In this document: in pieces, positions 1 through 53,234 of the stretch
How the letters are laid out: every line of letters starts with the position of its first letter
Numbering within the stretch: position 1 is the first letter of the stretch
IMG/VR virus record: IMGVR_UViG_3300046660_000070
Coordinates: 1-53,234 of that record
Direction: 5' to 3' (one strand)
Source: a virus
Length of the DNA: 53,234 nt
Notes under the pieces: generated by a model
Database searches by the model: none
What the model was told of the DNA's origin: nothing
The model's input: the letters and a program-made list of their open reading frames with translations, nothing else
Made by a program: the position numbers and the translations under genes

Positions 1-18
1 GGGTTTTTTTAATTTTTT

Positions 19-133
19 GGGGGTGGGTGGGGGTAAAGATCTCTGGCTGGGGAGATGCTGTAAGTCACTATCTAACATTGCTGCATACTTTTCTAAAATA
101 AGGCTATAGGGGAATAAGATTATTAACTGCTAG
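19..133. repeat. Terminal direct repeat, left copy
   Basis: This stretch matches 53120-53234 over 115 bases with one mismatch (T34 versus G53135, in the G-rich tract). It shows that the record closes on itself, either as real terminal redundancy or as overlap from assembling a circular map. It begins with a G tract (GGGGGTGGGTGGGGG) that is hard to sequence, so the first 18 bases may be unreliable. Confidence 0.9.
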
Positions 134-151
134 CTCGTCTAGGGACTCGCA

Positions 152-165
152 TGTCCTATAGGACA
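152..165. repeat. Perfect 14-bp palindrome
   Basis: TGTCCTATAGGACA is a perfect palindrome just outside the terminal repeat and before the minus-strand terminator at 183-206. It could be a dimeric protein-binding site. No function is known to me. Confidence 0.5.
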
Positions 166-182
166 CCGTATAAGTATAGACA

Positions 183-206
183 TAAAAAAGGAGCCTCACG
201 GGCTCC
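183..206 (-). terminator. Rho-independent terminator, minus strand
   Basis: On the minus strand GGAGCC and GGCTCC pair around a 5-base loop and are followed by a run of six T. It reads leftward, away from the late operon. The only transcript it can serve is one starting near 463 on the minus strand, which defines the non-coding RNA called at 185-463. Confidence 0.85.
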
Positions 207-463
207 GTTAATAATATATATGACCCTAAGCAACCAATAGTTCGCCCTACCCATCAAAGGGTATCAGCAACTATGGTACTTAGGTATGACCCTGAAGTTT
301 CCATTAAACCTAGACTCTATAGTTTCTAAACTAATCACCGCGCTCTAGTTTCGTCCACGCTGCAGATTGGTGATGCCCTAGTATCTGCTTGTCACCTAAG
401 AGCTTATCCTTAGGCTGTGACCCTACGTTTATTTCTTGCCGCGATCACATTTTACTTACATCT
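185..463 (-). ncRNA. Candidate structured non-coding RNA (about 280 nt)
   Basis: The region lies between a minus-strand promoter (464-491) and terminator (183-206) and has no plausible gene. In the minus RNA I see a hairpin CCTAAG/CTTAGG; an H-type pseudoknot in which GGTGA pairs with TCACC and the interleaved GCAGAT pairs with ATCTGC; and a long 3' stem in which CCTAAG, CCATAGTT and TACCC pair with GGGTA, AACTATTGG and CTTAGG. It does not look like tmRNA, 6S or RNase P RNA by conserved motifs. The existence of a transcript is inferred from promoter, terminator and folding; its function is unknown. Confidence 0.6.
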
Positions 464-491
464 ATTATACCACAGATTTCTAAAAATACAA
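464..491 (-). promoter_or_regulatory. Sigma70-type promoter of the leftward ncRNA
   Basis: On the minus strand TTGTAT and TATAAT are separated by 16 bases, with a transcription start expected near 458-462. A palindrome TAGGG-AAAA-CCCTA (493-506) sits 3 bases upstream of the -35 box, as at two other promoters in this genome. Confidence 0.75.
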
Positions 492-492
492 T

Positions 493-506
493 TAGGGAAA
501 ACCCTA
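493..506. promoter_or_regulatory. GGG-N4-CCC operator at the ncRNA promoter
   Basis: TAGGG-AAAA-CCCTA, a 5-4-5 inverted repeat, lies immediately upstream of the leftward -35 box at 486-491. Related palindromes are at 554-563 and 52156-52166, each 2-3 bases from a -35 box. A shared activator or repressor is inferred. Confidence 0.55.
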
Positions 507-553
507 GGTTTTATAAAATAGTTAAGATTTTTAATGCTTTTCTTAGAAACTAA

Positions 554-563
554 GGGTAAACCC
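554..563. promoter_or_regulatory. GGG-N4-CCC operator at the late promoter
   Basis: GGGTAAACCC lies 3 bases upstream of the -35 box of the rightward late promoter at 567-594. The same word occurs in inverse orientation at 52172-52181 near a second promoter. Confidence 0.55.
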
Positions 564-566
564 CTA

Positions 567-594
567 TTGTTTTTTCAGAAAAGTATGATATAAT
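567..594 (+). promoter_or_regulatory. Late operon promoter
   Basis: TTGTTT (567-572) and TATAAT (589-594) are 16 bases apart, with a TG extension one base before the -10 box. It is the only strong rightward promoter ahead of the terminase and structural genes and probably drives the whole block to 25355. Confidence 0.75.
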
Positions 595-626
595 ATAGGA
601 AAGCTATAATTATTGAAGGAAAACAA

Positions 627-1214
627 TTGCATATAATTAATTACAATAATCCTCCACCTATCGATGAACTTCGTTTGAAGAACTTGGATAAGGCTAAAGA
701 TCCTAATGGTCGTTACACTTGGGAGAAGAAATACAGTGTTGTAGCTATTTTTATGCAAACTGGTTCTCCTCGTGAAACTGCGCAACTGGCCGAGATTCCA
801 GAAATGACTCTGGATAACTGGCGTAAGATGCCCTGGTGGCAACAACTAGTAGATGACATCAAGAACTCTGATGCTACCAAGTTGGATAATAAGTTAACAA
901 AATTAATCAATAAGAGTTTATCTGTTATTGAAGATCGCTTGGATAATGGTGAGCAAGTCCTGAATAACAAGACTGGTGAGTTAGTGAATAAACCAGTTGG
1001 TATCAGAGAAGCTACCCAAGCAGCCACTGCCCTGATGCAACGTCAGGTGCAACTACACAAGAACACTGTTGAACAGGCTATTCAGAAGCAAACTGTTCAA
1101 GATACACTTAAAGCCCTTGCAACTGAGTTTGCCAAGTGGACTAAAAATAAAGATCCAATTGTCCTTGAGGAGACATCAGATGCCGTATATGAAGAACGGG
1201 AAGAGGGATTATAA
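627..1214 (+). CDS. terS: Terminase small subunit
   Basis: This 195-residue protein is predicted to recognise phage DNA and load the packaging motor. It carries an N-terminal helix-turn-helix-like stretch near residues 40-70 (TAQLAEIPEMTLDNWRK) and a charged helical C-terminal half, as expected for phage small terminases. The start is TTG at 627, set by the ribosome-binding site GAAGGA six bases upstream; no ATG fits. It is the first gene after the late promoter and overlaps an HNH nuclease gene. The assignment rests on the helix-turn-helix, size and position next to the large terminase, not on strong sequence identity. Confidence 0.75.
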   Translation: MHIINYNNPPPIDELRLKNLDKAKDPNGRYTWEKKYSVVAIFMQTGSPRETAQLAEIPEMTLDNWRKMPWWQQLVDDIKNSDATKLDNKLTKLINKSLSVIEDRLDNGEQVLNNKTGELVNKPVGIREATQAATALMQRQVQLHKNTVEQAIQKQTVQDTLKALATEFAKWTKNKDPIVLEETSDAVYEEREEGL

Positions 1215-1482
1215 ACGCGAAGTTGAACTTTATACCTCCCGTCCTGAGGTTGTCAAGAAGAGGGAAGAGCAGAACGCAGCTAGACGAGACTTTGAGAAAC
1301 ATGGGTTGGTCCACAAGGGAGACGGAAAAGACGTTGACCACAAGCAAGCTCTCTCGAAAGGTGGTACTAACGAGCGTAGTAATCTGCGTGTTGTTCCTGC
1401 TAGCCAGAATCGTTCCTTCTCACGTAATCCTGATGGTTCAATGAAGAAGAATGATGGCGCTACGCGCCAAAGGAGAAAGTAA
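1180..1482 (+). CDS. HNH endonuclease
   Basis: The product has 100 residues. DVDHKQALSKGGTNERSNLRVV (residues about 50-71) is the HNH/DHxxP-like core: paired D-H metal ligands, then the NxxxLxxV strand typical of HNH_3 nucleases. The ATG at 1180 is chosen because GAGGAG lies 7 bases upstream, and it starts inside the end of terS. Small HNH proteins next to terminases often assist cos or headful cleavage in tailed phages, so a role in packaging is more likely than homing here. Confidence 0.8.
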   Translation: MPYMKNGKRDYKREVELYTSRPEVVKKREEQNAARRDFEKHGLVHKGDGKDVDHKQALSKGGTNERSNLRVVPASQNRSFSRNPDGSMKKNDGATRQRRK

Positions 1483-1910
1483 TGGGATTAGTTGATTTCA
1501 TTGCTCCTATCCTGAATATCGTAGATAGAATCATTCCTGATCCTGCCCAAAAGGCAGCAGCTCAACTAGAAGTTCTTAAACTTCAGCAATCTGGTGAATT
1601 AGCACAATTAACTGCTGATGTCCAACTTGCCACTGCTCAGACAGATATCAACAAGGTAGAAGCGGCGAGTCCCTCCCTTCTGGTGTCTGGTCCTAGGCCT
1701 GCTCTTATGTGGGTTGGTGTCCTGGGGATTGCTTATCAATGGATTCTAGTCCCTATTGGGACTTTTGCATATACACTTTTTACTGGTCATGTACTTCCTG
1801 TAGAACCGCCTACTATGCCCACAGATGTTATGTGGCTTGTGGGAAGTCTGATGGGTCTTCATGTTGGAGCTAGATCAGTAGAGAAGATCAAGGGCGTCGC
1901 AGCCCAATAA
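1482..1910 (+). CDS. Holin, three-TM gene-transfer-agent type
   Basis: This protein of 142 residues resembles the 3TM holin family of gene transfer agents. It has an amphipathic N-terminus, a charged helical region, then SGPRPALMWVGVLGI with hydrophobic segments at about residues 74-100 and 112-128. It would permeabilise the inner membrane and let the GH19 endolysin (24834-25355) reach peptidoglycan. The ATG overlaps the last base of the HNH stop codon, so translation is probably coupled. Finding a holin far from the endolysin is unusual but not unique. Confidence 0.75.
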   Translation: MGLVDFIAPILNIVDRIIPDPAQKAAAQLEVLKLQQSGELAQLTADVQLATAQTDINKVEAASPSLLVSGPRPALMWVGVLGIAYQWILVPIGTFAYTLFTGHVLPVEPPTMPTDVMWLVGSLMGLHVGARSVEKIKGVAAQ

Positions 1911-1914
1911 TTAC

Positions 1915-1990
1915 GTTCCGGTAGTTCAACTGGCAGAACAGCAGTCTCCAAAATTGTATGTTGTAGGTTCGACTCCTACCCGGTTCGCCA
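1915..1990 (+). tRNA. tRNA-Trp (anticodon CCA)
   Basis: The D arm GTTC/GAAC, anticodon arm GCAGT-CTCCAAA-ATTGT, T arm GTAGG-TTCGACT-CCTAC and an encoded CCA end are all present. The acceptor stem GTTCCGG/CCGGTTC has two adjacent U-U mismatches at pairs 2 and 3, which is odd for a functional tRNA. First of three tandem tRNAs. Confidence 0.85.
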
Positions 1991-1995
1991 AATAC

Positions 1996-2069
1996 GCTCT
2001 GTTAGTTAAATGGTATAACAACTGTTTTGTACTCAGTTGTCGGGGGTTCGATTCCTTCACGGAGCACCA
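1996..2069 (+). tRNA. tRNA-Thr (anticodon UGU)
   Basis: The acceptor GCTCTGT/ACGGAGC, D stem GTTA/TAAC, T loop TTCGATT and encoded CCA are intact. The anticodon loop TTTGTAC gives UGU, reading ACA. The innermost anticodon-stem pair (31-39) is mismatched. Confidence 0.85.
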
Positions 2070-2143
2070 CAGGGTATAGCGTAGTGGTAACGTCCCGCCT
2101 TTGGAGCGCGGAGTCCTTAGTTCGATTCTAAGTACCCTGACCA
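2070..2143 (+). tRNA. tRNA-Pro (anticodon UGG)
   Basis: It begins directly after the CCA of tRNA-Thr. Acceptor CAGGGTA/TACCCTG, D stem GCGT/ACGT, anticodon loop TTTGGAG and T arm CTTAG/CTAAG are all clear, and CCA is encoded. The anticodon reads CCA codons. The 31-39 pair is C-C, as in the neighbouring Thr tRNA where that pair is also broken. Confidence 0.88.
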
Positions 2144-2159
2144 ACTTTAAGAGAATAAT

Positions 2160-2450
2160 ATGGCAGTCAAAGATGCTATCAAGAGAGATGATTTAGCCGA
2201 ACTTCTGTATGAACGTTATCGGCAACTGAAGAAAGAAGAATGTCGTGATATTGTAGATACTATCTTCAACAAGATGCGAGAACTTCTGGTTACTGGGCAT
2301 GATGTTTATATCTGGAATCTTGGTCTGTTTGAACAAAGGTATGTTCGCTCTAAACCTGTCGGTAATTTCAAGCCAGGAGAAGTTGTAATGACTAGACCTA
2401 GGAACAAGATTCACTTCCGCCCTGTTGCTTCTCTTCGTGATATTAAATGA
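2160..2450 (+). CDS. HU/IHF-family DNA-binding protein
   Basis: The 96-residue product fits the IHF/HU fold. An N-terminal helical dimerisation region (residues 6-45) is followed by the beta segment VYIWNLGLFEQRYVRS, a variant of the family's V-x-(L/I)-x-G-F-G-x-F motif, and a C-terminal NKIHFRPVASLR like the ending (F)-x-P-(G/S)-xxL(K/R). It would bend DNA, plausibly at the packaging start or in architectural control. It lies between the tRNAs and terL, and its stop overlaps the terL start (ATGA), which suggests a packaging role. Confidence 0.82.
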   Translation: MAVKDAIKRDDLAELLYERYRQLKKEECRDIVDTIFNKMRELLVTGHDVYIWNLGLFEQRYVRSKPVGNFKPGEVVMTRPRNKIHFRPVASLRDIK

Positions 2451-3940
2451 TCACAGCAGATGTAATACAAGGCTTCAGTAGTTCCCTACTTCAAAAGAAT
2501 TTCGACCAAGCTACTGCTTCTCCAGACTGCCACCGTGAATGGTGGGAACTGATGTGCAGTAAACACTCCCAGGTGGCAATTAGCGCCCCTAGAGGCCACG
2601 CAAAGTCCACTGCCTGTACCCTCACCTACCTCCTCGCTTGTTTGGTCTTCAGAGAGTCTTCCTACGCTCTCCTGATCTCTGATACTGTATCCCAGGCTGG
2701 CCAGTTCTTGGCTGACATCAAACGGGAACTCAGCGAGAACGAAAACATCGTCAATCTCTTCTCTATTACTGGTTTCAGTAAGGATACAGAGGATGATGTA
2801 ATCGTTGATTGTGAGGATGGACACCAGTTTCGCATTACTGCTAGAGGCTCTGAACAGAAGCTTCGCGGTTTAAAGTGGAACAACAAACGACCTGACTTGA
2901 TTATCTGTGATGATCTGGAGAATGATGAAATTGTCATGAACCCAGAACGCAGATCCAAGTTCAAGCGCTGGTTCTATGGTGCCTTAATTCCCTGTAAGTC
3001 TCGTAACGGTAAGATTAGAATTGTAGGCACTATTCTCCATGAAGATAGTCTACTTAATAATATTATGCCTAAGATGTGGGAAAAGTCTACCAAGTTCAAT
3101 GCACTAAAGACTTGGAGTACTAAGAATACTTCCTGGCTCTCTGTTAAGTATCGAGCCCATAATGAGGATTTCTCTCATATTCTTTGGGAATCTAGGTATG
3201 ACAGGGAATGGTTTGAAGAGAAAAGAGCAGACTTTATTGATCAAGGTTTAGCGGATGTGTACTCACAAGAGTACTTGAATGAACCTATTGATGACTCTGT
3301 AGCTTACTTTAAGCGCGCTGACTTTGATGGAATGTCTGAAGAAGATAAAGGAAGAAATCTTCACTATTATCTAACTGCTGATTTGGCTATCTCTGAATCA
3401 GAGACTGCTGACTATTCTGTGTTTCTTTTAGCTGGTATTGATGAGAATCGTATGATTCATGTCAGGGAAGTTATCAGGGATAGATTAGATGGTAGAGAGA
3501 TCGTTGATCTCTTACTCGCCTTACAAAATACATATCAACCAGAACTCGTAGGCATAGAGGAAATGCAAGTTTCTAAAGCTATTGGTCCATTCCTACGAGA
3601 AGAAATGGTTAAGACTGGTATCTATCTTAATCTCCGTCCTATGAAGCATGGTGGTAAGGATAAGATCCAAAGAGCACGTTCCATCCAAGCTCGTATGAGA
3701 GCAGGTGGAGTCAGATTTGATAAGTCTGCGGACTGGTATCCGCAGTTTGAAGAAGAATTATGTAAGTTCCCACGGGGACGTAAAGACGACCAAGTGGATG
3801 CTTTCGCTTATCTAGGGTTGATGTTAGATTCCCTTATAGAAGCTCCAACAGCACAAGAACAAGAGGAAGAGGATTACATAAATGAGTTACAATCAAGCGG
3901 ATTCAACAACGATGGAAGATCCCAATGGACCGGATATTGA
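2447..3940 (+). CDS. terL: Terminase large subunit
   Basis: This is the ATP-driven DNA packaging motor and nuclease, 497 residues. The Walker A-like segment is APRGHAKST (about residues 47-55), Walker B with catalytic acid is LIICDDLEND (about 149-158), and the motif III region (RIVGTIL) follows. The C-terminal RNase H-like nuclease has the first acid in YLTADLAISE (about 308), a second in the LVGIEE strand, and a late DDQVDAFAYL motif. The ATG overlaps the preceding stop by 4 bases. Confidence 0.93.
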   Translation: MITADVIQGFSSSLLQKNFDQATASPDCHREWWELMCSKHSQVAISAPRGHAKSTACTLTYLLACLVFRESSYALLISDTVSQAGQFLADIKRELSENENIVNLFSITGFSKDTEDDVIVDCEDGHQFRITARGSEQKLRGLKWNNKRPDLIICDDLENDEIVMNPERRSKFKRWFYGALIPCKSRNGKIRIVGTILHEDSLLNNIMPKMWEKSTKFNALKTWSTKNTSWLSVKYRAHNEDFSHILWESRYDREWFEEKRADFIDQGLADVYSQEYLNEPIDDSVAYFKRADFDGMSEEDKGRNLHYYLTADLAISESETADYSVFLLAGIDENRMIHVREVIRDRLDGREIVDLLLALQNTYQPELVGIEEMQVSKAIGPFLREEMVKTGIYLNLRPMKHGGKDKIQRARSIQARMRAGGVRFDKSADWYPQFEEELCKFPRGRKDDQVDAFAYLGLMLDSLIEAPTAQEQEEEDYINELQSSGFNNDGRSQWTGY

Positions 3941-5939
3941 CGTTGCTTTCACTAACACTAATATGGCGGAATCTCTGGATGAAGACACTTTAAGTGAAAT
4001 TAGTGAAACATGTAAAAGAGGTTTTGAAGCCGATCTACGATCTAGGTCTGAGTGGGAAGATCAAATTGAAGAATGGACTAAACTTGCAAAGCAATGCAGA
4101 GAAACTAAGACGTTTCCTTGGCCCAATGCTAGTAATGTTAAGTATCCTCTTCTTTCCACTGCTGCTATGCAGTTTGCCGCTCGGGCCTATCCGGCTCTTC
4201 TCCCTTCTAATGGGCATATTGTTAATGCTGTGGTGGTTGGAAAAGACCCCTCGGGAGACAAACTAGAAAAAGCCACTAGAGTTTCTACGTATATGTCCTA
4301 CCAACTGCTCCAAGATATGGATTCTTGGGAAGAAGGTATGGATAAAATGCTTATGATGCTCCCTATTGTTGGTACTATGTTCAAAAAGACATGGTATGAT
4401 AAGGCTTGTGATCAAATCCGCTCTGAGTTGATCCTTCCAAAGAACTTAGTTGTCAATAACTGGGCTAAAAATCTACATAATGTAGAGAGAATCTCTGAAA
4501 TCATTGAAATGACACAGAGAGTAGTCAAGGAAAAGCAGAATATGGGTGTGTTCCTAGACATTGATCTTGGAACCCCTTCTACTCCCCTTGATCCTGATAT
4601 GAATGGTACTGGTCTTGTAGATGATACCACTCCTTACCACATCATTGAACAGCACACCTTCTATGATTTTGACGAAGATGGTTATGCAGAGCCTTGTATT
4701 GTTACATTTGAGCGTGTATCTGGGAAGATTCTAAGAATTGCTCCTAGATATCACAAGAAAGACATCGTGATGAAGCCGGATGGTAAAGGCACTGGTAGGA
4801 TTACTCCTATCCAGATGTATACCAAGTTTGGTTTTGTCCCTAATCCTGACGGGAGTTTCTATGATATCGGATTTGGCGTCCTCCTTGGCCCGCTTAATGA
4901 GTCAGTCAATACCCTCATCAACCAACTCGTGGACGCCGGTACAATCTCCAGTCTACAATCTGGATTCATTGGGAAAAGCCTCAGACTTAAGATGGGGGAC
5001 GCCAGGATTACCCCAGGTGAGTGGAGGCCAGTCAACGCCACAGGGGACGACCTGCGTAAACAAATTGTGCCCTTGCCAGCGAAAGACCCCTCAAGCACCC
5101 TTTTCCAGTTAATGGGTTCTCTGATTAGTAGTGGTAAGGAACTAGCCTCCGTGGCTGAGATCTTTACAGGTAAGATGCCAGGACAGAACACCCCTGCTAC
5201 TACTACAATGGCTTCTATCGAACAAGGGATGAAGGTATTCACTGCTGTTTACAAGAGAATCTTTAGAAGTCTTGCAGAAGAATTCGACAAGATCTTTGAT
5301 CTTAACTTCATGTACCTCGATCCCCAAACCTATATTAACGTATTGGACATTCAAGTTGATCCCTCTGATTTTGATCGCTCTAGTTGTGATATCACCCCTG
5401 GTGCTGATCCTACTGCTATCTCTCAAACTGAGAAGCTCCTGAAGGCTCAAGGGCTTATGGAACTGCTCCAAGCTGGTGGCGGTATCCTGGACCCAATTGA
5501 AGTCTTTAGACGCATCCTAGATGCTCAGGAACAGCCTAACTACGAGAAACTCTTTAGTCAACAAGTCCAACAAACTGGGCAAGTTCCTCCTCCTCCTCCA
5601 GATCCTAAGATTCTTGCACTACAAGCTAAGTCTGAGGCAGAGCAAAAGAAAATTGCTATGACCCTACAACAACAGCAACAACAGCAAGAACTTGAGTCTA
5701 GAAGTAAGGAACAACAAATGATGCAATCCCAACAGGAGCATCAACAAGAAATGCAAGCAAGAGCGGCAGAAGCGGACCAAAAGGCTCGCATCGAAATGGC
5801 TCAGGGTAAGGTGAAGATCGCTGTTGCAGCCGCTACAGGCCAACAGCAAGTTGTTCATGCGCAACAGGCACATCAACAACAATTACAACATGCTAAGGAG
5901 ACTAGCAAATTACAACAAAGTCAACCCAAGAAGAAGTAA
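3882..5939 (+). CDS. Portal protein
   Basis: At 685 residues this is the size of podoviral portals, which form the dodecameric ring for DNA entry and tail attachment. A wing/stem region is followed by a Gln-rich coiled coil at about residues 570-675 that would form the C-terminal barrel. The start at 3882 overlaps terL by 59 bases and has GGAAGAGGA 8 bases upstream, so I keep it over the internal ATG codons. The AAGGAG near its 3' end serves the next, overlapping gene. Confidence 0.88.
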   Translation: MSYNQADSTTMEDPNGPDIDVAFTNTNMAESLDEDTLSEISETCKRGFEADLRSRSEWEDQIEEWTKLAKQCRETKTFPWPNASNVKYPLLSTAAMQFAARAYPALLPSNGHIVNAVVVGKDPSGDKLEKATRVSTYMSYQLLQDMDSWEEGMDKMLMMLPIVGTMFKKTWYDKACDQIRSELILPKNLVVNNWAKNLHNVERISEIIEMTQRVVKEKQNMGVFLDIDLGTPSTPLDPDMNGTGLVDDTTPYHIIEQHTFYDFDEDGYAEPCIVTFERVSGKILRIAPRYHKKDIVMKPDGKGTGRITPIQMYTKFGFVPNPDGSFYDIGFGVLLGPLNESVNTLINQLVDAGTISSLQSGFIGKSLRLKMGDARITPGEWRPVNATGDDLRKQIVPLPAKDPSSTLFQLMGSLISSGKELASVAEIFTGKMPGQNTPATTTMASIEQGMKVFTAVYKRIFRSLAEEFDKIFDLNFMYLDPQTYINVLDIQVDPSDFDRSSCDITPGADPTAISQTEKLLKAQGLMELLQAGGGILDPIEVFRRILDAQEQPNYEKLFSQQVQQTGQVPPPPPDPKILALQAKSEAEQKKIAMTLQQQQQQQELESRSKEQQMMQSQQEHQQEMQARAAEADQKARIEMAQGKVKIAVAAATGQQQVVHAQQAHQQQLQHAKETSKLQQSQPKKK

Positions 5940-6109
5940 AGGACTGGTTTAGACACCCGGTCACAGTTGAATTCTTTTACGCACTCAAGCAACGCTATGA
6001 GATTGGTAAAGAAGAACTGATTACTGCTACTGACAATATAGAGCTTCGTCAAGGAGCACTTCTCGCATATAGAGATATTATTAACACCGATGAGGACTTA
6101 CAACAATGA
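5909..6109 (+). CDS. Small protein with apparent AUU start
   Basis: An open frame of 66 residues overlaps the end of the portal gene and ends in an ATGA overlap with the GroES-like gene. It contains EEVKDWFRHPVTVEFFYALK and LRQGALLAYRDI, which read as a real protein. No ATG, GTG or TTG is available; an in-frame TAG lies just upstream, and AAGGAG (5895-5900) is exactly 8 bases before ATT at 5909. Small proteins between portal and scaffold are common in podoviruses; the function is unknown. The AUU start is inferred. Confidence 0.72.
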   Translation: MTTKSTQEEVKDWFRHPVTVEFFYALKQRYEIGKEELITATDNIELRQGALLAYRDIINTDEDLQQ

Positions 6110-6441
6110 GTATTGAAGTTCGTGCTGTGGGACATAGGCTTGTTATCAAGCCCTATACAATTGAAGAGAATGATAAGCGTTACGCATCTGCAAAGGCGAT
6201 GGGTATCGTGATCCCTGATCAAGAAGCTAGAATGATCCAAATTTCTATTGATCGTGGAAAGGTTCTAGAGATTGGCCCAACAGCCTTTAAGGATTTTGGT
6301 GGAGAACCCTGGTGCCAAGTTGGCGACATTATCGGGTACACCAAGAATGCAGGTAAATTTATCAAGATCAATGAAACTGATTATCTACTGGTCATTAATG
6401 ACGAAGATGTAGTTGCAGTTTTAGAGGAGAAGTCTGAATGA
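6106..6441 (+). CDS. GroES-like co-chaperonin
   Basis: The protein has 111 residues and a Cpn10-type beta barrel: VRAVGHRLVIKPY at the N-terminus, a mobile-loop-like insertion with KAMGIVIPDQ near residues 30-40, then GKVLEIGP, VGDIIGYTKNAGK and a C-terminal strand (DYLLVINDEDVVAVLEE). It matches the order of GroES (RPLxDRV...SAGGIVL...GxVLAVG...VKVGDxVxF...LxExDILA). Like T4 gp31 it may replace host GroES for capsid folding; the capsid genes follow directly. Confidence 0.85.
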   Translation: MSIEVRAVGHRLVIKPYTIEENDKRYASAKAMGIVIPDQEARMIQISIDRGKVLEIGPTAFKDFGGEPWCQVGDIIGYTKNAGKFIKINETDYLLVINDEDVVAVLEEKSE

Positions 6442-7223
6442 CCGAAGAAGTCAAGGTTGATGATGTAGATGCTGGTTCCGATGATACTAACCAGGAAGTC
6501 TCTCCTATCGAGCAGCGCGCTCGTGATATGGGATGGAGACCGAAGGAAGAGTTTCATGGGGAAGAAGATGATTTCGTCGATGCTAAGGAATTCGTGCAAC
6601 GGAAGCCTTTATTCGAAAAGATTGAATCCCAATCCAAGCAAATCAAGAATGTACAGAAGGCCTTAGATGCCCTCCAGTCTCATTATACGTCGGTTCGCGA
6701 AACGGAATATAAGAGAGCTTTGGATGCACTGAAGGCCGAGCGTAAGGAAGCTATTTCTAATGCTGATGGAGACCGCTATGAAGTGGTTGATACCAAGATT
6801 AAGCAAGTAGAGTCCCAATTCGCTGAAATCCAGAAGGAAGAAAAACAGAACACCCAAAACGATCCTTCTGAGTTTGTATCCTGGAAAGCCAAGAATACTT
6901 GGTATGAAAAGGATGAAACTATGAGGGTGTTTGCAGATGCTTATGGGGTGCGGTTAGCCAAAGATGGTTTAGCTCCTGATGAAGTCTTGCAAGCAGTCTC
7001 CAAGAAGGTTCGTGCAGAATTCTCACATAAGTTTGTGAATCCCAATAAAAAGGACGCCCCTGACGTTAACGTTAGTGGTGGAACCCAGAGAGCTAGTTCT
7101 TCGGAACGTTATGATCTCTCTGAAACCGAGCGTACCATTATGAATACGCTTGTTAGATCCGGCACAATGACTAAAGAACAGTACATTGCCGACCTTAAGA
7201 AGATTAAGGCATCCCGTAATTAA
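6438..7223 (+). CDS. Scaffolding protein
   Basis: A highly charged helical protein of 261 residues sits between the portal/chaperonin and capsid genes. Residues 70-140 form a strong coiled coil rich in E, K and Q, and the C-terminus is basic (LKKIKASRN), as in the capsid-binding tails of scaffolds. It would assemble inside procapsids and leave before or during packaging. Its ATG overlaps the GroES stop by 4 bases. Confidence 0.8.
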   Translation: MTEEVKVDDVDAGSDDTNQEVSPIEQRARDMGWRPKEEFHGEEDDFVDAKEFVQRKPLFEKIESQSKQIKNVQKALDALQSHYTSVRETEYKRALDALKAERKEAISNADGDRYEVVDTKIKQVESQFAEIQKEEKQNTQNDPSEFVSWKAKNTWYEKDETMRVFADAYGVRLAKDGLAPDEVLQAVSKKVRAEFSHKFVNPNKKDAPDVNVSGGTQRASSSERYDLSETERTIMNTLVRSGTMTKEQYIADLKKIKASRN

Positions 7224-7239
7224 CCCCGAAAGGAAGACT

Positions 7240-7653
7240 ATGACTAGACAAACTACTTCCAGTGCAAGCGCACGTCCCCGCCGTCAACCCCTTGAGATCC
7301 GCAATAAGCTGAAGCTCAAGAACTTAGAAGACGGCTATTCTTATCGTATTGTCAATGATGCTGTGGCTGGTCGGGTTGCCGACTTGCTGGATCAAGGTTA
7401 CGAAGTTGTCCCCAATAGGGATGTCGTTCGTGATGGTGATCGCAGAGTTGATAGTGCGTCTGCTCTAGGCTCTGTTTCTAATATTCCTCTCGGTCGTGGT
7501 GATAACGGTGTTGTCATGCGAATTAAGAATGAATGGAAACAAGAGGACGATGCTGCTAAAGCTGCTCGTGCTGACGCCTTAGATCAGGGTATGAAAGACT
7601 CTGCTAAACGAGATTCCGACTATGGAAACTTCTCTCTTACTGTGAAAAAGTAA
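7240..7653 (+). CDS. Hypothetical head-module protein
   Basis: This 137-residue protein has a basic, low-complexity N-terminus (Ser/Arg-rich to about residue 18), then a segment with YSYRIVND and LLDQGYEVVPNRDV resembling small phage head proteins encoded just before the capsid. The start at 7240 is preferred over an upstream ATG because AGGAAGA precedes it. It lies between scaffold and decoration genes. The function is not recognised. Confidence 0.7.
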   Translation: MTRQTTSSASARPRRQPLEIRNKLKLKNLEDGYSYRIVNDAVAGRVADLLDQGYEVVPNRDVVRDGDRRVDSASALGSVSNIPLGRGDNGVVMRIKNEWKQEDDAAKAARADALDQGMKDSAKRDSDYGNFSLTVKK

Positions 7654-7699
7654 GTATGTTTAGCCGGTCTTCTTTAATAATCTTAATAAAGGAAGATTA

Positions 7700-8335
7700 A
7701 TGGCTAATATCTCGCGTGTTAATGGCTTTCGCCCAGTGAAGCACGTTACAGGTGCTCCTTATAATGGCGGCGCCAATATCTATTTTGTTCCTGCCTCCGA
7801 CGGAACTGCCCTCTATGTGGGGGATCCGGTGGTTCTGGCAGGTGATGCCTCTGTTACTGGTATTGCCACTGTTACTAAGGCTGCTGCTTCTGCAACTTGC
7901 CTTGGTGTTGTGGTTGGTGTTATCAATGCCAAGCAAGATCCGGTTACTGGTGCTTTGACTACAGGTTCTATTGCTCTCGATACTCCTGTTTATCGTGCTG
8001 CGTCTACTGCCCAGTTTGTTCTGGTAGAAGACTCGGCCGATGTGGTTTATGAGGTGGAAGGTACTACTGGAGGCTCGACCTACACGTATCTGTCTGCTGA
8101 TGTTGGCTTAAATGCTGGCTTTAATCTGGGCGCTGGTTCGACATCGACTGGTGTCTCTGGTAGTTCGCTTGATCTTGCCACCAAGGCGACTACGGCTACC
8201 CTGCCGTGGAAGATTCTTGGTACTGTCCAACGTGTTGATAATGAATCTGTTTCTGGTACTTCGACTGCGGTCAAGTATCTGGTTAAGATTAACAACGCTA
8301 CCATGGGCAATGGTACTGGCGCAACCGGACAATAA
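7700..8335 (+). CDS. Probable capsid decoration protein
   Basis: The 211-residue sequence is rich in small residues, Thr and Val, with a beta-strand pattern and no catalytic motif. It begins MANISRVNGFRPVKHVTGAP, a start typical of structural proteins found beside capsid genes of podoviruses. AAGGAAG lies upstream, and the capsid gene follows 10 bases later. Decoration or cementing of the head is inferred from composition and position. Confidence 0.65.
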   Translation: MANISRVNGFRPVKHVTGAPYNGGANIYFVPASDGTALYVGDPVVLAGDASVTGIATVTKAAASATCLGVVVGVINAKQDPVTGALTTGSIALDTPVYRAASTAQFVLVEDSADVVYEVEGTTGGSTYTYLSADVGLNAGFNLGAGSTSTGVSGSSLDLATKATTATLPWKILGTVQRVDNESVSGTSTAVKYLVKINNATMGNGTGATGQ

Positions 8336-8345
8336 GGAGTAACAA

Positions 8346-9269
8346 ATGGCTATTACTACCTCTAGCTTTGCCAAGGCCCTCTGGCCTGGTGTTAATGCTT
8401 GGTATGGTGATACTTATAATGAGTATCAGACTGAATGGGACAAGTTGTTCGATAAGAACACAAGCCGAAAGGCATTTGAAGAAGATGTTGGTGAATCTGG
8501 TTTCGGTCTCTTCTCTGTGAAGAACGAAGCTGCTCCCATCACTTATGATACTGCTCGCCAAGGTTTCACGACTCGATATAACCATGTGGTGTACGCCCTT
8601 GGTTTCATCATCACTCGTGAAATGGTAGACGATGACCTGTATGACGTGATCGGTAAGAAGAAGGCTTCGGCCCTCGCCTTCTCGGCTCGCCAGACGAAGG
8701 AAATCATTGCAGCTAACGTTTATAACCGAGCGTTTAACACCTCGTACACTGGTGGGGATGGTTCTACTCTCCTGGCTGGTGCTGCTGGTGGCTCTGCCTC
8801 TCACCCGAATATTGCTGGTGGCACTTGGACTAATACTCCTACTGTTGCTGTTGATCTTTCGGAAGCGGCCCTTGAACAGGCTACTATTGATATTGCTGGT
8901 CTTCAAAATGATCGTGGTCTTCTGATCAAGGTTCTGCCTAGCTCGTTGATTATCCCTCGCCAACTGATCTTTGAAGCCAAGCGTATCCTTGGTTCTGATG
9001 GTCGTGTCGGTACGGAAAACAACGATCTGAATGCCCTGAAGGATATGGGCATGATCCCGAAGGTTTACACGAACCACTACCTTACTGATACTGATGCGTG
9101 GTTTATCCGCACTGACGTGAAGGATGGTATGAAGTACTTTGAACGCCGGGGCGATGAGTTCGGCATGGATGAGGACTTTGACACTGAGAATGCCAAGTAC
9201 AAGGCTACGATGAGATTCAGCTTCGGTTGGTCTGATCCGCGTGCCTTGTATGGTTCTCCTGGTGCCTAA
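8346..9269 (+). CDS. Major capsid protein
   Basis: At 307 residues, and following scaffold and decoration genes, it is the shell subunit. AAPITYDTARQGFTTRYNHV and LGFIITREMVDDDLYDVIGKK (residues 58-102) resemble the N-arm and E-loop region of HK97-fold capsids; the mid-protein AGLQNDRGLLIKVLPSSLI and C-terminal FSFGWSDPRALYGS fit the A and P domains. GGAG lies upstream of the ATG and a strong terminator follows directly, as is common for highly expressed capsid genes. Confidence 0.9.
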   Translation: MAITTSSFAKALWPGVNAWYGDTYNEYQTEWDKLFDKNTSRKAFEEDVGESGFGLFSVKNEAAPITYDTARQGFTTRYNHVVYALGFIITREMVDDDLYDVIGKKKASALAFSARQTKEIIAANVYNRAFNTSYTGGDGSTLLAGAAGGSASHPNIAGGTWTNTPTVAVDLSEAALEQATIDIAGLQNDRGLLIKVLPSSLIIPRQLIFEAKRILGSDGRVGTENNDLNALKDMGMIPKVYTNHYLTDTDAWFIRTDVKDGMKYFERRGDEFGMDEDFDTENAKYKATMRFSFGWSDPRALYGSPGA

Positions 9270-9277
9270 TTAGAGCT

Positions 9278-9303
9278 TGGGGGCCTTGTGCCCCCATCTT
9301 TTA
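9278..9303 (+). terminator. Terminator after the capsid gene
   Basis: GGGGGC and GCCCCC pair around CTTGT and are followed by ATCTTTT. It lies between the capsid gene and the next structural gene, so it probably attenuates rather than ends late transcription. Confidence 0.8.
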
Positions 9304-9317
9304 CAAAAAGGAAAACT

Positions 9318-9752
9318 ATGGCTTTAATTTTTACTGATCCTAATACATCTGGCCCATTCGCTACTTTTCAGATTAAAGACATCAATGTCAAGGTTTTTAA
9401 ACTTACCTTTGCTGACTTTACAACTGGAGGTGCTACCAGATTAGTAGGACGACTGCCTGCAGACGCTTCTATTACTAACATTGCGTACTGGAACAAGACG
9501 AAGATGGCTGGCGGCTCTGTTAGTGCCTCCACCCTTAGTGTTGGTACTGCTGCTAGTGGCACTCAGTATGTGAATGCTTATGACGTGTTTACTACTGTTG
9601 GCACCAAGGCGGATTTATCTCCTATTACGGGGATTATGCAACCCTATAATATTCCCTACACTGCGGATCTTGATATCTGGGTGACTGGGACTGCTACTAC
9701 AGGTAATCCCACCTCTGGTGAAATCTATCTGGAAGTTCAGTACGTTCGTTAA
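9318..9752 (+). CDS. Hypothetical structural protein
   Basis: The protein has 144 residues and is Thr, Ala and Gly rich with alternating hydrophobic residues, so it is probably all beta. The ATG at 9318 follows AAGGAAAA; an upstream ATG at 9288 lies inside the terminator and is rejected. It is bracketed by terminators, giving it a separate expression level. A head-fibre or minor virion role is possible; it is not recognised further. Confidence 0.7.
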   Translation: MALIFTDPNTSGPFATFQIKDINVKVFKLTFADFTTGGATRLVGRLPADASITNIAYWNKTKMAGGSVSASTLSVGTAASGTQYVNAYDVFTTVGTKADLSPITGIMQPYNIPYTADLDIWVTGTATTGNPTSGEIYLEVQYVR

Positions 9753-9757
9753 ATAAG

Positions 9758-9782
9758 GACCCCCTTTTGGGGGTTTCTTTTG
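9758..9782 (+). terminator. Rho-independent terminator
   Basis: CCCCC-TTTT-GGGGG followed by TTTCTTTT. It is the second terminator within 500 bases, bracketing the gene at 9318-9752. Confidence 0.85.
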
Positions 9783-9799
9783 GAAAGGTCTGGTGACGT

Positions 9800-10141
9800 A
9801 TGAATCAAAATGTATTCGTTAAATCTGGAAGAGTTACTGATATTCTTCCCTCCACAGGAACTACTACCACTGCTACAGGCAGTTGGTACTGGAAGGATGC
9901 TCCAAAGAGTGCTATTCAAGCCTCTGTAGTTGGCACTGGCGCAGTCTCTGCCACTATTATTCTCGAGGTTTCCAATGATGGGGTCAATGCAGTTTCGACT
10001 GCCCTTGGTACTATTACCCTGACTGGAACGACATCTGTTTCTGATGGCTTTACTACTGATGCTCCCTGGAAGTATTTAAGAGCCCGTATTACTGCTGTCT
10101 CTGGTACAGGTGCCACTGTTAACGTTAACATGAGCGTGTAA
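9800..10141 (+). CDS. Hypothetical beta-rich structural protein
   Basis: A 113-residue protein rich in Thr, Val and Ala with repeated beta-strand patterns (IILEVSNDGVN, LGTITLTGTTSV) and no visible catalytic residues. It is one base from the SGNH-hydrolase gene and may be a small fibre or decoration subunit. It is not recognised. Confidence 0.65.
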   Translation: MNQNVFVKSGRVTDILPSTGTTTTATGSWYWKDAPKSAIQASVVGTGAVSATIILEVSNDGVNAVSTALGTITLTGTTSVSDGFTTDAPWKYLRARITAVSGTGATVNVNMSV

Positions 10142-10142
10142 T

Positions 10143-11489
10143 ATGAGTATTACTACTAATCCTGCCATCACAGGTGTCGGGGGTCCTAGTGGCGCACAGA
10201 CTAGCGCTGGAGCCATAGGAGTCGTTGCCCTGGATAGATATGGCAGACCTATAGATTCCAGTGGACGGCTGGTCGTAGCTCCAAAACAAACAAACATTGC
10301 TACTAAGTGTGTAGCAGCCTTTCCTTTAGTACAAGCAGGATCTCACGGAGTTAATAGAAATACCCATGTGGAAATGACCACAGAGGTAGATTTTGATTCT
10401 GTTAGACTGGTCCTCTTTTCTTCCCAAACAATTACTCAAACAGGTATTATCGCCTCTTTAGGAGTTGGTGGTACTTCTGTTGGAACTAGTCTGGCATCTA
10501 TGAATGCCTTTACTCCATCAGCTACTGTGAACGTTACTTGGGCTGCTGCTTCCAGTGTTACACAAGCGGCTGGAACAGCTACTGCCCCTTCCATTACTGT
10601 TTCAGATTGGATGGATATTGCCTCTGTTCCTCGAGTGGATGGAGGAACCTTTCCTCTACTTCATGTACGAATCTATCAGCCCTTGGCTAATGCTACAATT
10701 AGTTATAGAGGATCTGCTAGTGATCAAGCATGGAGAAATTCGATTAGTGATGGCAGAACCTTTAATTACTACTATAAAGATACAGCAGATGCTACAACCG
10801 GGATGCCCGCATGGACTTCTGGGGCAGCAGTAGCTCCTAGACTGGTTCCGTTTGCTATTCAATATAGAGCTAGAGGACAAATCAGGACTCTGGGAGTTAT
10901 TGGAGATTCCATCAGTTATGGGCAGGGTGCCACTAACTATGGAGAGGGTTACACAACTCTTCTGCATAGAGCATTAAGTACATCTACAAGACGTGTAGAG
11001 TTTGCTAATTTCGGATGGCCGGGACAAACTACAACTACATTCTACAATCTATTCCAATCTTTAGTTACAGCAGGAATTACTCCTCCTAGCTGGCAGATCT
11101 TTCATTCCTTTAGTCCGAATGATACTTCTGGAACTGGAACAGATCTTTCTGCTGCTGTTATTTCTACAATGAAGACACAAGTAGCTAAGATTCTGGATAC
11201 AGTTACTTCCTACAATTCGGTACCTTACCTGTCCTTAGGAATGCCTGAGAATACAGCGGCTAAAGGATGGCCAAGCGATTCCTTAAGAACTGCTTATAAT
11301 ACAGCATTAGCTGCTTATCCTGATACCTCTACTTTAGATATTGCAACTCCAATGTCTGGGACTACTTCTGGAGGACAAGTCCAGATTGTTGCCACTCCAG
11401 TTAATTTTGCTAATGCTGATAACTTGCATCCTAATGATGCTGGGTATGCTGCAATGTTTGCAAATATTGATCAAACTATCTTTAGGTAA
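10143..11489 (+). CDS. SGNH/GDSL-family esterase, virion-associated
   Basis: The 448-residue protein has a beta-rich N-terminal half (to about residue 245) and a C-terminal SGNH hydrolase domain. VIGDSISYGQGA (about 252-263) holds the catalytic Ser, ANFGWPGQT the block II Gly, SPND the block III Asn and NLHPNDAGY (about 430-438) the Asp and His. Such domains deacetylate or cleave esters of surface polysaccharide. Its place among structural genes suggests a depolymerase or decoration on the virion used for adsorption. Confidence 0.85.
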   Translation: MSITTNPAITGVGGPSGAQTSAGAIGVVALDRYGRPIDSSGRLVVAPKQTNIATKCVAAFPLVQAGSHGVNRNTHVEMTTEVDFDSVRLVLFSSQTITQTGIIASLGVGGTSVGTSLASMNAFTPSATVNVTWAAASSVTQAAGTATAPSITVSDWMDIASVPRVDGGTFPLLHVRIYQPLANATISYRGSASDQAWRNSISDGRTFNYYYKDTADATTGMPAWTSGAAVAPRLVPFAIQYRARGQIRTLGVIGDSISYGQGATNYGEGYTTLLHRALSTSTRRVEFANFGWPGQTTTTFYNLFQSLVTAGITPPSWQIFHSFSPNDTSGTGTDLSAAVISTMKTQVAKILDTVTSYNSVPYLSLGMPENTAAKGWPSDSLRTAYNTALAAYPDTSTLDIATPMSGTTSGGQVQIVATPVNFANADNLHPNDAGYAAMFANIDQTIFR

Positions 11490-11494
11490 GATTG

Positions 11495-11728
11495 ATGGAT
11501 TATCAAACACTTTTTGTAGCATTACTTTCCGTCTCAACGGCTATTCTTGGTTGGTTTGCTAGGGAAATGTGGGCTGCTGTTAAAGCCCTGGAAACTAACC
11601 TTAGTAACTTCAAAGAGAAAATAGCTAATGAGTATGTTAGATATGATCGGCTTAAAGATGCTATGGAACCAATAATGGATGCCTTAGCAGAAATTAAAGA
11701 GACTCTTAAAACTAAGGCAGATAAATGA
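11495..11728 (+). CDS. Small membrane-anchored coiled-coil protein
   Basis: This 77-residue protein has one N-terminal membrane segment (residues 5-22, LFVALLSVSTAILGWFA) followed by a charged coiled coil. This build is seen in small phage lysis proteins such as class III-like holins or spanin-type partners, and in haemolysin XhlA-like proteins. TTG at 11492 is an alternative start. It overlaps the next gene by 4 bases. A second holin is possible but not shown. Confidence 0.65.
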   Translation: MDYQTLFVALLSVSTAILGWFAREMWAAVKALETNLSNFKEKIANEYVRYDRLKDAMEPIMDALAEIKETLKTKADK

Positions 11729-12147
11729 AGAAAACCACATGGCCAGGGAACTATAAATTCACATGCCATGTGTGTGGATTCTGGTATCCTTCTGGAGAGA
11801 TTAAGAAGCGTTGGGATGGTGTCTATGTTTGCAGTAAAGACTGGGAACCTAGACATCCCCAAACACTAATTAAAATTAGAGGTGAGAGGGCTTTCCCTAG
11901 TATTGTATCTAAGGATGCTTCTCCAGATCCTGAGGTGTTTGTTTGTAATATACAAACCTCTTCTCCATACTCTGGATTAGGGGTTGCTGGATGTATGCGA
12001 GCAGGACCTTATTTCTTATCCTATGCTGATACATTAAATTTTGATAGTAATGGACATGGGCCAGGGACTTTCTTACCTGGACCTATTGTAGATAACCCAG
12101 ATACGGCTGATTACGCAATGTCAGATATTGTTGTCTTAACCTCTTAG
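11725..12147 (+). CDS. Hypothetical protein with N-terminal zinc-ribbon motif
   Basis: In 140 residues there is an N-terminal FTCHVCGFWYPSGE with CxxC, then YVCSKDWEPRHPQ, suggesting a C2-C1H or C3H metal site. The rest is Gly/Pro rich. Proteins of this shape occur near the tail genes of many podoviruses, often with the DWEPRHPQ word, but have no assigned function. It lies directly before the tail-adaptor gene. Confidence 0.7.
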   Translation: MKKTTWPGNYKFTCHVCGFWYPSGEIKKRWDGVYVCSKDWEPRHPQTLIKIRGERAFPSIVSKDASPDPEVFVCNIQTSSPYSGLGVAGCMRAGPYFLSYADTLNFDSNGHGPGTFLPGPIVDNPDTADYAMSDIVVLTS

Positions 12148-12154
12148 GAAAATT

Positions 12155-12874
12155 ATGGCTACATCTAATATCTATACAGTCCAGTATACAAGAGATCAAA
12201 TCAATACCGCTGCTTTACGAAAACTTGGTGTGATTGCTACTGGTCAGAATCCCTCTCCAGATGATCTTGATAATGCTTCTATGGCTCTTAATATGCTTAT
12301 TGGTATGTTACGAGCCAAGGGAATGCCTATGTGGGCTAGATCTACATATTCCTTCAGTACTACATTAAATACTCCCACCTATTCTATTGGGACTGGTCAA
12401 ACCTTTAATACACCCTATCCTCTTAAAATTCTCCAGGTATACAGAACTATTGATGGGAATAGACTGGATATGGATGTAGAAGCAGATTATAACTTCAATC
12501 AACTTCCTGTGTCTAGTCCTGGTATTCCTATCAAACTTGCCTATCAAGCAGGTAATAATGTTGGAACTATCAAGCTCTGGCCTACTCCGGATTCAACTGC
12601 GGCAAGTGCTCTCTTCACTATCGTGTACCAACGTCCATTCCAATACTTTATGGCAGCCACAGATACTATGGACTTCCCAGAGGAATGGTATCTGCCATTG
12701 GTCTATAACCTCGCTGTTCTTATAGCTCCTGAGTGGGGTGTGGCCTTACCAGACCGCCAAATGCTTTCAGCTCAAGCAGATAAGTTTACTGATGAAGTTC
12801 TTGGAATGGGGCAGGAAGATGCTAGTATGTTTATTCAACCCTATCGACAGGGTAATCGAGACGGATTAACTTAA
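12155..12874 (+). CDS. Head-tail adaptor, P22 gp4-like
   Basis: The 239-residue protein has the helical N-terminus TRDQINTAALRKLGVIATG, repeated helices and a C-terminal FPEEWYLPLVYNLAVLIAPEWG. This matches the packaged-DNA-stabilisation/adaptor family related to P22 gp4 that docks below the portal. The following gene is gp10-like, as in P22. The ATG is overlapped by neither side but follows AGGAAAA. Confidence 0.75.
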   Translation: MATSNIYTVQYTRDQINTAALRKLGVIATGQNPSPDDLDNASMALNMLIGMLRAKGMPMWARSTYSFSTTLNTPTYSIGTGQTFNTPYPLKILQVYRTIDGNRLDMDVEADYNFNQLPVSSPGIPIKLAYQAGNNVGTIKLWPTPDSTAASALFTIVYQRPFQYFMAATDTMDFPEEWYLPLVYNLAVLIAPEWGVALPDRQMLSAQADKFTDEVLGMGQEDASMFIQPYRQGNRDGLT

Positions 12875-14337
12875 TGGCTTTTACCAAATCCCCCACACAA
12901 GATACTTACTCCAGTGAGGATATTGATCTCTCAAGAGAAATCACTACTAGAGCTGGTAATATTGCTAATAAAGACGAAGATTATGTTAATGTATTTCTAG
13001 AAAAAACACAGAGTAAGTCAGCAGAAGATAAAAGAACTTTCATCACAAAAAGAGCAGGGGTGAGAGAACTTGTTCCAGCTACTGCTAATACTGTGGTTCG
13101 TGGAAGTATCTTCTGGGTTGATCAGGGACTTCTAGTCTACTCTTGTAATAGAAATGTGTATGTCTTTAACTTTGTTACCAATGTTGTAACTACTCTTGTT
13201 AATGTCTTCACAACCACTTCTGGTGTAGTTGGCTTTGTCGAATATCAGTACGAGAATGGAACTACTGCTATTATTGGGGTAGATGGGACAAATCTTATAA
13301 AGATTGATACTGCTTTAGCAGTTACTACTTGTGTAGATCCTGATCTTCCAGTTCCACATCAACCATACCCAATCTATTTAGATGGGTATGTTTTTATTAT
13401 TAAATCCTCTACTGCAGATATTTATGGTAGTGATCTTAATGATCCTATGTCTTGGGACCCTACTAATTTTATTACTGCTGAAATGGAAGCAGATAGTCTA
13501 CTCAGACTGGAGAAACTTAATAACTATATCATGGCTTTTGGCTCAGAAACTATTGAATACTTCTGGGATGCTGGGAATGCCACTGGGTCTCCTCTCCAAC
13601 GGAATGATACTCCAATAAAGTACATTACAGATATAACAGGTATCGCTAGATTTCAGAATTCTCTTTTCTTTATCGGAAGACAAAGAAATGGGGATATGCA
13701 GGTCTTTAAGGCCACTGACTTTAAAGTAGAGCCTATCTCTAGTCCAACTATCTCGAGATTCTTGAATAGTACTAGTGGGGACTTCTCTGGTTGGTACAGT
13801 AATGTAATTGCCTTCCAAGGGCACTCGTTTTACTGTATTACAGCAGCCGGGTACACGTATATTTATGATATGGATACGGAGCTGTGGACACGATTGTCAT
13901 ATCAAGCGCAACAAAGCTTCCCTATATATAAGAGCTTATCCCTAACTAATAATCTGGCCTTCAGATGTATATTTGTATTCCCAGACTCAGATCTTTGGTA
14001 CAAATTTGATGAGACTCTCTATCAAGATGTTAATGTTGATTTCCCCTGCACAATTGTGACTGAGGCTACGAACTTCGGGACAATGTATAGAAAAACTATG
14101 TCCTGTATAACAATGATTGCCGATAGACCACCTGTGGATGCTAATCTACTCGTTCAATGGACTGATGATGATTATCAATCCTATAATACAGGGGTATCTA
14201 CGAATCTAAATCAGGATTTACCGAGTGTTCGACGCTTGGGTAGCTTTAGACAAAGGGCATTTAAGTTGTCTTTTTCAAATAACACACTATTTAGAATCCA
14301 ATCTATGATAGCCGATATTAATAAAGGAAACTCCTAA
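12874..14337 (+). CDS. Tail stub protein, P22 gp10-like
   Basis: The 487-residue product has a predicted all-beta propeller-like repeat pattern with YDMDTELWTRLS and a C-terminal FSNNTLFRIQSM. It fits the P22 gp10-like packaged-DNA stabilisation family that forms the nozzle. It overlaps the preceding stop by one base and the tail-spike start by one. Together with the gp4-like protein it shows a short tail. Confidence 0.75.
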   Translation: MAFTKSPTQDTYSSEDIDLSREITTRAGNIANKDEDYVNVFLEKTQSKSAEDKRTFITKRAGVRELVPATANTVVRGSIFWVDQGLLVYSCNRNVYVFNFVTNVVTTLVNVFTTTSGVVGFVEYQYENGTTAIIGVDGTNLIKIDTALAVTTCVDPDLPVPHQPYPIYLDGYVFIIKSSTADIYGSDLNDPMSWDPTNFITAEMEADSLLRLEKLNNYIMAFGSETIEYFWDAGNATGSPLQRNDTPIKYITDITGIARFQNSLFFIGRQRNGDMQVFKATDFKVEPISSPTISRFLNSTSGDFSGWYSNVIAFQGHSFYCITAAGYTYIYDMDTELWTRLSYQAQQSFPIYKSLSLTNNLAFRCIFVFPDSDLWYKFDETLYQDVNVDFPCTIVTEATNFGTMYRKTMSCITMIADRPPVDANLLVQWTDDDYQSYNTGVSTNLNQDLPSVRRLGSFRQRAFKLSFSNNTLFRIQSMIADINKGNS

Positions 14338-16295
14338 TGGCCTATATACCAACTACATTCGTCAGGGGGCAGATAATTAGTTCTGCTTTCCTGAATAGCT
14401 TTCAGGCAGCACTGCAAAGTACTGCTGCCACTGTGGATGCCTCTACCAGTGTTACTGTGTATCCCCCTACTGATGGTGTCAATGGCTGGGCAGATACCAT
14501 TCAAGCAGCCTGTGATGCGGTTCATGCTAAAGGAGGAGGTGATGTTCTCATTGCTCCCAGCACTGCTTACATTGCTGATAAGACAATCTTTGTTCATCCA
14601 GACACGAATGTTATTGGAAGTGGTACTGGAGTTACTCTTGCGACTGTTAAAGCTAATTTTCCATTAGCCTCTTGTATCTCAAGAGTCCAGACCTCCCCAG
14701 GCGTCTGGGAAGTAGGCACTTTCCCTTGTGAACAGAGAGCAGTCTTCTATATTCTTCCAGAAGCTCCCTTTGATCCTTTGGGGATGGTTTTGACAACCGC
14801 CGGATATCAACGAGTCCCTGAACTTGCTAACCTAACAATTTTAGGCAATAAGAATAACCAAAGTGCTCAGGTATTCGGTGTCTATGCCCCCCAAGGCAAG
14901 AGTGATCCAGAGTGGGCACGAGTGTCCGGAGCATATGCTGCTCCAGGATACCCCACAGGTGTTATTGATCTTAATGCCGATGCTCAGGCTTACACAGCTT
15001 GGTATGTTCATGACTTCGAATGTTACCAACTCTCAGGCACAGGCTTCTATGCTGGTCCTGATAGGCAGCGTGCCAAGATTGGAAACAGTACCAATTGCCA
15101 ACAATCTGGAACCTACTCAGGCTCTTCTGTTGTTCTAGATGCTAGAGGATATGAGATTCTGGGGAACGATGCTGTTATCGCTCCTGGATCTGGTTTTGGT
15201 AATAACACATCCCCTGTTCAAGGATCTGGGCAATCAGGCCACTTGGTGGCAGGAGCTAACCTATATCCCCAAAAGGGACCGAATGCTTATGTGGTCTTTA
15301 AGAATCAGGATACTAATGGGGCCTCTCTCTCTAACTCTGTTTTAAACGGGGCAGCCCAATCGCAGACCTCTACAGGAGGCTCTAACGCCCGTAAAGGGAT
15401 TGTATTGTCTGGCAACGACTTTAATATGTCCCAGGTCTTAGTTACTTCTGGACAACCGTCAGGAACTATTCCTAGTGTCCCAGATGACGCTCATAATGCT
15501 TATACGTATTACTCTGGTTATAGACAGTGTGTCTCCGCTGGAAATGTGTTCAGTGTTGATGTTAACTCCAAGAGTTTTAAGTATCATGTTTCTGCTGTAA
15601 ACGCTTCTGGTGTACGTCATAGCGGGATTGCCTCAAGTGAGCCAAATGTTCAGAGCTATCTCACAACACCTTTTTATACTGATAATACTCTTGGTGTTAT
15701 TGGTTATGATTACCTAGACCCCTATACAGCAACATTGCATATTGGAGTTAGTTGGAAAGGTCTTCTCGCAGGTGCAAATATTGCATCTACGCAGTTCGTG
15801 CAAATGGATAGTCCATTGGTTGTCTCCCAAGGTATTGCTGGAGGACCTGGTGGAACAGCACCGCAAGTGGGTTACTTAGGTGAGCGGATCGTAGCCAACG
15901 GCAACTTAGCTTCATTAACTAATGGGGCACAAACCAATATTGCTACTCTTGTATGTACTGCTGGAGAATACAGTTTAAATGCTGACATCCAAATTGTTAT
16001 CACAACGAATCCAACAGTTGCTACCAATCTGCAGATAGAATTCTCTGTTAGTGAAACCTCGGCTACGTTAGATGGGTCCTCGTCTCGACTCTATGGGAGC
16101 CAGCTTATTCCAATCCCCGCTGGTATAAATGCTAGTGGTGGCATAGGGATCTGTCATATCTCTCTAGCAGATATACTAAAAAGTCCCTCAGCTAATAAGA
16201 CGTACTATGTAGTGGTGCGTGCTACTGGTATGTCAACGAACACTCTGACAGCTACAGCAACAATCCATGGCCGTCGTTGGCTGGCTGGAACATAA
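14337..16295 (+). CDS. Tail spike, pectate-lyase-like fold
   Basis: A 652-residue protein begins with FVRGQIISSAFLNSFQ, a virion-anchor segment shared with the next gene. Residues 40-100 contain a Gly-rich pectate-lyase-3-like start (GVNGWADTIQAACDAVHAKGG), followed by a long beta-helix pattern and a C-terminal beta region. It would bind and possibly cleave surface polysaccharide. Catalytic residues cannot be told from sequence. Confidence 0.8.
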   Translation: MAYIPTTFVRGQIISSAFLNSFQAALQSTAATVDASTSVTVYPPTDGVNGWADTIQAACDAVHAKGGGDVLIAPSTAYIADKTIFVHPDTNVIGSGTGVTLATVKANFPLASCISRVQTSPGVWEVGTFPCEQRAVFYILPEAPFDPLGMVLTTAGYQRVPELANLTILGNKNNQSAQVFGVYAPQGKSDPEWARVSGAYAAPGYPTGVIDLNADAQAYTAWYVHDFECYQLSGTGFYAGPDRQRAKIGNSTNCQQSGTYSGSSVVLDARGYEILGNDAVIAPGSGFGNNTSPVQGSGQSGHLVAGANLYPQKGPNAYVVFKNQDTNGASLSNSVLNGAAQSQTSTGGSNARKGIVLSGNDFNMSQVLVTSGQPSGTIPSVPDDAHNAYTYYSGYRQCVSAGNVFSVDVNSKSFKYHVSAVNASGVRHSGIASSEPNVQSYLTTPFYTDNTLGVIGYDYLDPYTATLHIGVSWKGLLAGANIASTQFVQMDSPLVVSQGIAGGPGGTAPQVGYLGERIVANGNLASLTNGAQTNIATLVCTAGEYSLNADIQIVITTNPTVATNLQIEFSVSETSATLDGSSSRLYGSQLIPIPAGINASGGIGICHISLADILKSPSANKTYYVVVRATGMSTNTLTATATIHGRRWLAGT

Positions 16296-16303
16296 GGAAA
16301 TAA

Positions 16304-17803
16304 ATGGCTGATACAACTTTTATAAATGGGACTATTGTTCAGCCTGCTTGGTTGAATGATGTAAATGCCCAAACATACTCTAATACTATTAATGCTTTAT
16401 CCCCAGGATATGGCATTGTAGCAGATGGAGCAACCAGCGCCTCTGCAGCCCTACAGAGTCTAGTTAATCTGGCCTCCGCCCTAGTGACAAATAGATTCTT
16501 ACGGGGAGTAACCATTTTCCTCCCCCATGGAAATTATCTGATTGATACTCCAGTAGTTATTACTACCAGTAATATCCACATTGTTGGGGAGTCAATCGGT
16601 GGGACTGTTCTCTATAATCCTTCTAGCACGGCTACTTCTCTTATTAGCTTTGATGGGTCTGCCCTAGCCCTCTATAATGTCGGAATGCAGAATGTTCGAT
16701 TCTATACTCCTGGGAATGCTACGATTGGCTGCCATCTAAAGGTTAGACGAGCAATTAATGCTATCTTCCAAAACATCGCAATGGATGGTTGGTATGATGG
16801 TTTGATTTCTGATGGCTGTGCTAAGACTATTTTCAACAATATTCTCTGCACCCAGGAAAATAGAACAGCAGGAACTACCTGTCGATATGCCATGGATTTT
16901 CAATCCACTGGTCCAAATAACTCTGACGTACACGTTAGTAACTACCAGGTAGTAGTTGATCCTGCTACTATGACATTTTCCAATACGATCTCTATTCGTG
17001 GATCTGATGGTATCTACTTCAGTAACGGCCATCAACATGGTGCAACCCTACTCCAACCTACAAGTGTTACTTGTTCTACAGTGATGTGGAACAATATCTA
17101 CTTTGATCAAAGCACAAGTAATAACGTCAAGTTTACTGGGACCTCTGCAGCTTATCGTAACTTCTGGTTTACCAACTGCTACTTTAGATTCTCAGGTGGT
17201 AGTGGCCTTGCTATTGATGCTTCGTCCACAGTTAGTAAAATCATGATTAGTAACTGTGAGTTTAATACTCATAGACTTTTTGGTATCTATGGATTCTCTG
17301 ATTTTACTGATATGATTATTAGTAATTGTGTCTTTGATGGAAATAACACAGATAATGCTGCCTTAACTGGAGATATTCTGATTGGTGGTACTGCTACCAT
17401 CAATGGATGCCGATTTAAGGGAGGTGGTGCTGCAGGCACAGCCATTCTACTTAATGGTAATGCTTCTAACAGCTTAGTTATTAATAATCACCTAGTTGCT
17501 TCTACCGCAGGAACTAAGATTGCTAATACAATCTCTAGTAACCAGATTAGAGGAAACCCAGGCTTTGTTACTAAGAACTATGGACAGTCCTCCATCATTA
17601 ATCCAGCAACTAGTATAGTTGTGAGCCATGGACTTGGGGTAACCCCTTCTGTAGCAGATATCCAACTAACTGCTATTAATGCTACTGCCGCTGCAACAGC
17701 GGCTTATGTAGGTACAGTAACGTCTACCCAGTTTACTATTACAGGAACTCCCTCTGCAGGAACTGCCACATGGGCTTGGACGATTGATACGGAACACCAA
17801 TAA
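16304..17803 (+). CDS. Second tail spike with beta helix
   Basis: The N-terminus TTFINGTIVQPAWLNDVNA is related to that of the preceding spike, so both may share an anchoring site. Residues 45-380 follow the DGATSASAALQSLVNLA start and a right-handed beta-helix pattern with repeated IxNC/IxNxxF turns. The C-terminal 80 residues (VVSHGLGVTPSVADIQLT) form a small beta domain common in phage fibres. It has 499 residues. Confidence 0.78.
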   Translation: MADTTFINGTIVQPAWLNDVNAQTYSNTINALSPGYGIVADGATSASAALQSLVNLASALVTNRFLRGVTIFLPHGNYLIDTPVVITTSNIHIVGESIGGTVLYNPSSTATSLISFDGSALALYNVGMQNVRFYTPGNATIGCHLKVRRAINAIFQNIAMDGWYDGLISDGCAKTIFNNILCTQENRTAGTTCRYAMDFQSTGPNNSDVHVSNYQVVVDPATMTFSNTISIRGSDGIYFSNGHQHGATLLQPTSVTCSTVMWNNIYFDQSTSNNVKFTGTSAAYRNFWFTNCYFRFSGGSGLAIDASSTVSKIMISNCEFNTHRLFGIYGFSDFTDMIISNCVFDGNNTDNAALTGDILIGGTATINGCRFKGGGAAGTAILLNGNASNSLVINNHLVASTAGTKIANTISSNQIRGNPGFVTKNYGQSSIINPATSIVVSHGLGVTPSVADIQLTAINATAAATAAYVGTVTSTQFTITGTPSAGTATWAWTIDTEHQ

Positions 17804-18189
17804 TGGCTGATCTTATTTCTCCTATGCCGAATGGCACCCTACCTGGGAGTGGTTATTGGAACGACTGGATTGAGAAACTTAGAAGCTTAGTTAATGGGCT
17901 TCTTTCTCAGATCAGTTGGGCTAATATCACAGGGACGCCCACTACCCTAGCTGGGTATGGTATTGCTGATCCAGTGGAACTTACTACTCATAAAGACGCT
18001 GCTTCTGGATATGCAGGATTAGATGCCAACTCTAGAATCACTAAAGGAGTCAAGACCACAGATGATGTTATTGTGGATTCTACTACGACAGGGTTGGTTT
18101 TAAAGTCTCCCAATCTACACTACTGGAGATTCTCTATCAGCAACGCCGGTGTAGTTACAACAACTGATCTGGGTCTTACCAGTCCATAA
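17803..18189 (+). CDS. Tail fibre-like protein
   Basis: This 128-residue protein carries SWANITGTPTTLAGYGIADPV, a repeat unit found in many phage tail fibres and side-fibre stalks. It then has a short linker and a beta C-terminus. It overlaps the stop of the second spike by one base. It may be a short fibre or accessory tip; chaperone activity is not indicated. Confidence 0.72.
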   Translation: MADLISPMPNGTLPGSGYWNDWIEKLRSLVNGLLSQISWANITGTPTTLAGYGIADPVELTTHKDAASGYAGLDANSRITKGVKTTDDVIVDSTTTGLVLKSPNLHYWRFSISNAGVVTTTDLGLTSP

Positions 18190-18200
18190 GGAGATTATAT

Positions 18201-19634
18201 ATGAGTTGGTTTAGTGACGCGGTAGATCCAGGAGGTTTTTTCTCTGGAGACTTTAGCCCTGGACAGGGGCTAGAAAGTATCTTTAATCCTGGAGGTCCTC
18301 TTCTAGAGGATATGGGGATGGTTCCAGATTGGGTATCCAATGCTGAGAACACAGGTGAAAATTTTATAGATGATAATGTTGATGTTTTCGGTAGCCAAAT
18401 GCAGGATTGGGGTAAGAAGTTAAAAAACAACCCAATGCAATTACTCACTGGTGTTGATCCTTTGGCAACTAAGGGATGGAATGCCGCTCTTGGGACTAAT
18501 AATACTCCTTTGGTAGATCAGTTTGGCGGTATGACAAAAGACTCCTGGCAGAATGCGGCTAATAGGGGACTCAATACTGAGAATGCTGGCTACAGTTCTG
18601 CGTTAGCCCACGCCATTGCCGGCACTATGGCTGGTAACTGGGCTGGTGGTGCTGCAGGCAGTGCAGCAGGAGTTGGAGCAGATACTGCCGCAGGCTCCTC
18701 CGCCCTATCCGATGCGGCTGGCTCTAGTTCTGGTGGAGGCTTTGGTAGCTCACAAGCTGCTTATGATGCTTCTCAGATCCCTGGATGGGCTGCTGGTGGT
18801 GGAGGTGCTTATGGGGCTGGTGTTCGTGGTGGTGCTAGTGGTGCCGTCCAGGGTGCTGGCGGTGCCTTAGACAATAATACTGATCCCTTTATGGGGGCCT
18901 TATCTGGCTTTGGTACTGGATTAGCTACTGGCGCCCTCTCTACTAGTGCTGACCCTGCTGGGTATGCTGGAGTAGAAGACCCCAGATTAAAGGGAGCTAT
19001 TAATGGCGGACTACGTGGTGCAGCTACTGCTGGAGTAACAGGAGGTAAAATGGATATTGGTGCAATCATGGGGGCTCTCCGGGGTATTGGTAGTGGCTTC
19101 AACAGCACACAAGATAATCCTGGGTACTCTCCGACTACTGGGGGCTCTGGCCCCGACTATGGAAATATTGCTGCGGGGCTTGGGCAGTTATACTTAGGTT
19201 CTAAAGCGAACCATGGGATCAATGGGCAGATTAATAATCTTAACTCTTTGTTTGCTCCTGACAGTCCCTATGCACATCAGCTTCAACAATCTCTTGCTAG
19301 ACAGGATGCTGCTGGAGGTAGACGTAGCCAGTATGGTACACGTGCTGTGGAACTTCAGGCTAGATTAGCTGATGCAGCTTCTAGACAGGCTCCTACTCTT
19401 TCCAACCTGTATCAACAACAAAGACAGAATCGCTTTGGCACTGGAGCTGCTGCGTTGCAGTTGGGTCGATCATCGGGGCTATTGAATCCGAATCTCTATA
19501 GAGGTTTGTGGCAAGATCAAGGACAAGCTCCGCAAATGAATGAACAATTGGGACAATACCAATTCCCTCAAGGGCAGGTGGATAGTGATGTGAACGCAAC
19601 TATGCCTGATCTTAGCAGCATCTACGGAGGTTAA
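18201..19634 (+). CDS. Gly/Ala-rich virion protein, probable ejection protein
   Basis: The 477-residue protein has an acidic, Trp-containing N-terminus, a long Gly/Ala/Ser-rich middle (residues 130-330) with several stretches able to cross a membrane, and a Gln-rich helical C-terminus. Its place as the first of three large proteins before lysis matches the internal virion proteins that form an ejectosome in podoviruses. The assignment is from composition and order. Confidence 0.65.
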   Translation: MSWFSDAVDPGGFFSGDFSPGQGLESIFNPGGPLLEDMGMVPDWVSNAENTGENFIDDNVDVFGSQMQDWGKKLKNNPMQLLTGVDPLATKGWNAALGTNNTPLVDQFGGMTKDSWQNAANRGLNTENAGYSSALAHAIAGTMAGNWAGGAAGSAAGVGADTAAGSSALSDAAGSSSGGGFGSSQAAYDASQIPGWAAGGGGAYGAGVRGGASGAVQGAGGALDNNTDPFMGALSGFGTGLATGALSTSADPAGYAGVEDPRLKGAINGGLRGAATAGVTGGKMDIGAIMGALRGIGSGFNSTQDNPGYSPTTGGSGPDYGNIAAGLGQLYLGSKANHGINGQINNLNSLFAPDSPYAHQLQQSLARQDAAGGRRSQYGTRAVELQARLADAASRQAPTLSNLYQQQRQNRFGTGAAALQLGRSSGLLNPNLYRGLWQDQGQAPQMNEQLGQYQFPQGQVDSDVNATMPDLSSIYGG

Positions 19635-19636
19635 TA

Positions 19637-20653
19637 ATGCAAGTTGGTGTACAATACCCAGACCTTCAACAGATGTTTGGGCAAGACTCTCTCTATAACA
19701 CCCTGTATGGGATGGATAGATTCAAGTCAGCCCAAGCTAATGAGGTCCAAAATCTCTCTCAGGCGCAACAGGATCAATCCTTCCAAGCACAGAAGCAACC
19801 TCTGGACCTCGCTGCTCTGACTGCTAATACTGCTCACACGCAAGCGCTGGCAGACCAAGCTAACGCCCAGACTCCTGGTATAGCTGCTGGGTCTAATATG
19901 AAGGTGAGAGAAGATCAAACAGATGCCTCTATCCCTATAGCTACTCGCCAGAAAGCAGCTATCAGCAAATTGGCTAGCCAGATGTCAGAGGATGATGTCA
20001 AGATTGCTGAGGATCATATCAAGGCTAATATGGTTAGTCCTGATCCAAAGGTTCGTGCAGAAGCTGCTGCCCTCTTTCCGCATCTACAGGCTGTCGCTGC
20101 AGAGCAATTGAAACTTAAAACACAAGCAGATAGTGCTCGTGAAGTGGCTGGTATTCATGCTGGTGCCTCTAAGTATGCCTCTGATAATGCCCTAAAGGGT
20201 GCTCTGGCTGCTGCTGAAGCTAGGAAGTCTGTTGGTATGTTTGGAGCTGCTAAGACTGCAGAGGCTAAAGGTATCGTCCTTGAGCAGAAGGCACAAGATG
20301 CTTATGCTGAAGGAGATAAAGAGGGGGGTGATGCTCTGATGGCTCGTGCTAATGCTTTCAAGCAACAAGCACTAGATCAGAAGAAAGCCGCTGCTACTGA
20401 GAACGCTTCTACTAAGGTGGATATCACTGCCGCTACTGGAATGCCTACTAACCCAGGTCCGGTTGCCACACCTTATGGGCAGCCACAAGCTGCTCCTGCA
20501 GCCGCTCCTAATGCCCTAGATAATCCTGGTAATATGATACAAATGCGGGATGCTAATGGAGTCCCCCATCTGGTACCAAAAGATAAGGCTGCTCTAGCTG
20601 CCCAGAGAGGTTGGTCACCAATGTCTGGTGGTGGGGCCAGAATTCCAAACTAA
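19637..20653 (+). CDS. Helical internal virion protein
   Basis: The 338-residue sequence is Ala, Gln and Lys rich, almost entirely helical with coiled-coil character to about residue 260, then a Pro/Ala linker and a short C-terminal VPHLVPKDKAALAAQRGW domain resembling a small peptide-binding module. The order and composition fit the second ejection protein of podoviruses. It is two bases from its neighbour upstream. Confidence 0.65.
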   Translation: MQVGVQYPDLQQMFGQDSLYNTLYGMDRFKSAQANEVQNLSQAQQDQSFQAQKQPLDLAALTANTAHTQALADQANAQTPGIAAGSNMKVREDQTDASIPIATRQKAAISKLASQMSEDDVKIAEDHIKANMVSPDPKVRAEAAALFPHLQAVAAEQLKLKTQADSAREVAGIHAGASKYASDNALKGALAAAEARKSVGMFGAAKTAEAKGIVLEQKAQDAYAEGDKEGGDALMARANAFKQQALDQKKAAATENASTKVDITAATGMPTNPGPVATPYGQPQAAPAAAPNALDNPGNMIQMRDANGVPHLVPKDKAALAAQRGWSPMSGGGARIPN

Positions 20654-20662
20654 GGAAACTAA

Positions 20663-23600
20663 ATGACTGATGAAGAATTTGCAAAGTCTATTGGCGCTGT
20701 GAAGATGTCTGACGATGACTTTGCTAAAAGCATCGGAGCTGTTCCTATGAATAAGGAGCAATCGGACTCCTGGCTAGGAAAGTATGATGATGCTAAAATC
20801 GGTCCTTGGGAACGAGCCCTGCGACATCCTCTCTCAGGAGGTCTCCCTGGTAACTACGAGAGTGGAGATGATAAATCCTCCACTTACGAGAAGGTTCGGG
20901 ATGCTACTAATGCTACCGCTAAAGCAGCTTTGGAAATGCCTGCTGGTCTTGTTGACACTCTTCTCTATCCTATTAAACAATTAGTTCCTGGAAATAAAGA
21001 CTGGTCCCTTACACAGGGTGTTGATAAACTTATGTCTTTAGGAGATAATCCTCAAGAAGAAGCCTATCATAAGAACATCGTAGAGGGATTAGGGCAACTC
21101 GATCCTTGGATGGGGATGGGAAATGCCCACCCAACTACTCCGGGGCTTAAGGACTTTGCTGCTTCTAGAGCAGGACGTAAAGCTCCTCCAGTACCTACTG
21201 GTAAAATTGGGGCACTAGAAGCTTTGGAAAAAGAATCTGATGCAAAGTTTGCAGAGGAGATTGGAGCAAAGCCGATTCCTGAAGAAGCTCAATTGGAATT
21301 GCCCCTTACTAACTCTATTGAAGACGTAGCTGCTGCTCAGAATGCTCGTGGTAATCAAGTTGATATGTTCAACGATAACCAAGGCAAACCCGCTACTCCT
21401 TATCCTGCAGATGAAATGGTTCCTCCTAAAGTTCCTGGAGAACAAACTGAACTATCTCTTGCTAACTCTGTGGAACAGGCTGCTGAAATGCAAGGAGAGC
21501 GTGGAAACCAAATGGACTTATTCAATGATCAGAATAAGGCTCCAGCAGACACTTATAGAGCCCAGGAAGTGCTAGACCAACAAAAGCGTCTAGAACAGAA
21601 TGCTATGGATCGGGCTACTGAGGGGATCACCTATGAGAATATTCCGCCTGATGGTGTTATTCCTAGAGACGCTAATCGGCTTCCTAATGGGGAGCCTATG
21701 CTTCGTGTTCCTAGAGGTAATGAGTGGGCTGTGGACGAAAATGGTATCCCTGTTCGCCAAGGACTCCCAGAATCCACAATAGCTCCTGACTACATTAACA
21801 AGTATATGCGGCAGGATGAAGCTGCTCGTAATGACCTAGGCAATGCTATTCAGGAAGCTAATGGTCCTAAGCTTGGCCCTGATGAACACTTCGGTTCTGA
21901 ACCTCTCAAGACTGGTTCCCCAGTTCTTGATAATGCTTTAGCAGAAGTCATTAGGCCTCCTCTCAAGGGAAGAACTGGTGGTGGACAGCGTGGTGGCATT
22001 GATCCTAACCTTCTTGGCATTGAACAGATTGCTAAGTTGATTAGAGGCACAGGAGACCTCTTAAAACGAGGTATAGACGGCTTTGAACAGTTCTCCAAGA
22101 CCCCCCTAGCTAAAGTAGTGGGAAGGCTCCCTGAGGACCATATGAGGGCTATCCCGGGCATGAAGGAATCTCTTGATGGGATTATCCCTCGTCCTATGCC
22201 TGGAACTGAGTTTGTAAACCAAGGTATTGCTGAAGGAGCTAAGAATCCTTCGTTCCCTAAGATGGGTCAATCTGGTGCTTTGCTTGCTGCTGAGAAGTTC
22301 AAGTCTGCTGCCCTTCGGGGCGTCGGCCAATGGCTTCAGTATGCTGCTAACAAGTCTGCCTTTAGAATCAAGGCTGAGGTTGTTCCTGTGGAAAGGCATC
22401 TTGCCCAACTCCCTAGAACAGAGTTCCAAGAACTCCATCAAGTCATGATGGCTGAGGCAGAGCGTGGCTCTATGTATTCTCAGGAGAATCTTTCTAAGGT
22501 TCTGAATCCTAAGCAACTGGAAGCTTACAAAGCTCTCCGTAAAGCTATGGATGAAACTTGGGATATGTCTGTAGCTACTCGCAAGGCTCTTGGGCTTCCT
22601 GAAGTTCCTAAACTGGAAGGCTATATGGCCTCCATGCGTTACGGTGACTGGCATCTTCCGATCTATGACAAGAATGGTAAGTTGGTTTGGCACGTAGCTT
22701 CTACGTCTAAGGCTCATGCTAATCGTGCTCTGGAATGGATCAAGAAGGAAATGGGAGACAAGATTGATCTTACCAGATCAGAGGCCATGTTCAAACCAGA
22801 GCTTGGTGGTGCTATTGGTGTCCCCAGAGATATCGTTTCTGGTTACCATGAACTGCTGAAGTTCCTGGATAAAGATGATCCTACTACTTCGTTTATCTCT
22901 GATGCTATCGCCAAGTTCAATGAAGATCATGGACTTCTGTCTCGTCGTCATAATGAACGCTTCATGCGTAAGGCTGGTATCCCTGGCTTTGAAGGGAATA
23001 AGCCCTGGCTCTCAGAACATGAGAATGCCAGCAACTTCTTCCATGCTCAGGTAGGATATCTCAAGAATAGCTTCCAGTGGAACCATCTGCAGGAAGCTCT
23101 CGGGCAGATCAAGGAGATCACTAAGAGTCCTGAACTTAACAAGATGCAACCTAATTTGATCAAGTATGCGCAAGCATTAGTTGATCGGGAGACTGGTGTC
23201 AGCAAGAATATGTTCAAAGCCCTGGAAACAGGGATTGCTAGAGTGGTTCCCTCCGTTACTATTGGTAATGGGAAGATCCATACTGGTATTGGGGTTTCTC
23301 GCTCCAGTCTGTATAGGACTACTTCAGACATCAAGTCTGGTGTTTATCTTCAACAGCTTGGCTTGAATCCTGGTTACATGATTGCTACTCCTCTTCAGGG
23401 TATTCTGTCTGTTGCTCTTCATCGGATGCTCTCCAATGAAGGCTTTACGCATAATGCTATGATGACTACTATAAATACTGTTAGAGACGCAACATTAGCT
23501 CTTGCACAACACCATCTGTATCAAATGAGTGGAAAGCATGTTAGGCTTCCTGGAATGTCCGACTTAGGTCGTCGAGCACTTCAGTACGCTGAGGATAATA

Positions 23601-24844
23601 ATGTTATTAATAAGACTATTCTAGATGAATACCAAACCCTTGGTGAACACAAGCTCTGGGGACAAGTTAAAGCAAAACTGAGTGGGTCGATCACAACTCC
23701 TGAAAAAGCAGGAAGGACCTCTGTGTTTATGTCCTTTGCCCATCACCTTGTTGACTCTGGTATGAAGGAGACTGAAGCATTCCGTAAGGCGGCTGAGTTT
23801 ACCAATCATGCCATGACTAGCATGGAGAAGCACGACAGACCTCTCATGGTTGATAAGTTAGGTGTTCCTGGGGAGCTTGCTTACCAGTACCACTCCTACC
23901 TGTTCAATGAAATGAACCAACTCTCGATGCTTGCTAGGCATGCTATTGAGAAGAAAGCTCCTGTGCCTGTCTTTGCCCATATGGGAGCTCTTATGTTCCT
24001 TGGTGGTGCTCTTGCACTGCCTCTGGTTAATGAGCTGGATGGTCTGTGGAATCTATTCAAGGATGGAGTTGCCAAGGTTTACCCTGAACACTACAAGACT
24101 GTTAGTGGTTTAGGTCTGAAGGGAACAATGCTTAATAGTATTAATGGCTTTGCTACTGGAGCTGCTATTAGTGGTCCTCTGTCAGAACTGATGGGTACTG
24201 CTATGGGCCAACGCTTTAGTATGGCACTACTTGATCCTGAGCATCCCACCCAACAGATTGCGGCCGCCCCCCAAGAGATTCGTGAATGGGCCTCTGCTGG
24301 TACTGCTCTCCTGCATCCTACTAAGCGTAATGCTGAACAGGCTGCTTGGGTTAATTCTCCTCCGCTGATCAAAGGACAGATGGAAACCCATTTAGATGAC
24401 TTCAAAAACAAGAATGAAAATTCTTCTACTGGTCGTAATCCTGATGGAACCATGTCCTATAGAAAAGCAGGAGATATCAACGATGTTGGGACTGATTACA
24501 AGAGAACTCCTGCAGATGAAAAGATCCGTCAATTCGGATTAACTTCTAATGAAGAGTATCGCACTAGACAACTTCGACACATTAATAATGATGAGCAAAC
24601 TCGTATGATGTCTGCAGAGAAAGGTATCCTAGCTCAGATGGTTACCAAGATGATGGATAAAGACTCTGAAGGAACCAGGAAGTATGCTACAGCAGCTCTT
24701 CAGCTAATCCCTGATGACAAGCTATTGGAGAAGGCTCTTAACGAAGCTATCAATGATCGGATGTACACTCCTGAACAAAGAGATAAGGTTCGTTCCGACA
24801 GCATGGCTACATTACTTAAGGTTAGGAGATTGAATGCTCAGTAA
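20663..24844 (+). CDS. Giant internal virion/ejection protein
   Basis: At 1393 residues this is the largest gene, comparable with T7 gp16. Two near-identical N-terminal units (EEFAKSIGAVKM and DDFAKSIGAVPM) are followed by a second tandem repeat at about residues 208-300 (ELPLTNSIEDVAAAQNARGN and ELSLANSVEQAAEMQGERGN). One strongly hydrophobic segment lies near residues 1110-1130 (MGALMFLGGALALPLVNEL). No lytic transglycosylase motif is evident. It probably travels in the head and forms the conduit into the host. The last 11 bases overlap the endolysin gene. Confidence 0.78.
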   Translation: MTDEEFAKSIGAVKMSDDDFAKSIGAVPMNKEQSDSWLGKYDDAKIGPWERALRHPLSGGLPGNYESGDDKSSTYEKVRDATNATAKAALEMPAGLVDTLLYPIKQLVPGNKDWSLTQGVDKLMSLGDNPQEEAYHKNIVEGLGQLDPWMGMGNAHPTTPGLKDFAASRAGRKAPPVPTGKIGALEALEKESDAKFAEEIGAKPIPEEAQLELPLTNSIEDVAAAQNARGNQVDMFNDNQGKPATPYPADEMVPPKVPGEQTELSLANSVEQAAEMQGERGNQMDLFNDQNKAPADTYRAQEVLDQQKRLEQNAMDRATEGITYENIPPDGVIPRDANRLPNGEPMLRVPRGNEWAVDENGIPVRQGLPESTIAPDYINKYMRQDEAARNDLGNAIQEANGPKLGPDEHFGSEPLKTGSPVLDNALAEVIRPPLKGRTGGGQRGGIDPNLLGIEQIAKLIRGTGDLLKRGIDGFEQFSKTPLAKVVGRLPEDHMRAIPGMKESLDGIIPRPMPGTEFVNQGIAEGAKNPSFPKMGQSGALLAAEKFKSAALRGVGQWLQYAANKSAFRIKAEVVPVERHLAQLPRTEFQELHQVMMAEAERGSMYSQENLSKVLNPKQLEAYKALRKAMDETWDMSVATRKALGLPEVPKLEGYMASMRYGDWHLPIYDKNGKLVWHVASTSKAHANRALEWIKKEMGDKIDLTRSEAMFKPELGGAIGVPRDIVSGYHELLKFLDKDDPTTSFISDAIAKFNEDHGLLSRRHNERFMRKAGIPGFEGNKPWLSEHENASNFFHAQVGYLKNSFQWNHLQEALGQIKEITKSPELNKMQPNLIKYAQALVDRETGVSKNMFKALETGIARVVPSVTIGNGKIHTGIGVSRSSLYRTTSDIKSGVYLQQLGLNPGYMIATPLQGILSVALHRMLSNEGFTHNAMMTTINTVRDATLALAQHHLYQMSGKHVRLPGMSDLGRRALQYAEDNNVINKTILDEYQTLGEHKLWGQVKAKLSGSITTPEKAGRTSVFMSFAHHLVDSGMKETEAFRKAAEFTNHAMTSMEKHDRPLMVDKLGVPGELAYQYHSYLFNEMNQLSMLARHAIEKKAPVPVFAHMGALMFLGGALALPLVNELDGLWNLFKDGVAKVYPEHYKTVSGLGLKGTMLNSINGFATGAAISGPLSELMGTAMGQRFSMALLDPEHPTQQIAAAPQEIREWASAGTALLHPTKRNAEQAAWVNSPPLIKGQMETHLDDFKNKNENSSTGRNPDGTMSYRKAGDINDVGTDYKRTPADEKIRQFGLTSNEEYRTRQLRHINNDEQTRMMSAEKGILAQMVTKMMDKDSEGTRKYATAALQLIPDDKLLEKALNEAINDRMYTPEQRDKVRSDSMATLLKVRRLNAQ

Positions 24845-25355
24845 GGAACAGCTACAGTTCATTTATTCTCACTGTTCTCAGCAACGCATCGATATATATT
24901 TACCTCTCTTACAGAAGTGTTTGGACAAGTATTCGATTGATACCGTGCCCAGAATTCGTATGTTCCTGGCCCAAGTAGGGCATGAGAGTGCGGAGTTAAG
25001 GTACACAGAAGAGCTTGCATCTGGTATTGCATACGAGAACCGAAAGGATCTGGGTAATACCCAACCTGGGGATGGTGTTCGCTATAAAGGAAGAGGTCTG
25101 ATCCAACTAACTGGGCGGAACAACTATGCTCTGTGTGGATTAGCACTCGACCTTCCCCTGCTAGATCAACCGAAGTTACTGTCGCAGTACGATGCTGCCA
25201 CGGAATCTGCGGCGTGGTTCTGGTTGAATAATAATCTGAACTCATATTGTGATAAGGATGATTTTGTTGGTCTGACACGGCGTATTAATGGTGGTGTAAA
25301 TGGAATGGTAAATCGTCAAGAACTCTATCAACGAGCATGTAAAGTAATTACATAA
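24834..25355 (+). CDS. Endolysin, GH19 chitinase-like
   Basis: The 173-residue enzyme resembles the GH19 family. FLAQVGHESAELRYTEE (about residues 44-60) carries the first catalytic Glu and the second acid, and YKGRGLIQLTGRNNY (about 83-97) is the family signature. It would cut the glycan strands of peptidoglycan after holin action. There is no signal peptide, so it depends on the holin at 1482-1910. It closes the late block and is followed by a strong terminator. Confidence 0.92.
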   Translation: MLSKEQLQFIYSHCSQQRIDIYLPLLQKCLDKYSIDTVPRIRMFLAQVGHESAELRYTEELASGIAYENRKDLGNTQPGDGVRYKGRGLIQLTGRNNYALCGLALDLPLLDQPKLLSQYDAATESAAWFWLNNNLNSYCDKDDFVGLTRRINGGVNGMVNRQELYQRACKVIT

Positions 25356-25396
25356 CAAAAAGCCCCTGTGTCCGCAAAGACCAGGGGCTTTCTTTT
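25355..25396. terminator. Bidirectional terminator between convergent blocks
   Basis: AGCCCCTG and CAGGGGCT form a long stem flanked by A-rich sequence on the left and TTTCTTTTT on the right. It can end transcription from both the rightward late operon and the leftward operon. Confidence 0.88.
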
Positions 25397-25686
25397 TACT
25401 CAAAACAGTATCTAGCGGTTATCTTCCATAATGTAAGCGGCTCATCCAGTTCATCTTTAAACTTATGTTCAGATACTTCTGGAAATCTTCTCCAAATGAT
25501 ATTCTTATCTTTATTATCCTTTATCTGGGCTAGAAGTTCATTCATAAAAAGATTCCAGCACTGGTCAGCAGAGGAACACCAAGTAGGAACACGGCCACAT
25601 TCCTCTTTGACTCCAATTGCATGCACCACGTAGGGATTATCTGGAGTGGTATTCCAAGCTAGTTTTCTACCTATAATACTTTTCAT
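25396..25686 (-). CDS. Hypothetical protein
   Basis: A 96-residue protein, the last gene of the leftward block. It has four Cys, scattered Trp and no motif I recognise (VKEECGRVPTWCSSADQCW is the most distinctive part). It overlaps the HslV-like gene by 4 bases and is therefore likely co-translated with it; a functional link is only a guess. Confidence 0.65.
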   Translation of the reverse strand: MKSIIGRKLAWNTTPDNPYVVHAIGVKEECGRVPTWCSSADQCWNLFMNELLAQIKDNKDKNIIWRRFPEVSEHKFKDELDEPLTLWKITARYCFE

Positions 25687-26132
25687 ACCTTGTACTCAAT
25701 CACATCATAGTTTGAACTAGGATCAAACTCAATAGCTACTTTCACTGCCTGTACGGCTGATTTTCCTCCAGCCATAGCACCCAGAGCAAAGTGCATGCCG
25801 CTGCCGATAGCATAATAAGGTTTATCCACCCAAACCCAATTGATAAGATTGCTGCTAGTGTAAATCCGCTTACTACCCACAAGAGCCACATATTCTGCTT
25901 CCTTAGTCTTAGGAGGTTTCCCCTCCAGAGTTCCTAGCCAAGCCCAGGCGGCACCTAAGGCTTCGGCATTACCACATCCACCAATGATGGCTTTCTTCTC
26001 TTGGAAGAGAGCTTTAGCCACTTCTTTTTCTAGAACCAACATCTTGGGGCCTCCTTTGAACTGCATCCCACTAGAGTGGGTATATGCAGTATCACAGGCC
26101 ATTGAACGATGGTTAATTGCTACAGTAGTTAT
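25683..26132 (-). CDS. HslV/proteasome-like peptidase, AUA start
   Basis: This resembles HslV-type Ntn-hydrolases. Read from ATA at 26132 the protein is 149 residues and starts (M)-TTVAINHRSMACDTAYT, matching HslV's processed TT(I/V) end with catalytic Thr2 followed by the (M)AGD(G/S)-like turn; YYAIGSGMHFALGAMAGGK (about 112-130) matches the (AIGSGG)-Y-A-xxA region. From the first ATG (26102) the nucleophile Thr would be missing. GGAGG lies 4 bases before ATA, and an in-frame TAA directly precedes it. No HslU ATPase is present. A role in head-protein processing or host-protein turnover is possible. Confidence 0.75.
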   Translation of the reverse strand: MTTVAINHRSMACDTAYTHSSGMQFKGGPKMLVLEKEVAKALFQEKKAIIGGCGNAEALGAAWAWLGTLEGKPPKTKEAEYVALVGSKRIYTSSNLINWVWVDKPYYAIGSGMHFALGAMAGGKSAVQAVKVAIEFDPSSNYDVIEYKV

Positions 26133-26178
26133 TTAGCCTCCAGGATATCCATAAGTTCTAAAATAATCATCCCAATAT

Positions 26179-26657
26179 TCATACACCGCACGATCCTCCA
26201 TGACCGGTAATATCACAGACGTCGTGTTCGACGTACTCAATTCCAGACTTCCCCGCTGCCTCATCGTAAGGGACTTCGGTGATGGGTTGACCTCCTCGAC
26301 TTCCATCTGGATAGCAGGTAAAGCCCCTAAGGCGCGGAGCATATTTTGCAAGTGTTCCAGCAAATTCTTGGACGTTAGAGGAATCATTTCCCTTACTCCC
26401 CCACGCCGGTAGGTTAATTGTTGAGGAGATTGACATGTCAACGTAATCTTGTACATCTGCTTGGAATCTGATTCTTTGTTCATAGTTATGACTTAGTTTA
26501 TATGCAGTATCAATGTTCTCAGGCTTAAGCCCATATTCACGAATAAGCCGATCAGCAGTAGCGTCCACAACGTATTGATACTTCCATTTCGTACCTTCCG
26601 TGAGATATCTACGTTTGTAGGCCACAGCAAATAGAGGTTCAATGCCAGTAGTAGTTG
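26179..26657 (-). CDS. Ribonucleotide reductase, 3' exon
   Basis: This is the C-terminal coding exon of the interrupted reductase. It continues from the first exon as S-TTTGIEPLFAVAYKRRYL, the conserved segment after the TGTIGI loop of class II enzymes, and ends in a Cys-containing tail (CDITGHGGSCGV) suited to thiol relay. Joined after base 27373 to base 26657, the two exons give 1668 bases, exactly 556 codons. GTG at 26625 could mislead annotation into calling a separate gene. Confidence 0.85.
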
Positions 26658-27372
26658 CAATTTGTTAACCTAAGGGCTCTTTATCCCTTAGCTCTCATAG
26701 TTTCCTATGAGTTCAGACTATATCATCACCTTCATAGGTGTCGGGCGCTCTTGGATGGGTTATTGTTTCCTCACCATCTAGTCGTTGAACCTTCACTACC
26801 CCTGGCTCTTCTGAGTTACGTGTAGCGCTAGGCTGCTGATTGGCGTGAACTAATGAACACCATTTGATAAAAGTAGAGTCGGATAATTCCTGTTTCATAT
26901 AGTTAATATCTTTATGGACCCATTGAATATTTCCAACAATATATCCCAAAGAGGAATCTATTCTGTCTAAAGATAAAGTAGTTTTGTCGAGTATTACACC
27001 AGACAAAGCACACTTACCAGTCCAAACAGAATAAGCATCCTCTATAGAAATATTAAATTCGATATCTCTTTTCTTAGCACCGAATTTATAAGTACCAAAT
27101 TTAGTTCTAGAAAGAATTCCAATTCCCTTGTGATTCTTATTAAAGAAGGAATTCTTTTGGAAAGTATTCTTAGTGGTGTGTTTTGCGGAACAGGATTTAC
27201 ATTCTGTACTTCTACCAGACAGTACAAAATCTTTTCTTCTCTCTCCTGTATAACCACACAAACACTCGACTATTAAATACGTTCTTTTATTTTTAATAGT
27301 CTCTTTAAGAATTTTCCACATAGTTTTTAGCGTTCCAGCAATTCACCCAATTTTACTTGCTCCAATATACTA
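26658..27372 (-). ncRNA. Group I self-splicing intron in the reductase gene
   Basis: The intron is 715 bases. The exon end CUUGCUU pairs with GAGCAAG (minus, starting 11 bases into the intron) to make a 7-bp P1 with the diagnostic U-G wobble at the splice site. The intron ends in G (26658). Near the 3' end CAACGACTA and ATATAGTC fit the two strands of P7, and TTGCTG near 27340 can pair with CAGCA near 26845 as P4. A homing endonuclease gene fills a loop. The joining restores the reading frame. Confidence 0.85.
26713..27321 (-). CDS. Intron-encoded HNH homing endonuclease
   Basis: The 202-residue product has a Cys-rich zinc-like module (CLCGYTGERR, CKSCSAKH, residues 20-47) and an HNH domain: CALSGVILD, LSLDRIDSSLGYIVGNIQWV and HKDINYMKQ (about 112-152), which is the form found in intron homing nucleases. 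It would cut intronless reductase alleles and so spread the intron. The last 40 residues or so are encoded by bases that also form the catalytic core of the intron, so they may be dispensable. Confidence 0.85.
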   Translation of the reverse strand: MWKILKETIKNKRTYLIVECLCGYTGERRKDFVLSGRSTECKSCSAKHTTKNTFQKNSFFNKNHKGIGILSRTKFGTYKFGAKKRDIEFNISIEDAYSVWTGKCALSGVILDKTTLSLDRIDSSLGYIVGNIQWVHKDINYMKQELSDSTFIKWCSLVHANQQPSATRNSEEPGVVKVQRLDGEETITHPRAPDTYEGDDIV

Positions 27373-28561
27373 AAGCAAGAATACCGATAGTTCCTGTAGG
27401 AGCAATGGCTCTATAGGCAACAGGACGACTAATATAGAAGCGGTCGCAATGTTCGTTAGCAGACCTCTCACTTTCAGAACGATAGACTTCCAACCATTGT
27501 TTAAGTTCATCAGTTACTTCGTATTGGTAGCCTCGTTGCAGCAACCATTCATGAATACCCATGAGCCCAAGACCAAGCCTACGATTCTTCTCTCGGACTT
27601 TGTAAACTTTGTCATATGGTAAATCTGCACGAAGCGTCCCGCAAACCAGGAACCTAGAAGCAAGAGCAACCACGCTAGAAAACTCATCGATAGACCTAAT
27701 GTTGCCAAGATTAATAGAGCCAAGGTTGCAAACATCTGAGTCATCCTCAGAGGTAACCTCAGTGCAAGCATTTCTAAGAGTTTCATTCTGCTTCATTCCA
27801 AAGTTAAAGGAGAATCCAGGCTCCCCTGTCTCCATCGCCTGTCTACAGTTCTGTAAGAAGATTGGATTATCCGCTAGTCTAGATCCTCTCTTCTCGTAGT
27901 CTCTAAGATCAAGTGCAGCATCATCATAGTTAACGCTGATGTTGGTCATATCCAAAGGAGCAGGGAAGTTGAAGTCCTTCTCCTTCAGTCTCTTTATCTC
28001 ATCTGACCAATTCTTCGTTCTAAGGAAGTCAGCAATGTCCTCGTGTTGCCAATTAAGTGAAGCATAGATCGCTGAGCGCCTACTTCCACCTTGCATGACA
28101 TTTCTTCCAATTTCATTAATAGCTGACATGAGAGGAATAGGGCCTGACGCGACGCCTCCAGTTCTTGATAGAGGTTTCCCAGAAGGCCGGAGTCTGGAGT
28201 AGTCAATGCCAATACCTCCTCCAGTCATTAGGCAGGACATAGCCCGCCATGTTACTGCTGACCACTCTTCTCTGGTGTCCTCCTCTGCGCGTAGAAGGTA
28301 GCAGTTATTATACGCTTTGTAGGGTCTTCCCGCATAGTAGAGATAACGACCTCCGGGGAGAAACCGCATCTGCTTGATATGTTCTGTAAGATCTCTGCGA
28401 TCTTCATCAGACATGAGTGCAGTAAGTTTACCTCCTCTTGTTCCGCACACATCATCAACGAGTCGTTCAGCGAGAGCGTCCCAAGTATCTGATGGTCCCT
28501 GCGCGTACTTGTTTCTAAAGATTCGCTCAGCAAAGTCAGTTTTGAATCGTTGGACAATCAA
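27373..28561 (-). CDS. Ribonucleotide reductase (class II-like), 5' exon
   Basis: This part encodes 396 residues of the catalytic barrel. Seen motifs are NNCYLL (redox Cys), GGGIGIDYSRLRPSG, RNACTEV with the N-x-C-x-E radical-site motif, VCNLGSINLG and APTGTIGIL at its end. Whole length after splicing is 555 residues. It reduces ribonucleotides for phage DNA synthesis. No NrdB radical subunit is encoded, which favours a B12-dependent class II enzyme. The TTG at 28561 follows the upstream stop directly, with AAGG about 10 bases before. The open frame runs 7 codons into the intron. Confidence 0.88.
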
Positions 28562-28756
28562 TTATTCTGCCTTCTTTGCAAAACGACCGAGTTCATCCCG
28601 AACATACTGTTTGATAGCATCACTAACTTCAGAAGCCTTTTCTTCAACTGCTTGCTTATCAGAAGCCACAACAGCTTCAAAGTGGGCGGCTATCGATGCG
28701 GTCTTCAGGCCGATCTTCGTCATCAGGGTATTCCAGATAGTTCTTAAGGTGTTCAT
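28562..28756 (-). CDS. Hypothetical small helical protein
   Basis: A 64-residue amphipathic helical protein ending AIKQYVRDELGRFAKKAE. The ATG at 28756 follows AGAGAAG; ATG at 28723 is an alternative that reduces overlap with the gene at 28677-28853. It ends one base before the reductase start. Function unknown. Confidence 0.6.
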   Translation of the reverse strand: MNTLRTIWNTLMTKIGLKTASIAAHFEAVVASDKQAVEEKASEVSDAIKQYVRDELGRFAKKAE

Positions 28757-28853
28757 TGGCTTCTCTTTCTTGTTGTTTTCTAATTCGGTACTTAACATCA
28801 CGACTGTGGTTCTTACTCAGACCAGAGTCATCTTGCTTGCTATTTTTAATCAC
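28677..28853 (-). CDS. Hypothetical small charged protein, GTG start
   Basis: A 58-residue frame, below usual length cut-offs. It reads as a very polar protein (SRDVKYRIRKQQEREANE, then EYPDDEDRPEDRID). GTG at 28853 overlaps the end of the preceding gene, in keeping with the coupling seen throughout the operon. It overlaps the start of the next gene by 80 bases, so one of the two starts may be wrong. Function unknown. Confidence 0.5.
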   Translation of the reverse strand: MIKNSKQDDSGLSKNHSRDVKYRIRKQQEREANEHLKNYLEYPDDEDRPEDRIDSRPL

Positions 28854-29004
28854 GTTCTTCTAATTGTCTATGAATATATTGAAATCGTTCATCTACCTTA
28901 TCCAGAAATTCATCAACGATTTCATCAGAAGAAATGTTTAGGAGTTCAATAAGATAGACTGGATCAAGCTCACGTAGCTTCTCTAGCAGTTCTGGCTTTG
29001 ACAT
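28846..29004 (-). CDS. Hypothetical small acidic helical protein
   Basis: A 52-residue protein (KPELLEKLRELDPVYLIELL, then EIVDEFLDKVDERFQYI). The ATG at 29004 has AGAGG close upstream; ATG at 29019 is the alternative. It overlaps the MazG-like gene by 35 bases. The predicted helical, leucine-rich form suggests a protein-binding role. It is not recognised. Confidence 0.6.
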   Translation of the reverse strand: MSKPELLEKLRELDPVYLIELLNISSDEIVDEFLDKVDERFQYIHRQLEERD

Positions 29005-29242
29005 ATTCCTCTCTGTCATAATTTTCGACTGCGGCAACGCAGACAGCAGCGACTTGAACCAGCTCTGCACGATATCCCTCTCTGTCCCGTTCCAGGACAG
29101 CTTTGTTAACTTCTCCAACTTCTTCCCCTAGGATGGCACACCAGAATAGCTGGGAAAGATTACGATTTGATCCCCACTTTTCATCTTGTCTATCTCTTTC
29201 CAAACGGACATCATTAATAGCATTATCTTGCCAGTGGTTCAT
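28970..29242 (-). CDS. MazG-like nucleotide pyrophosphohydrolase
   Basis: The 90-residue protein contains DRQDEKWGSNRNLSQLFW, then ILGEEVGEVNKAVLE (ExxE pair) and AELVQVAAVCVAAVE (further helix of the four-helix bundle), as in small MazG-like NTP pyrophosphatases of phages. It may clear dUTP or modified nucleotides, or lower the alarmone pool. ATG at 29242 is chosen because GAGGAA lies 5 bases upstream. It sits among nucleotide-metabolism genes. Confidence 0.78.
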   Translation of the reverse strand: MNHWQDNAINDVRLERDRQDEKWGSNRNLSQLFWCAILGEEVGEVNKAVLERDREGYRAELVQVAAVCVAAVENYDREEYVKARTAREAT

Positions 29243-29654
29243 ACTGTTCCTCAAAGGCTTTAATCAACTCAGGATGCATATGGGGATGATTGTCAGGAAT
29301 ATCAAGTACCTTATAATTAAGATCTATAAATAATTCTTCTGGAATCACTTTCAATGCTCCTAGGAAATTCTCCTGGTTCATAAACACGATTTCGTCAGCC
29401 CATGCCAGAAGAGTCGTAGTAAGCGGGATAAGAGCATCATCCCAAGTACCAGCACTTCTAGTATTATACTTACCAGCATATAACCTAGCACCAGTAGCAC
29501 TCCGGAGAATACCCATGCTACAGACGAACAGAACCTTCTTATCAGTCCCTTGAAAGGGGTTACGAACAACCCCCTCACGGCACTTTCTGATTTGATCACT
29601 TAGCGAAGCACCAGTCTTAACTTCAATATCCATTTGTAATTGATTAGGAGTCAT
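29223..29654 (-). CDS. Low-molecular-weight protein tyrosine phosphatase-like protein
   Basis: The 143-residue product has VLFVCSMGILRSATG (about residues 41-55), the C-x5-R-S phosphate loop after a beta strand that defines this fold, followed by RSAGTWDDA and a later AWADEIVFM strand. A general-acid Asp may lie in DIPDNHPH. It may dephosphorylate host proteins or act on a small phospho-substrate. It overlaps the DUF3310 gene. Confidence 0.78.
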   Translation of the reverse strand: MTPNQLQMDIEVKTGASLSDQIRKCREGVVRNPFQGTDKKVLFVCSMGILRSATGARLYAGKYNTRSAGTWDDALIPLTTTLLAWADEIVFMNQENFLGALKVIPEELFIDLNYKVLDIPDNHPHMHPELIKAFEEQYEPLAR

Positions 29655-29958
29655 TCTTTTCTCGCCAAATTTGGTATTGCTTTACTTGCTCTGTCCATCC
29701 ATTATCCTGTCCTATTACTCCAGCCTGTTGTGCTGCAAATGGATTCTCTGTCTTACTAGACTCAAGTTCAATCAGCATATCCAGATAGTGTCTAGCTTTC
29801 TTTAAGTCCTCAAGTCCGGCCTTGTCCTTCCAGCGAACTACATACTTGATAACATTGCCCTCTAGGAATCCAATCTTATTCTTCACAATAAATTCTAGAG
29901 GCTGGATAGCGTACTTAGCATAGTGTCCCCCACCCACTTGGGTGTCAAAAGCACTCAC
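29644..29958 (-). CDS. DUF3310 family protein, GTG start
   Basis: This 104-residue protein has GGGHYAKYAIQPLEFI and NVIKYVVRWKDKAGLEDLKKARHYLDML (split here for length), the hallmark of the DUF3310 family, common in phage nucleotide and replication regions. The function of the family is unknown, though a link to nucleotide kinases is often seen. GTG at 29958 is supported by AGGAGA 6 bases upstream and overlaps the stop of the preceding gene. Confidence 0.85.
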   Translation of the reverse strand: MSAFDTQVGGGHYAKYAIQPLEFIVKNKIGFLEGNVIKYVVRWKDKAGLEDLKKARHYLDMLIELESSKTENPFAAQQAGVIGQDNGWTEQVKQYQIWREKNDS

Positions 29959-30719
29959 TTGTATCTCCTATTAAGATAGTCCAGAGAAACAGGCATCAAG
30001 TCGAACTCTCCATCTTTGACTGCGTGGAGCATAAGAATCCCTCTCCAGTGACGATTACCTTGGGGACCCATATAGTCTTCGTCGTGTTCATAGCAAGAAC
30101 CGGCGATAATAGAAGTAAGACGCAAACCATCAGCACGATGCCCAGTAGCAATTTGTAATCCTTGTTGGTGTCCTGCAACACAGGACATATGCTTCTTTGT
30201 TAACTGGCTTTGGGCTGACACAGCAGGACGACCAAGGAGACCAGAGGTAAAGTAATGGCAGAATGCCACTCCTTCAATAACAACCGGCTGCAGGAAAGGG
30301 TATACCTCCCAGCCAAACTCTTCATATCTTAGATCCTCAATCCCTAGCGTGCCGTCGAGCTTCGGGTCGCTATTAACTGCTCGAAGTATTCGCTCTTCAT
30401 GGTTTCCAAGAGTGAGCACCATTCTTGGGGAGTAACGTTGCCTATGTCCTTCCCGATCCTTTCGACGCCTCTCTCTAAGAGGATCGAGCAGACTTTCCAT
30501 AGCACGATGCGTTGCATCCACGTCCGCCCTATACCGTCTACCCTCAAACGATTTCTTACCGACATCATAACTAGATAAACTAGGCATGTCCGCAAAGTCG
30601 CCAATACAAACGATAACATCAGGTTCCTTCTCTTCTAAGTATTGTCCAATCTTTCTCAGGAATCCAGTATCGTCTCCTGGACGAATCTGACAATCGGGAA
30701 TAACAGCGATCTTAGTCAT
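29955..30719 (-). CDS. Calcineurin-like metallophosphoesterase
   Basis: The 254-residue protein shows the metal-binding motifs in order: VIPDCQI (D-x-Q/H, residues 5-11), CIGDFADM (GDxxD, about 38-45), TLGNHEERI (GNHE, about 104-112), a later AGHQQG and a final HR/H pair. It would hydrolyse phosphodiesters or phosphomonoesters; DNA, cyclic nucleotides or host signals are possible. ATG at 30719 overlaps the preceding gene by 8 bases; an upstream ATG adds a basic, non-conserved extension. Confidence 0.85.
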   Translation of the reverse strand: MTKIAVIPDCQIRPGDDTGFLRKIGQYLEEKEPDVIVCIGDFADMPSLSSYDVGKKSFEGRRYRADVDATHRAMESLLDPLRERRRKDREGHRQRYSPRMVLTLGNHEERILRAVNSDPKLDGTLGIEDLRYEEFGWEVYPFLQPVVIEGVAFCHYFTSGLLGRPAVSAQSQLTKKHMSCVAGHQQGLQIATGHRADGLRLTSIIAGSCYEHDEDYMGPQGNRHWRGILMLHAVKDGEFDLMPVSLDYLNRRYK

Positions 30720-30930
30720 TAAGATCCGCACTAGGATAATCATCCGTCCAATTAGACTCTTCCTGTTCCTCATCACTCATCTTCAGGAACTTCTGATAAG
30801 AGCCCAGACCCATACTGGAGGATACATTCACTCCAAGTTGGATTAATAGTTGTAATTCTTTAGCAGAGAACTCAGTCTTAACTTCAACGGAACCATCCTC
30901 TTTAGGGATGTAGATTTCAAGTACCTTCAT
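30712..30930 (-). CDS. Hypothetical small protein
   Basis: A 72-residue protein with an N-terminal KVLEIYIPKEDGSVEVKTEF beta segment and an acidic tail. It overlaps both neighbours, so its expression is coupled to the nuclease upstream. No family is recognised. Confidence 0.65.
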   Translation of the reverse strand: MKVLEIYIPKEDGSVEVKTEFSAKELQLLIQLGVNVSSSMGLGSYQKFLKMSDEEQEESNWTDDYPSADLND

Positions 30931-31273
30931 TATTGTTTTTATTATTCTTTAGTAGTTGTAGGAAATGATCAAGAGTGACAACAGCAAGCCATACACCACG
31001 ATCTCTGTGAACAACGACCAAGGGCTCGTGTGTCCCATGGGACTTTGCTTGATCATAGTAGGTATGGATCTGACTAGTTGCTTTATTCTTGACTTCAATC
31101 TGGTAGGGAATGAGTTGTCTGGCGGCTGCTGACAACTGCACGTCCTCTCCACCTGCTCCCATAGAGGTACTACGCACGTCGTCAGGGGTGAGAGAGGTAA
31201 ATAGTTCAAGTAGCTTGTCCCTTACATATTTCTGGGCATTACGCCCCTTCGCTTTGGCTGATGCCGGTTTCAA
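30917..31273 (-). CDS. PDDEXK-type nuclease (Holliday-junction resolvase-like)
   Basis: The 118-residue product has GRNAQKYVRDKLLEL, GAGGEDVQLS (catalytic Asp) and IPYQIEVKNKA (E-x-K), the core of PDDEXK nucleases such as archaeal-type Hjc or small phage resolvases. It could resolve recombination or replication intermediates before packaging. TTG at 31273 is favoured, because GGAAGG lies 6 bases upstream and an ATG at 31348 would lie 110 bases inside the exonuclease gene. Confidence 0.75.
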   Translation of the reverse strand: MKPASAKAKGRNAQKYVRDKLLELFTSLTPDDVRSTSMGAGGEDVQLSAAARQLIPYQIEVKNKATSQIHTYYDQAKSHGTHEPLVVVHRDRGVWLAVVTLDHFLQLLKNNKNNNEGT

Positions 31274-31931
31274 TATAATCCTTCCACGACTTATTCTTGT
31301 GTCTAAGAATCCAGAAGCACGATGCTTGGGATTCAAACTCTTCATCATCAGGATACAGTTCTCTAACTGCCTGCATCATTTCAACAGGAGTCTTCCCATA
31401 CAGGATACCATCTGCCTTCTTAGGGCCGATGCCATGGATACCGGGGAGGTTATCGATACGATCCCCTACCAGCATCTGATACCAGAAGAAACGCATCCCA
31501 TCTTCAGGAGTGATGAAGTACTTTTCCTTCTTGACGAAGTTGTAATGCCATCCTTCTAGCTGGTTGAGGTCCTTGTCCTGATGACATAGGATCGACTTGC
31601 ATCCAGTTTCATATTGGGCAATACCACAGCCATCATCCCCTTCCATCCCTTCAGCAACGATACCTTCCCATTGGTCAATAACATGCTGTTTGAGAGCTTG
31701 TTCCCATCTAGGACGAGCCTTATCATCCCTGTTCTGCTTGTAATCAGATCTGATACCATATCTAAAATTATTCTTTCCTGACAGGATCAGAGCATACTCT
31801 TTAGCTTCTACAGCATCCAGAGTATTGTTGATCATTTCATCCAGCCGCGCTGCGGCAATGAACAAGTCAACATCCTCTGACACTACTGCACACCTGAAAG
31901 CATAGCTATCAGCATCTAAAATTGCATTCAT
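31239..31931 (-). CDS. 5'-3' exonuclease / flap endonuclease
   Basis: In 230 residues I see ILDADSYAFR with the first metal Asp, EGMEGDDGCGIAQYE and CHQDKDLNQL with acidic clusters, and GDRIDNLPGIHGIGPKKA (about 158-175), the helix-3-turn-helix of the FEN/Pol I exonuclease family. It removes RNA primers and flaps at replication forks. It overlaps neighbours on both sides and supplies the 5' nuclease missing from the split family A polymerase nearby. Confidence 0.9.
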   Translation of the reverse strand: MNAILDADSYAFRCAVVSEDVDLFIAAARLDEMINNTLDAVEAKEYALILSGKNNFRYGIRSDYKQNRDDKARPRWEQALKQHVIDQWEGIVAEGMEGDDGCGIAQYETGCKSILCHQDKDLNQLEGWHYNFVKKEKYFITPEDGMRFFWYQMLVGDRIDNLPGIHGIGPKKADGILYGKTPVEMMQAVRELYPDDEEFESQASCFWILRHKNKSWKDYIETGISQSEGA

Positions 31932-32020
31932 TCGTAATCCATTGGGTCATGGCCAGTATGTGGACTTGTGAGAGCCAATCCAATAACTATAAATAAAACT
32001 ATAACAATAGCAGTGATCAT
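31928..32020 (-). CDS. Tiny single-pass membrane protein (30 aa)
   Basis: A 30-residue frame: MITAIVIVLFIVIGLAL is one membrane helix, followed by a short polar tail (TSPHTGHDPMDYE). Both ends are ATGA overlaps with annotated neighbours, strong evidence that it is translated. It is too short for normal gene callers. Function unknown; membrane interference with host or superinfecting phage is possible. Confidence 0.7.
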   Translation of the reverse strand: MITAIVIVLFIVIGLALTSPHTGHDPMDYE

Positions 32021-32292
32021 CGTCTGTGGTTAGTTATTTCAATGTGGAGAGCCCAGCCCTCGTTGTAATACATGATCTCAGTACGCACCCTACACTTATG
32101 GCGATAAGCCCAGATATAAGCTGCATACTTGACCTTCATAACATCTTCATAAGGCATTGGATACGTCTCTATGAAATCACCCACTTTCTTAAGGTGGGTT
32201 GTGAAATCATATTTATTGCCGGCGCCAGTTCCTGGCACACAGTTTGGTTTACGTGCCCATTCTGTCTTTGGATTATTCTTTCTAGCAGTCAC
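32017..32292 (-). CDS. Hypothetical protein
   Basis: The 91-residue protein has a basic N-terminus (ARKNNPKTEWARKPN) and an aromatic C-terminus (AAYIWAYRHKCRVRTEIMYYNEGWALHIEI). It overlaps both neighbours by 4 bases in the replication block. No family is recognised. Confidence 0.65.
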   Translation of the reverse strand: MTARKNNPKTEWARKPNCVPGTGAGNKYDFTTHLKKVGDFIETYPMPYEDVMKVKYAAYIWAYRHKCRVRTEIMYYNEGWALHIEITNHRR

Positions 32293-32708
32293 TTAGCGTG
32301 TTGTCCTTCACCATTCACCATGTGCCATGCATGATGGTGTTCAGAACATAACCACCTAACTTCTAAGGGCAGGTCATAATCATCGTGGTGAGCCTGTGAT
32401 TGTGTATTTCCACAGATTTCACAAGGCATCTTAATAATTTTTCCATCCCTAATATAATTATTAATTAGGTTGTGAGCTACATATTTCTTTGGAAAACGTT
32501 CCCTATATTTTCTTATATATTCTATAGATTGGCGGGAACCTCTTTGTCTATCGTGCTCTCGCCAAAACTCTAGTTTAGTAAGCCTATATTGAATTGCATC
32601 CTGTCTAGCACACACTTTACATTTATTTAGATGCCCGTCAGACATACCTGGATGTTTATGGAATTGCTCTAAATCCTTTTCTTGTTTGCATTTATAACAA
32701 GATTTCAT
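32289..32708 (-). CDS. Zinc-finger HNH endonuclease
   Basis: The 139-residue protein has an N-terminal zinc module (CYKCKQEKDLEQF and CKVC, residues 4-33) and a C-terminal HNH-like segment: CEICGNTQSQAHHDDYDLPL then VRWLCSEHHHAWH (about 95-130). This two-part build occurs in free-standing phage HNH proteins; here it probably acts as a homing nuclease inserted between SSB and exonuclease genes. Coupled to SSB by a TAATG overlap. Confidence 0.82.
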   Translation of the reverse strand: MKSCYKCKQEKDLEQFHKHPGMSDGHLNKCKVCARQDAIQYRLTKLEFWREHDRQRGSRQSIEYIRKYRERFPKKYVAHNLINNYIRDGKIIKMPCEICGNTQSQAHHDDYDLPLEVRWLCSEHHHAWHMVNGEGQHAK

Positions 32709-33214
32709 TAGAAACTGATGTCATCATCTTCCATATCAGAGAACGGAGGAAGCCTAGGCTCTTCCATCACCCAATCAACGAACTGCTGTGCAAGGCCAGT
32801 GTAAACACCTGCATCACCATCACTCTTAGAGCCAATCACTGCTACAGCTTGCGCGAGGCAACTCTGCTTGATGATATACACCTGCTTCTTGGCACGCTCC
32901 TCAGGGGTCTCCCAAGTACCAGTGCTCTTACCAGTAATATAGCCACCAGTCTGCTTAACAGGAGCAGTACCACCTTCAACCTTCTTGACTCCAACCCAGT
33001 TAATGAAGTCCCCGTTCTTCTTGGTTTCCACCTCGATGGCATCACCAGGATTCAGAGAACGGATGGCAGCAAAGGCTGCAGCACCATCACCAAAGCTCAT
33101 GAGACGAGTCTTCTTGTTGGAGCCATTCTCAGAGTAAACAATGTTGGCGACCTGCCAGCTTGCCTTACCCTTGGATTGATCCAGATAACTAACTTCATTG
33201 AAAATAACTTGCAT
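32708..33214 (-). CDS. ssb: Single-stranded DNA-binding protein
   Basis: The 168-residue protein has a short OB-fold-like N-terminal half and a flexible acidic C-terminus MEDDDISF, the tip used by SSBs to recruit partners (compare DDDIPF). It coats single-stranded DNA at the phage fork. It is adjacent to polymerase and exonuclease genes. Sequence outside the tail is divergent from bacterial SSB. Confidence 0.78.
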   Translation of the reverse strand: MQVIFNEVSYLDQSKGKASWQVANIVYSENGSNKKTRLMSFGDGAAAFAAIRSLNPGDAIEVETKKNGDFINWVGVKKVEGGTAPVKQTGGYITGKSTGTWETPEERAKKQVYIIKQSCLAQAVAVIGSKSDGDAGVYTGLAQQFVDWVMEEPRLPPFSDMEDDDISF

Positions 33215-33221
33215 AATCTCC

Positions 33222-33941
33222 TCAGATTTTTTCTAAAGTACCGATGGTTCTACCCACCTTCATTTCACACGTCATGGGAAGACTGAAGTCATAATCCCAA
33301 TTCTCTTTACATAATCTTGGCACTGATTCAACTACTTGATTTACCAGCTTACATATATTATACACGTTTTTGCTCGGTGTGTCAAGCACTAATGAGTCAT
33401 GCACGGTCATTACAAGTAGAGCCTCTAGTCCTGATTCCTCAATTAATCTCATTAACTCGATTCTTGCGAGCATAACGAGATCAGCTCCGAGACCCTGAAC
33501 TGGATAGTTTTTAATTGTGGTAAGAGGCCAGTCAAGTCCTTTCCATGATTGTCTAGGCTCGAAACGAAACACGCGACCTGAAGGAATCTCAATAAATCCT
33601 GTACGTCTAACAGTTTCCAATAAACCATCATGCCAGGCTCTGATTCCTCTATATTTATCGTAGTAGGCATCAATTACTCCTTGCCAGTATTTCTGGCTAG
33701 TAGATACTGCTGTAAAATCAGGATCATTGGCGTAGGAATACGCTGACCCACCGTAGATAAGTCTGAACTTGAAAATCTTAGCAATGAGGCGGCCAGCCTC
33801 ACCATCTGGTAGTTTGAAAGTCTTTTGGTTTGCTGCATGAATATCTACCTTATCAATAATCTCTTTACATAGAACCGGGTCACGGGATAACTCTGCTGCT
33901 CCTACAACTTCAAGGCCCTTAACATCGCCTTGCACCAACAC
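33222..33941 (-). CDS. DNA polymerase family A, C-terminal part (palm/fingers)
   Basis: This 239-residue part starts GTG, two residues before motif A: LVQGDVKGLEVVGAAEL (catalytic Asp). Motif B is KIFKFRLIYGGSAYSY (Lys...Tyr-Gly) and motif C is VMTVHDSLVLD (His-Asp). The N-terminal part is encoded separately at 33941-35128. The GTG lies 8 bases after GAGG and overlaps the TAG stop of the upstream part by one base, so the two chains could be made by termination-reinitiation. A one-base sequencing error or frameshifting are alternatives. Confidence 0.88.
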   Translation of the reverse strand: MLVQGDVKGLEVVGAAELSRDPVLCKEIIDKVDIHAANQKTFKLPDGEAGRLIAKIFKFRLIYGGSAYSYANDPDFTAVSTSQKYWQGVIDAYYDKYRGIRAWHDGLLETVRRTGFIEIPSGRVFRFEPRQSWKGLDWPLTTIKNYPVQGLGADLVMLARIELMRLIEESGLEALLVMTVHDSLVLDTPSKNVYNICKLVNQVVESVPRLCKENWDYDFSLPMTCEMKVGRTIGTLEKI

Positions 33942-35128
33942 TAGTCATACCTCGACTCTAAACAAACATCTACTTCCTCAGGGGCATTCTGCATATTTGG
34001 ATTGCTGGAACTCAGCCTGCCAGTACGTGCCACATTTTGATTATACTGCCCGTGTAAATAATCACCCCATTGAAACTTAGTGATACGAGAAAACAAACCA
34101 TCAAAGGTTTCCACGACTTTAGAAAGTTTAGCTTTTCGTGTAAGGGCTTCGAGTAGTTTACGATTGTCAGCATTACGAGTCCGTAACTGGCGTAGAGTTG
34201 GATCGTCAACACTATAGAAACGATTAACAGAATTAACATCATCCTTGGTCTTCTTTACTTCACTTCTTGGGAGAGGATCAAATCGTCTAGGAAATTCAAC
34301 AACATGTTGATGCCAACGATTATAGATATAAGCTTCACCAGGATTCTGCGCTTTCGGCCCATATACCCTGTTCTCAGGTATAGAGTAGTCATACGTTATC
34401 GTCCCACCATATAGGAGAGCAGACAACTGATCGCCGGAATCCCAATTAAAACTGACATCCCTATGAGGGAAATCCACAGGAAGATATCGGTGGAGAAGGT
34501 TTTCTGTTTCCTGTAACTCCTGGCTGTACTTTTTATGATCGTCCTCGGCTCTTTCTCTGTTGAATTTGACTCCATTGAGTTCTGTTCTGGCAAGAGTGAG
34601 CAAGTCCCATCCTTGCTGATATACGAGCGACAACTGCCTCTCAGAGAGTAGGCTCTGTTGAATTTGTCGCACAAGCAACGGTTTCTCTGAATCGTCATTG
34701 TTATATTCCTCTACTATCTTAACCGGGATATCTTCAGTAGATATACCAGCTTCCCAGTAACTCTTAACAACGTCAAGCTTCTGTGGGATACCATAGCTTT
34801 CGAGGACCTCATTGAAGCTAACCATTTGCGCCTGTTGCGCAGTAAGAATCTGCTCCGCAAGGGCAACATCATATATCCTGACTCCCTTCGGTATGCTAAC
34901 CCCATTTCGCATCAACCATTGAATATCAAATTTAAGGTTAAACCCAACAAGCTCAGTGCAAGTCCTAAACCGCTCCACCAGATAATCCAGAAAATCAGGG
35001 TCTTTGTAGTAATGGAAAGTTGTAGCTGAATCAGATTCTGCAATACTATAACTAACAAGGAAATTATCAGGATGATGTACATGGCCCTTTTCTATAGTAG
35101 TAGTTTCAACATCGAATCCAATGATCAA
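33941..35128 (-). CDS. DNA polymerase family A, N-terminal part (3'-5' exonuclease, thumb)
   Basis: The 395-residue part has proofreading exonuclease motifs: IIGFDVETTT (Exo I D-x-E), LVGFNLKFDIQWL (Exo II) and a Tyr/Asp-containing Exo III near EEYNNDDSEKP. It ends with ARTGRLSSSNPNMQNAPEEV, the conserved helix and loop before motif A of Pol I enzymes, then stops at TAG. TTG at 35128 is chosen as start, with GGAGG 6 bases upstream. See the C-terminal part for the split. Confidence 0.9.
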   Translation of the reverse strand: MIIGFDVETTTIEKGHVHHPDNFLVSYSIAESDSATTFHYYKDPDFLDYLVERFRTCTELVGFNLKFDIQWLMRNGVSIPKGVRIYDVALAEQILTAQQAQMVSFNEVLESYGIPQKLDVVKSYWEAGISTEDIPVKIVEEYNNDDSEKPLLVRQIQQSLLSERQLSLVYQQGWDLLTLARTELNGVKFNRERAEDDHKKYSQELQETENLLHRYLPVDFPHRDVSFNWDSGDQLSALLYGGTITYDYSIPENRVYGPKAQNPGEAYIYNRWHQHVVEFPRRFDPLPRSEVKKTKDDVNSVNRFYSVDDPTLRQLRTRNADNRKLLEALTRKAKLSKVVETFDGLFSRITKFQWGDYLHGQYNQNVARTGRLSSSNPNMQNAPEEVDVCLESRYD

Positions 35129-35307
35129 TCACTTCCTCCGTAATTGTTCTTGGTGTAGTGTTCATCATAATCAGCTTCTACTTCCTTGATATAGTCCTCC
35201 AGGGACACGATGTATTTCCTAGTGTCATAGGCGAACTTAGCATGCCATTCTCCCATTTCAGAGAGCTTGTCCAAAGCATCGAAACACTTCTTACGTCCTT
35301 CAGTCAT
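35125..35307 (-). CDS. Hypothetical small acidic protein
   Basis: A 60-residue helical protein (RKKCFDALDKLSEMGEWHAKF, acidic tail). ATG at 35307 overlaps the upstream stop by one base; a further ATG upstream (35319) is unlikely. Coupled with the polymerase start. No family is recognised. Confidence 0.62.
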   Translation of the reverse strand: MTEGRKKCFDALDKLSEMGEWHAKFAYDTRKYIVSLEDYIKEVEADYDEHYTKNNYGGSD

Positions 35308-35495
35308 CAAATATCCCATTCATAAAGAGCATCGTTTGCCAACCTACTATAGTCTGGGATTTCTCCCCTACGTCTAGCCGCTTCTACATCAGAGTCAAAA
35401 CAAGAGAAACATTCGTGCTCTAGATTCCACTTACTAGCATGCTTTCTAATGTAATCCCTAGCATCATCTTCAGACCAAACAATATTATCAGTCAT
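35307..35495 (-). CDS. Hypothetical small protein
   Basis: A 62-residue acidic protein with EDDARDYIRKHASKW and CFSCFDSDVEAARRRGEIPDY. It overlaps the helicase stop by 8 bases and the next start by one base. Function unknown. Confidence 0.62.
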   Translation of the reverse strand: MTDNIVWSEDDARDYIRKHASKWNLEHECFSCFDSDVEAARRRGEIPDYSRLANDALYEWDI

Positions 35496-36729
35496 ACTTC
35501 ATCACATCCTGATATCGTGCAATCTCAGCTTCAATCATACACTCAATACGCGCATGGCGCATGGCTGGGTTTGAATCGGAATCGCCCATGAGTTTGTTCT
35601 TTGAAACATTAAGAAATCGTACAGCTTCGGCCGCAGAATCATGAATCTTTCCAATTCCGATAATGTAGTCAGCCTCAGCTTGTTTAGCAGTTTTAGCATT
35701 TGCAACGTGGTCCATGTTTAACCACTTCTGTCCTTCAGCTTGTCCATCTGCTTGACAGACTGCGATAACAGAGTGATTGTTTTTAGCAAGTTCTCTTTGC
35801 CATTGGTAGATCGCTCCAAGCCTAAGGTCTTCACGATCTGCAGCAAAACCCTTGATCTTGTCAGCTTGGTCATACACAACCAGTCTCGGCTTGTAAATCC
35901 CAATAAGCCTCTCGACCTGAGTTCTAGATATAGCGGCTGAATCAAAGAATTTAAGTCTTCCTCCAGTAACTCTTGTGAATTCATCCTGATACTTCTTTAC
36001 GTTTGATAGTAGTTGTTCAAGTGTTACGCCAAAGTAGGCTTGATAGACACGAAGAATTACTTTCTGTCCCTGTTCCTCATTGTTAAACCAGCAAATAGGA
36101 TGTTCGCTTTGTCCCAGGAAATTAGAGACTTCTGAAGCAAGAAACGTAGTTTTTCCTGTTTCAGGTCTAGCGAATATGAACCCAAAGTCGCCAGCTCGGA
36201 GAGATCCGAGACTTTTGTTAAGAGAATTAAGTCTCCATCGGAGTCCTGGTCTTTTGTAGACATCTTGTAGTAACTCTTCCAAGTTTGTAGAGATAGGATC
36301 CAGGTCTGACAGAACGGTAGACTGTTTCCCTTGCAGAATATCCAGGTGGGATTGCAGGGATTCTACGTCAGCAGAACCATTAGAAACCTTATATGCTTGC
36401 TCTGATAATCCTAGAGCAGCTTTCCTAAACAGGATATCCTGTAGGATCTTAACACCAGTATCTTCTGATACAGCAGTATTGAAGATTCTCGAAAAGAGAT
36501 CTTCGTAAATATCTTTGTCTGCAGACTTGTACTTCGTCCAGAAGTACGTTTGCAGTTCTTGTAGAGTAATATCTCCTGTTGTAATATTATGCAGAGAATC
36601 TAATGCAATATATATATATTCAAGTTCTCTTAGATTCTCTTTAATATACTTTCTATCTACAATATCATTGTATTTATTATACAGTTCTTTTTTAACTAAG
36701 AGACTTAGTATTGATAATTCAGGATATAT
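35488..36729 (-). CDS. DnaB-like replicative helicase, AUA start
   Basis: The C-terminal RecA-like domain has the Walker A FIFARPETGKTT and Walker B LVVYDQADKI with downstream IAVCQADGQAEG. Reading the gap upstream gives 149 more in-frame residues without a stop (starting I/M-YPELSILSLLVKKELYNKY), matching the DnaB helical N-terminal domain. No ATG, GTG or TTG occurs there; AAGGAG (36736-36741) is 6 bases before ATA at 36729. The full product would be 413 residues, a normal helicase length, whereas the TTG at 36282 gives only 264. The AUA start is inferred. Confidence 0.82.
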   Translation of the reverse strand: MYPELSILSLLVKKELYNKYNDIVDRKYIKENLRELEYIYIALDSLHNITTGDITLQELQTYFWTKYKSADKDIYEDLFSRIFNTAVSEDTGVKILQDILFRKAALGLSEQAYKVSNGSADVESLQSHLDILQGKQSTVLSDLDPISTNLEELLQDVYKRPGLRWRLNSLNKSLGSLRAGDFGFIFARPETGKTTFLASEVSNFLGQSEHPICWFNNEEQGQKVILRVYQAYFGVTLEQLLSNVKKYQDEFTRVTGGRLKFFDSAAISRTQVERLIGIYKPRLVVYDQADKIKGFAADREDLRLGAIYQWQRELAKNNHSVIAVCQADGQAEGQKWLNMDHVANAKTAKQAEADYIIGIGKIHDSAAEAVRFLNVSKNKLMGDSDSNPAMRHARIECMIEAEIARYQDVMKYD

Positions 36730-36770
36730 TATATACTCCTTTAATAATATTATATATATACTTCTCTTTA

Positions 36771-36798
36771 ATGCTTAATGCTTTTATGTATTAAGCAT
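36771..36798. promoter_or_regulatory. Inverted repeat at the helicase transcription start
   Basis: ATGCTTAAT and ATTAAGCAT, a perfect 9-bp inverted repeat with a 10-base spacer, begin just after the -10 box of the helicase promoter. They form either an operator or a hairpin at the very 5' end of the mRNA. Confidence 0.6.
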
Positions 36799-36800
36799 CT

Positions 36801-36829
36801 ATTGTAGCACAGTCCTGCTCATTTGTCAA
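36801..36829 (-). promoter_or_regulatory. Promoter for helicase and downstream replication genes
   Basis: TTGACA and TACAAT on the minus strand are separated by an optimal 17 bases. It lies between the small gene at 36826-37014 and the helicase, so replication and nucleotide genes can be expressed apart from the upstream operon. Confidence 0.88.
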
Positions 36830-37014
36830 GCGTCTTTTTGCACTTCTTTGAAAAACGCTCTCAGAGCCATCATAACCTCTGCGGTGCCACACACCCCTAG
36901 GTCATACCTCTGGAAGCGATCCTGGAGGCTTCTGAAGGCCTTACTGGGCACTGTAGTGACCTCAGTCGCCTTCACTTCTACGGATTCAACAGAAGCATCT
37001 ACTTTCTTAGCCAT
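36826..37014 (-). CDS. Hypothetical small protein
   Basis: A 62-residue protein with a Val/Lys/Glu-rich N-terminus (VDASVESVEVKATEVTTVPS) and a helical C-terminus. It overlaps the primase stop by 8 bases, and its 3' end overlaps the -35 box of the helicase promoter. Function unknown. Confidence 0.62.
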   Translation of the reverse strand: MAKKVDASVESVEVKATEVTTVPSKAFRSLQDRFQRYDLGVCGTAEVMMALRAFFKEVQKDA

Positions 37015-37759
37015 GATCGTCCTTCAACAGTTCTTGAATCTCTGACGCAGTATAGAACTTTGGATCTTTATCCGTAGTAATATACCTAACTGGGCAACCA
37101 GTTAATAATCCTAACCTAGTACATACTGCTGGCATAGTATCTTCCTGATCCTTGTCCAGCCATACTATAATAGGTTTACCTTGTTCTCTTAAATACTTAA
37201 TGGTCTTTGGATATATTCTAGTTCCAAACAGAGGTATTGTTTGAGTTACTTGTGCAACTTTGTGCGCGGAAAGTATATCCTCCACAAGAGATATTGGCCC
37301 CTGGTTTGTCTTCCCAAGAATCTCCACTCCCGCATGTGAATCACCGAATACATTCCATTTTCTTCCCATATCTCCATCAGGCCCCACGGAGCCGAGGATG
37401 CGGCCCACGGAGCACCAGACAGGGCTCCCCACCCGAAAGACAAGTCTCTGGGTGCTTTCGCTCCATCCCACGATAGGGAGCCAGTAGGAGTATGGTAGAC
37501 CAAACTGTAGTAGCCATTGCCAGCATCTTGCTGGTACTTCCGTTGTGAAGTCATGAGGGATTACCCTTTTAATTCTATTATCTTCTAGCTCCGGGTCTTT
37601 CTTTTTCCATATATCAGTGATGGCGGGGAACGTGTGGAGAGCACATGCGAAGCAATGAGCTGACCCATCTTTGTACTCCGCGAGGTTATCCCCTTTCGAG
37701 TCTTTACCACGTTCACGACAACGGGGACATGGAGCATATCTAAGAAATTGACCACTCAT
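37007..37759 (-). CDS. DNA primase (zinc finger plus TOPRIM)
   Basis: The 250-residue protein has an N-terminal zinc site CPRCRERGKDS...HCFAC (residues 12-39) and a TOPRIM core in ISLVEDILSAHKVAQ (Glu) and PIIVWLDKDQ (DxD-like, about 196-205). It makes RNA primers for the DnaB-like helicase encoded just downstream; in T7 the two are fused, here they are separate. The C-terminus lacks a helicase domain. Confidence 0.9.
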   Translation of the reverse strand: MSGQFLRYAPCPRCRERGKDSKGDNLAEYKDGSAHCFACALHTFPAITDIWKKKDPELEDNRIKRVIPHDFTTEVPARCWQWLLQFGLPYSYWLPIVGWSESTQRLVFRVGSPVWCSVGRILGSVGPDGDMGRKWNVFGDSHAGVEILGKTNQGPISLVEDILSAHKVAQVTQTIPLFGTRIYPKTIKYLREQGKPIIVWLDKDQEDTMPAVCTRLGLLTGCPVRYITTDKDPKFYTASEIQELLKDDHG

Positions 37760-37765
37760 CTAACC

Positions 37766-37942
37766 TTAATATCCGTATGCATCAATAGTTTGTCCATATT
37801 TAAGTTGGACCACCACATAAGTTTCTCCTGGCTTTAATGCATATTTAGGTCTACCAGATATGGATAGCAACTTTCCTGGTTTAACCAATGATATACTGAT
37901 CGGAGTATTCTTTTTATCCAAAATGAGGAAAACTGTTTTCAT
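37766..37942 (-). CDS. Hypothetical small beta-rich protein (58 aa)
   Basis: A 58-residue frame missed by common cut-offs. It reads KTVFLILDKKNTPISISL, KPGKLLSISGRPKYALKPGE, TYVVVQLKYG, an all-beta pattern. Its ATG overlaps the upstream stop (ATGA) and the primase starts 6 bases after it, so it is very likely expressed. Function unknown. Confidence 0.72.
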   Translation of the reverse strand: MKTVFLILDKKNTPISISLVKPGKLLSISGRPKYALKPGETYVVVQLKYGQTIDAYGY

Positions 37943-38220
37943 TTCTTTTCAAAGACGACCACCGTATTACGGGGGCCAGTGTTATGGTTAGGGGATCTAT
38001 TGATAGCGGGCTTGCTGACGAACAGAACGTTTAACTCAGGACATTTTTTCAAGAAGTTTAGAACTCTAGTTTGGTCTGGCCCACATATAACAACGAAAGT
38101 GTCCTCATTGTTGATATATGTTTCATTTAGTACAGAATCCGGACGCCATCGCTCAGGCACCCAATTATTTCTGACTATCTGGCCAGTTGATAAAGTAACA
38201 AATTTAAAAGGGGTTGTCAT
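37939..38220 (-). CDS. Paralogous family B protein, copy 1
   Basis: A 93-residue protein. Its second half (DTFVVICGPDQTRVLNFL, LNVLFVSKPAINRS, then PRNTVVVFEKK) is clearly homologous to the protein at 39136-39396. Each copy follows a family A gene (38204-38599 and 39396-39695), so a two-gene unit has been duplicated. ATG at 38220 is chosen; an ATG at 38340 would lie deep in the preceding gene. No known domain is recognised. Confidence 0.7.
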   Translation of the reverse strand: MTTPFKFVTLSTGQIVRNNWVPERWRPDSVLNETYINNEDTFVVICGPDQTRVLNFLKKCPELNVLFVSKPAINRSPNHNTGPRNTVVVFEKK

Positions 38221-38599
38221 AATCTTCTTCATCTTCTTCAGGCCTAAGACCATCTTTCCAATCACCATGATACCAGTTCTGAATAGAGACCGTAAGAACA
38301 CCAGCTTTACAATTAATATGATTAATCGTGTACTGATCATCCTCCTCTTCCCCTACTTTACCATCAGCAATAATGATCCCGGGCCAAGGAGCTTTGATGC
38401 CAACATAATTATCTAAGGTGGCGTAGTAGTCCGTCTTGTCTAGATGTTGGGTATCTTCGGTGTAAGCAATAGCACCACAACAACTACAGATCCTAGTACC
38501 ATCCTCTACTGGAAGATTCCTATTAAACAGAACTCTGGGAGAGAGGGCTCGGCCGTCACCATCTACTTCATAGTCCTGATAAACAGTATGCAAACTCAT
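38204..38599 (-). CDS. Paralogous family A protein with CxCCG motif, copy 1
   Basis: This 131-residue protein has RICSCCGAIAY, GIIIADGKVGEEE and CKAGVLTVSIQNWYHG, which align with CGCCGAGAA, GILLIGGKAGEAG and TKNGMLTVSVMEKW of the protein at 39396-39695. The CxCCG hints at a metal or redox site. It overlaps its partner gene by 17 bases. Family unknown. Confidence 0.72.
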   Translation of the reverse strand: MSLHTVYQDYEVDGDGRALSPRVLFNRNLPVEDGTRICSCCGAIAYTEDTQHLDKTDYYATLDNYVGIKAPWPGIIIADGKVGEEEDDQYTINHINCKAGVLTVSIQNWYHGDWKDGLRPEEDEEDYDNPF

Positions 38600-38796
38600 T
38601 CCTCTTGCTCCTCATCATCACCGTACCACTCATCTTCCTCGACGGCATCATGAGGATCTAAATCCTTACGGGAGTCTACAGGAATACCAGAGCCCTTCAA
38701 ACAGCCAGTACAGGTGTCCAGATAGGCACCAGTCTCAGCATGCTTGGCAGTGGTTTCCCAGTCACTTAGATTTCGATTACAACAAGAACACCTCAT
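38596..38796 (-). CDS. Small zinc-finger-like acidic protein
   Basis: The 66-residue protein has MRCSCCNRNLSDWE and DTCTGCLKGSG, two CxxC-type pairs for one zinc ion, and a very acidic C-terminus. It resembles small zinc-ribbon proteins seen in phage early regions. It overlaps both neighbours by 4 bases. Confidence 0.72.
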   Translation of the reverse strand: MRCSCCNRNLSDWETTAKHAETGAYLDTCTGCLKGSGIPVDSRKDLDPHDAVEEDEWYGDDEEQEE

Positions 38797-38906
38797 TCTT
38801 TATCCCAGATAATCCAGTAGAGACCAGCTCCAAGTAGTACACAAAATCCAACAGTGCCAAAAACCATTAGAATCCCCTCACAAATCTCACCTAAGGTATT
38901 TAGCAT
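38793..38906 (-). CDS. Tiny membrane protein (37 aa)
   Basis: A 37-residue frame with one membrane helix (ILMVFGTVGFCVLLGAGLYWII). Start and stop overlap the neighbouring genes by 1 and 4 bases, supporting translation. Function unknown. Confidence 0.68.
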   Translation of the reverse strand: MLNTLGEICEGILMVFGTVGFCVLLGAGLYWIIWDKE

Positions 38907-39139
38907 TACTTGTTCTCCTGTCCAGCATTCCAAGCTGCTTTAGTAGCTTCCACATTAGTTCGATGACCAATCCACTGGCCTGTTTCTCTCCACCACTCCT
39001 CAAACGTAAACTTCTTCTTGGGTTCTGCATAGCCCTTGCGATCTAAGTAGTCCTGGAGAGTTCCATCAATCTTGGTGATCTTGTTCACAATCTGTCCGGG
39101 TGGGTTATTAATATTCTTATGTGCTGGTTGTCTAATCAT
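38906..39139 (-). CDS. Hypothetical protein
   Basis: A 77-residue protein with a Pro/Asn-rich start and a C-terminal FTFEEWWRETGQWIGHRTNV segment rich in Trp. It overlaps neighbours at both ends. No family is recognised. Confidence 0.65.
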   Translation of the reverse strand: MIRQPAHKNINNPPGQIVNKITKIDGTLQDYLDRKGYAEPKKKFTFEEWWRETGQWIGHRTNVEATKAAWNAGQENK

Positions 39140-39396
39140 TTCAGTTCAAACACTACAACAGTGTTTCTTGGAGTAATCCCGTGTCCTACGGTTTTATTCA
39201 CAGCCTTATTAGACTGGAATAGAACATTTACCTTTTTATGGGTAGTCAGAACTTTCATCTGCCTATCTTGTGTAGGAGACAGAACTACAATATAAGTATG
39301 TTCTTTCTTTAAACTCTTGTTAAGGATGTAAGGCCTGCCAGCCGTGTTCCAATCGGTAGTAACAGCATCACTAACTCTACAGGTAACTAAAGCCAT
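39136..39396 (-). CDS. Paralogous family B protein, copy 2
   Basis: An 86-residue homologue of the protein at 37939-38220, sharing VNVLFQSNKAVNKT and TPRNTVVVFELK. ATG at 39396 overlaps the upstream TAA by one base. It follows the second family A gene, as in copy 1. Confidence 0.7.
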   Translation of the reverse strand: MALVTCRVSDAVTTDWNTAGRPYILNKSLKKEHTYIVVLSPTQDRQMKVLTTHKKVNVLFQSNKAVNKTVGHGITPRNTVVVFELK

Positions 39397-39695
39397 TACC
39401 ATTTCTCCATGACAGACACAGTAAGCATTCCATTTTTGGTCTTCACGTGATCGACCCTAATTTTATCGAAGACCCCAGCTTCTCCCGCCTTACCACCAAT
39501 CAGCAAGATCCCATATCTATTCTGACCAACAGGATTAATCTTTTGGTTTAGGGTAACCCCCTCCCCATACTGGTTCTTCCATTTACGAGAAAGCTGATGG
39601 TTAGCTGCCCCAGCACCACAACAACCACAAGCACCTCTGATACCAGTACCTAATGCCTGTGTGTCTCTACCATTTGCAGCCAAAACGGATATCAT
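39396..39695 (-). CDS. Paralogous family A protein with CGCCG motif, copy 2
   Basis: A 99-residue homologue of the protein at 38204-38599, with CGCCGAGAA, YGILLIGGKAGEAG and NGMLTVSVMEKW. The ATG at 39695 overlaps the ATP-grasp stop; GTG at 39698 is an alternative. Its position at the end of the amidoligase operon suggests it could be a substrate or partner of those ligases; that is inference. Confidence 0.7.
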   Translation of the reverse strand: MISVLAANGRDTQALGTGIRGACGCCGAGAANHQLSRKWKNQYGEGVTLNQKINPVGQNRYGILLIGGKAGEAGVFDKIRVDHVKTKNGMLTVSVMEKW

Positions 39696-40405
39696 CACTT
39701 CCTCTTTAGATTAAACATTTCCACGATAGCATCAGCATACCGTTCAACAGTAGTTCCCATAAGACCCGGGCGACTATTTACTTCCAGTACGTAACTTTTG
39801 TTCTGTTTTTCATTCCAGATAATGTCAACTGCACCATACTGATATCGGCATGCAGCAACCGCTCTAGTCGCTTGGCCTTGGAGATCTTCCGGTGGCGTGA
39901 TCCCCTCACGACTATAAATATAGCCATTATGAAGATTGCGGATACGAGTATTACGTTCGTCATCGAATCCTCTCTTCTTCCGCTTCTGCTGGATGTCAAT
40001 TACTTTTCCACCGAAGACGTGGGCTCGGAACTCTGCTTTCTTAGGGATATAACTGACGTACAGAGGTGCTCGAGGCACTTCACCATCTCTATCTCTCTCG
40101 AACTCCACGATGCCGCGTCCATTAGTAGAGTTGATGAGTGTTCTAGCAAATACTGTCTTGCTAGTAAAGCCTTTGATATTGTTTGCTTCCGTAGTAAATT
40201 CAGGGATGCTAACTCCGTCTCGTTCAAAGGCTTGGAATTGTCTGATCTTGTCGAGGACATTGGGAGTTACCAGGAAGTTTTGACGATTGGCACGAGGATT
40301 ACGAACACGAAGGACACGTTGAACAACTAACTTCTGAACAGCCCCCTGAAGGGACTTAGCGAACTTGCTCCCAACAGGATTCACAACGATATAGAAAGGT
40401 TTCAT
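39695..40405 (-). CDS. ATP-grasp ligase, RimK-like
   Basis: The 236-residue protein has an N-terminal Rossmann-like part, then APLYVSYIPKKAEFRAHVFGG and GAVDIIWNEKQNKSYVLEVN (metal-binding Asp, Glu and Asn), the end of the ATP-grasp fold, closing with SRPGLMGTTVERYADAI. Such enzymes join a carboxylate to an amine through an acyl phosphate, as RimK adds Glu to S6. It is the last ligase of an operon that also encodes two COOH-NH2 ligases. Confidence 0.85.
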   Translation of the reverse strand: MKPFYIVVNPVGSKFAKSLQGAVQKLVVQRVLRVRNPRANRQNFLVTPNVLDKIRQFQAFERDGVSIPEFTTEANNIKGFTSKTVFARTLINSTNGRGIVEFERDRDGEVPRAPLYVSYIPKKAEFRAHVFGGKVIDIQQKRKKRGFDDERNTRIRNLHNGYIYSREGITPPEDLQGQATRAVAACRYQYGAVDIIWNEKQNKSYVLEVNSRPGLMGTTVERYADAIVEMFNLKRK

Positions 40406-41688
40406 TGAATCATATCCACGTTAAGTGAGGCACACTTCTTAACCTCATACACCTTCCACAGAGCGGTCTGAGGTCCCTTCGGATTCACAGACTCAGTGGG
40501 TCTACCAATAGCATACTCGATCTTGGCTTCCAGGTAAGGGAAGGTGGACATATTCACCACTTCGATCTCATTATCTGATTCTACCGTCCAAGTAGCAATC
40601 ATACCATTAATTTTCTTATTGGTACTGATAATAGTGCCAAACAAATGATAAGTATGTCCCTTCTTCCCAGTGAATGCAGGAGCATAGTCCATAGGCTCAA
40701 CCCAGATCTTATCATGAGCGTATGCAAAGTTTCTAAAATTCCAGTTATCCCCTTCAGGAGTCCAGAGACCTATTTCCAGGTCCTCTGCCACATCAAGTGG
40801 AAACTTGTACTTAGAGGGAGTACCCGTCCCACTCTCGTAAGCACACGCATCCTTGTTGAATGCAAGAGCAGGCGGGGTAGATGCAGTCTTCACCTCCGAT
40901 TTTTCCGTCTCCTCTGTCGTCTGAAAAGGGGCGGTATCTTTCTTGACCTCCGTCACTGGAGGAGTGAAGACCCACTTAGCATCAATCTCCTGGGATTGGA
41001 TCTTGATATCATAAGTGTCCAGATTGATGGTGGCAAGATGGTACTCAGGAAGAGGGTAAACACCATTCTCCTTCATCTTGATTCCATTACGGCTAGCAGT
41101 CAACCAAATGAAGCCCTGCTCGCTGGCAGCCATGATCGTCCCGTCAACCGCTTCTCCAATCCACAACGGACGTTCCTTGTTGCGGATCATATGAAGATTG
41201 CGATTCTGGAGGTCATACCAGATCAGCGCATAGGCACCATTAATCTTCTTAAGTGCTGTAGCGATATCTGGTTCTTCGGCCAGGACGTGAGCGATGGCAT
41301 GACTGTCTACATCCACATCAGCGTGCTTCTTATGGTCTCCCCACAAAGTACCATTATGTACTAGCACAATGCGGTCGTCAACCACGAAGGGATGGGCATT
41401 TTCATCCGTCTTGATACCCCGGGTAGCAGCGCGGCAATGGACCACAGCCGCCTTACCCTTAGACCACAGCTCAGAGTTAGTTGCCTTCCATTCCTCTGAC
41501 TTCAGGAACTTGCTGGATTCAATTGCTTCCTTGTGAGTTTGCACATCACCAGTATTGGTGACGTAGAACACGCCAGTGGAATCAACACCCCTAAGAGCGT
41601 TGATATACACCATTTCTTCCAAAGCTTTGATTTGCTCTCGGTTGAACCCGTTTTGATTCTTTGCAACAATAGCGACTAGACCACACAT
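40402..41688 (-). CDS. Class II glutamine amidotransferase
   Basis: The first residue after Met is the catalytic Cys of an Ntn-type amidotransferase: CGLVAIVAKNQ. LRGVDSTGVF, VHCRAATRGIKTDENAHPF and VLVHNGTLWG are the conserved active-site blocks, as in GlmS and PurF-like domains. After about residue 240 comes an acidic linker and a unique C-terminal domain (to 428) with no recognised ammonia-acceptor fold, in place of the usual synthase. It is adjacent to the amidoligase gene and may feed it ammonia. Confidence 0.88.
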   Translation of the reverse strand: MCGLVAIVAKNQNGFNREQIKALEEMVYINALRGVDSTGVFYVTNTGDVQTHKEAIESSKFLKSEEWKATNSELWSKGKAAVVHCRAATRGIKTDENAHPFVVDDRIVLVHNGTLWGDHKKHADVDVDSHAIAHVLAEEPDIATALKKINGAYALIWYDLQNRNLHMIRNKERPLWIGEAVDGTIMAASEQGFIWLTASRNGIKMKENGVYPLPEYHLATINLDTYDIKIQSQEIDAKWVFTPPVTEVKKDTAPFQTTEETEKSEVKTASTPPALAFNKDACAYESGTGTPSKYKFPLDVAEDLEIGLWTPEGDNWNFRNFAYAHDKIWVEPMDYAPAFTGKKGHTYHLFGTIISTNKKINGMIATWTVESDNEIEVVNMSTFPYLEAKIEYAIGRPTESVNPKGPQTALWKVYEVKKCASLNVDMIQ

Positions 41689-42894
41689 TTAAAAACCTCT
41701 CGTTCTAGGGGGGCCTGCGGGCCGGGGGGGAGCTTGTCTAGGGGCAGAATCAATACGACTATTTGCCATTCTCATATTGATAATTTGAGTTTGCCATTGA
41801 GGGATATCGGCAGCAGGATTAGGATTAATAGCCTGGGGACGGTCGGCGACGATCCAGCCGAGCTGATTCACCCTTTCTTGTGCAGCTTGTGCAGCAGCGG
41901 CACCCTGGAAAGTAATTGGTGGAGGGGGCTCCACTATATCTTCATCATCCCACCGGATTTCTGCGACAGGATTAACCTCTGCCCGTTGTAGATTCTCCGT
42001 CAGAAGATCTGAGAGAGTCCTCTTTTTAGCAGTCTTACTGCGGTAATCAGAGGGAGTGGATAACATCACCTTCATCCCAATGATACCCTCCTCTAACAAC
42101 TCACGATAGTTGCCTACCGCAAGGATGTTGTAGAGCTTCTCATCAAAGAGTTTCTGCATGAAGTTTTCATACTCGGATGAAGTATTCAGTTTCATGAACC
42201 GCCCGATAACATCATCGTACTTCTCAGTCCGAGCGAACTTAAACAGACTCCCGATGATGTCTGCCCAGGTCATGATGCGATCTAGATCCGGAGTCCCAGC
42301 CATATGACGGAACTCAATCGTCCCCTGAGTACGCAGAGGAAGAAGGTTCAGAGCGGTGTACTTCTTCCAGCGATTGATCTTATTCGTCAAGGAGTTGATG
42401 TCATGGAATCCTTGGGATCCCAAAAGACATTCAGACCACGGCACACAGAAGATATTATCTTCACGTCCATCTTTAATAAAATTAAAGAGGACTCTCTCCA
42501 TAATCTGATACAGAGTCAGCACCAACCGGAGCTGTTCCATAGTCAGATCTTGACAGTTGGCATGAATATGGACTGACGTTCTTTCAGAGTAGTTATCTCC
42601 CGTCAGTTTGTTCTTCATGAAGAACTGATTCAACACATACACCAGGTGTCTGTGATCCATCGGAAGAGTCACGTACTCCCCTCCGTTATTTCTCAGGCTA
42701 CCATCCTCATGGTAGTTTATCCCGGTAACAACTCTAGCCGCCCGGCGATCAATGTCGCTGTCAAGCCCCTCGATTTCCAGCTCTACACCGTACAAAAGAT
42801 CTATATCAACCCCGGTTTGTGGAGTTAACATGATCTTTGAGGTTTGAAACCTCTTTGGCGGCCTCAGTCCAAAAGTCTCAGCAACAGTTGTCAT
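41689..42894 (-). CDS. Amidoligase (putative COOH-NH2 ligase, GCS/GS-like fold)
   Basis: The 401-residue protein has YGVELEIEGL (metal-binding Glu pair), YHEDGSLRNNGGEYVTLP, SVHIHANCQDLTMEQLRLVL and GTIEFRHMAGT, the ordered motifs of the amidoligase family related to glutamine synthetase and glutamate-cysteine ligase. It would ligate an amine to a carboxylate using ATP. The C-terminal 100 residues are Pro/Ala/Arg-rich and probably unstructured. Coupled to the next gene by ATGA. Confidence 0.85.
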   Translation of the reverse strand: MTTVAETFGLRPPKRFQTSKIMLTPQTGVDIDLLYGVELEIEGLDSDIDRRAARVVTGINYHEDGSLRNNGGEYVTLPMDHRHLVYVLNQFFMKNKLTGDNYSERTSVHIHANCQDLTMEQLRLVLTLYQIMERVLFNFIKDGREDNIFCVPWSECLLGSQGFHDINSLTNKINRWKKYTALNLLPLRTQGTIEFRHMAGTPDLDRIMTWADIIGSLFKFARTEKYDDVIGRFMKLNTSSEYENFMQKLFDEKLYNILAVGNYRELLEEGIIGMKVMLSTPSDYRSKTAKKRTLSDLLTENLQRAEVNPVAEIRWDDEDIVEPPPPITFQGAAAAQAAQERVNQLGWIVADRPQAINPNPAADIPQWQTQIINMRMANSRIDSAPRQAPPRPAGPPRTRGF

Positions 42895-43496
42895 TTAGCA
42901 TTCACTTGGTAATTGGTATTCTTCCGCCGGACTGCATCCTGTAATTCTTGTAGAAAAAGATCATTGTCCAGAAGGATCATCTTGCCTTCGTGATCGACCG
43001 TCCCGATCCTGATGTTTCGAGCGAAGACATGCCCATCATGGTAGGCAAAGTCCTTTGACCACAGACCACAGCTACCCTCGTCAATATCCGCGAACATAAC
43101 GGCTTCTGGGTTTGGATACCAGATTTGCCCAATTCTTTGACTGGTTACTTGGCACGAAAGGATAACTCCATCCTCTGGATAATACATTTCTGTATTGTCC
43201 GGGCTCATCCCTCGTTTCCATTGTCTTTCTGCCTTACGGCAAGTATAGATAATGTGGTGAGGATCAGGTTGATACCACTGACTCTTCACTTGTGTAAATT
43301 CCAGGGTGTTTCCCTTGTCTGAGAGAAGTTGATATCTGTTCCCTAAAAAGTCAGTTACTTCTGTTACTGCCTCATTAGAACCTGAAATCATCACAGGAAT
43401 TTTCTTTCCTGACGAAGAAGTCAGGAGTCCCACAGTACCTACGTATCTATTTCTAAATTCGCGGTTGCCGTGGGAGGTAATGTCTGCTACAATCAT
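42891..43496 (-). CDS. Hypothetical protein of the ligase operon
   Basis: A 201-residue protein with beta-rich segments (VGLLTSSSGKKIPVMISG) and several Cys and Trp. It sits between the two ligase genes and overlaps both by 4 bases, so it is probably a required partner, perhaps the substrate carrier. No family is recognised. Confidence 0.7.
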   Translation of the reverse strand: MIVADITSHGNREFRNRYVGTVGLLTSSSGKKIPVMISGSNEAVTEVTDFLGNRYQLLSDKGNTLEFTQVKSQWYQPDPHHIIYTCRKAERQWKRGMSPDNTEMYYPEDGVILSCQVTSQRIGQIWYPNPEAVMFADIDEGSCGLWSKDFAYHDGHVFARNIRIGTVDHEGKMILLDNDLFLQELQDAVRRKNTNYQVNAK

Positions 43497-44275
43497 GCCA
43501 TCAACAGATGATGTTCTGCAACCAGCTCAGCAGCCACCTTCTTATTATTGTTATTAATGGTGCCGATCAGAAGATCGTCCATATGTCCAATGTCTCTACC
43601 CATTTCCAGATCATGGATCGCACGTTCAGTGGAGTTCCACACCCATTGCTGGTACGACGGGGAGAAGATCCAGAAGTTCGAGAGAACTCTGTACTCCATG
43701 CCGTAGGGCTTGTAGCGCATTGCACCGGCCTTGCCATAGAGCTTCTTACGCTCCTCTCCCTTGTCGATCAGTAGTGATGGAACACCGAGGTGAAGATCCA
43801 TCAGCTGTCCAAGGCGACGTGCATCCCGCTTGGACAGATGCTCAATACCCACGTGGACATGGCCACCAGCAGAACGGAACAGGGGATTAGGAGCTTCCGG
43901 ACGAGGGTTCTTCTTACCCGTCCATGCATTGTAATCCGGATCACACCCGAATTCCATGGCGCGGATGTCCATCAGCTGTTCAACAGGGAATTCTCCAGCA
44001 GACAGTTGACTGAACAGCAGACCGAATTGGTTCTTCGAGTTCTCTGCCAAGTAGTTAACAATCCTATTGACGTTCTCTTGGAACTCTTGGCTGGACGCCG
44101 ACGGCGGGATATTGAATTCCAGGGCCACATTATCTTCCTGTACAGCGAAGCCCTCACCAAGTTCTTCCAGAGGGCGGGGCTGGTCTTTGGTGCCACCCCA
44201 AGTATCGATGGCGCTATGGAGAGAACCCTCACGGGTCAAGAACAATTCAGGATCACAACCAAGCATGAATTTCAT
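43493..44275 (-). CDS. phiEco32-like COOH-NH2 ligase type 2
   Basis: The 260-residue protein starts MLGCDPELFLTREG and contains VALEFNIPPS, FGCDPDYNAW, FRSAGGHVHVG, YGMEYRVLSNFWIF and a conserved C-terminal helix. This is the signature of the family first noted in coliphage phiEco32: a compact glutamine-synthetase-like ligase. It probably forms an amide or isopeptide bond with ATP. It is coupled to genes on both sides. Confidence 0.9.
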   Translation of the reverse strand: MKFMLGCDPELFLTREGSLHSAIDTWGGTKDQPRPLEELGEGFAVQEDNVALEFNIPPSASSQEFQENVNRIVNYLAENSKNQFGLLFSQLSAGEFPVEQLMDIRAMEFGCDPDYNAWTGKKNPRPEAPNPLFRSAGGHVHVGIEHLSKRDARRLGQLMDLHLGVPSLLIDKGEERKKLYGKAGAMRYKPYGMEYRVLSNFWIFSPSYQQWVWNSTERAIHDLEMGRDIGHMDDLLIGTINNNNKKVAAELVAEHHLLMA

Positions 44276-44922
44276 TTCGTTTCCTTGTTACCGTAATCGA
44301 ACACAAACAACTTCAACGTGGGGATAATTTGTTCGGGGTGATTCGCATTAAAGAAGTACTCACTCTCATATACCAGGGCGTCCCCTAGCCCTTCTCGCAA
44401 CATTGGGAGCTGAACTGAGTAATCCTTAATATTCATATCCCACATATCTTGGAATGTAAATGGAGTCTTTCCTTTATATGAAGGAGCATAAGTACGTGCT
44501 AGATCTCTCTTCCCCGATGGAGTATCTATATACCATTTGTAGTAAGTCTCGTAGTCCTTAGCGATAAGTACCCCTACATTCACTTTCGGCTTCAGAAAGG
44601 AGAATCTAACCGCCCCTCGAGGATCATTAGTAGCATAGGAGGAAGGGGGAAGAACATCCTGCATAGGACCATGGTAAATCTTAGTATTTTCTTTAGAAGG
44701 GCTCCCGGCATCACGTCCCCGCGCCCAATTTCCAAGCGCTTTGCGGAATTTGAAATAGATAGGCCCTACGCTTGTAGTGATCTGATCCAACAGAGCACAA
44801 GGATCATTGAGATCCTCAAACGGCGTATCAAACCGGAGAGATACCCCAAAAGGATTAGGACTGGAATACTGTGCTCCACAGCAGTTAGCGAAGCCAATGG
44901 TGTATGCATCAAAGGGAGTCAC
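44272..44922 (-). CDS. Hypothetical protein of the ligase operon, GTG start
   Basis: A 216-residue protein beginning VTPFDAYTIGFANCCGA. Start GTG at 44922 overlaps the preceding stop (GTGA) and has GGAG 8 bases upstream; the longer ATG form at 44994 would run deep into the upstream gene. Conserved-looking parts are YKGKTPFTFQDMWDM and GLGDALVYESEYF. No fold is recognised; it is unique to such ligase clusters as far as I can tell. Confidence 0.7.
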   Translation of the reverse strand: MTPFDAYTIGFANCCGAQYSSPNPFGVSLRFDTPFEDLNDPCALLDQITTSVGPIYFKFRKALGNWARGRDAGSPSKENTKIYHGPMQDVLPPSSYATNDPRGAVRFSFLKPKVNVGVLIAKDYETYYKWYIDTPSGKRDLARTYAPSYKGKTPFTFQDMWDMNIKDYSVQLPMLREGLGDALVYESEYFFNANHPEQIIPTLKLFVFDYGNKETK

Positions 44923-45569
44923 AGGAATTGCTCCAGATGTTTGATGATATACTTGGTGGCAGGAGCATCTTCCCGCATCATTTCCGGGTGCCATTGAGCA
45001 GCAATTGCCTTCAACTCCGGGAATAATACCAGCTCTGGTTCTACATCCACAGGGACAATCTCATCCACATCAAAGTGGCGTTCACTACGCTTCTCAGAAC
45101 TCCAGGCAAGTAGCTCATGCTTGGTTCCAGTAGGATTCATCATCTGATGATGGAGACTATTAACTCGAAGAGTTTCCCCATTAATAGTTGTAATGTCGTG
45201 CCCACCCCCCGCATGGTTATCCACATGCTGATAGAGAGTTCCTCCAGCGGCAGCGCAGAGCATCTGGGCACCACGACAGATACCGATGATCGGGACACCA
45301 AGCTTCACAGCTTCTTGGATCAAGGCCCACTCAGCAGCATCACGCTGGCTGGGACCCTCAGCATCCCGATACGTATGGCTGTACTGTGATCGACCCTTCT
45401 TGTACAGACTAGGGTGGATATCCTCCCCACCATGCAAGATTAGAACATCCCTCTCCGTCAATTGTTCCGGATATTTGACAATAGCAAAGTCCTCTGCTCC
45501 CGGCAGGGTATGGAACGGGTGAATCTCGTTGTATAAGGCGGCGACAATACGCGTATGTTTCTTAGTCAT
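44919..45569 (-). CDS. Class I glutamine amidotransferase / gamma-glutamyl hydrolase (C26-like)
   Basis: The 216-residue protein shows ILHGGEDIHPSLY, IIGICRGAQMLCAAAGG (nucleophile Cys about residue 100) and AIAAQWHPEMM (His-Glu), matching PuuD-like gamma-glutamyl hydrolases. It could supply ammonia or remove gamma-linked residues from the ligase products. It is first in the core ligase set (44919 down to 39695). Confidence 0.9.
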   Translation of the reverse strand: MTKKHTRIVAALYNEIHPFHTLPGAEDFAIVKYPEQLTERDVLILHGGEDIHPSLYKKGRSQYSHTYRDAEGPSQRDAAEWALIQEAVKLGVPIIGICRGAQMLCAAAGGTLYQHVDNHAGGGHDITTINGETLRVNSLHHQMMNPTGTKHELLAWSSEKRSERHFDVDEIVPVDVEPELVLFPELKAIAAQWHPEMMREDAPATKYIIKHLEQFL

Positions 45570-45859
45570 TATAGAGGGATCTTTCCCTTTTCCGAGAAGC
45601 TGAACTTGGAGGCACGCTGAGCTGGAGGATAACTAATACCCTCAGTGATCTCTACCTTAGCCAACGTAATCCCAGGATACTGCCGTGCATAGGCATCCAT
45701 CTCAGCGTCACGATTGTCACTGCGGATGAACCACGCGGCAATAGGCAGCCCGTTAGGGGTAGTCTCCGGGTTACATTGGAGACCATTCTCAACAGCCAAC
45801 CCAGTAACACTGCGGGTGTTCCCCTTCTCAGGGACAATAATAAATCCGAATCGATTCAT
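45569..45859 (-). CDS. Hypothetical small protein
   Basis: A 96-residue protein (FGFIIVPEKGNTRSVTGLAV, AAWFIRSDNRDAEMDAY). It overlaps the C26-like gene by one base (TAATG) and the upstream gene by 4. No family is recognised. Confidence 0.65.
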   Translation of the reverse strand: MNRFGFIIVPEKGNTRSVTGLAVENGLQCNPETTPNGLPIAAWFIRSDNRDAEMDAYARQYPGITLAKVEITEGISYPPAQRASKFSFSEKGKIPL

Positions 45860-46092
45860 GCTTTAACTTTCTTAAGTGATTTGGGATGATGCCACAAAGC
45901 ATCTTCTTCATAACTTACACAGATAAACAAAGGGCTTTCACCCTTCCAGGCACACTCTGTAGGTTCCTTGGAGATATAGACGATAACGCCTATCTTATTG
46001 GTTCCCTTGGCCTGCACCGTATCGCCAACCTCGAAACACAAATGCTTTAACTGTCGCTGAATTGCAAATAGTTTTCGCTCTTCAACTGACAT
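45856..46092 (-). CDS. Hypothetical protein with SH3-like barrel
   Basis: A 78-residue protein. CFEVGDTVQAKGTNKIGVIVYI and FICVSYEEDALWHHP resemble a small SH3-like or KOW-like beta barrel. ATG at 46092 lies inside the upstream gene's last codons; a longer ATG form is unlikely. Function unknown. Confidence 0.62.
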   Translation of the reverse strand: MSVEERKLFAIQRQLKHLCFEVGDTVQAKGTNKIGVIVYISKEPTECAWKGESPLFICVSYEEDALWHHPKSLKKVKA

Positions 46093-46729
46093 CAAGGCTG
46101 CCGGCTTCAAAGGCTGCTTTGATCTGTTTGAGATAATCCGGTACGATATCATCCTTTTCCACCAGTCTTTTAATTTCGTTAACTGTTAGATGCCTCTTCC
46201 CATTTAAATCAGTGAATCTAATAAATCCCCGGAATAAGAACTTCCCAGTACTATCCTTCGTGGCCATAGGAGGGATTGCTGCCATCAGGAATGGATAGGG
46301 ATCAGCGTACCCCTGCTTCCATAGGACATGCTCCGGTCTTCTCTCAATATGCAGAATATTGTATACCACATACTTGGTTAGGGTAGACCCATCCGGGGCA
46401 TGGTACATATCGCATACCCAGTCCCCAACAGAGAATCGGCCCTTCTGGGCCATGAAGGATAGGAGCTTCGCTTGCCGTTGCCCAGCAAGTTTCTCTGGAG
46501 TTAATACTACTAATGGGCTTCGAGCAGACACATCAAGGTCATCAGGAAGATCCTCCAACTTCCTCACATACCCTGATGCCCGAGCATCAACGATACGTTG
46601 CACTTGGGGATTCCATGCCCTCCGCGTGTACTGGCTGCACACATTATCATCGTCATCGTAGGAATACGATGGTGGTTTAACAACAGAAGGGATTGTCTCT
46701 CCCTTCTTGTTGAGTCTCAGCGACTTCAC
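46082..46729 (-). CDS. Hypothetical protein, GTG start
   Basis: A 215-residue protein with acidic N-terminus (SYSYDDDDNVCSQYTRR) and a central FSVGDWVCDMYHAPDGS beta segment. GTG at 46729 overlaps the preceding stop. It lies upstream of the ligase genes in the same operon. No family is recognised. Confidence 0.65.
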   Translation of the reverse strand: MKSLRLNKKGETIPSVVKPPSYSYDDDDNVCSQYTRRAWNPQVQRIVDARASGYVRKLEDLPDDLDVSARSPLVVLTPEKLAGQRQAKLLSFMAQKGRFSVGDWVCDMYHAPDGSTLTKYVVYNILHIERRPEHVLWKQGYADPYPFLMAAIPPMATKDSTGKFLFRGFIRFTDLNGKRHLTVNEIKRLVEKDDIVPDYLKQIKAAFEAGSLDVS

Positions 46730-46917
46730 TTCCGGGCCATCCTCACGCCATAATCAGAATAATTCCCAGTAAAGGGAGGCCACCCATCTACTGGAGGCTT
46801 CGGGATGTAGGTTGCCCCAAACCCAGATCGAGTACGGGACGCTCTCGCTCCCTTCTGGATAGCACTTCTCTTCCACTCACTCATTGCATAGGGAACAAAC
46901 TTAGTGTGGGTTGCCAT
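46726..46917 (-). CDS. Small basic protein
   Basis: A 63-residue Arg/Lys-rich protein (SEWKRSAIQKGARASRTRSG). The basic nature suggests nucleic-acid binding or contact with acidic partners. Overlaps the next gene by 4 bases. Confidence 0.6.
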   Translation of the reverse strand: MATHTKFVPYAMSEWKRSAIQKGARASRTRSGFGATYIPKPPVDGWPPFTGNYSDYGVRMARK

Positions 46918-46920
46918 GAT

Positions 46921-47244
46921 TTAGAAGAAGTACTTATACAGGTGGGAGTCTAGACCAATGTAACACTGAAGGCTAAACTCCGACAACGGCCTATGATCGA
47001 CCTGTTCTTGGATCTTGTCCAGGGTTTCCCGTGCGTTACACTCGAAGTCCACACAGGGGGTATTTAGTGCCTTCTGCACGCCCAGCTTACGGCAGTACAT
47101 ATCACGCCACTGGCAGAACGCCATCCTCACGCGAACCTTACGCTCATCAGTAGCGGATGGCTCGACTACAGCGGTAAAGCCCCTGATGCCACGCACCTTG
47201 GGGTCATTCGTGAAGCGATGAATATTGAAAGGTTTGAAGTTCAT
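46921..47244 (-). CDS. Hypothetical protein
   Basis: A 107-residue protein (NFKPFNIHRFTNDPKVRG, VRVRMAFCQWRDMYCRKLG), mixed alpha/beta. It is separated by only a few bases from its neighbours. No family is recognised. Confidence 0.63.
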   Translation of the reverse strand: MNFKPFNIHRFTNDPKVRGIRGFTAVVEPSATDERKVRVRMAFCQWRDMYCRKLGVQKALNTPCVDFECNARETLDKIQEQVDHRPLSEFSLQCYIGLDSHLYKYFF

Positions 47245-47246
47245 GA

Positions 47247-47381
47247 TTAATCCTTAAGCAGCCGGATACCGAGAACCAGTTCATAGGTGGCGTGGGCCCA
47301 CTCATTGTGGATGCCCTCATAGATTGAGAACATGAGGAGCAGGGTGCCAGTGACCATGGTGACAATGCGAAGTGCTCTCAT
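47247..47381 (-). CDS. Small membrane protein (44 aa)
   Basis: A 44-residue frame with one hydrophobic helix (LRIVTMVTGTLLLMFSIY) and a C-terminal amphipathic part. The ATG overlaps the stop of the gene at 47381-47557 by one base. Function unknown. Confidence 0.66.
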   Translation of the reverse strand: MRALRIVTMVTGTLLLMFSIYEGIHNEWAHATYELVLGIRLLKD

Positions 47382-47557
47382 CACAGGCCCATGATGGTGT
47401 TGTTGAGTTCCTTGAGAACCTTAGGGGATACCCAGTTACCGCTGACCACACGAGCATAGCTCGGGCCAACAGTGATACGTGACCAGTCTTCCCAGCCGTT
47501 GTCGAAGAATACGTCGTAGACGTTACCGCTTACGCGGCGATAGTGATAGAAAGGCAT
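47381..47557 (-). CDS. Hypothetical small protein (58 aa)
   Basis: A 58-residue frame beginning MPFYHYRRVSGNVYDVFF and containing WEDWSRITVGPSYARVV. It forms an overlapping pair with the membrane-protein gene downstream. It looks like a small beta protein. It is not recognised. Confidence 0.66.
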   Translation of the reverse strand: MPFYHYRRVSGNVYDVFFDNGWEDWSRITVGPSYARVVSGNWVSPKVLKELNNTIMGL

Positions 47558-47629
47558 TAATATTCCTAACGTTTAGGGGATTGAATCAGAGACCACTGAT
47601 TCACTGGACTATGCTTCCCAGCACAGATT

Positions 47630-47705
47630 TGGTAGGCCCTATGGGATTTGAACCCATGGTCTATCGCTTAAAAGGCGAGTGCTTTAACCACTAAGCTAAG
47701 AGCCT
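47630..47705 (-). tRNA. tRNA-Lys (anticodon UUU)
   Basis: Acceptor AGGCTCT/AGGGCCT (with one G-U), anticodon loop CTTTTAA, T arm ATGGG-TTCAAAT-CCCAT and encoded CCA are intact on the minus strand. It starts 8 bases after the stop codon of the gene at 47713. Confidence 0.93.
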
Positions 47706-47712
47706 ATGAAAG

Positions 47713-47862
47713 TTATTCCATCATTATCAGCGCAGTGAGCGCGGCCGAGCCAATACCAACAAGAATGAAACTCACTCCTTCGGAACCGAAGAAATGGCTT
47801 GTGACAGCAATGAATGTGGGAACAAGGATGCCTACTCCCACTGAAACCAGAAGTGTCTTCAT
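47713..47862 (-). CDS. Small membrane protein (49 aa), two segments
   Basis: A 49-residue frame with two hydrophobic stretches (LLVSVGVGILVPTFIAV and FILVGIGSAALTALIMM). The ATG overlaps the upstream stop (ATGA). A small membrane protein next to tRNA genes; function unknown. Confidence 0.7.
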   Translation of the reverse strand: MKTLLVSVGVGILVPTFIAVTSHFFGSEGVSFILVGIGSAALTALIMME

Positions 47863-48173
47863 TTCACGATTTCCACGGAGACAAGCTTATCGTCCTCGAC
47901 ACGCACCAAGAATCTTCCCATTGGTTGCTGTTGTAGGGGTAACAGACCACTAATCCATAGAGTATCATTTGTCTCCCGATTCACATAGAACATGCGTTCC
48001 ACAACCACCGGCTCATGCTTGATGCGGTAGTCGAAATCATCCCAATTCCACCCTGGTTCTGCGCGGTTATTGCCAACAGTAAGCCAACGAGAACCAGCTA
48101 TAGTCTTTATTTCAATTGTTTTACCATCAGCAAACGCTTGCATGACGGCAATCTTTTCTTGCAGTGTTTTCAT
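47859..48173 (-). CDS. Hypothetical protein
   Basis: A 104-residue protein (KIAVMQAFADGKTIEIKTI, WNWDDFDYRIKHEP) of the small phage type with a helix then beta sheet. It sits between tRNA-Leu and a small membrane-protein gene. This kind of sequence, with a WDDFDYRI-like motif, is common in phage early regions but has no assigned function. Confidence 0.7.
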   Translation of the reverse strand: MKTLQEKIAVMQAFADGKTIEIKTIAGSRWLTVGNNRAEPGWNWDDFDYRIKHEPVVVERMFYVNRETNDTLWISGLLPLQQQPMGRFLVRVEDDKLVSVEIVK

Positions 48174-48186
48174 TTAAGATTATTAA

Positions 48187-48272
48187 TGGTGGGGGAGGGG
48201 GGACTCGAACCCCCATGACCGAAGCCGTCAGATTTTAAGTCTGGTGTGTCTGACCAATTTCACCACTCCCCC
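48187..48272 (-). tRNA. tRNA-Leu (anticodon UAA)
   Basis: A class II tRNA of 86 bases with an extended variable arm, acceptor GGGGGAG/CTCCCCC, anticodon loop CTTAAAA, T arm GGGGG-TTCGAGT-CCCCC and encoded CCA. It begins 7 bases after the stop of the preceding gene. Confidence 0.93.
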
Positions 48273-48279
48273 GGGGTTG

Positions 48280-48597
48280 TTAATCCAGGCTCATGTCCCG
48301 GGTCGTATCGTCCGGGTTGAACGCAGGAAACTTCAGTTGGGGATGGGACACCTGACGATCAGCCAACAGACTGTTGTACTTCGGGATGATGTTGAACTGT
48401 GAAAGCAACTCTTCAGCAATCTCTTGGGTGTCAGTGTGGCTGCGGCTCGGCAACCGCTTGATGATCGACCTTTTCAGCAGGATCATCGTGGATGCTTTCG
48501 ATGCATCACCATGGGTGTCATGACGACCCCCATCAAGATCGAAGAAGTGTGCGACTTCAATACGACGCACCATCGGGCCATTTCCGTATCTAGGCAT
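48280..48597 (-). CDS. Hypothetical protein
   Basis: A 105-residue protein (RRIEVAHFFDLDGGRHDTHG, LKRSIIKRLPSRSHTDTQEI). GC-rich relative to the left half of the genome. It overlaps the membrane-protein gene upstream by 8 bases. No family is recognised. Confidence 0.62.
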   Translation of the reverse strand: MPRYGNGPMVRRIEVAHFFDLDGGRHDTHGDASKASTMILLKRSIIKRLPSRSHTDTQEIAEELLSQFNIIPKYNSLLADRQVSHPQLKFPAFNPDDTTRDMSLD

Positions 48598-48700
48598 GAC
48601 ATGCTCCAGTCATACAAGGAACGATCGTCAGCACCAACGAACAGATGCTGTAAAGGACAACGAACCAGAACAGTCCGCTGCCTTGTTTCTTATCCGACAC
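48590..48700 (-). CDS. Small membrane protein (36 aa), GTG start
   Basis: A 36-residue frame starting GTG at 48700 with one membrane helix (LFWFVVLYSICSLVLTIV). A palindrome at 48703-48721 precedes the start. The start is uncertain because the ribosome-binding site is weak. Confidence 0.5.
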   Translation of the reverse strand: MSDKKQGSGLFWFVVLYSICSLVLTIVPCMTGACHA

Positions 48701-48702
48701 AG

Positions 48703-48721
48703 CCTTTAATTTTATTAAAGG
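48703..48721. repeat. Inverted repeat between small genes
   Basis: CCTTTAAT-TTT-ATTAAAGG is a perfect 8-bp inverted repeat spanning the stop of the gene at 48715. In RNA it could form a hairpin that affects the GTG start at 48700, or it may bind protein. Confidence 0.55.
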
Positions 48722-48930
48722 ATGCCCTGCGCCATCAATTGTTCTGCGGTCTTCTTGGAGAGGTGGGCATTCCACCGTTGCTCGGTCTTGGCACCGACTT
48801 CACGTTCGGCGTTGATGGCAATGCGACGCGCCGTCCAGGGGGCCTTCTTGCCTTGTTGTTGCAGGGGCTTCACAGCCGCATTCAGGAATGCCAGCGCCAT
48901 ATTCGTGGGGCGCGTTTGAATATTCGACAT
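48715..48930 (-). CDS. Hypothetical small basic protein
   Basis: A 71-residue helical basic protein (LAFLNAAVKPLQQQGKKAPW, RRIAINAEREVGAKTEQRW). ATG at 48930 follows AAAGGAACC. It is not recognised; size and charge fit a host-takeover or DNA-binding peptide. Confidence 0.66.
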   Translation of the reverse strand: MSNIQTRPTNMALAFLNAAVKPLQQQGKKAPWTARRIAINAEREVGAKTEQRWNAHLSKKTAEQLMAQGIL

Positions 48931-48941
48931 GATGGTTCCTT

Positions 48942-49091
48942 TTACTTCTTGTTGGAAATAGCAAAGATGAGCGTCATCACAAAGATGACGACAACACCAA
49001 TACATGCACCGGTAAGGGCTCCCCGGGCAGTATCATTCACCAAGTAACCAATAGCGGCACCTACGATGCCACCAGAAATAAATGCTTTCAT
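48942..49091 (-). CDS. Small membrane protein (49 aa)
   Basis: A 49-residue frame with a glycine-zipper-like first segment (GGIVGAAIGYLV) and a second membrane helix (GVVVIFVMTLIFAI). Glycine-zipper pairs are found in small pore-forming or membrane-stress phage proteins. It is not recognised further. Confidence 0.68.
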   Translation of the reverse strand: MKAFISGGIVGAAIGYLVNDTARGALTGACIGVVVIFVMTLIFAISNKK

Positions 49092-49125
49092 TTAGGATCC
49101 TCTTTGGATTTAGGAACTGGAATTC

Positions 49126-49359
49126 TTATTGGTAGGAACCGGGGCGATGGTACGCGGTTTGCCATCCACCAGCAGGCGCTGCCTTGCTGTTGCCCTTGTC
49201 CAGACTGGCCAGGGTCATTCCCCAATCCTTTTGACGGGCCATCAGCTTTGCGTCTGCCTTACGATTCGGACGGCCAGGGCCACCATGAAACGCCGGCATT
49301 CCTTTACGATCACGAGCAGTCTTACCTTTGTGGGCAAGGGTATTCGATTCTCTTGACAT
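49126..49359 (-). CDS. Small basic protein
   Basis: A 77-residue, Lys/Arg/Gly-rich protein (SRESNTLAHKGKTARDRKG, NRKADAKLMARQKDWGM). ATG at 49359 is set by AGAGGAA upstream. It is similar in style to the 57-residue basic protein upstream; nucleic-acid binding is likely but unproven. Confidence 0.64.
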   Translation of the reverse strand: MSRESNTLAHKGKTARDRKGMPAFHGGPGRPNRKADAKLMARQKDWGMTLASLDKGNSKAAPAGGWQTAYHRPGSYQ

Positions 49360-49445
49360 GATTATTCCTCTTTGATTGCTTGTGACTGGCGTCACGCTAC
49401 CTGTTGTTTGGGTCGATCATTTAATTTTAGTAATCGCCCAAAAGG

Positions 49446-49467
49446 AAAAGCCCCTTAAGAGGGGCGT
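49446..49467 (-). terminator. Minus-strand terminator
   Basis: GCCCC-TCTTAA-GGGGC followed by TTTTCCTTTT on the minus strand. It lies between the genes at 49486-49659 and 49126-49359 and separates two small-gene transcription units. Confidence 0.85.
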
Positions 49468-49485
49468 GTTTCTAGCAGGGTTTAA

Positions 49486-49659
49486 TTACCCTTGGATTTT
49501 ACCGGACATCCCGGGATAGGAACCCACTGCACGAATGGCACCCGTGATGGGATCACGGAACGTGGTTCTCTTGACTCCGGCGACCGCCATGGCGCGAGCG
49601 AACGCGGAATCTCTGGCACGGCGATTGGAACCGCCCGTCTTCTTGGCACCCTTGGACAT
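49486..49659 (-). CDS. Small basic protein (57 aa)
   Basis: A 57-residue Arg-rich protein (KKTGGSNRRARDSAFARAM, RTTFRDPITGAIRAVG). ATG at 49659 follows GAGGT; an ATG 18 bases upstream is less likely. It lies after tRNA-Gly and its trailing structure. Function unknown. Confidence 0.62.
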   Translation of the reverse strand: MSKGAKKTGGSNRRARDSAFARAMAVAGVKRTTFRDPITGAIRAVGSYPGMSGKIQG

Positions 49660-49719
49660 AGCACTACCTCTGCGCATTTAAGCGCCCCATTACCTAGTTA
49701 GTCTAGGCCCTTTATGATT

Positions 49720-49796
49720 GGGGGAATGGGTGGAATCTTAATCCACCATTACATATGCGTCGTGCACCAATGTGACTTAGTTAGTCGACATTCCCA
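49720..49796 (-). other. Structured trailer of tRNA-Gly
   Basis: On the minus strand GGGAATG directly after the tRNA CCA can pair with CATTCCC about 70 bases downstream. Inside are GACT-AACTA-AGTC and GGTGGA/TCCACC hairpins. It may be a processing signal for the tRNA 3' end. It does not have the HDV-type strand order. Confidence 0.4.
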
Positions 49797-49870
49797 TGGA
49801 GCGGATAGGGGGACTCGAACCCCTCTCATTAGTTTGGAAAACTAAGGCACATCCCCTATACCATACCCGC
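49797..49870 (-). tRNA. tRNA-Gly (anticodon UCC)
   Basis: Acceptor GCGGGTA/TATCCGC, anticodon loop TTTCCAA, T arm GGGGG-TTCGAGT and encoded CCA are intact. Its first five acceptor bases also form stem I of a hammerhead ribozyme directly upstream, which would leave a single extra U at the 5' end. Confidence 0.93.
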
Positions 49871-49920
49871 AGACAGGGGCCGAGGCCCCCGTTTCGTCCT
49901 TACGGACTCATCAGTGCGAG
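49866..49920 (-). ncRNA. Hammerhead ribozyme (type I) at the 5' end of tRNA-Gly
   Basis: All core elements are present on the minus strand in order. Stem I is CUCGCA with UGCGGG. The conserved CUGAUGA (49908-49914) is followed by stem II GUCC-GUAA-GGAC and GAAA (49892-49895). Stem III is CGGGGGC-CUCG-GCCCCUG, led by the A15.1-U16.1 pair. The cleavage triplet GUC ends at 49872. Cutting after C49872 leaves one U before tRNA-Gly, and stem I uses the tRNA's own acceptor strand. It lies 4 bases after the stop codon of the gene at 49924. Confidence 0.93.
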
Positions 49921-49923
49921 AGA

Positions 49924-50559
49924 TCAGGCAGCCGGTTCCTCGTGGGGGAGGATCGGAGCCAGCAGGGCTTCGGCCTGTTGCACCTTGGCCAGCGTGTCAC
50001 CCGTGGCGCCTTCGTGCTGCTTCTTGAGCCACTTGGCAAGCTTTACCTCGAACGGATCGGCGGGACGCCCGACGCCAGAAGCATTGGAGTCCAGGAACGT
50101 GCGGGCGATGCGAACGATGGTGTGGAACGACACATTGTCCGGGTCATCCACGCCCGCGTGCAGGGCCAGCGTATCCTTGCCCATGCCGGCATCCATGGCA
50201 CGCAGGATGGTCGTGAATTCCGACACGCGGACGGTTGCCGACTTCGCGATGCGCCCGAGTTCACGTTCACCCATCTTGGCGAGATTGCCATTGCCCTTCG
50301 CGGCGGCAGTGAGTTCCTTGCGCCATTCCTGCAGGTTCTTCAGCGCGAGTTCACGTGCCTTGGTGGACAGCGCGAACGCAGTCATGACCGTTTCTTGCAT
50401 TTGGGCGGCGTGATTCTGCACCAGACCCCGGAACGTCAGGGCCAGGGCGAGACCCCGGGTTTCGTCACCGGCGATTGCTGCGGCTTCTTGCAGCTTCTTG
50501 CGTTGTTCGTCGGTCAGGTTCGGCTTGCCGACGGGCTTCATTTCGCGAACGTTTGCCAT
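49924..50559 (-). CDS. Hypothetical helical protein, GC-rich gene
   Basis: A 211-residue, nearly all-helical protein rich in Ala, Lys and Glu (DEQRKKLQEAAAIAGDETRG, KNLQEWRKELTAAAKGNG). Its G+C is visibly above that of the replication and structural genes, suggesting later acquisition or strong codon selection. AAAGGAAAG precedes the ATG. It carries the hammerhead in its 3' flank. It is not recognised. Confidence 0.75.
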   Translation of the reverse strand: MANVREMKPVGKPNLTDEQRKKLQEAAAIAGDETRGLALALTFRGLVQNHAAQMQETVMTAFALSTKARELALKNLQEWRKELTAAAKGNGNLAKMGERELGRIAKSATVRVSEFTTILRAMDAGMGKDTLALHAGVDDPDNVSFHTIVRIARTFLDSNASGVGRPADPFEVKLAKWLKKQHEGATGDTLAKVQQAEALLAPILPHEEPAA

Positions 50560-50658
50560 GATGTCTTTCCTTTAAGAACGTTAACTGCCTTTAGGAGAAT
50601 CCTTTAGGTCAGTGATTACAGTGGAACACAAAAACAAGTCCCTTGCAAGTGTAGGGTT

Positions 50659-50758
50659 GTTAGGCACTAGGCTTAGTCGATTCAAAAACCTAAGCGTCAG
50701 TATTGTACATCAGAGCGCGCTTGTGAGCTCGTCATTTGTACGCATCCTAATGCCTAAC
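50659..50758 (-). ncRNA. Pseudoknotted RNA 3' of tRNA-Arg
   Basis: The closing stem GTTAGGCATTAGG/CCTAGTGCCTAAC is fully paired only in the minus RNA, where the one deviation becomes a U-G wobble. It encloses a hairpin GTACA...TGTAC containing GAGC/GCTC, then ATACTG, then a hairpin CTTAG/CTAAG. CAGTAT just 5' of the closing stem can pair with ATACTG. The strand order (P1, P2, P3 hairpin, P1', P4 hairpin, P2') equals that of HDV ribozymes. The HDV catalytic C and P1.1 are not evident, so catalysis is unproven. Confidence 0.5.
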
Positions 50759-50772
50759 ATACTGCACTCAAA

Positions 50773-50847
50773 TGGACGGACGTAGTGGAATCGAACCACT
50801 ATCTATACCTTAGAAGGGCACTGCACTATCCGTTGTGCTAACGTCCG
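50773..50847 (-). tRNA. tRNA-Arg (anticodon UCU)
   Basis: Acceptor CGGACGT/ACGTCCG, anticodon loop CTTCTAA, T arm with TTCGATT and encoded CCA are intact. It reads AGA codons. A pseudoknotted RNA follows its 3' end and a structured leader precedes it. Confidence 0.92.
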
Positions 50848-51114
50848 TTGTCAGTATCTGCCGGGCGCGAATGATCGACCTTTGTGTCGCCGGCAGGCAG
50901 CATATCATCCCGATATACATTGCACTCTGTATGGATTAGGTTAATCAATCCATGCCTATACAGTTATGTTTATTAACGAACAGTGTGGAACACACACTTA
51001 CGTCCCGTGTCTATATTGAATTGCCATGCGCAGAATTGGTGCGCTTCACCTATAGGGGGATTAGTTTGCATAGTTAGAACACTCTAGGATATACCCTAAG
51101 GTATATCTTCCTGG
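50848..51114 (-). other. Structured leader region upstream of tRNA-Arg
   Basis: No gene is visible in these 267 bases. On the minus strand there are strong hairpins: ATGGATT/AATCCAT extended by CTGT/ACAG, GCGC/GCGC, AGTGTG/CACACT, and CTGCCGG/CCGGCAG just before the tRNA. A perfect 8-4-8 palindrome GATATACC-CTAA-GGTATATC lies at 51088-51107. It could be one or more non-coding RNAs or a processed leader. Confidence 0.45.
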
Positions 51115-51357
51115 TTAGGCAACCAGGGGCTTGTCCCCTTGACGGGGGAGGATCCGGCGTTCTCCCACCCACGTATCACCATGGGAGAAATACCAGATCT
51201 GATTACGCCCGTGGACTTTGACGTTCACTTTGTAGGCGTGGCAGAAACCCTCGGCGAATTGAAAGGCATCTTGCTCGTGGGTTGCTGTCCCCCCGATCTG
51301 TTGCCAGTCATTCGTTAGGGTAGTTTGATTCCAGAATTGTCCGAATATCAGGAACAT
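51115..51357 (-). CDS. Hypothetical protein
   Basis: An 80-residue protein (MFLIFGQFWNQTTLTNDWQQ, AFQFAEGFCHAYKVNVKVHG, WYFSHGDTWVGERR). The ATG at 51357 gives the best spacing from AAAGG and overlaps the upstream stop. Third gene of a tiny-gene chain after tRNA-Ile. Confidence 0.66.
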   Translation of the reverse strand: MFLIFGQFWNQTTLTNDWQQIGGTATHEQDAFQFAEGFCHAYKVNVKVHGRNQIWYFSHGDTWVGERRILPRQGDKPLVA

Positions 51358-51452
51358 CATTCACCTTTCAGGTATGCCACCATGTATTCCCATGGGGACA
51401 AAGGCAGGCGATATGCTCGCCCATCTTGTGTGAGGATAATACGAAACTCCAT
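51357..51452 (-). CDS. Tiny protein (31 aa)
   Basis: A 31-residue frame MEFRIILTQDGRAYRLPLSP followed by WEYMVAYLKGE. Its start overlaps the preceding stop (TGATG), and its stop overlaps the following start. Such gapless stacking supports translation. Function unknown. Confidence 0.6.
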   Translation of the reverse strand: MEFRIILTQDGRAYRLPLSPWEYMVAYLKGE

Positions 51453-51544
51453 CACAGTACCTTTATGAGTACCCGTTCCCAGTGCAAGCGGCGGAATTGA
51501 TACTCATACAGCAGGCCACGAACCACGATGAATTGATCCATCAT
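51452..51544 (-). CDS. Tiny protein (30 aa)
   Basis: A 30-residue frame MMDQFIVVRGLLYEYQFRRL followed by HWERVLIKVL. AAGGA lies upstream; the stop overlaps the next ATG. It begins 14 bases after the tRNA-Ile 3' end. Function unknown. Confidence 0.58.
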   Translation of the reverse strand: MMDQFIVVRGLLYEYQFRRLHWERVLIKVL

Positions 51545-51558
51545 CTTAATTTCCTTAT

Positions 51559-51633
51559 TGGTATCAGCGGGAGGGATCGAACCTACATCGGCCCCTTATA
51601 AGGAGGCTGCTCTTACCGTTGAGCTACACTGAT
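51559..51633 (-). tRNA. tRNA-Ile (anticodon UAU)
   Basis: Acceptor ATCAGTG/CGCTGAT, D arm with GG, anticodon stem GCCTC/GGGGC and loop CTTATAA give UAU, decoding AUA. CCA is encoded. One T-stem mismatch is present. It has no initiator features (A1-U72 paired, no GGG/CCC anticodon stem). It is notable because AUA also appears as a start codon in two genes here. Confidence 0.88.
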
Positions 51634-51635
51634 GA

Positions 51636-51686
51636 ATAAAAACCGATCAGAGGAGGACACTCCCGTGCGCTGCAACACTGATCGAA
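51636..51686 (-). terminator. Terminator-like hairpin before tRNA-Ile
   Basis: CGATCAG and CTGATCG enclose a smaller GGAG/CTCC hairpin and are followed by GTTTTTATT, ending 2 bases before the tRNA. It would terminate or attenuate the transcript that begins near 52120. Confidence 0.65.
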
Positions 51687-52120
51687 ACTAGGTGGCTTAA
51701 GAGCCTTAACTCTGTACCCGCTATGCGGTTGGTCTGCAGGGCAACACACTACATACTTAAAGGTTCCGCATTCATGGCGTTAGCCATGCAGGACAACCAA
51801 TATGTAATGCCGGATACAGAATAAAGGCACCTAAGCCTATGCCCGTTGGACATATCCTAGAGTGTTCTTAAATATGCAATTGTTAAAGAGTGTTCGCCGT
51901 TGGCATACGCCTCTAGCTAGGCACCAGTCTGCGCGCTGGTGAGGCATCCCTAACTTCGGGTTAGGCCCTGGGAGCAGCACCGTTTGCTGATCCGATGTAG
52001 TGACTATATACGCTCCAGTAAGCTTGTGTGTTGTTTTTACGCCTAATCGGTCATTTAGTTGCAACTAATTGTTTCATGCCTAGTAGAGTAGAAGCATAAA
52101 CCATGCCATCCCTAACTTGA
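51687..52120 (-). ncRNA. Candidate large structured RNA next to tRNA-Ile
   Basis: About 430 bases lie between a promoter (52127-52153) and the terminator-like hairpin before tRNA-Ile. In the minus RNA I see CAGCA-AACGG-TGCTG within GGAG/CTCC; CCTAAC-CCGAA-GTTAGG; ACCAG/CTGGT within GCCTC/GAGGC; TATGCC/GGCATA; CATGGC-TAAC-GCCATG within TACATA/TATGTA; and TTGGT/ACCAA crossing the latter as a pseudoknot. GOLLD and ROOL, large ornate phage RNAs, also sit near tRNA genes; similarity is of style only. The 75-residue frame here is not convincing. Confidence 0.55.
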
Positions 52121-52126
52121 ACCTCT

Positions 52127-52153
52127 ATTATACCATACTGGCTCTAAGGTCAA
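52127..52153 (-). promoter_or_regulatory. Promoter for the tRNA-Ile region
   Basis: TTGACC and TATAAT on the minus strand, 15 bases apart with an extended TGG before the -10 box. The palindrome GGGTATATCCC starts 2 bases upstream of the -35 box. It drives the structured RNA, tRNA-Ile and the tiny genes. Confidence 0.7.
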
Positions 52154-52155
52154 TA

Positions 52156-52181
52156 GGGATATACCCTAATAGGGTTTACCC
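52156..52181. promoter_or_regulatory. Tandem GGG-N-CCC operators
   Basis: GGGATATACCC (52156-52166) and GGGTTTACCC (52172-52181) lie side by side upstream of the leftward -35 box. The second is the same word, inverted, as the site at 554-563. Two sites at one promoter suggest cooperative binding. Confidence 0.55.
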
Positions 52182-52195
52182 TTAAGGGTTACTAC

Positions 52196-52215
52196 TACTG
52201 TATTTATATACAGTA
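52196..52215. promoter_or_regulatory. LexA (SOS box)-like operator
   Basis: TACTGTAT-TTAT-ATACAGTA is an 8-4-8 palindrome with CTGT-N8-ACAG, the LexA consensus of gamma- and betaproteobacteria. It lies between the terminator at 52225 and the promoter at 52127-52153. Host LexA, or a phage repressor of like specificity, may bind here. Confidence 0.65.
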
Positions 52216-52224
52216 TAATAGGCA

Positions 52225-52249
52225 CAAAAAAGCCCCAGTTAAGGGGCTT
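52225..52249 (-). terminator. Minus-strand terminator
   Basis: GCCCC-TTAACT-GGGGC followed by TTTTTTG on the minus strand. It ends the short two-gene unit that starts near 52720. Confidence 0.9.
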
Positions 52250-52270
52250 GTCAATCAGAGTTACAGACTG

Positions 52271-52447
52271 TTACCTACATGCATAACAGTCTCTTTCCAT
52301 CTCATGCAGAGCAGAGAGGACTTGAGGAGCATGGTAGGCATCAGGGTACAGCATCAGGTCAACCAGATCGTCCAGCAGAGCACCAGTATCAGACTGATCA
52401 GGCAGTGCCCACGTCAGGGCTTCCAGGCGATTGAAGAGCTCAAGCAT
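52271..52447 (-). CDS. Hypothetical small protein (58 aa)
   Basis: A 58-residue acidic, Leu-rich helical protein (LELFNRLEALTWALPDQSD, LLDDLVDLMLYPDAYH). ATG overlaps the end of the upstream gene by 8 bases. It is in the first leftward transcription unit, so probably early. Function unknown. Confidence 0.7.
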   Translation of the reverse strand: MLELFNRLEALTWALPDQSDTGALLDDLVDLMLYPDAYHAPQVLSALHEMERDCYACR

Positions 52448-52691
52448 GGAACACCTCTACATCGTACAGGGATTCGTAGTAAACCCATTCTTGAAATTCC
52501 CCGCTGTGGCTGTTCTGCTCTTCAATCAGATACTCTCTGGTGCCGAGCATCACAGGCTGATTGCCATCCTCTCCGAAGGACACTAAGACACACTCGTCAT
52601 TCCATGTGAGCGTCGCACGCACGCCGCAGGTAGACACAAGGATGGTGTAAGCATCCGGGTTTTCGATGGGACGAACAACTCGGTAGGTCAT
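52440..52691 (-). CDS. Hypothetical early protein
   Basis: An 83-residue beta-rich protein (YRVVRPIENPDAYTILVSTC, RATLTWNDECVLVSFGED). GGAG lies upstream of the ATG. It is the first gene of the leftward block behind a consensus promoter, the usual place for a host-takeover protein. No family is recognised. Confidence 0.7.
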   Translation of the reverse strand: MTYRVVRPIENPDAYTILVSTCGVRATLTWNDECVLVSFGEDGNQPVMLGTREYLIEEQNSHSGEFQEWVYYESLYDVEVFHA

Positions 52692-52725
52692 GGTAGTAAC
52701 TCCTAACGTAGTGATGATGTTCTAC

Positions 52726-52753
52726 ATCCTACGCTGATGGTTGAGTCTGTCAA
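52726..52753 (-). promoter_or_regulatory. First leftward promoter
   Basis: TTGACA and TAGGAT on the minus strand, 16 bases apart, lie 35 bases before the gene at 52691. The unit it drives ends at the terminator near 52225. Confidence 0.8.
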
Positions 52754-53119
52754 TAACAATATTAACCCTTATAAGCTATTTGTTTCCTCCAGGCTACCTA
52801 GCCCTTAGTCCTCCCATTACAGACGCTCACAGGGGCTTCTAGGCCCCTTGGTGGGGATTAGTAGGTGGCTTATTCAAGTATACGGGATTTTCTGCATCAT
52901 CCCCCCTCATGATAAACATTGCTTTATCAATCTCCCGACGTATAAGGATTTAATAGGGTCAGAGTGAGTACATATCATAAGCGCACACATCATTCATACA
53001 CTCACCCTTATAGGGATAATCATTGATGTACTAAGCATTAGTGTGCTCACACCAAGCATGCTAATCATTCTGAGTGCATGTGTTAATAAATATAAATATC
53101 TGGGGCTGATTAAAGTTTA
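52754..53119. other. Non-coding region with clustered inverted repeats
   Basis: No gene is visible. Between 52966 and 53090 short inverted words cluster: GTGAGT/ACTCAC, AGTACAT/ATGTACT, GCGCACAC/GTGTGC and GCATTAG/CTAATC, followed by an AT-rich run at 53082-53100. Such a layout could be a replication origin or a packaging site. Nothing here proves it. Confidence 0.4.
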
Positions 53120-53234
53120 GGGGGTGGGTGGGGGGAAAGATCTCTGGCTGGGGAGATGCTGTAAGTCACTATCTAACATTGCTGCATACTTTTCTAAAAT
53201 AAGGCTATAGGGGAATAAGATTATTAACTGCTAG
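53120..53234. repeat. Terminal direct repeat, right copy
   Basis: Right-hand copy of 19-133, with one mismatch. It includes GGGGGTGGGTGGGGGG, a G-rich tract able to form a G-quadruplex. Confidence 0.9.

Follow-up and report, generated by a model that had tools for sequence, protein, structure and literature searches.

The removal of 5' leaders by RNase P is usually treated as a near-universal step in tRNA maturation. A motif located directly ahead of a tRNA-Gly gene in a viral genome raises the question whether a phage tRNA can obtain its 5' end from a hammerhead ribozyme in its own transcript. The locus is found in a 53,234-base IMG/VR virus record (IMGVR_UViG_3300046660_000070), the whole of which was analyzed and is called the window here. 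It contains Caudoviricetes-type terminase and capsid genes and eight tRNAs. By class, the element is an ordinary hammerhead, and its fusion to a tRNA is the unusual part. The evidence discussed below makes it probable that a natural type I hammerhead has been fused here to a phage tRNA and serves in cis as a device for tRNA 5' maturation.

Sequence and Predicted Fold of the Motif

A complete type I hammerhead with an intact core is present on the minus strand of the window at positions 49866-49920. Read from 49920 to 49866, it has the sequence CUCGCA-CUGAUGA-GUCCGUAAGGAC-GAAA-CGGGGGCCUCGGCCCCUG-UC^UGCGGG and continues into tRNA-Gly(UCC). In both the minimum free energy (MFE) fold and the output of a motif finder, the 5' strand of stem I, CUCGCA (49915-49920), forms 6 bp with the 3' strand, UGCGGG (49866-49871). 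The latter strand consists of U-1 and nucleotides 1-5 of the tRNA and is, thus, common to the ribozyme and the acceptor stem. The core segment CUGAUGA (49908-49914) is followed by the 4-bp stem II, GUCC-GUAA-GGAC (49896-49907 in the MFE fold), and by the second core segment, GAAA (49892-49895), the last A of which is A15.1. Stem III, C-GGGGGC-CUCG-GCCCCU-G (49874-49891, or 49873-49891 with U16.1), is a hairpin with a CUCG loop in the MFE fold. It measures 8 bp, or, as counted by the motif finder, 7 bp plus the pair between A15.1 (A49892) and U16.1 (49873). The register of the core sets the predicted cleavage site between C17 (49872) and U-1 (49871).

All conserved core positions, i.e., C3-U4-G5-A6-N7-G8-A9, G12-A13-A14, and A15.1, are present, the closing pairs N1.1-N2.1, N10.1-N11.1, and A15.1-U16.1 are formed in the MFE and centroid folds, and position 17 is not a G (GUC^U). 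Thus, the element has every sequence feature of the hammerhead class, from which catalysis is predicted. Hammerhead self-cleavage is Mg2+-dependent and yields a 2',3'-cyclic phosphate and a 5'-OH. The coordinates, core bases, pairings, and cut position proposed in the original prediction were all borne out by the sequence, ARAGORN, the fold, and the motif finder.

When positions 49866-49920 were folded alone and unconstrained, the MFE and centroid structures were both the hammerhead (-28.5 kcal/mol, z -2.56). The scores with covariance models remained below the thresholds: Hammerhead_3 (RF00008) gave 25.1 bits vs. a curated threshold of 48.5. The RAGATH-1 hammerhead (RF03152) is the best Rfam match that spans the whole motif including stem I, and it also has short, closed stems II and III, but with 23.4 vs. 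56.3 bits the window element is not a member of this family by the Rfam measure. An HDV-like (theta) ribozyme was not detected in the region at E ≤ 10. In 432 Mb of simulated sequence, i.e., first-order Markov sequence with the dinucleotide make-up of the window region, no hammerhead was found, even when stems of only 4/4/4 bp were required. Similarly, no matches were obtained when 1.97 Mb of fetched loci were reversed, vs. 75 in the real sequences, a number that counts duplicate loci. With its complete core and MFE fold, and with no matches in either control, the hammerhead is not expected by chance.

The tRNA-Gly Locus

The tRNA-Gly gene (49797-49870, minus strand; anticodon UCC, with encoded CCA) was identified by ARAGORN and matches Rfam RF00005 with 43.1 bits. 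Upstream on the same strand, the ORF list shows a gene for a 211-amino-acid protein without assigned function (49924-50559), for which Pfam and PHROG searches gave no matches. Its stop codon, at 49924, is located 3 nt ahead of stem I. Between this gene and the tRNA, the minus (coding) strand shows no promoter-like site, and a terminator-like hairpin (49450-49465, minus strand; found by a pattern scan as a consensus match only) is located 3' of the tRNA and the next small ORF. Therefore, the tRNA is probably transcribed together with the upstream gene. The earlier suggestion that the ribozyme would part the tRNA from the upstream mRNA is also supported. Only tRNA-Gly among the eight tRNAs of the window carries a hammerhead; the other seven have none, including tRNA-Lys and tRNA-Leu, which are equally near an upstream stop codon.

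Searches with the terminase, the upstream gene, and tRNA-Gly revealed no close relative bearing this tRNA-Gly. Among the terminase relatives, no tRNAs were detected in Alcaligenes phage QDWS535 (40-50 kb checked) or in MW202796 (whole). The upstream gene has one relative in the viral contigs, which is 47% identical and is followed by a terminator-like hairpin in place of the hammerhead. A pattern search for tRNA-Gly gave no match, and none of the collections searched contained an orthologue of the fusion. Myxococcus phage Mx1 and Listeria phage A511 possess distant relatives of the tRNA-Gly, which lack a hammerhead.

Related Fusions in Other Phages

For a broader search, 2.9 million viral contigs were pattern-scanned for hammerhead cores located 55-116 nt ahead of a T loop. 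Within these scans, the spacing between core and T loop could vary by about 30 nt and that to the tRNA start was unconstrained, and the matches were filtered by the presence of hammerhead stems and by ARAGORN tRNA calls. Twelve further hammerhead-tRNA fusions, on tRNA-Tyr or tRNA-His, were found in 11 viral contigs (L009, L012, L013 with two in tandem, L018, L027, L030, L031, L058, L195, L196, and L203). A BLAST search with L018 led to the cultured Stenotrophomonas phage DLP6 (KU682439.2), which has the same fusion on tRNA-His, with the core at 112516, the predicted cut after 112572, G-1 at 112573, and the annotated tRNA start at 112574. This hammerhead is the sole one among the 38 ARAGORN tRNAs of the region, and a ribozyme is not mentioned in the published description of DLP6. 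The same cluster includes an annotated CTA suppressor tRNA (KU682439.2:113763-113834).

All six relatives that were tested fold as hammerheads, and stems II and III vary in sequence among the relatives with their pairing kept. Per relative phage, only one or two of ~20 tRNAs bear a hammerhead, and most phage tRNAs are, therefore, clearly served by RNase P. The identity of the carriers (Tyr, His, and Gly) and their surroundings hint at tRNAs that come first after a protein gene or a gap. ARAGORN reported no tRNA in L030 or in the first unit of L013, and both are clear tRNA-Tyr homologues with encoded CCA by sequence. At L030:1430-1520, a hammerhead is followed, at the cut, by a hairpin RNA, GGGGAAGA...TCTTCCCC, which is not a recognized tRNA and is possibly another ribozyme-released small RNA. 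The two tandem hammerhead-tRNA-Tyr units of L013 (6470-6756) each follow the same AAAACTAATCAG stretch and differ in their acceptor and ribozyme strands, which are matched within each unit; they represent a duplicated module.

A contact between stems I and II is required for fast hammerhead cleavage at cellular magnesium concentrations. The Tyr and His fusions share a conserved YAR (mostly CAG/TAG) 3 nt before stem I, which possibly makes a tertiary contact with loop II. The window has no YAR; its loop II is GUAA and the bases after stem I are unpaired. In several Tyr fusions (L012:8290-8460, L031, L058, L195/L196, and L203), an upstream DUF7230 (PF23876) reading frame passes in-frame across the hammerhead and ends within the tRNA, so that the mRNA would lose its stop codon upon cleavage. 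The DUF7230 homologue of Aeromonas phage Ah1 is a free-standing gene of 117 bp.

Most matches of the relaxed viral scans were chance occurrences, i.e., CTGATGA and GAAA near a real tRNA but without stems, or no tRNA at all. A strict pattern search of the bacterial genome collection gave no true hammerhead-tRNA fusion, and four matches from the genome collection (L123-L126) were rejected as they lacked hammerhead stems. When the orientation was inverted (tRNA, then hammerhead), type I hammerheads were found about 13-18 nt past the tRNA, cutting beyond themselves. Since these downstream hammerheads share no strand with the tRNA, the 5' fusion is a distinct arrangement. The tRNA-hammerhead-gene order, seen with tRNAs for Asp, Pro, and Glu (L011:6037, L133:585, L135 on the minus strand, L137:632, and L140:2183), is a separate one. 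An intact, unannotated type I hammerhead is also present in the cultured Xanthomonas phage RiverRider (MG983743.2:17815), about 360 nt before a tRNA cluster.

Position of the Predicted Cut and Covariation of Stem I

The predicted cut coincides exactly with the mature 5' end of the tRNA in all 13 relatives, i.e., it is located before G1, or before G-1 in the case of tRNA-His. The fetched loci contain 1,100 tRNAs, and wherever a hammerhead is fused to one of them, its predicted cut lies 0 or 1 nt ahead of the start called by ARAGORN; both His cases are at offset 1 because G-1 belongs to the mature tRNA-His. The window is the only fusion with a real extra nucleotide: with the ARAGORN start at 49870 and the register given by the core, the cut would fall one nucleotide before tRNA-Gly, as originally proposed, and leave U-1 as a leader. 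Hence, this tRNA still requires RNase P to trim U-1, unless the extra nucleotide is tolerated. The proposal that the hammerhead replaces RNase P consequently fits the 13 relatives but not fully the window from which it was derived. The next nearest placement after the fused set is that in L131 (7566-7708), where the predicted cut of a similar hammerhead is located 14 nt ahead of G-1 in a tRNA-His, with stem I outside the tRNA. This is a less tightly coupled form, and exact placement is, therefore, not universal.

Folding, the motif finder, and the pairing statistics all agree with the earlier view that stem I is made from the acceptor strand of the tRNA itself. In the first five pairs of stem I, 65 of 65 are standard over 13 distinct sequences, with many pair types. 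When the acceptor strands were shuffled among the ribozymes in 5000 trials, the mean was 46 pairs and the maximum 59, and none of the trials reached 65, although this comparison overstates independence because the 13 sequences are partly related. The tandem units of L013 illustrate the covariation: their acceptor strands are GCCAG and GCGGG, and the ribozyme strands are changed to match. Furthermore, the Tyr group, L009, the His pair of DLP6 and L018, and the window Gly case differ in tRNA, stems, and surroundings.

Folding of the Transcript and Proposed Mechanism

The full-length window precursor folds otherwise than as a hammerhead plus a tRNA, with stem III pairing with the T arm. In an equilibrium model of the growing transcript, which gives probabilities and not real folding kinetics, the probability of the hammerhead is about 0.5-0.6 for tRNA portions of 7-44 nt and stays below 0.06 for portions of 52 nt or longer. 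It falls when the T arm appears because stem III then pairs with this arm. Several relatives show a similar loss, and L058 and DLP6 keep the fold in part. The competition between the ribozyme and tRNA folds, already suspected from the shared strand, is supported by these results. The modeled profile fits co-transcriptional cleavage but does not prove it.

In the best reading of the data, ribozymes make the 5' ends of these tRNAs co-transcriptionally and also free the tRNAs from the upstream mRNAs. The core and stems II and III would form as transcription moves past the upstream gene. With about 5-7 nt of the tRNA transcribed, the 5' strand of the acceptor would close stem I, and cleavage would follow, before the competing 3' half of the tRNA is synthesized. 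The upstream mRNA would keep a hairpin-protected 2',3'-cyclic phosphate end, whilst the tRNA would be freed with a 5'-OH and its acceptor strand released, allowing it to fold. For the Tyr and His relatives, cleavage would produce the mature 5' end, and RNase P would not be needed. In the window, U-1 would be removed by RNase P, which can act on very short leaders, or may be tolerated. Motif, fold, position, recurrence, and acceptor-strand covariation are computational observations; catalysis in the cell, its timing during transcription, the 5'-OH product, and a benefit to the phage are what we infer from them.

Alternative Explanations

The hammerhead might mainly serve the mRNA, splitting off and stabilizing the 3' end of the upstream transcript, a role suggested for hammerheads between prophage genes, with its position at the tRNA reflecting compact packing and with RNase P making the tRNA end. 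Hammerheads flanking single genes are indeed known in prophages (Perreault et al., 2011; PMC3088659), many of those in our scans are located in mRNA leaders without a tRNA, and the window retains its one-nucleotide leader. However, mere separation of two RNAs needs neither placement to the nucleotide at G1 or G-1, as seen across 13 fusions that represent three or more separate settings, nor covariation of stem I with the acceptor strand, and a role mainly in the mRNA is considered unlikely.

Competition for the acceptor strand, and between stem III and the T arm, could also be read as a structural switch, in which the rate of transcription or translation would select between the cut and an uncut, misfolded precursor and, thereby, regulate the output of the tRNA or the upstream gene. 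The stem III-T arm pairing in the full-length precursor and the collapse of the hammerhead once the T arm is made are in line with such a switch, and in the five Tyr relatives in which the DUF7230 frame passes through the ribozyme into the tRNA, ribosomes could unfold the ribozyme. Yet, a one-way co-transcriptional cut would show the same fold competition, there is no ligand domain, and the upstream ORF in the window ends before the ribozyme. Regulation of this kind, therefore, appears quite improbable. That the element is a chance resemblance or an inactive relic is hardly credible, even though it is present as a single copy in the window phage, is placed one nucleotide off, and lacks close relatives with which it could be compared: the stems and every core position are intact, the random sequence gave no counterpart, and the precise arrangement recurs in other phages. 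Co-transcriptional formation of the tRNA 5' end by the ribozyme thus remains the preferred reading.

Relation to Known Ribozymes

The type I and III hammerheads of phages and prophages (Perreault et al., 2011; PMC3088659) resemble the window element in their core, three stems, A15.1-U16.1 pair, and UH cleavage site, as well as in their phage setting, in which long transcripts are cut into pieces. As far as they are described in the part of that report considered here, they flank protein genes without any fusion to a tRNA, whereas in the fusions described here the acceptor strand doubles as one strand of stem I, and the predicted cut is located at the 5' end of a tRNA or one nucleotide ahead of it.

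Theta ribozymes near the (suppressor) tRNAs of gut phages (PMC10879173) are likewise self-cleaving, act in cis with a phage tRNA, and were proposed to replace tRNA processing by the host; their presence at phage tRNA 3' trailers was described as not reported before. In contrast to the element described here, they have an unrelated, HDV-like fold and are postulated at the 3' trailer instead of the 5' leader. The window has no HDV-like double pseudoknot by the 3' end of the tRNA, and its element is located 5' of the tRNA.

The closest parallel in architecture is man-made. In engineered transcripts (Fechter et al., 1998, in PMC9136035), a hammerhead is placed directly 5' of a tRNA and generates the wanted 5' end with a 5'-OH, and the product is active in aminoacylation. 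Such in vitro-made 5'-OH tRNAs are in standard laboratory use, and full activity in aminoacylation has been reported for them (PMC9136035). The window element and its relatives represent a natural counterpart in phage genomes. No earlier report of a natural hammerhead setting the 5' end of a phage tRNA was found in the open-access literature, although such an absence is not proof.

Implications

It seems fairly likely that phages have repeatedly evolved tRNAs that rely on a built-in hammerhead, and not on RNase P, for their mature 5' end, with 5'-OH tRNAs present during infection and with tRNA-His cut before G-1. The case in the cultured phage DLP6 makes this ribozyme route directly testable. 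If true, it would constitute a second natural RNA-catalyzed route to tRNA 5' maturation beside RNase P and complement, on the 5' side, the theta ribozymes proposed for the tRNA 3' end. It would also provide these phages with an immediate, host-independent release of tRNAs from mRNAs, yielding tRNAs with 5'-OH ends.
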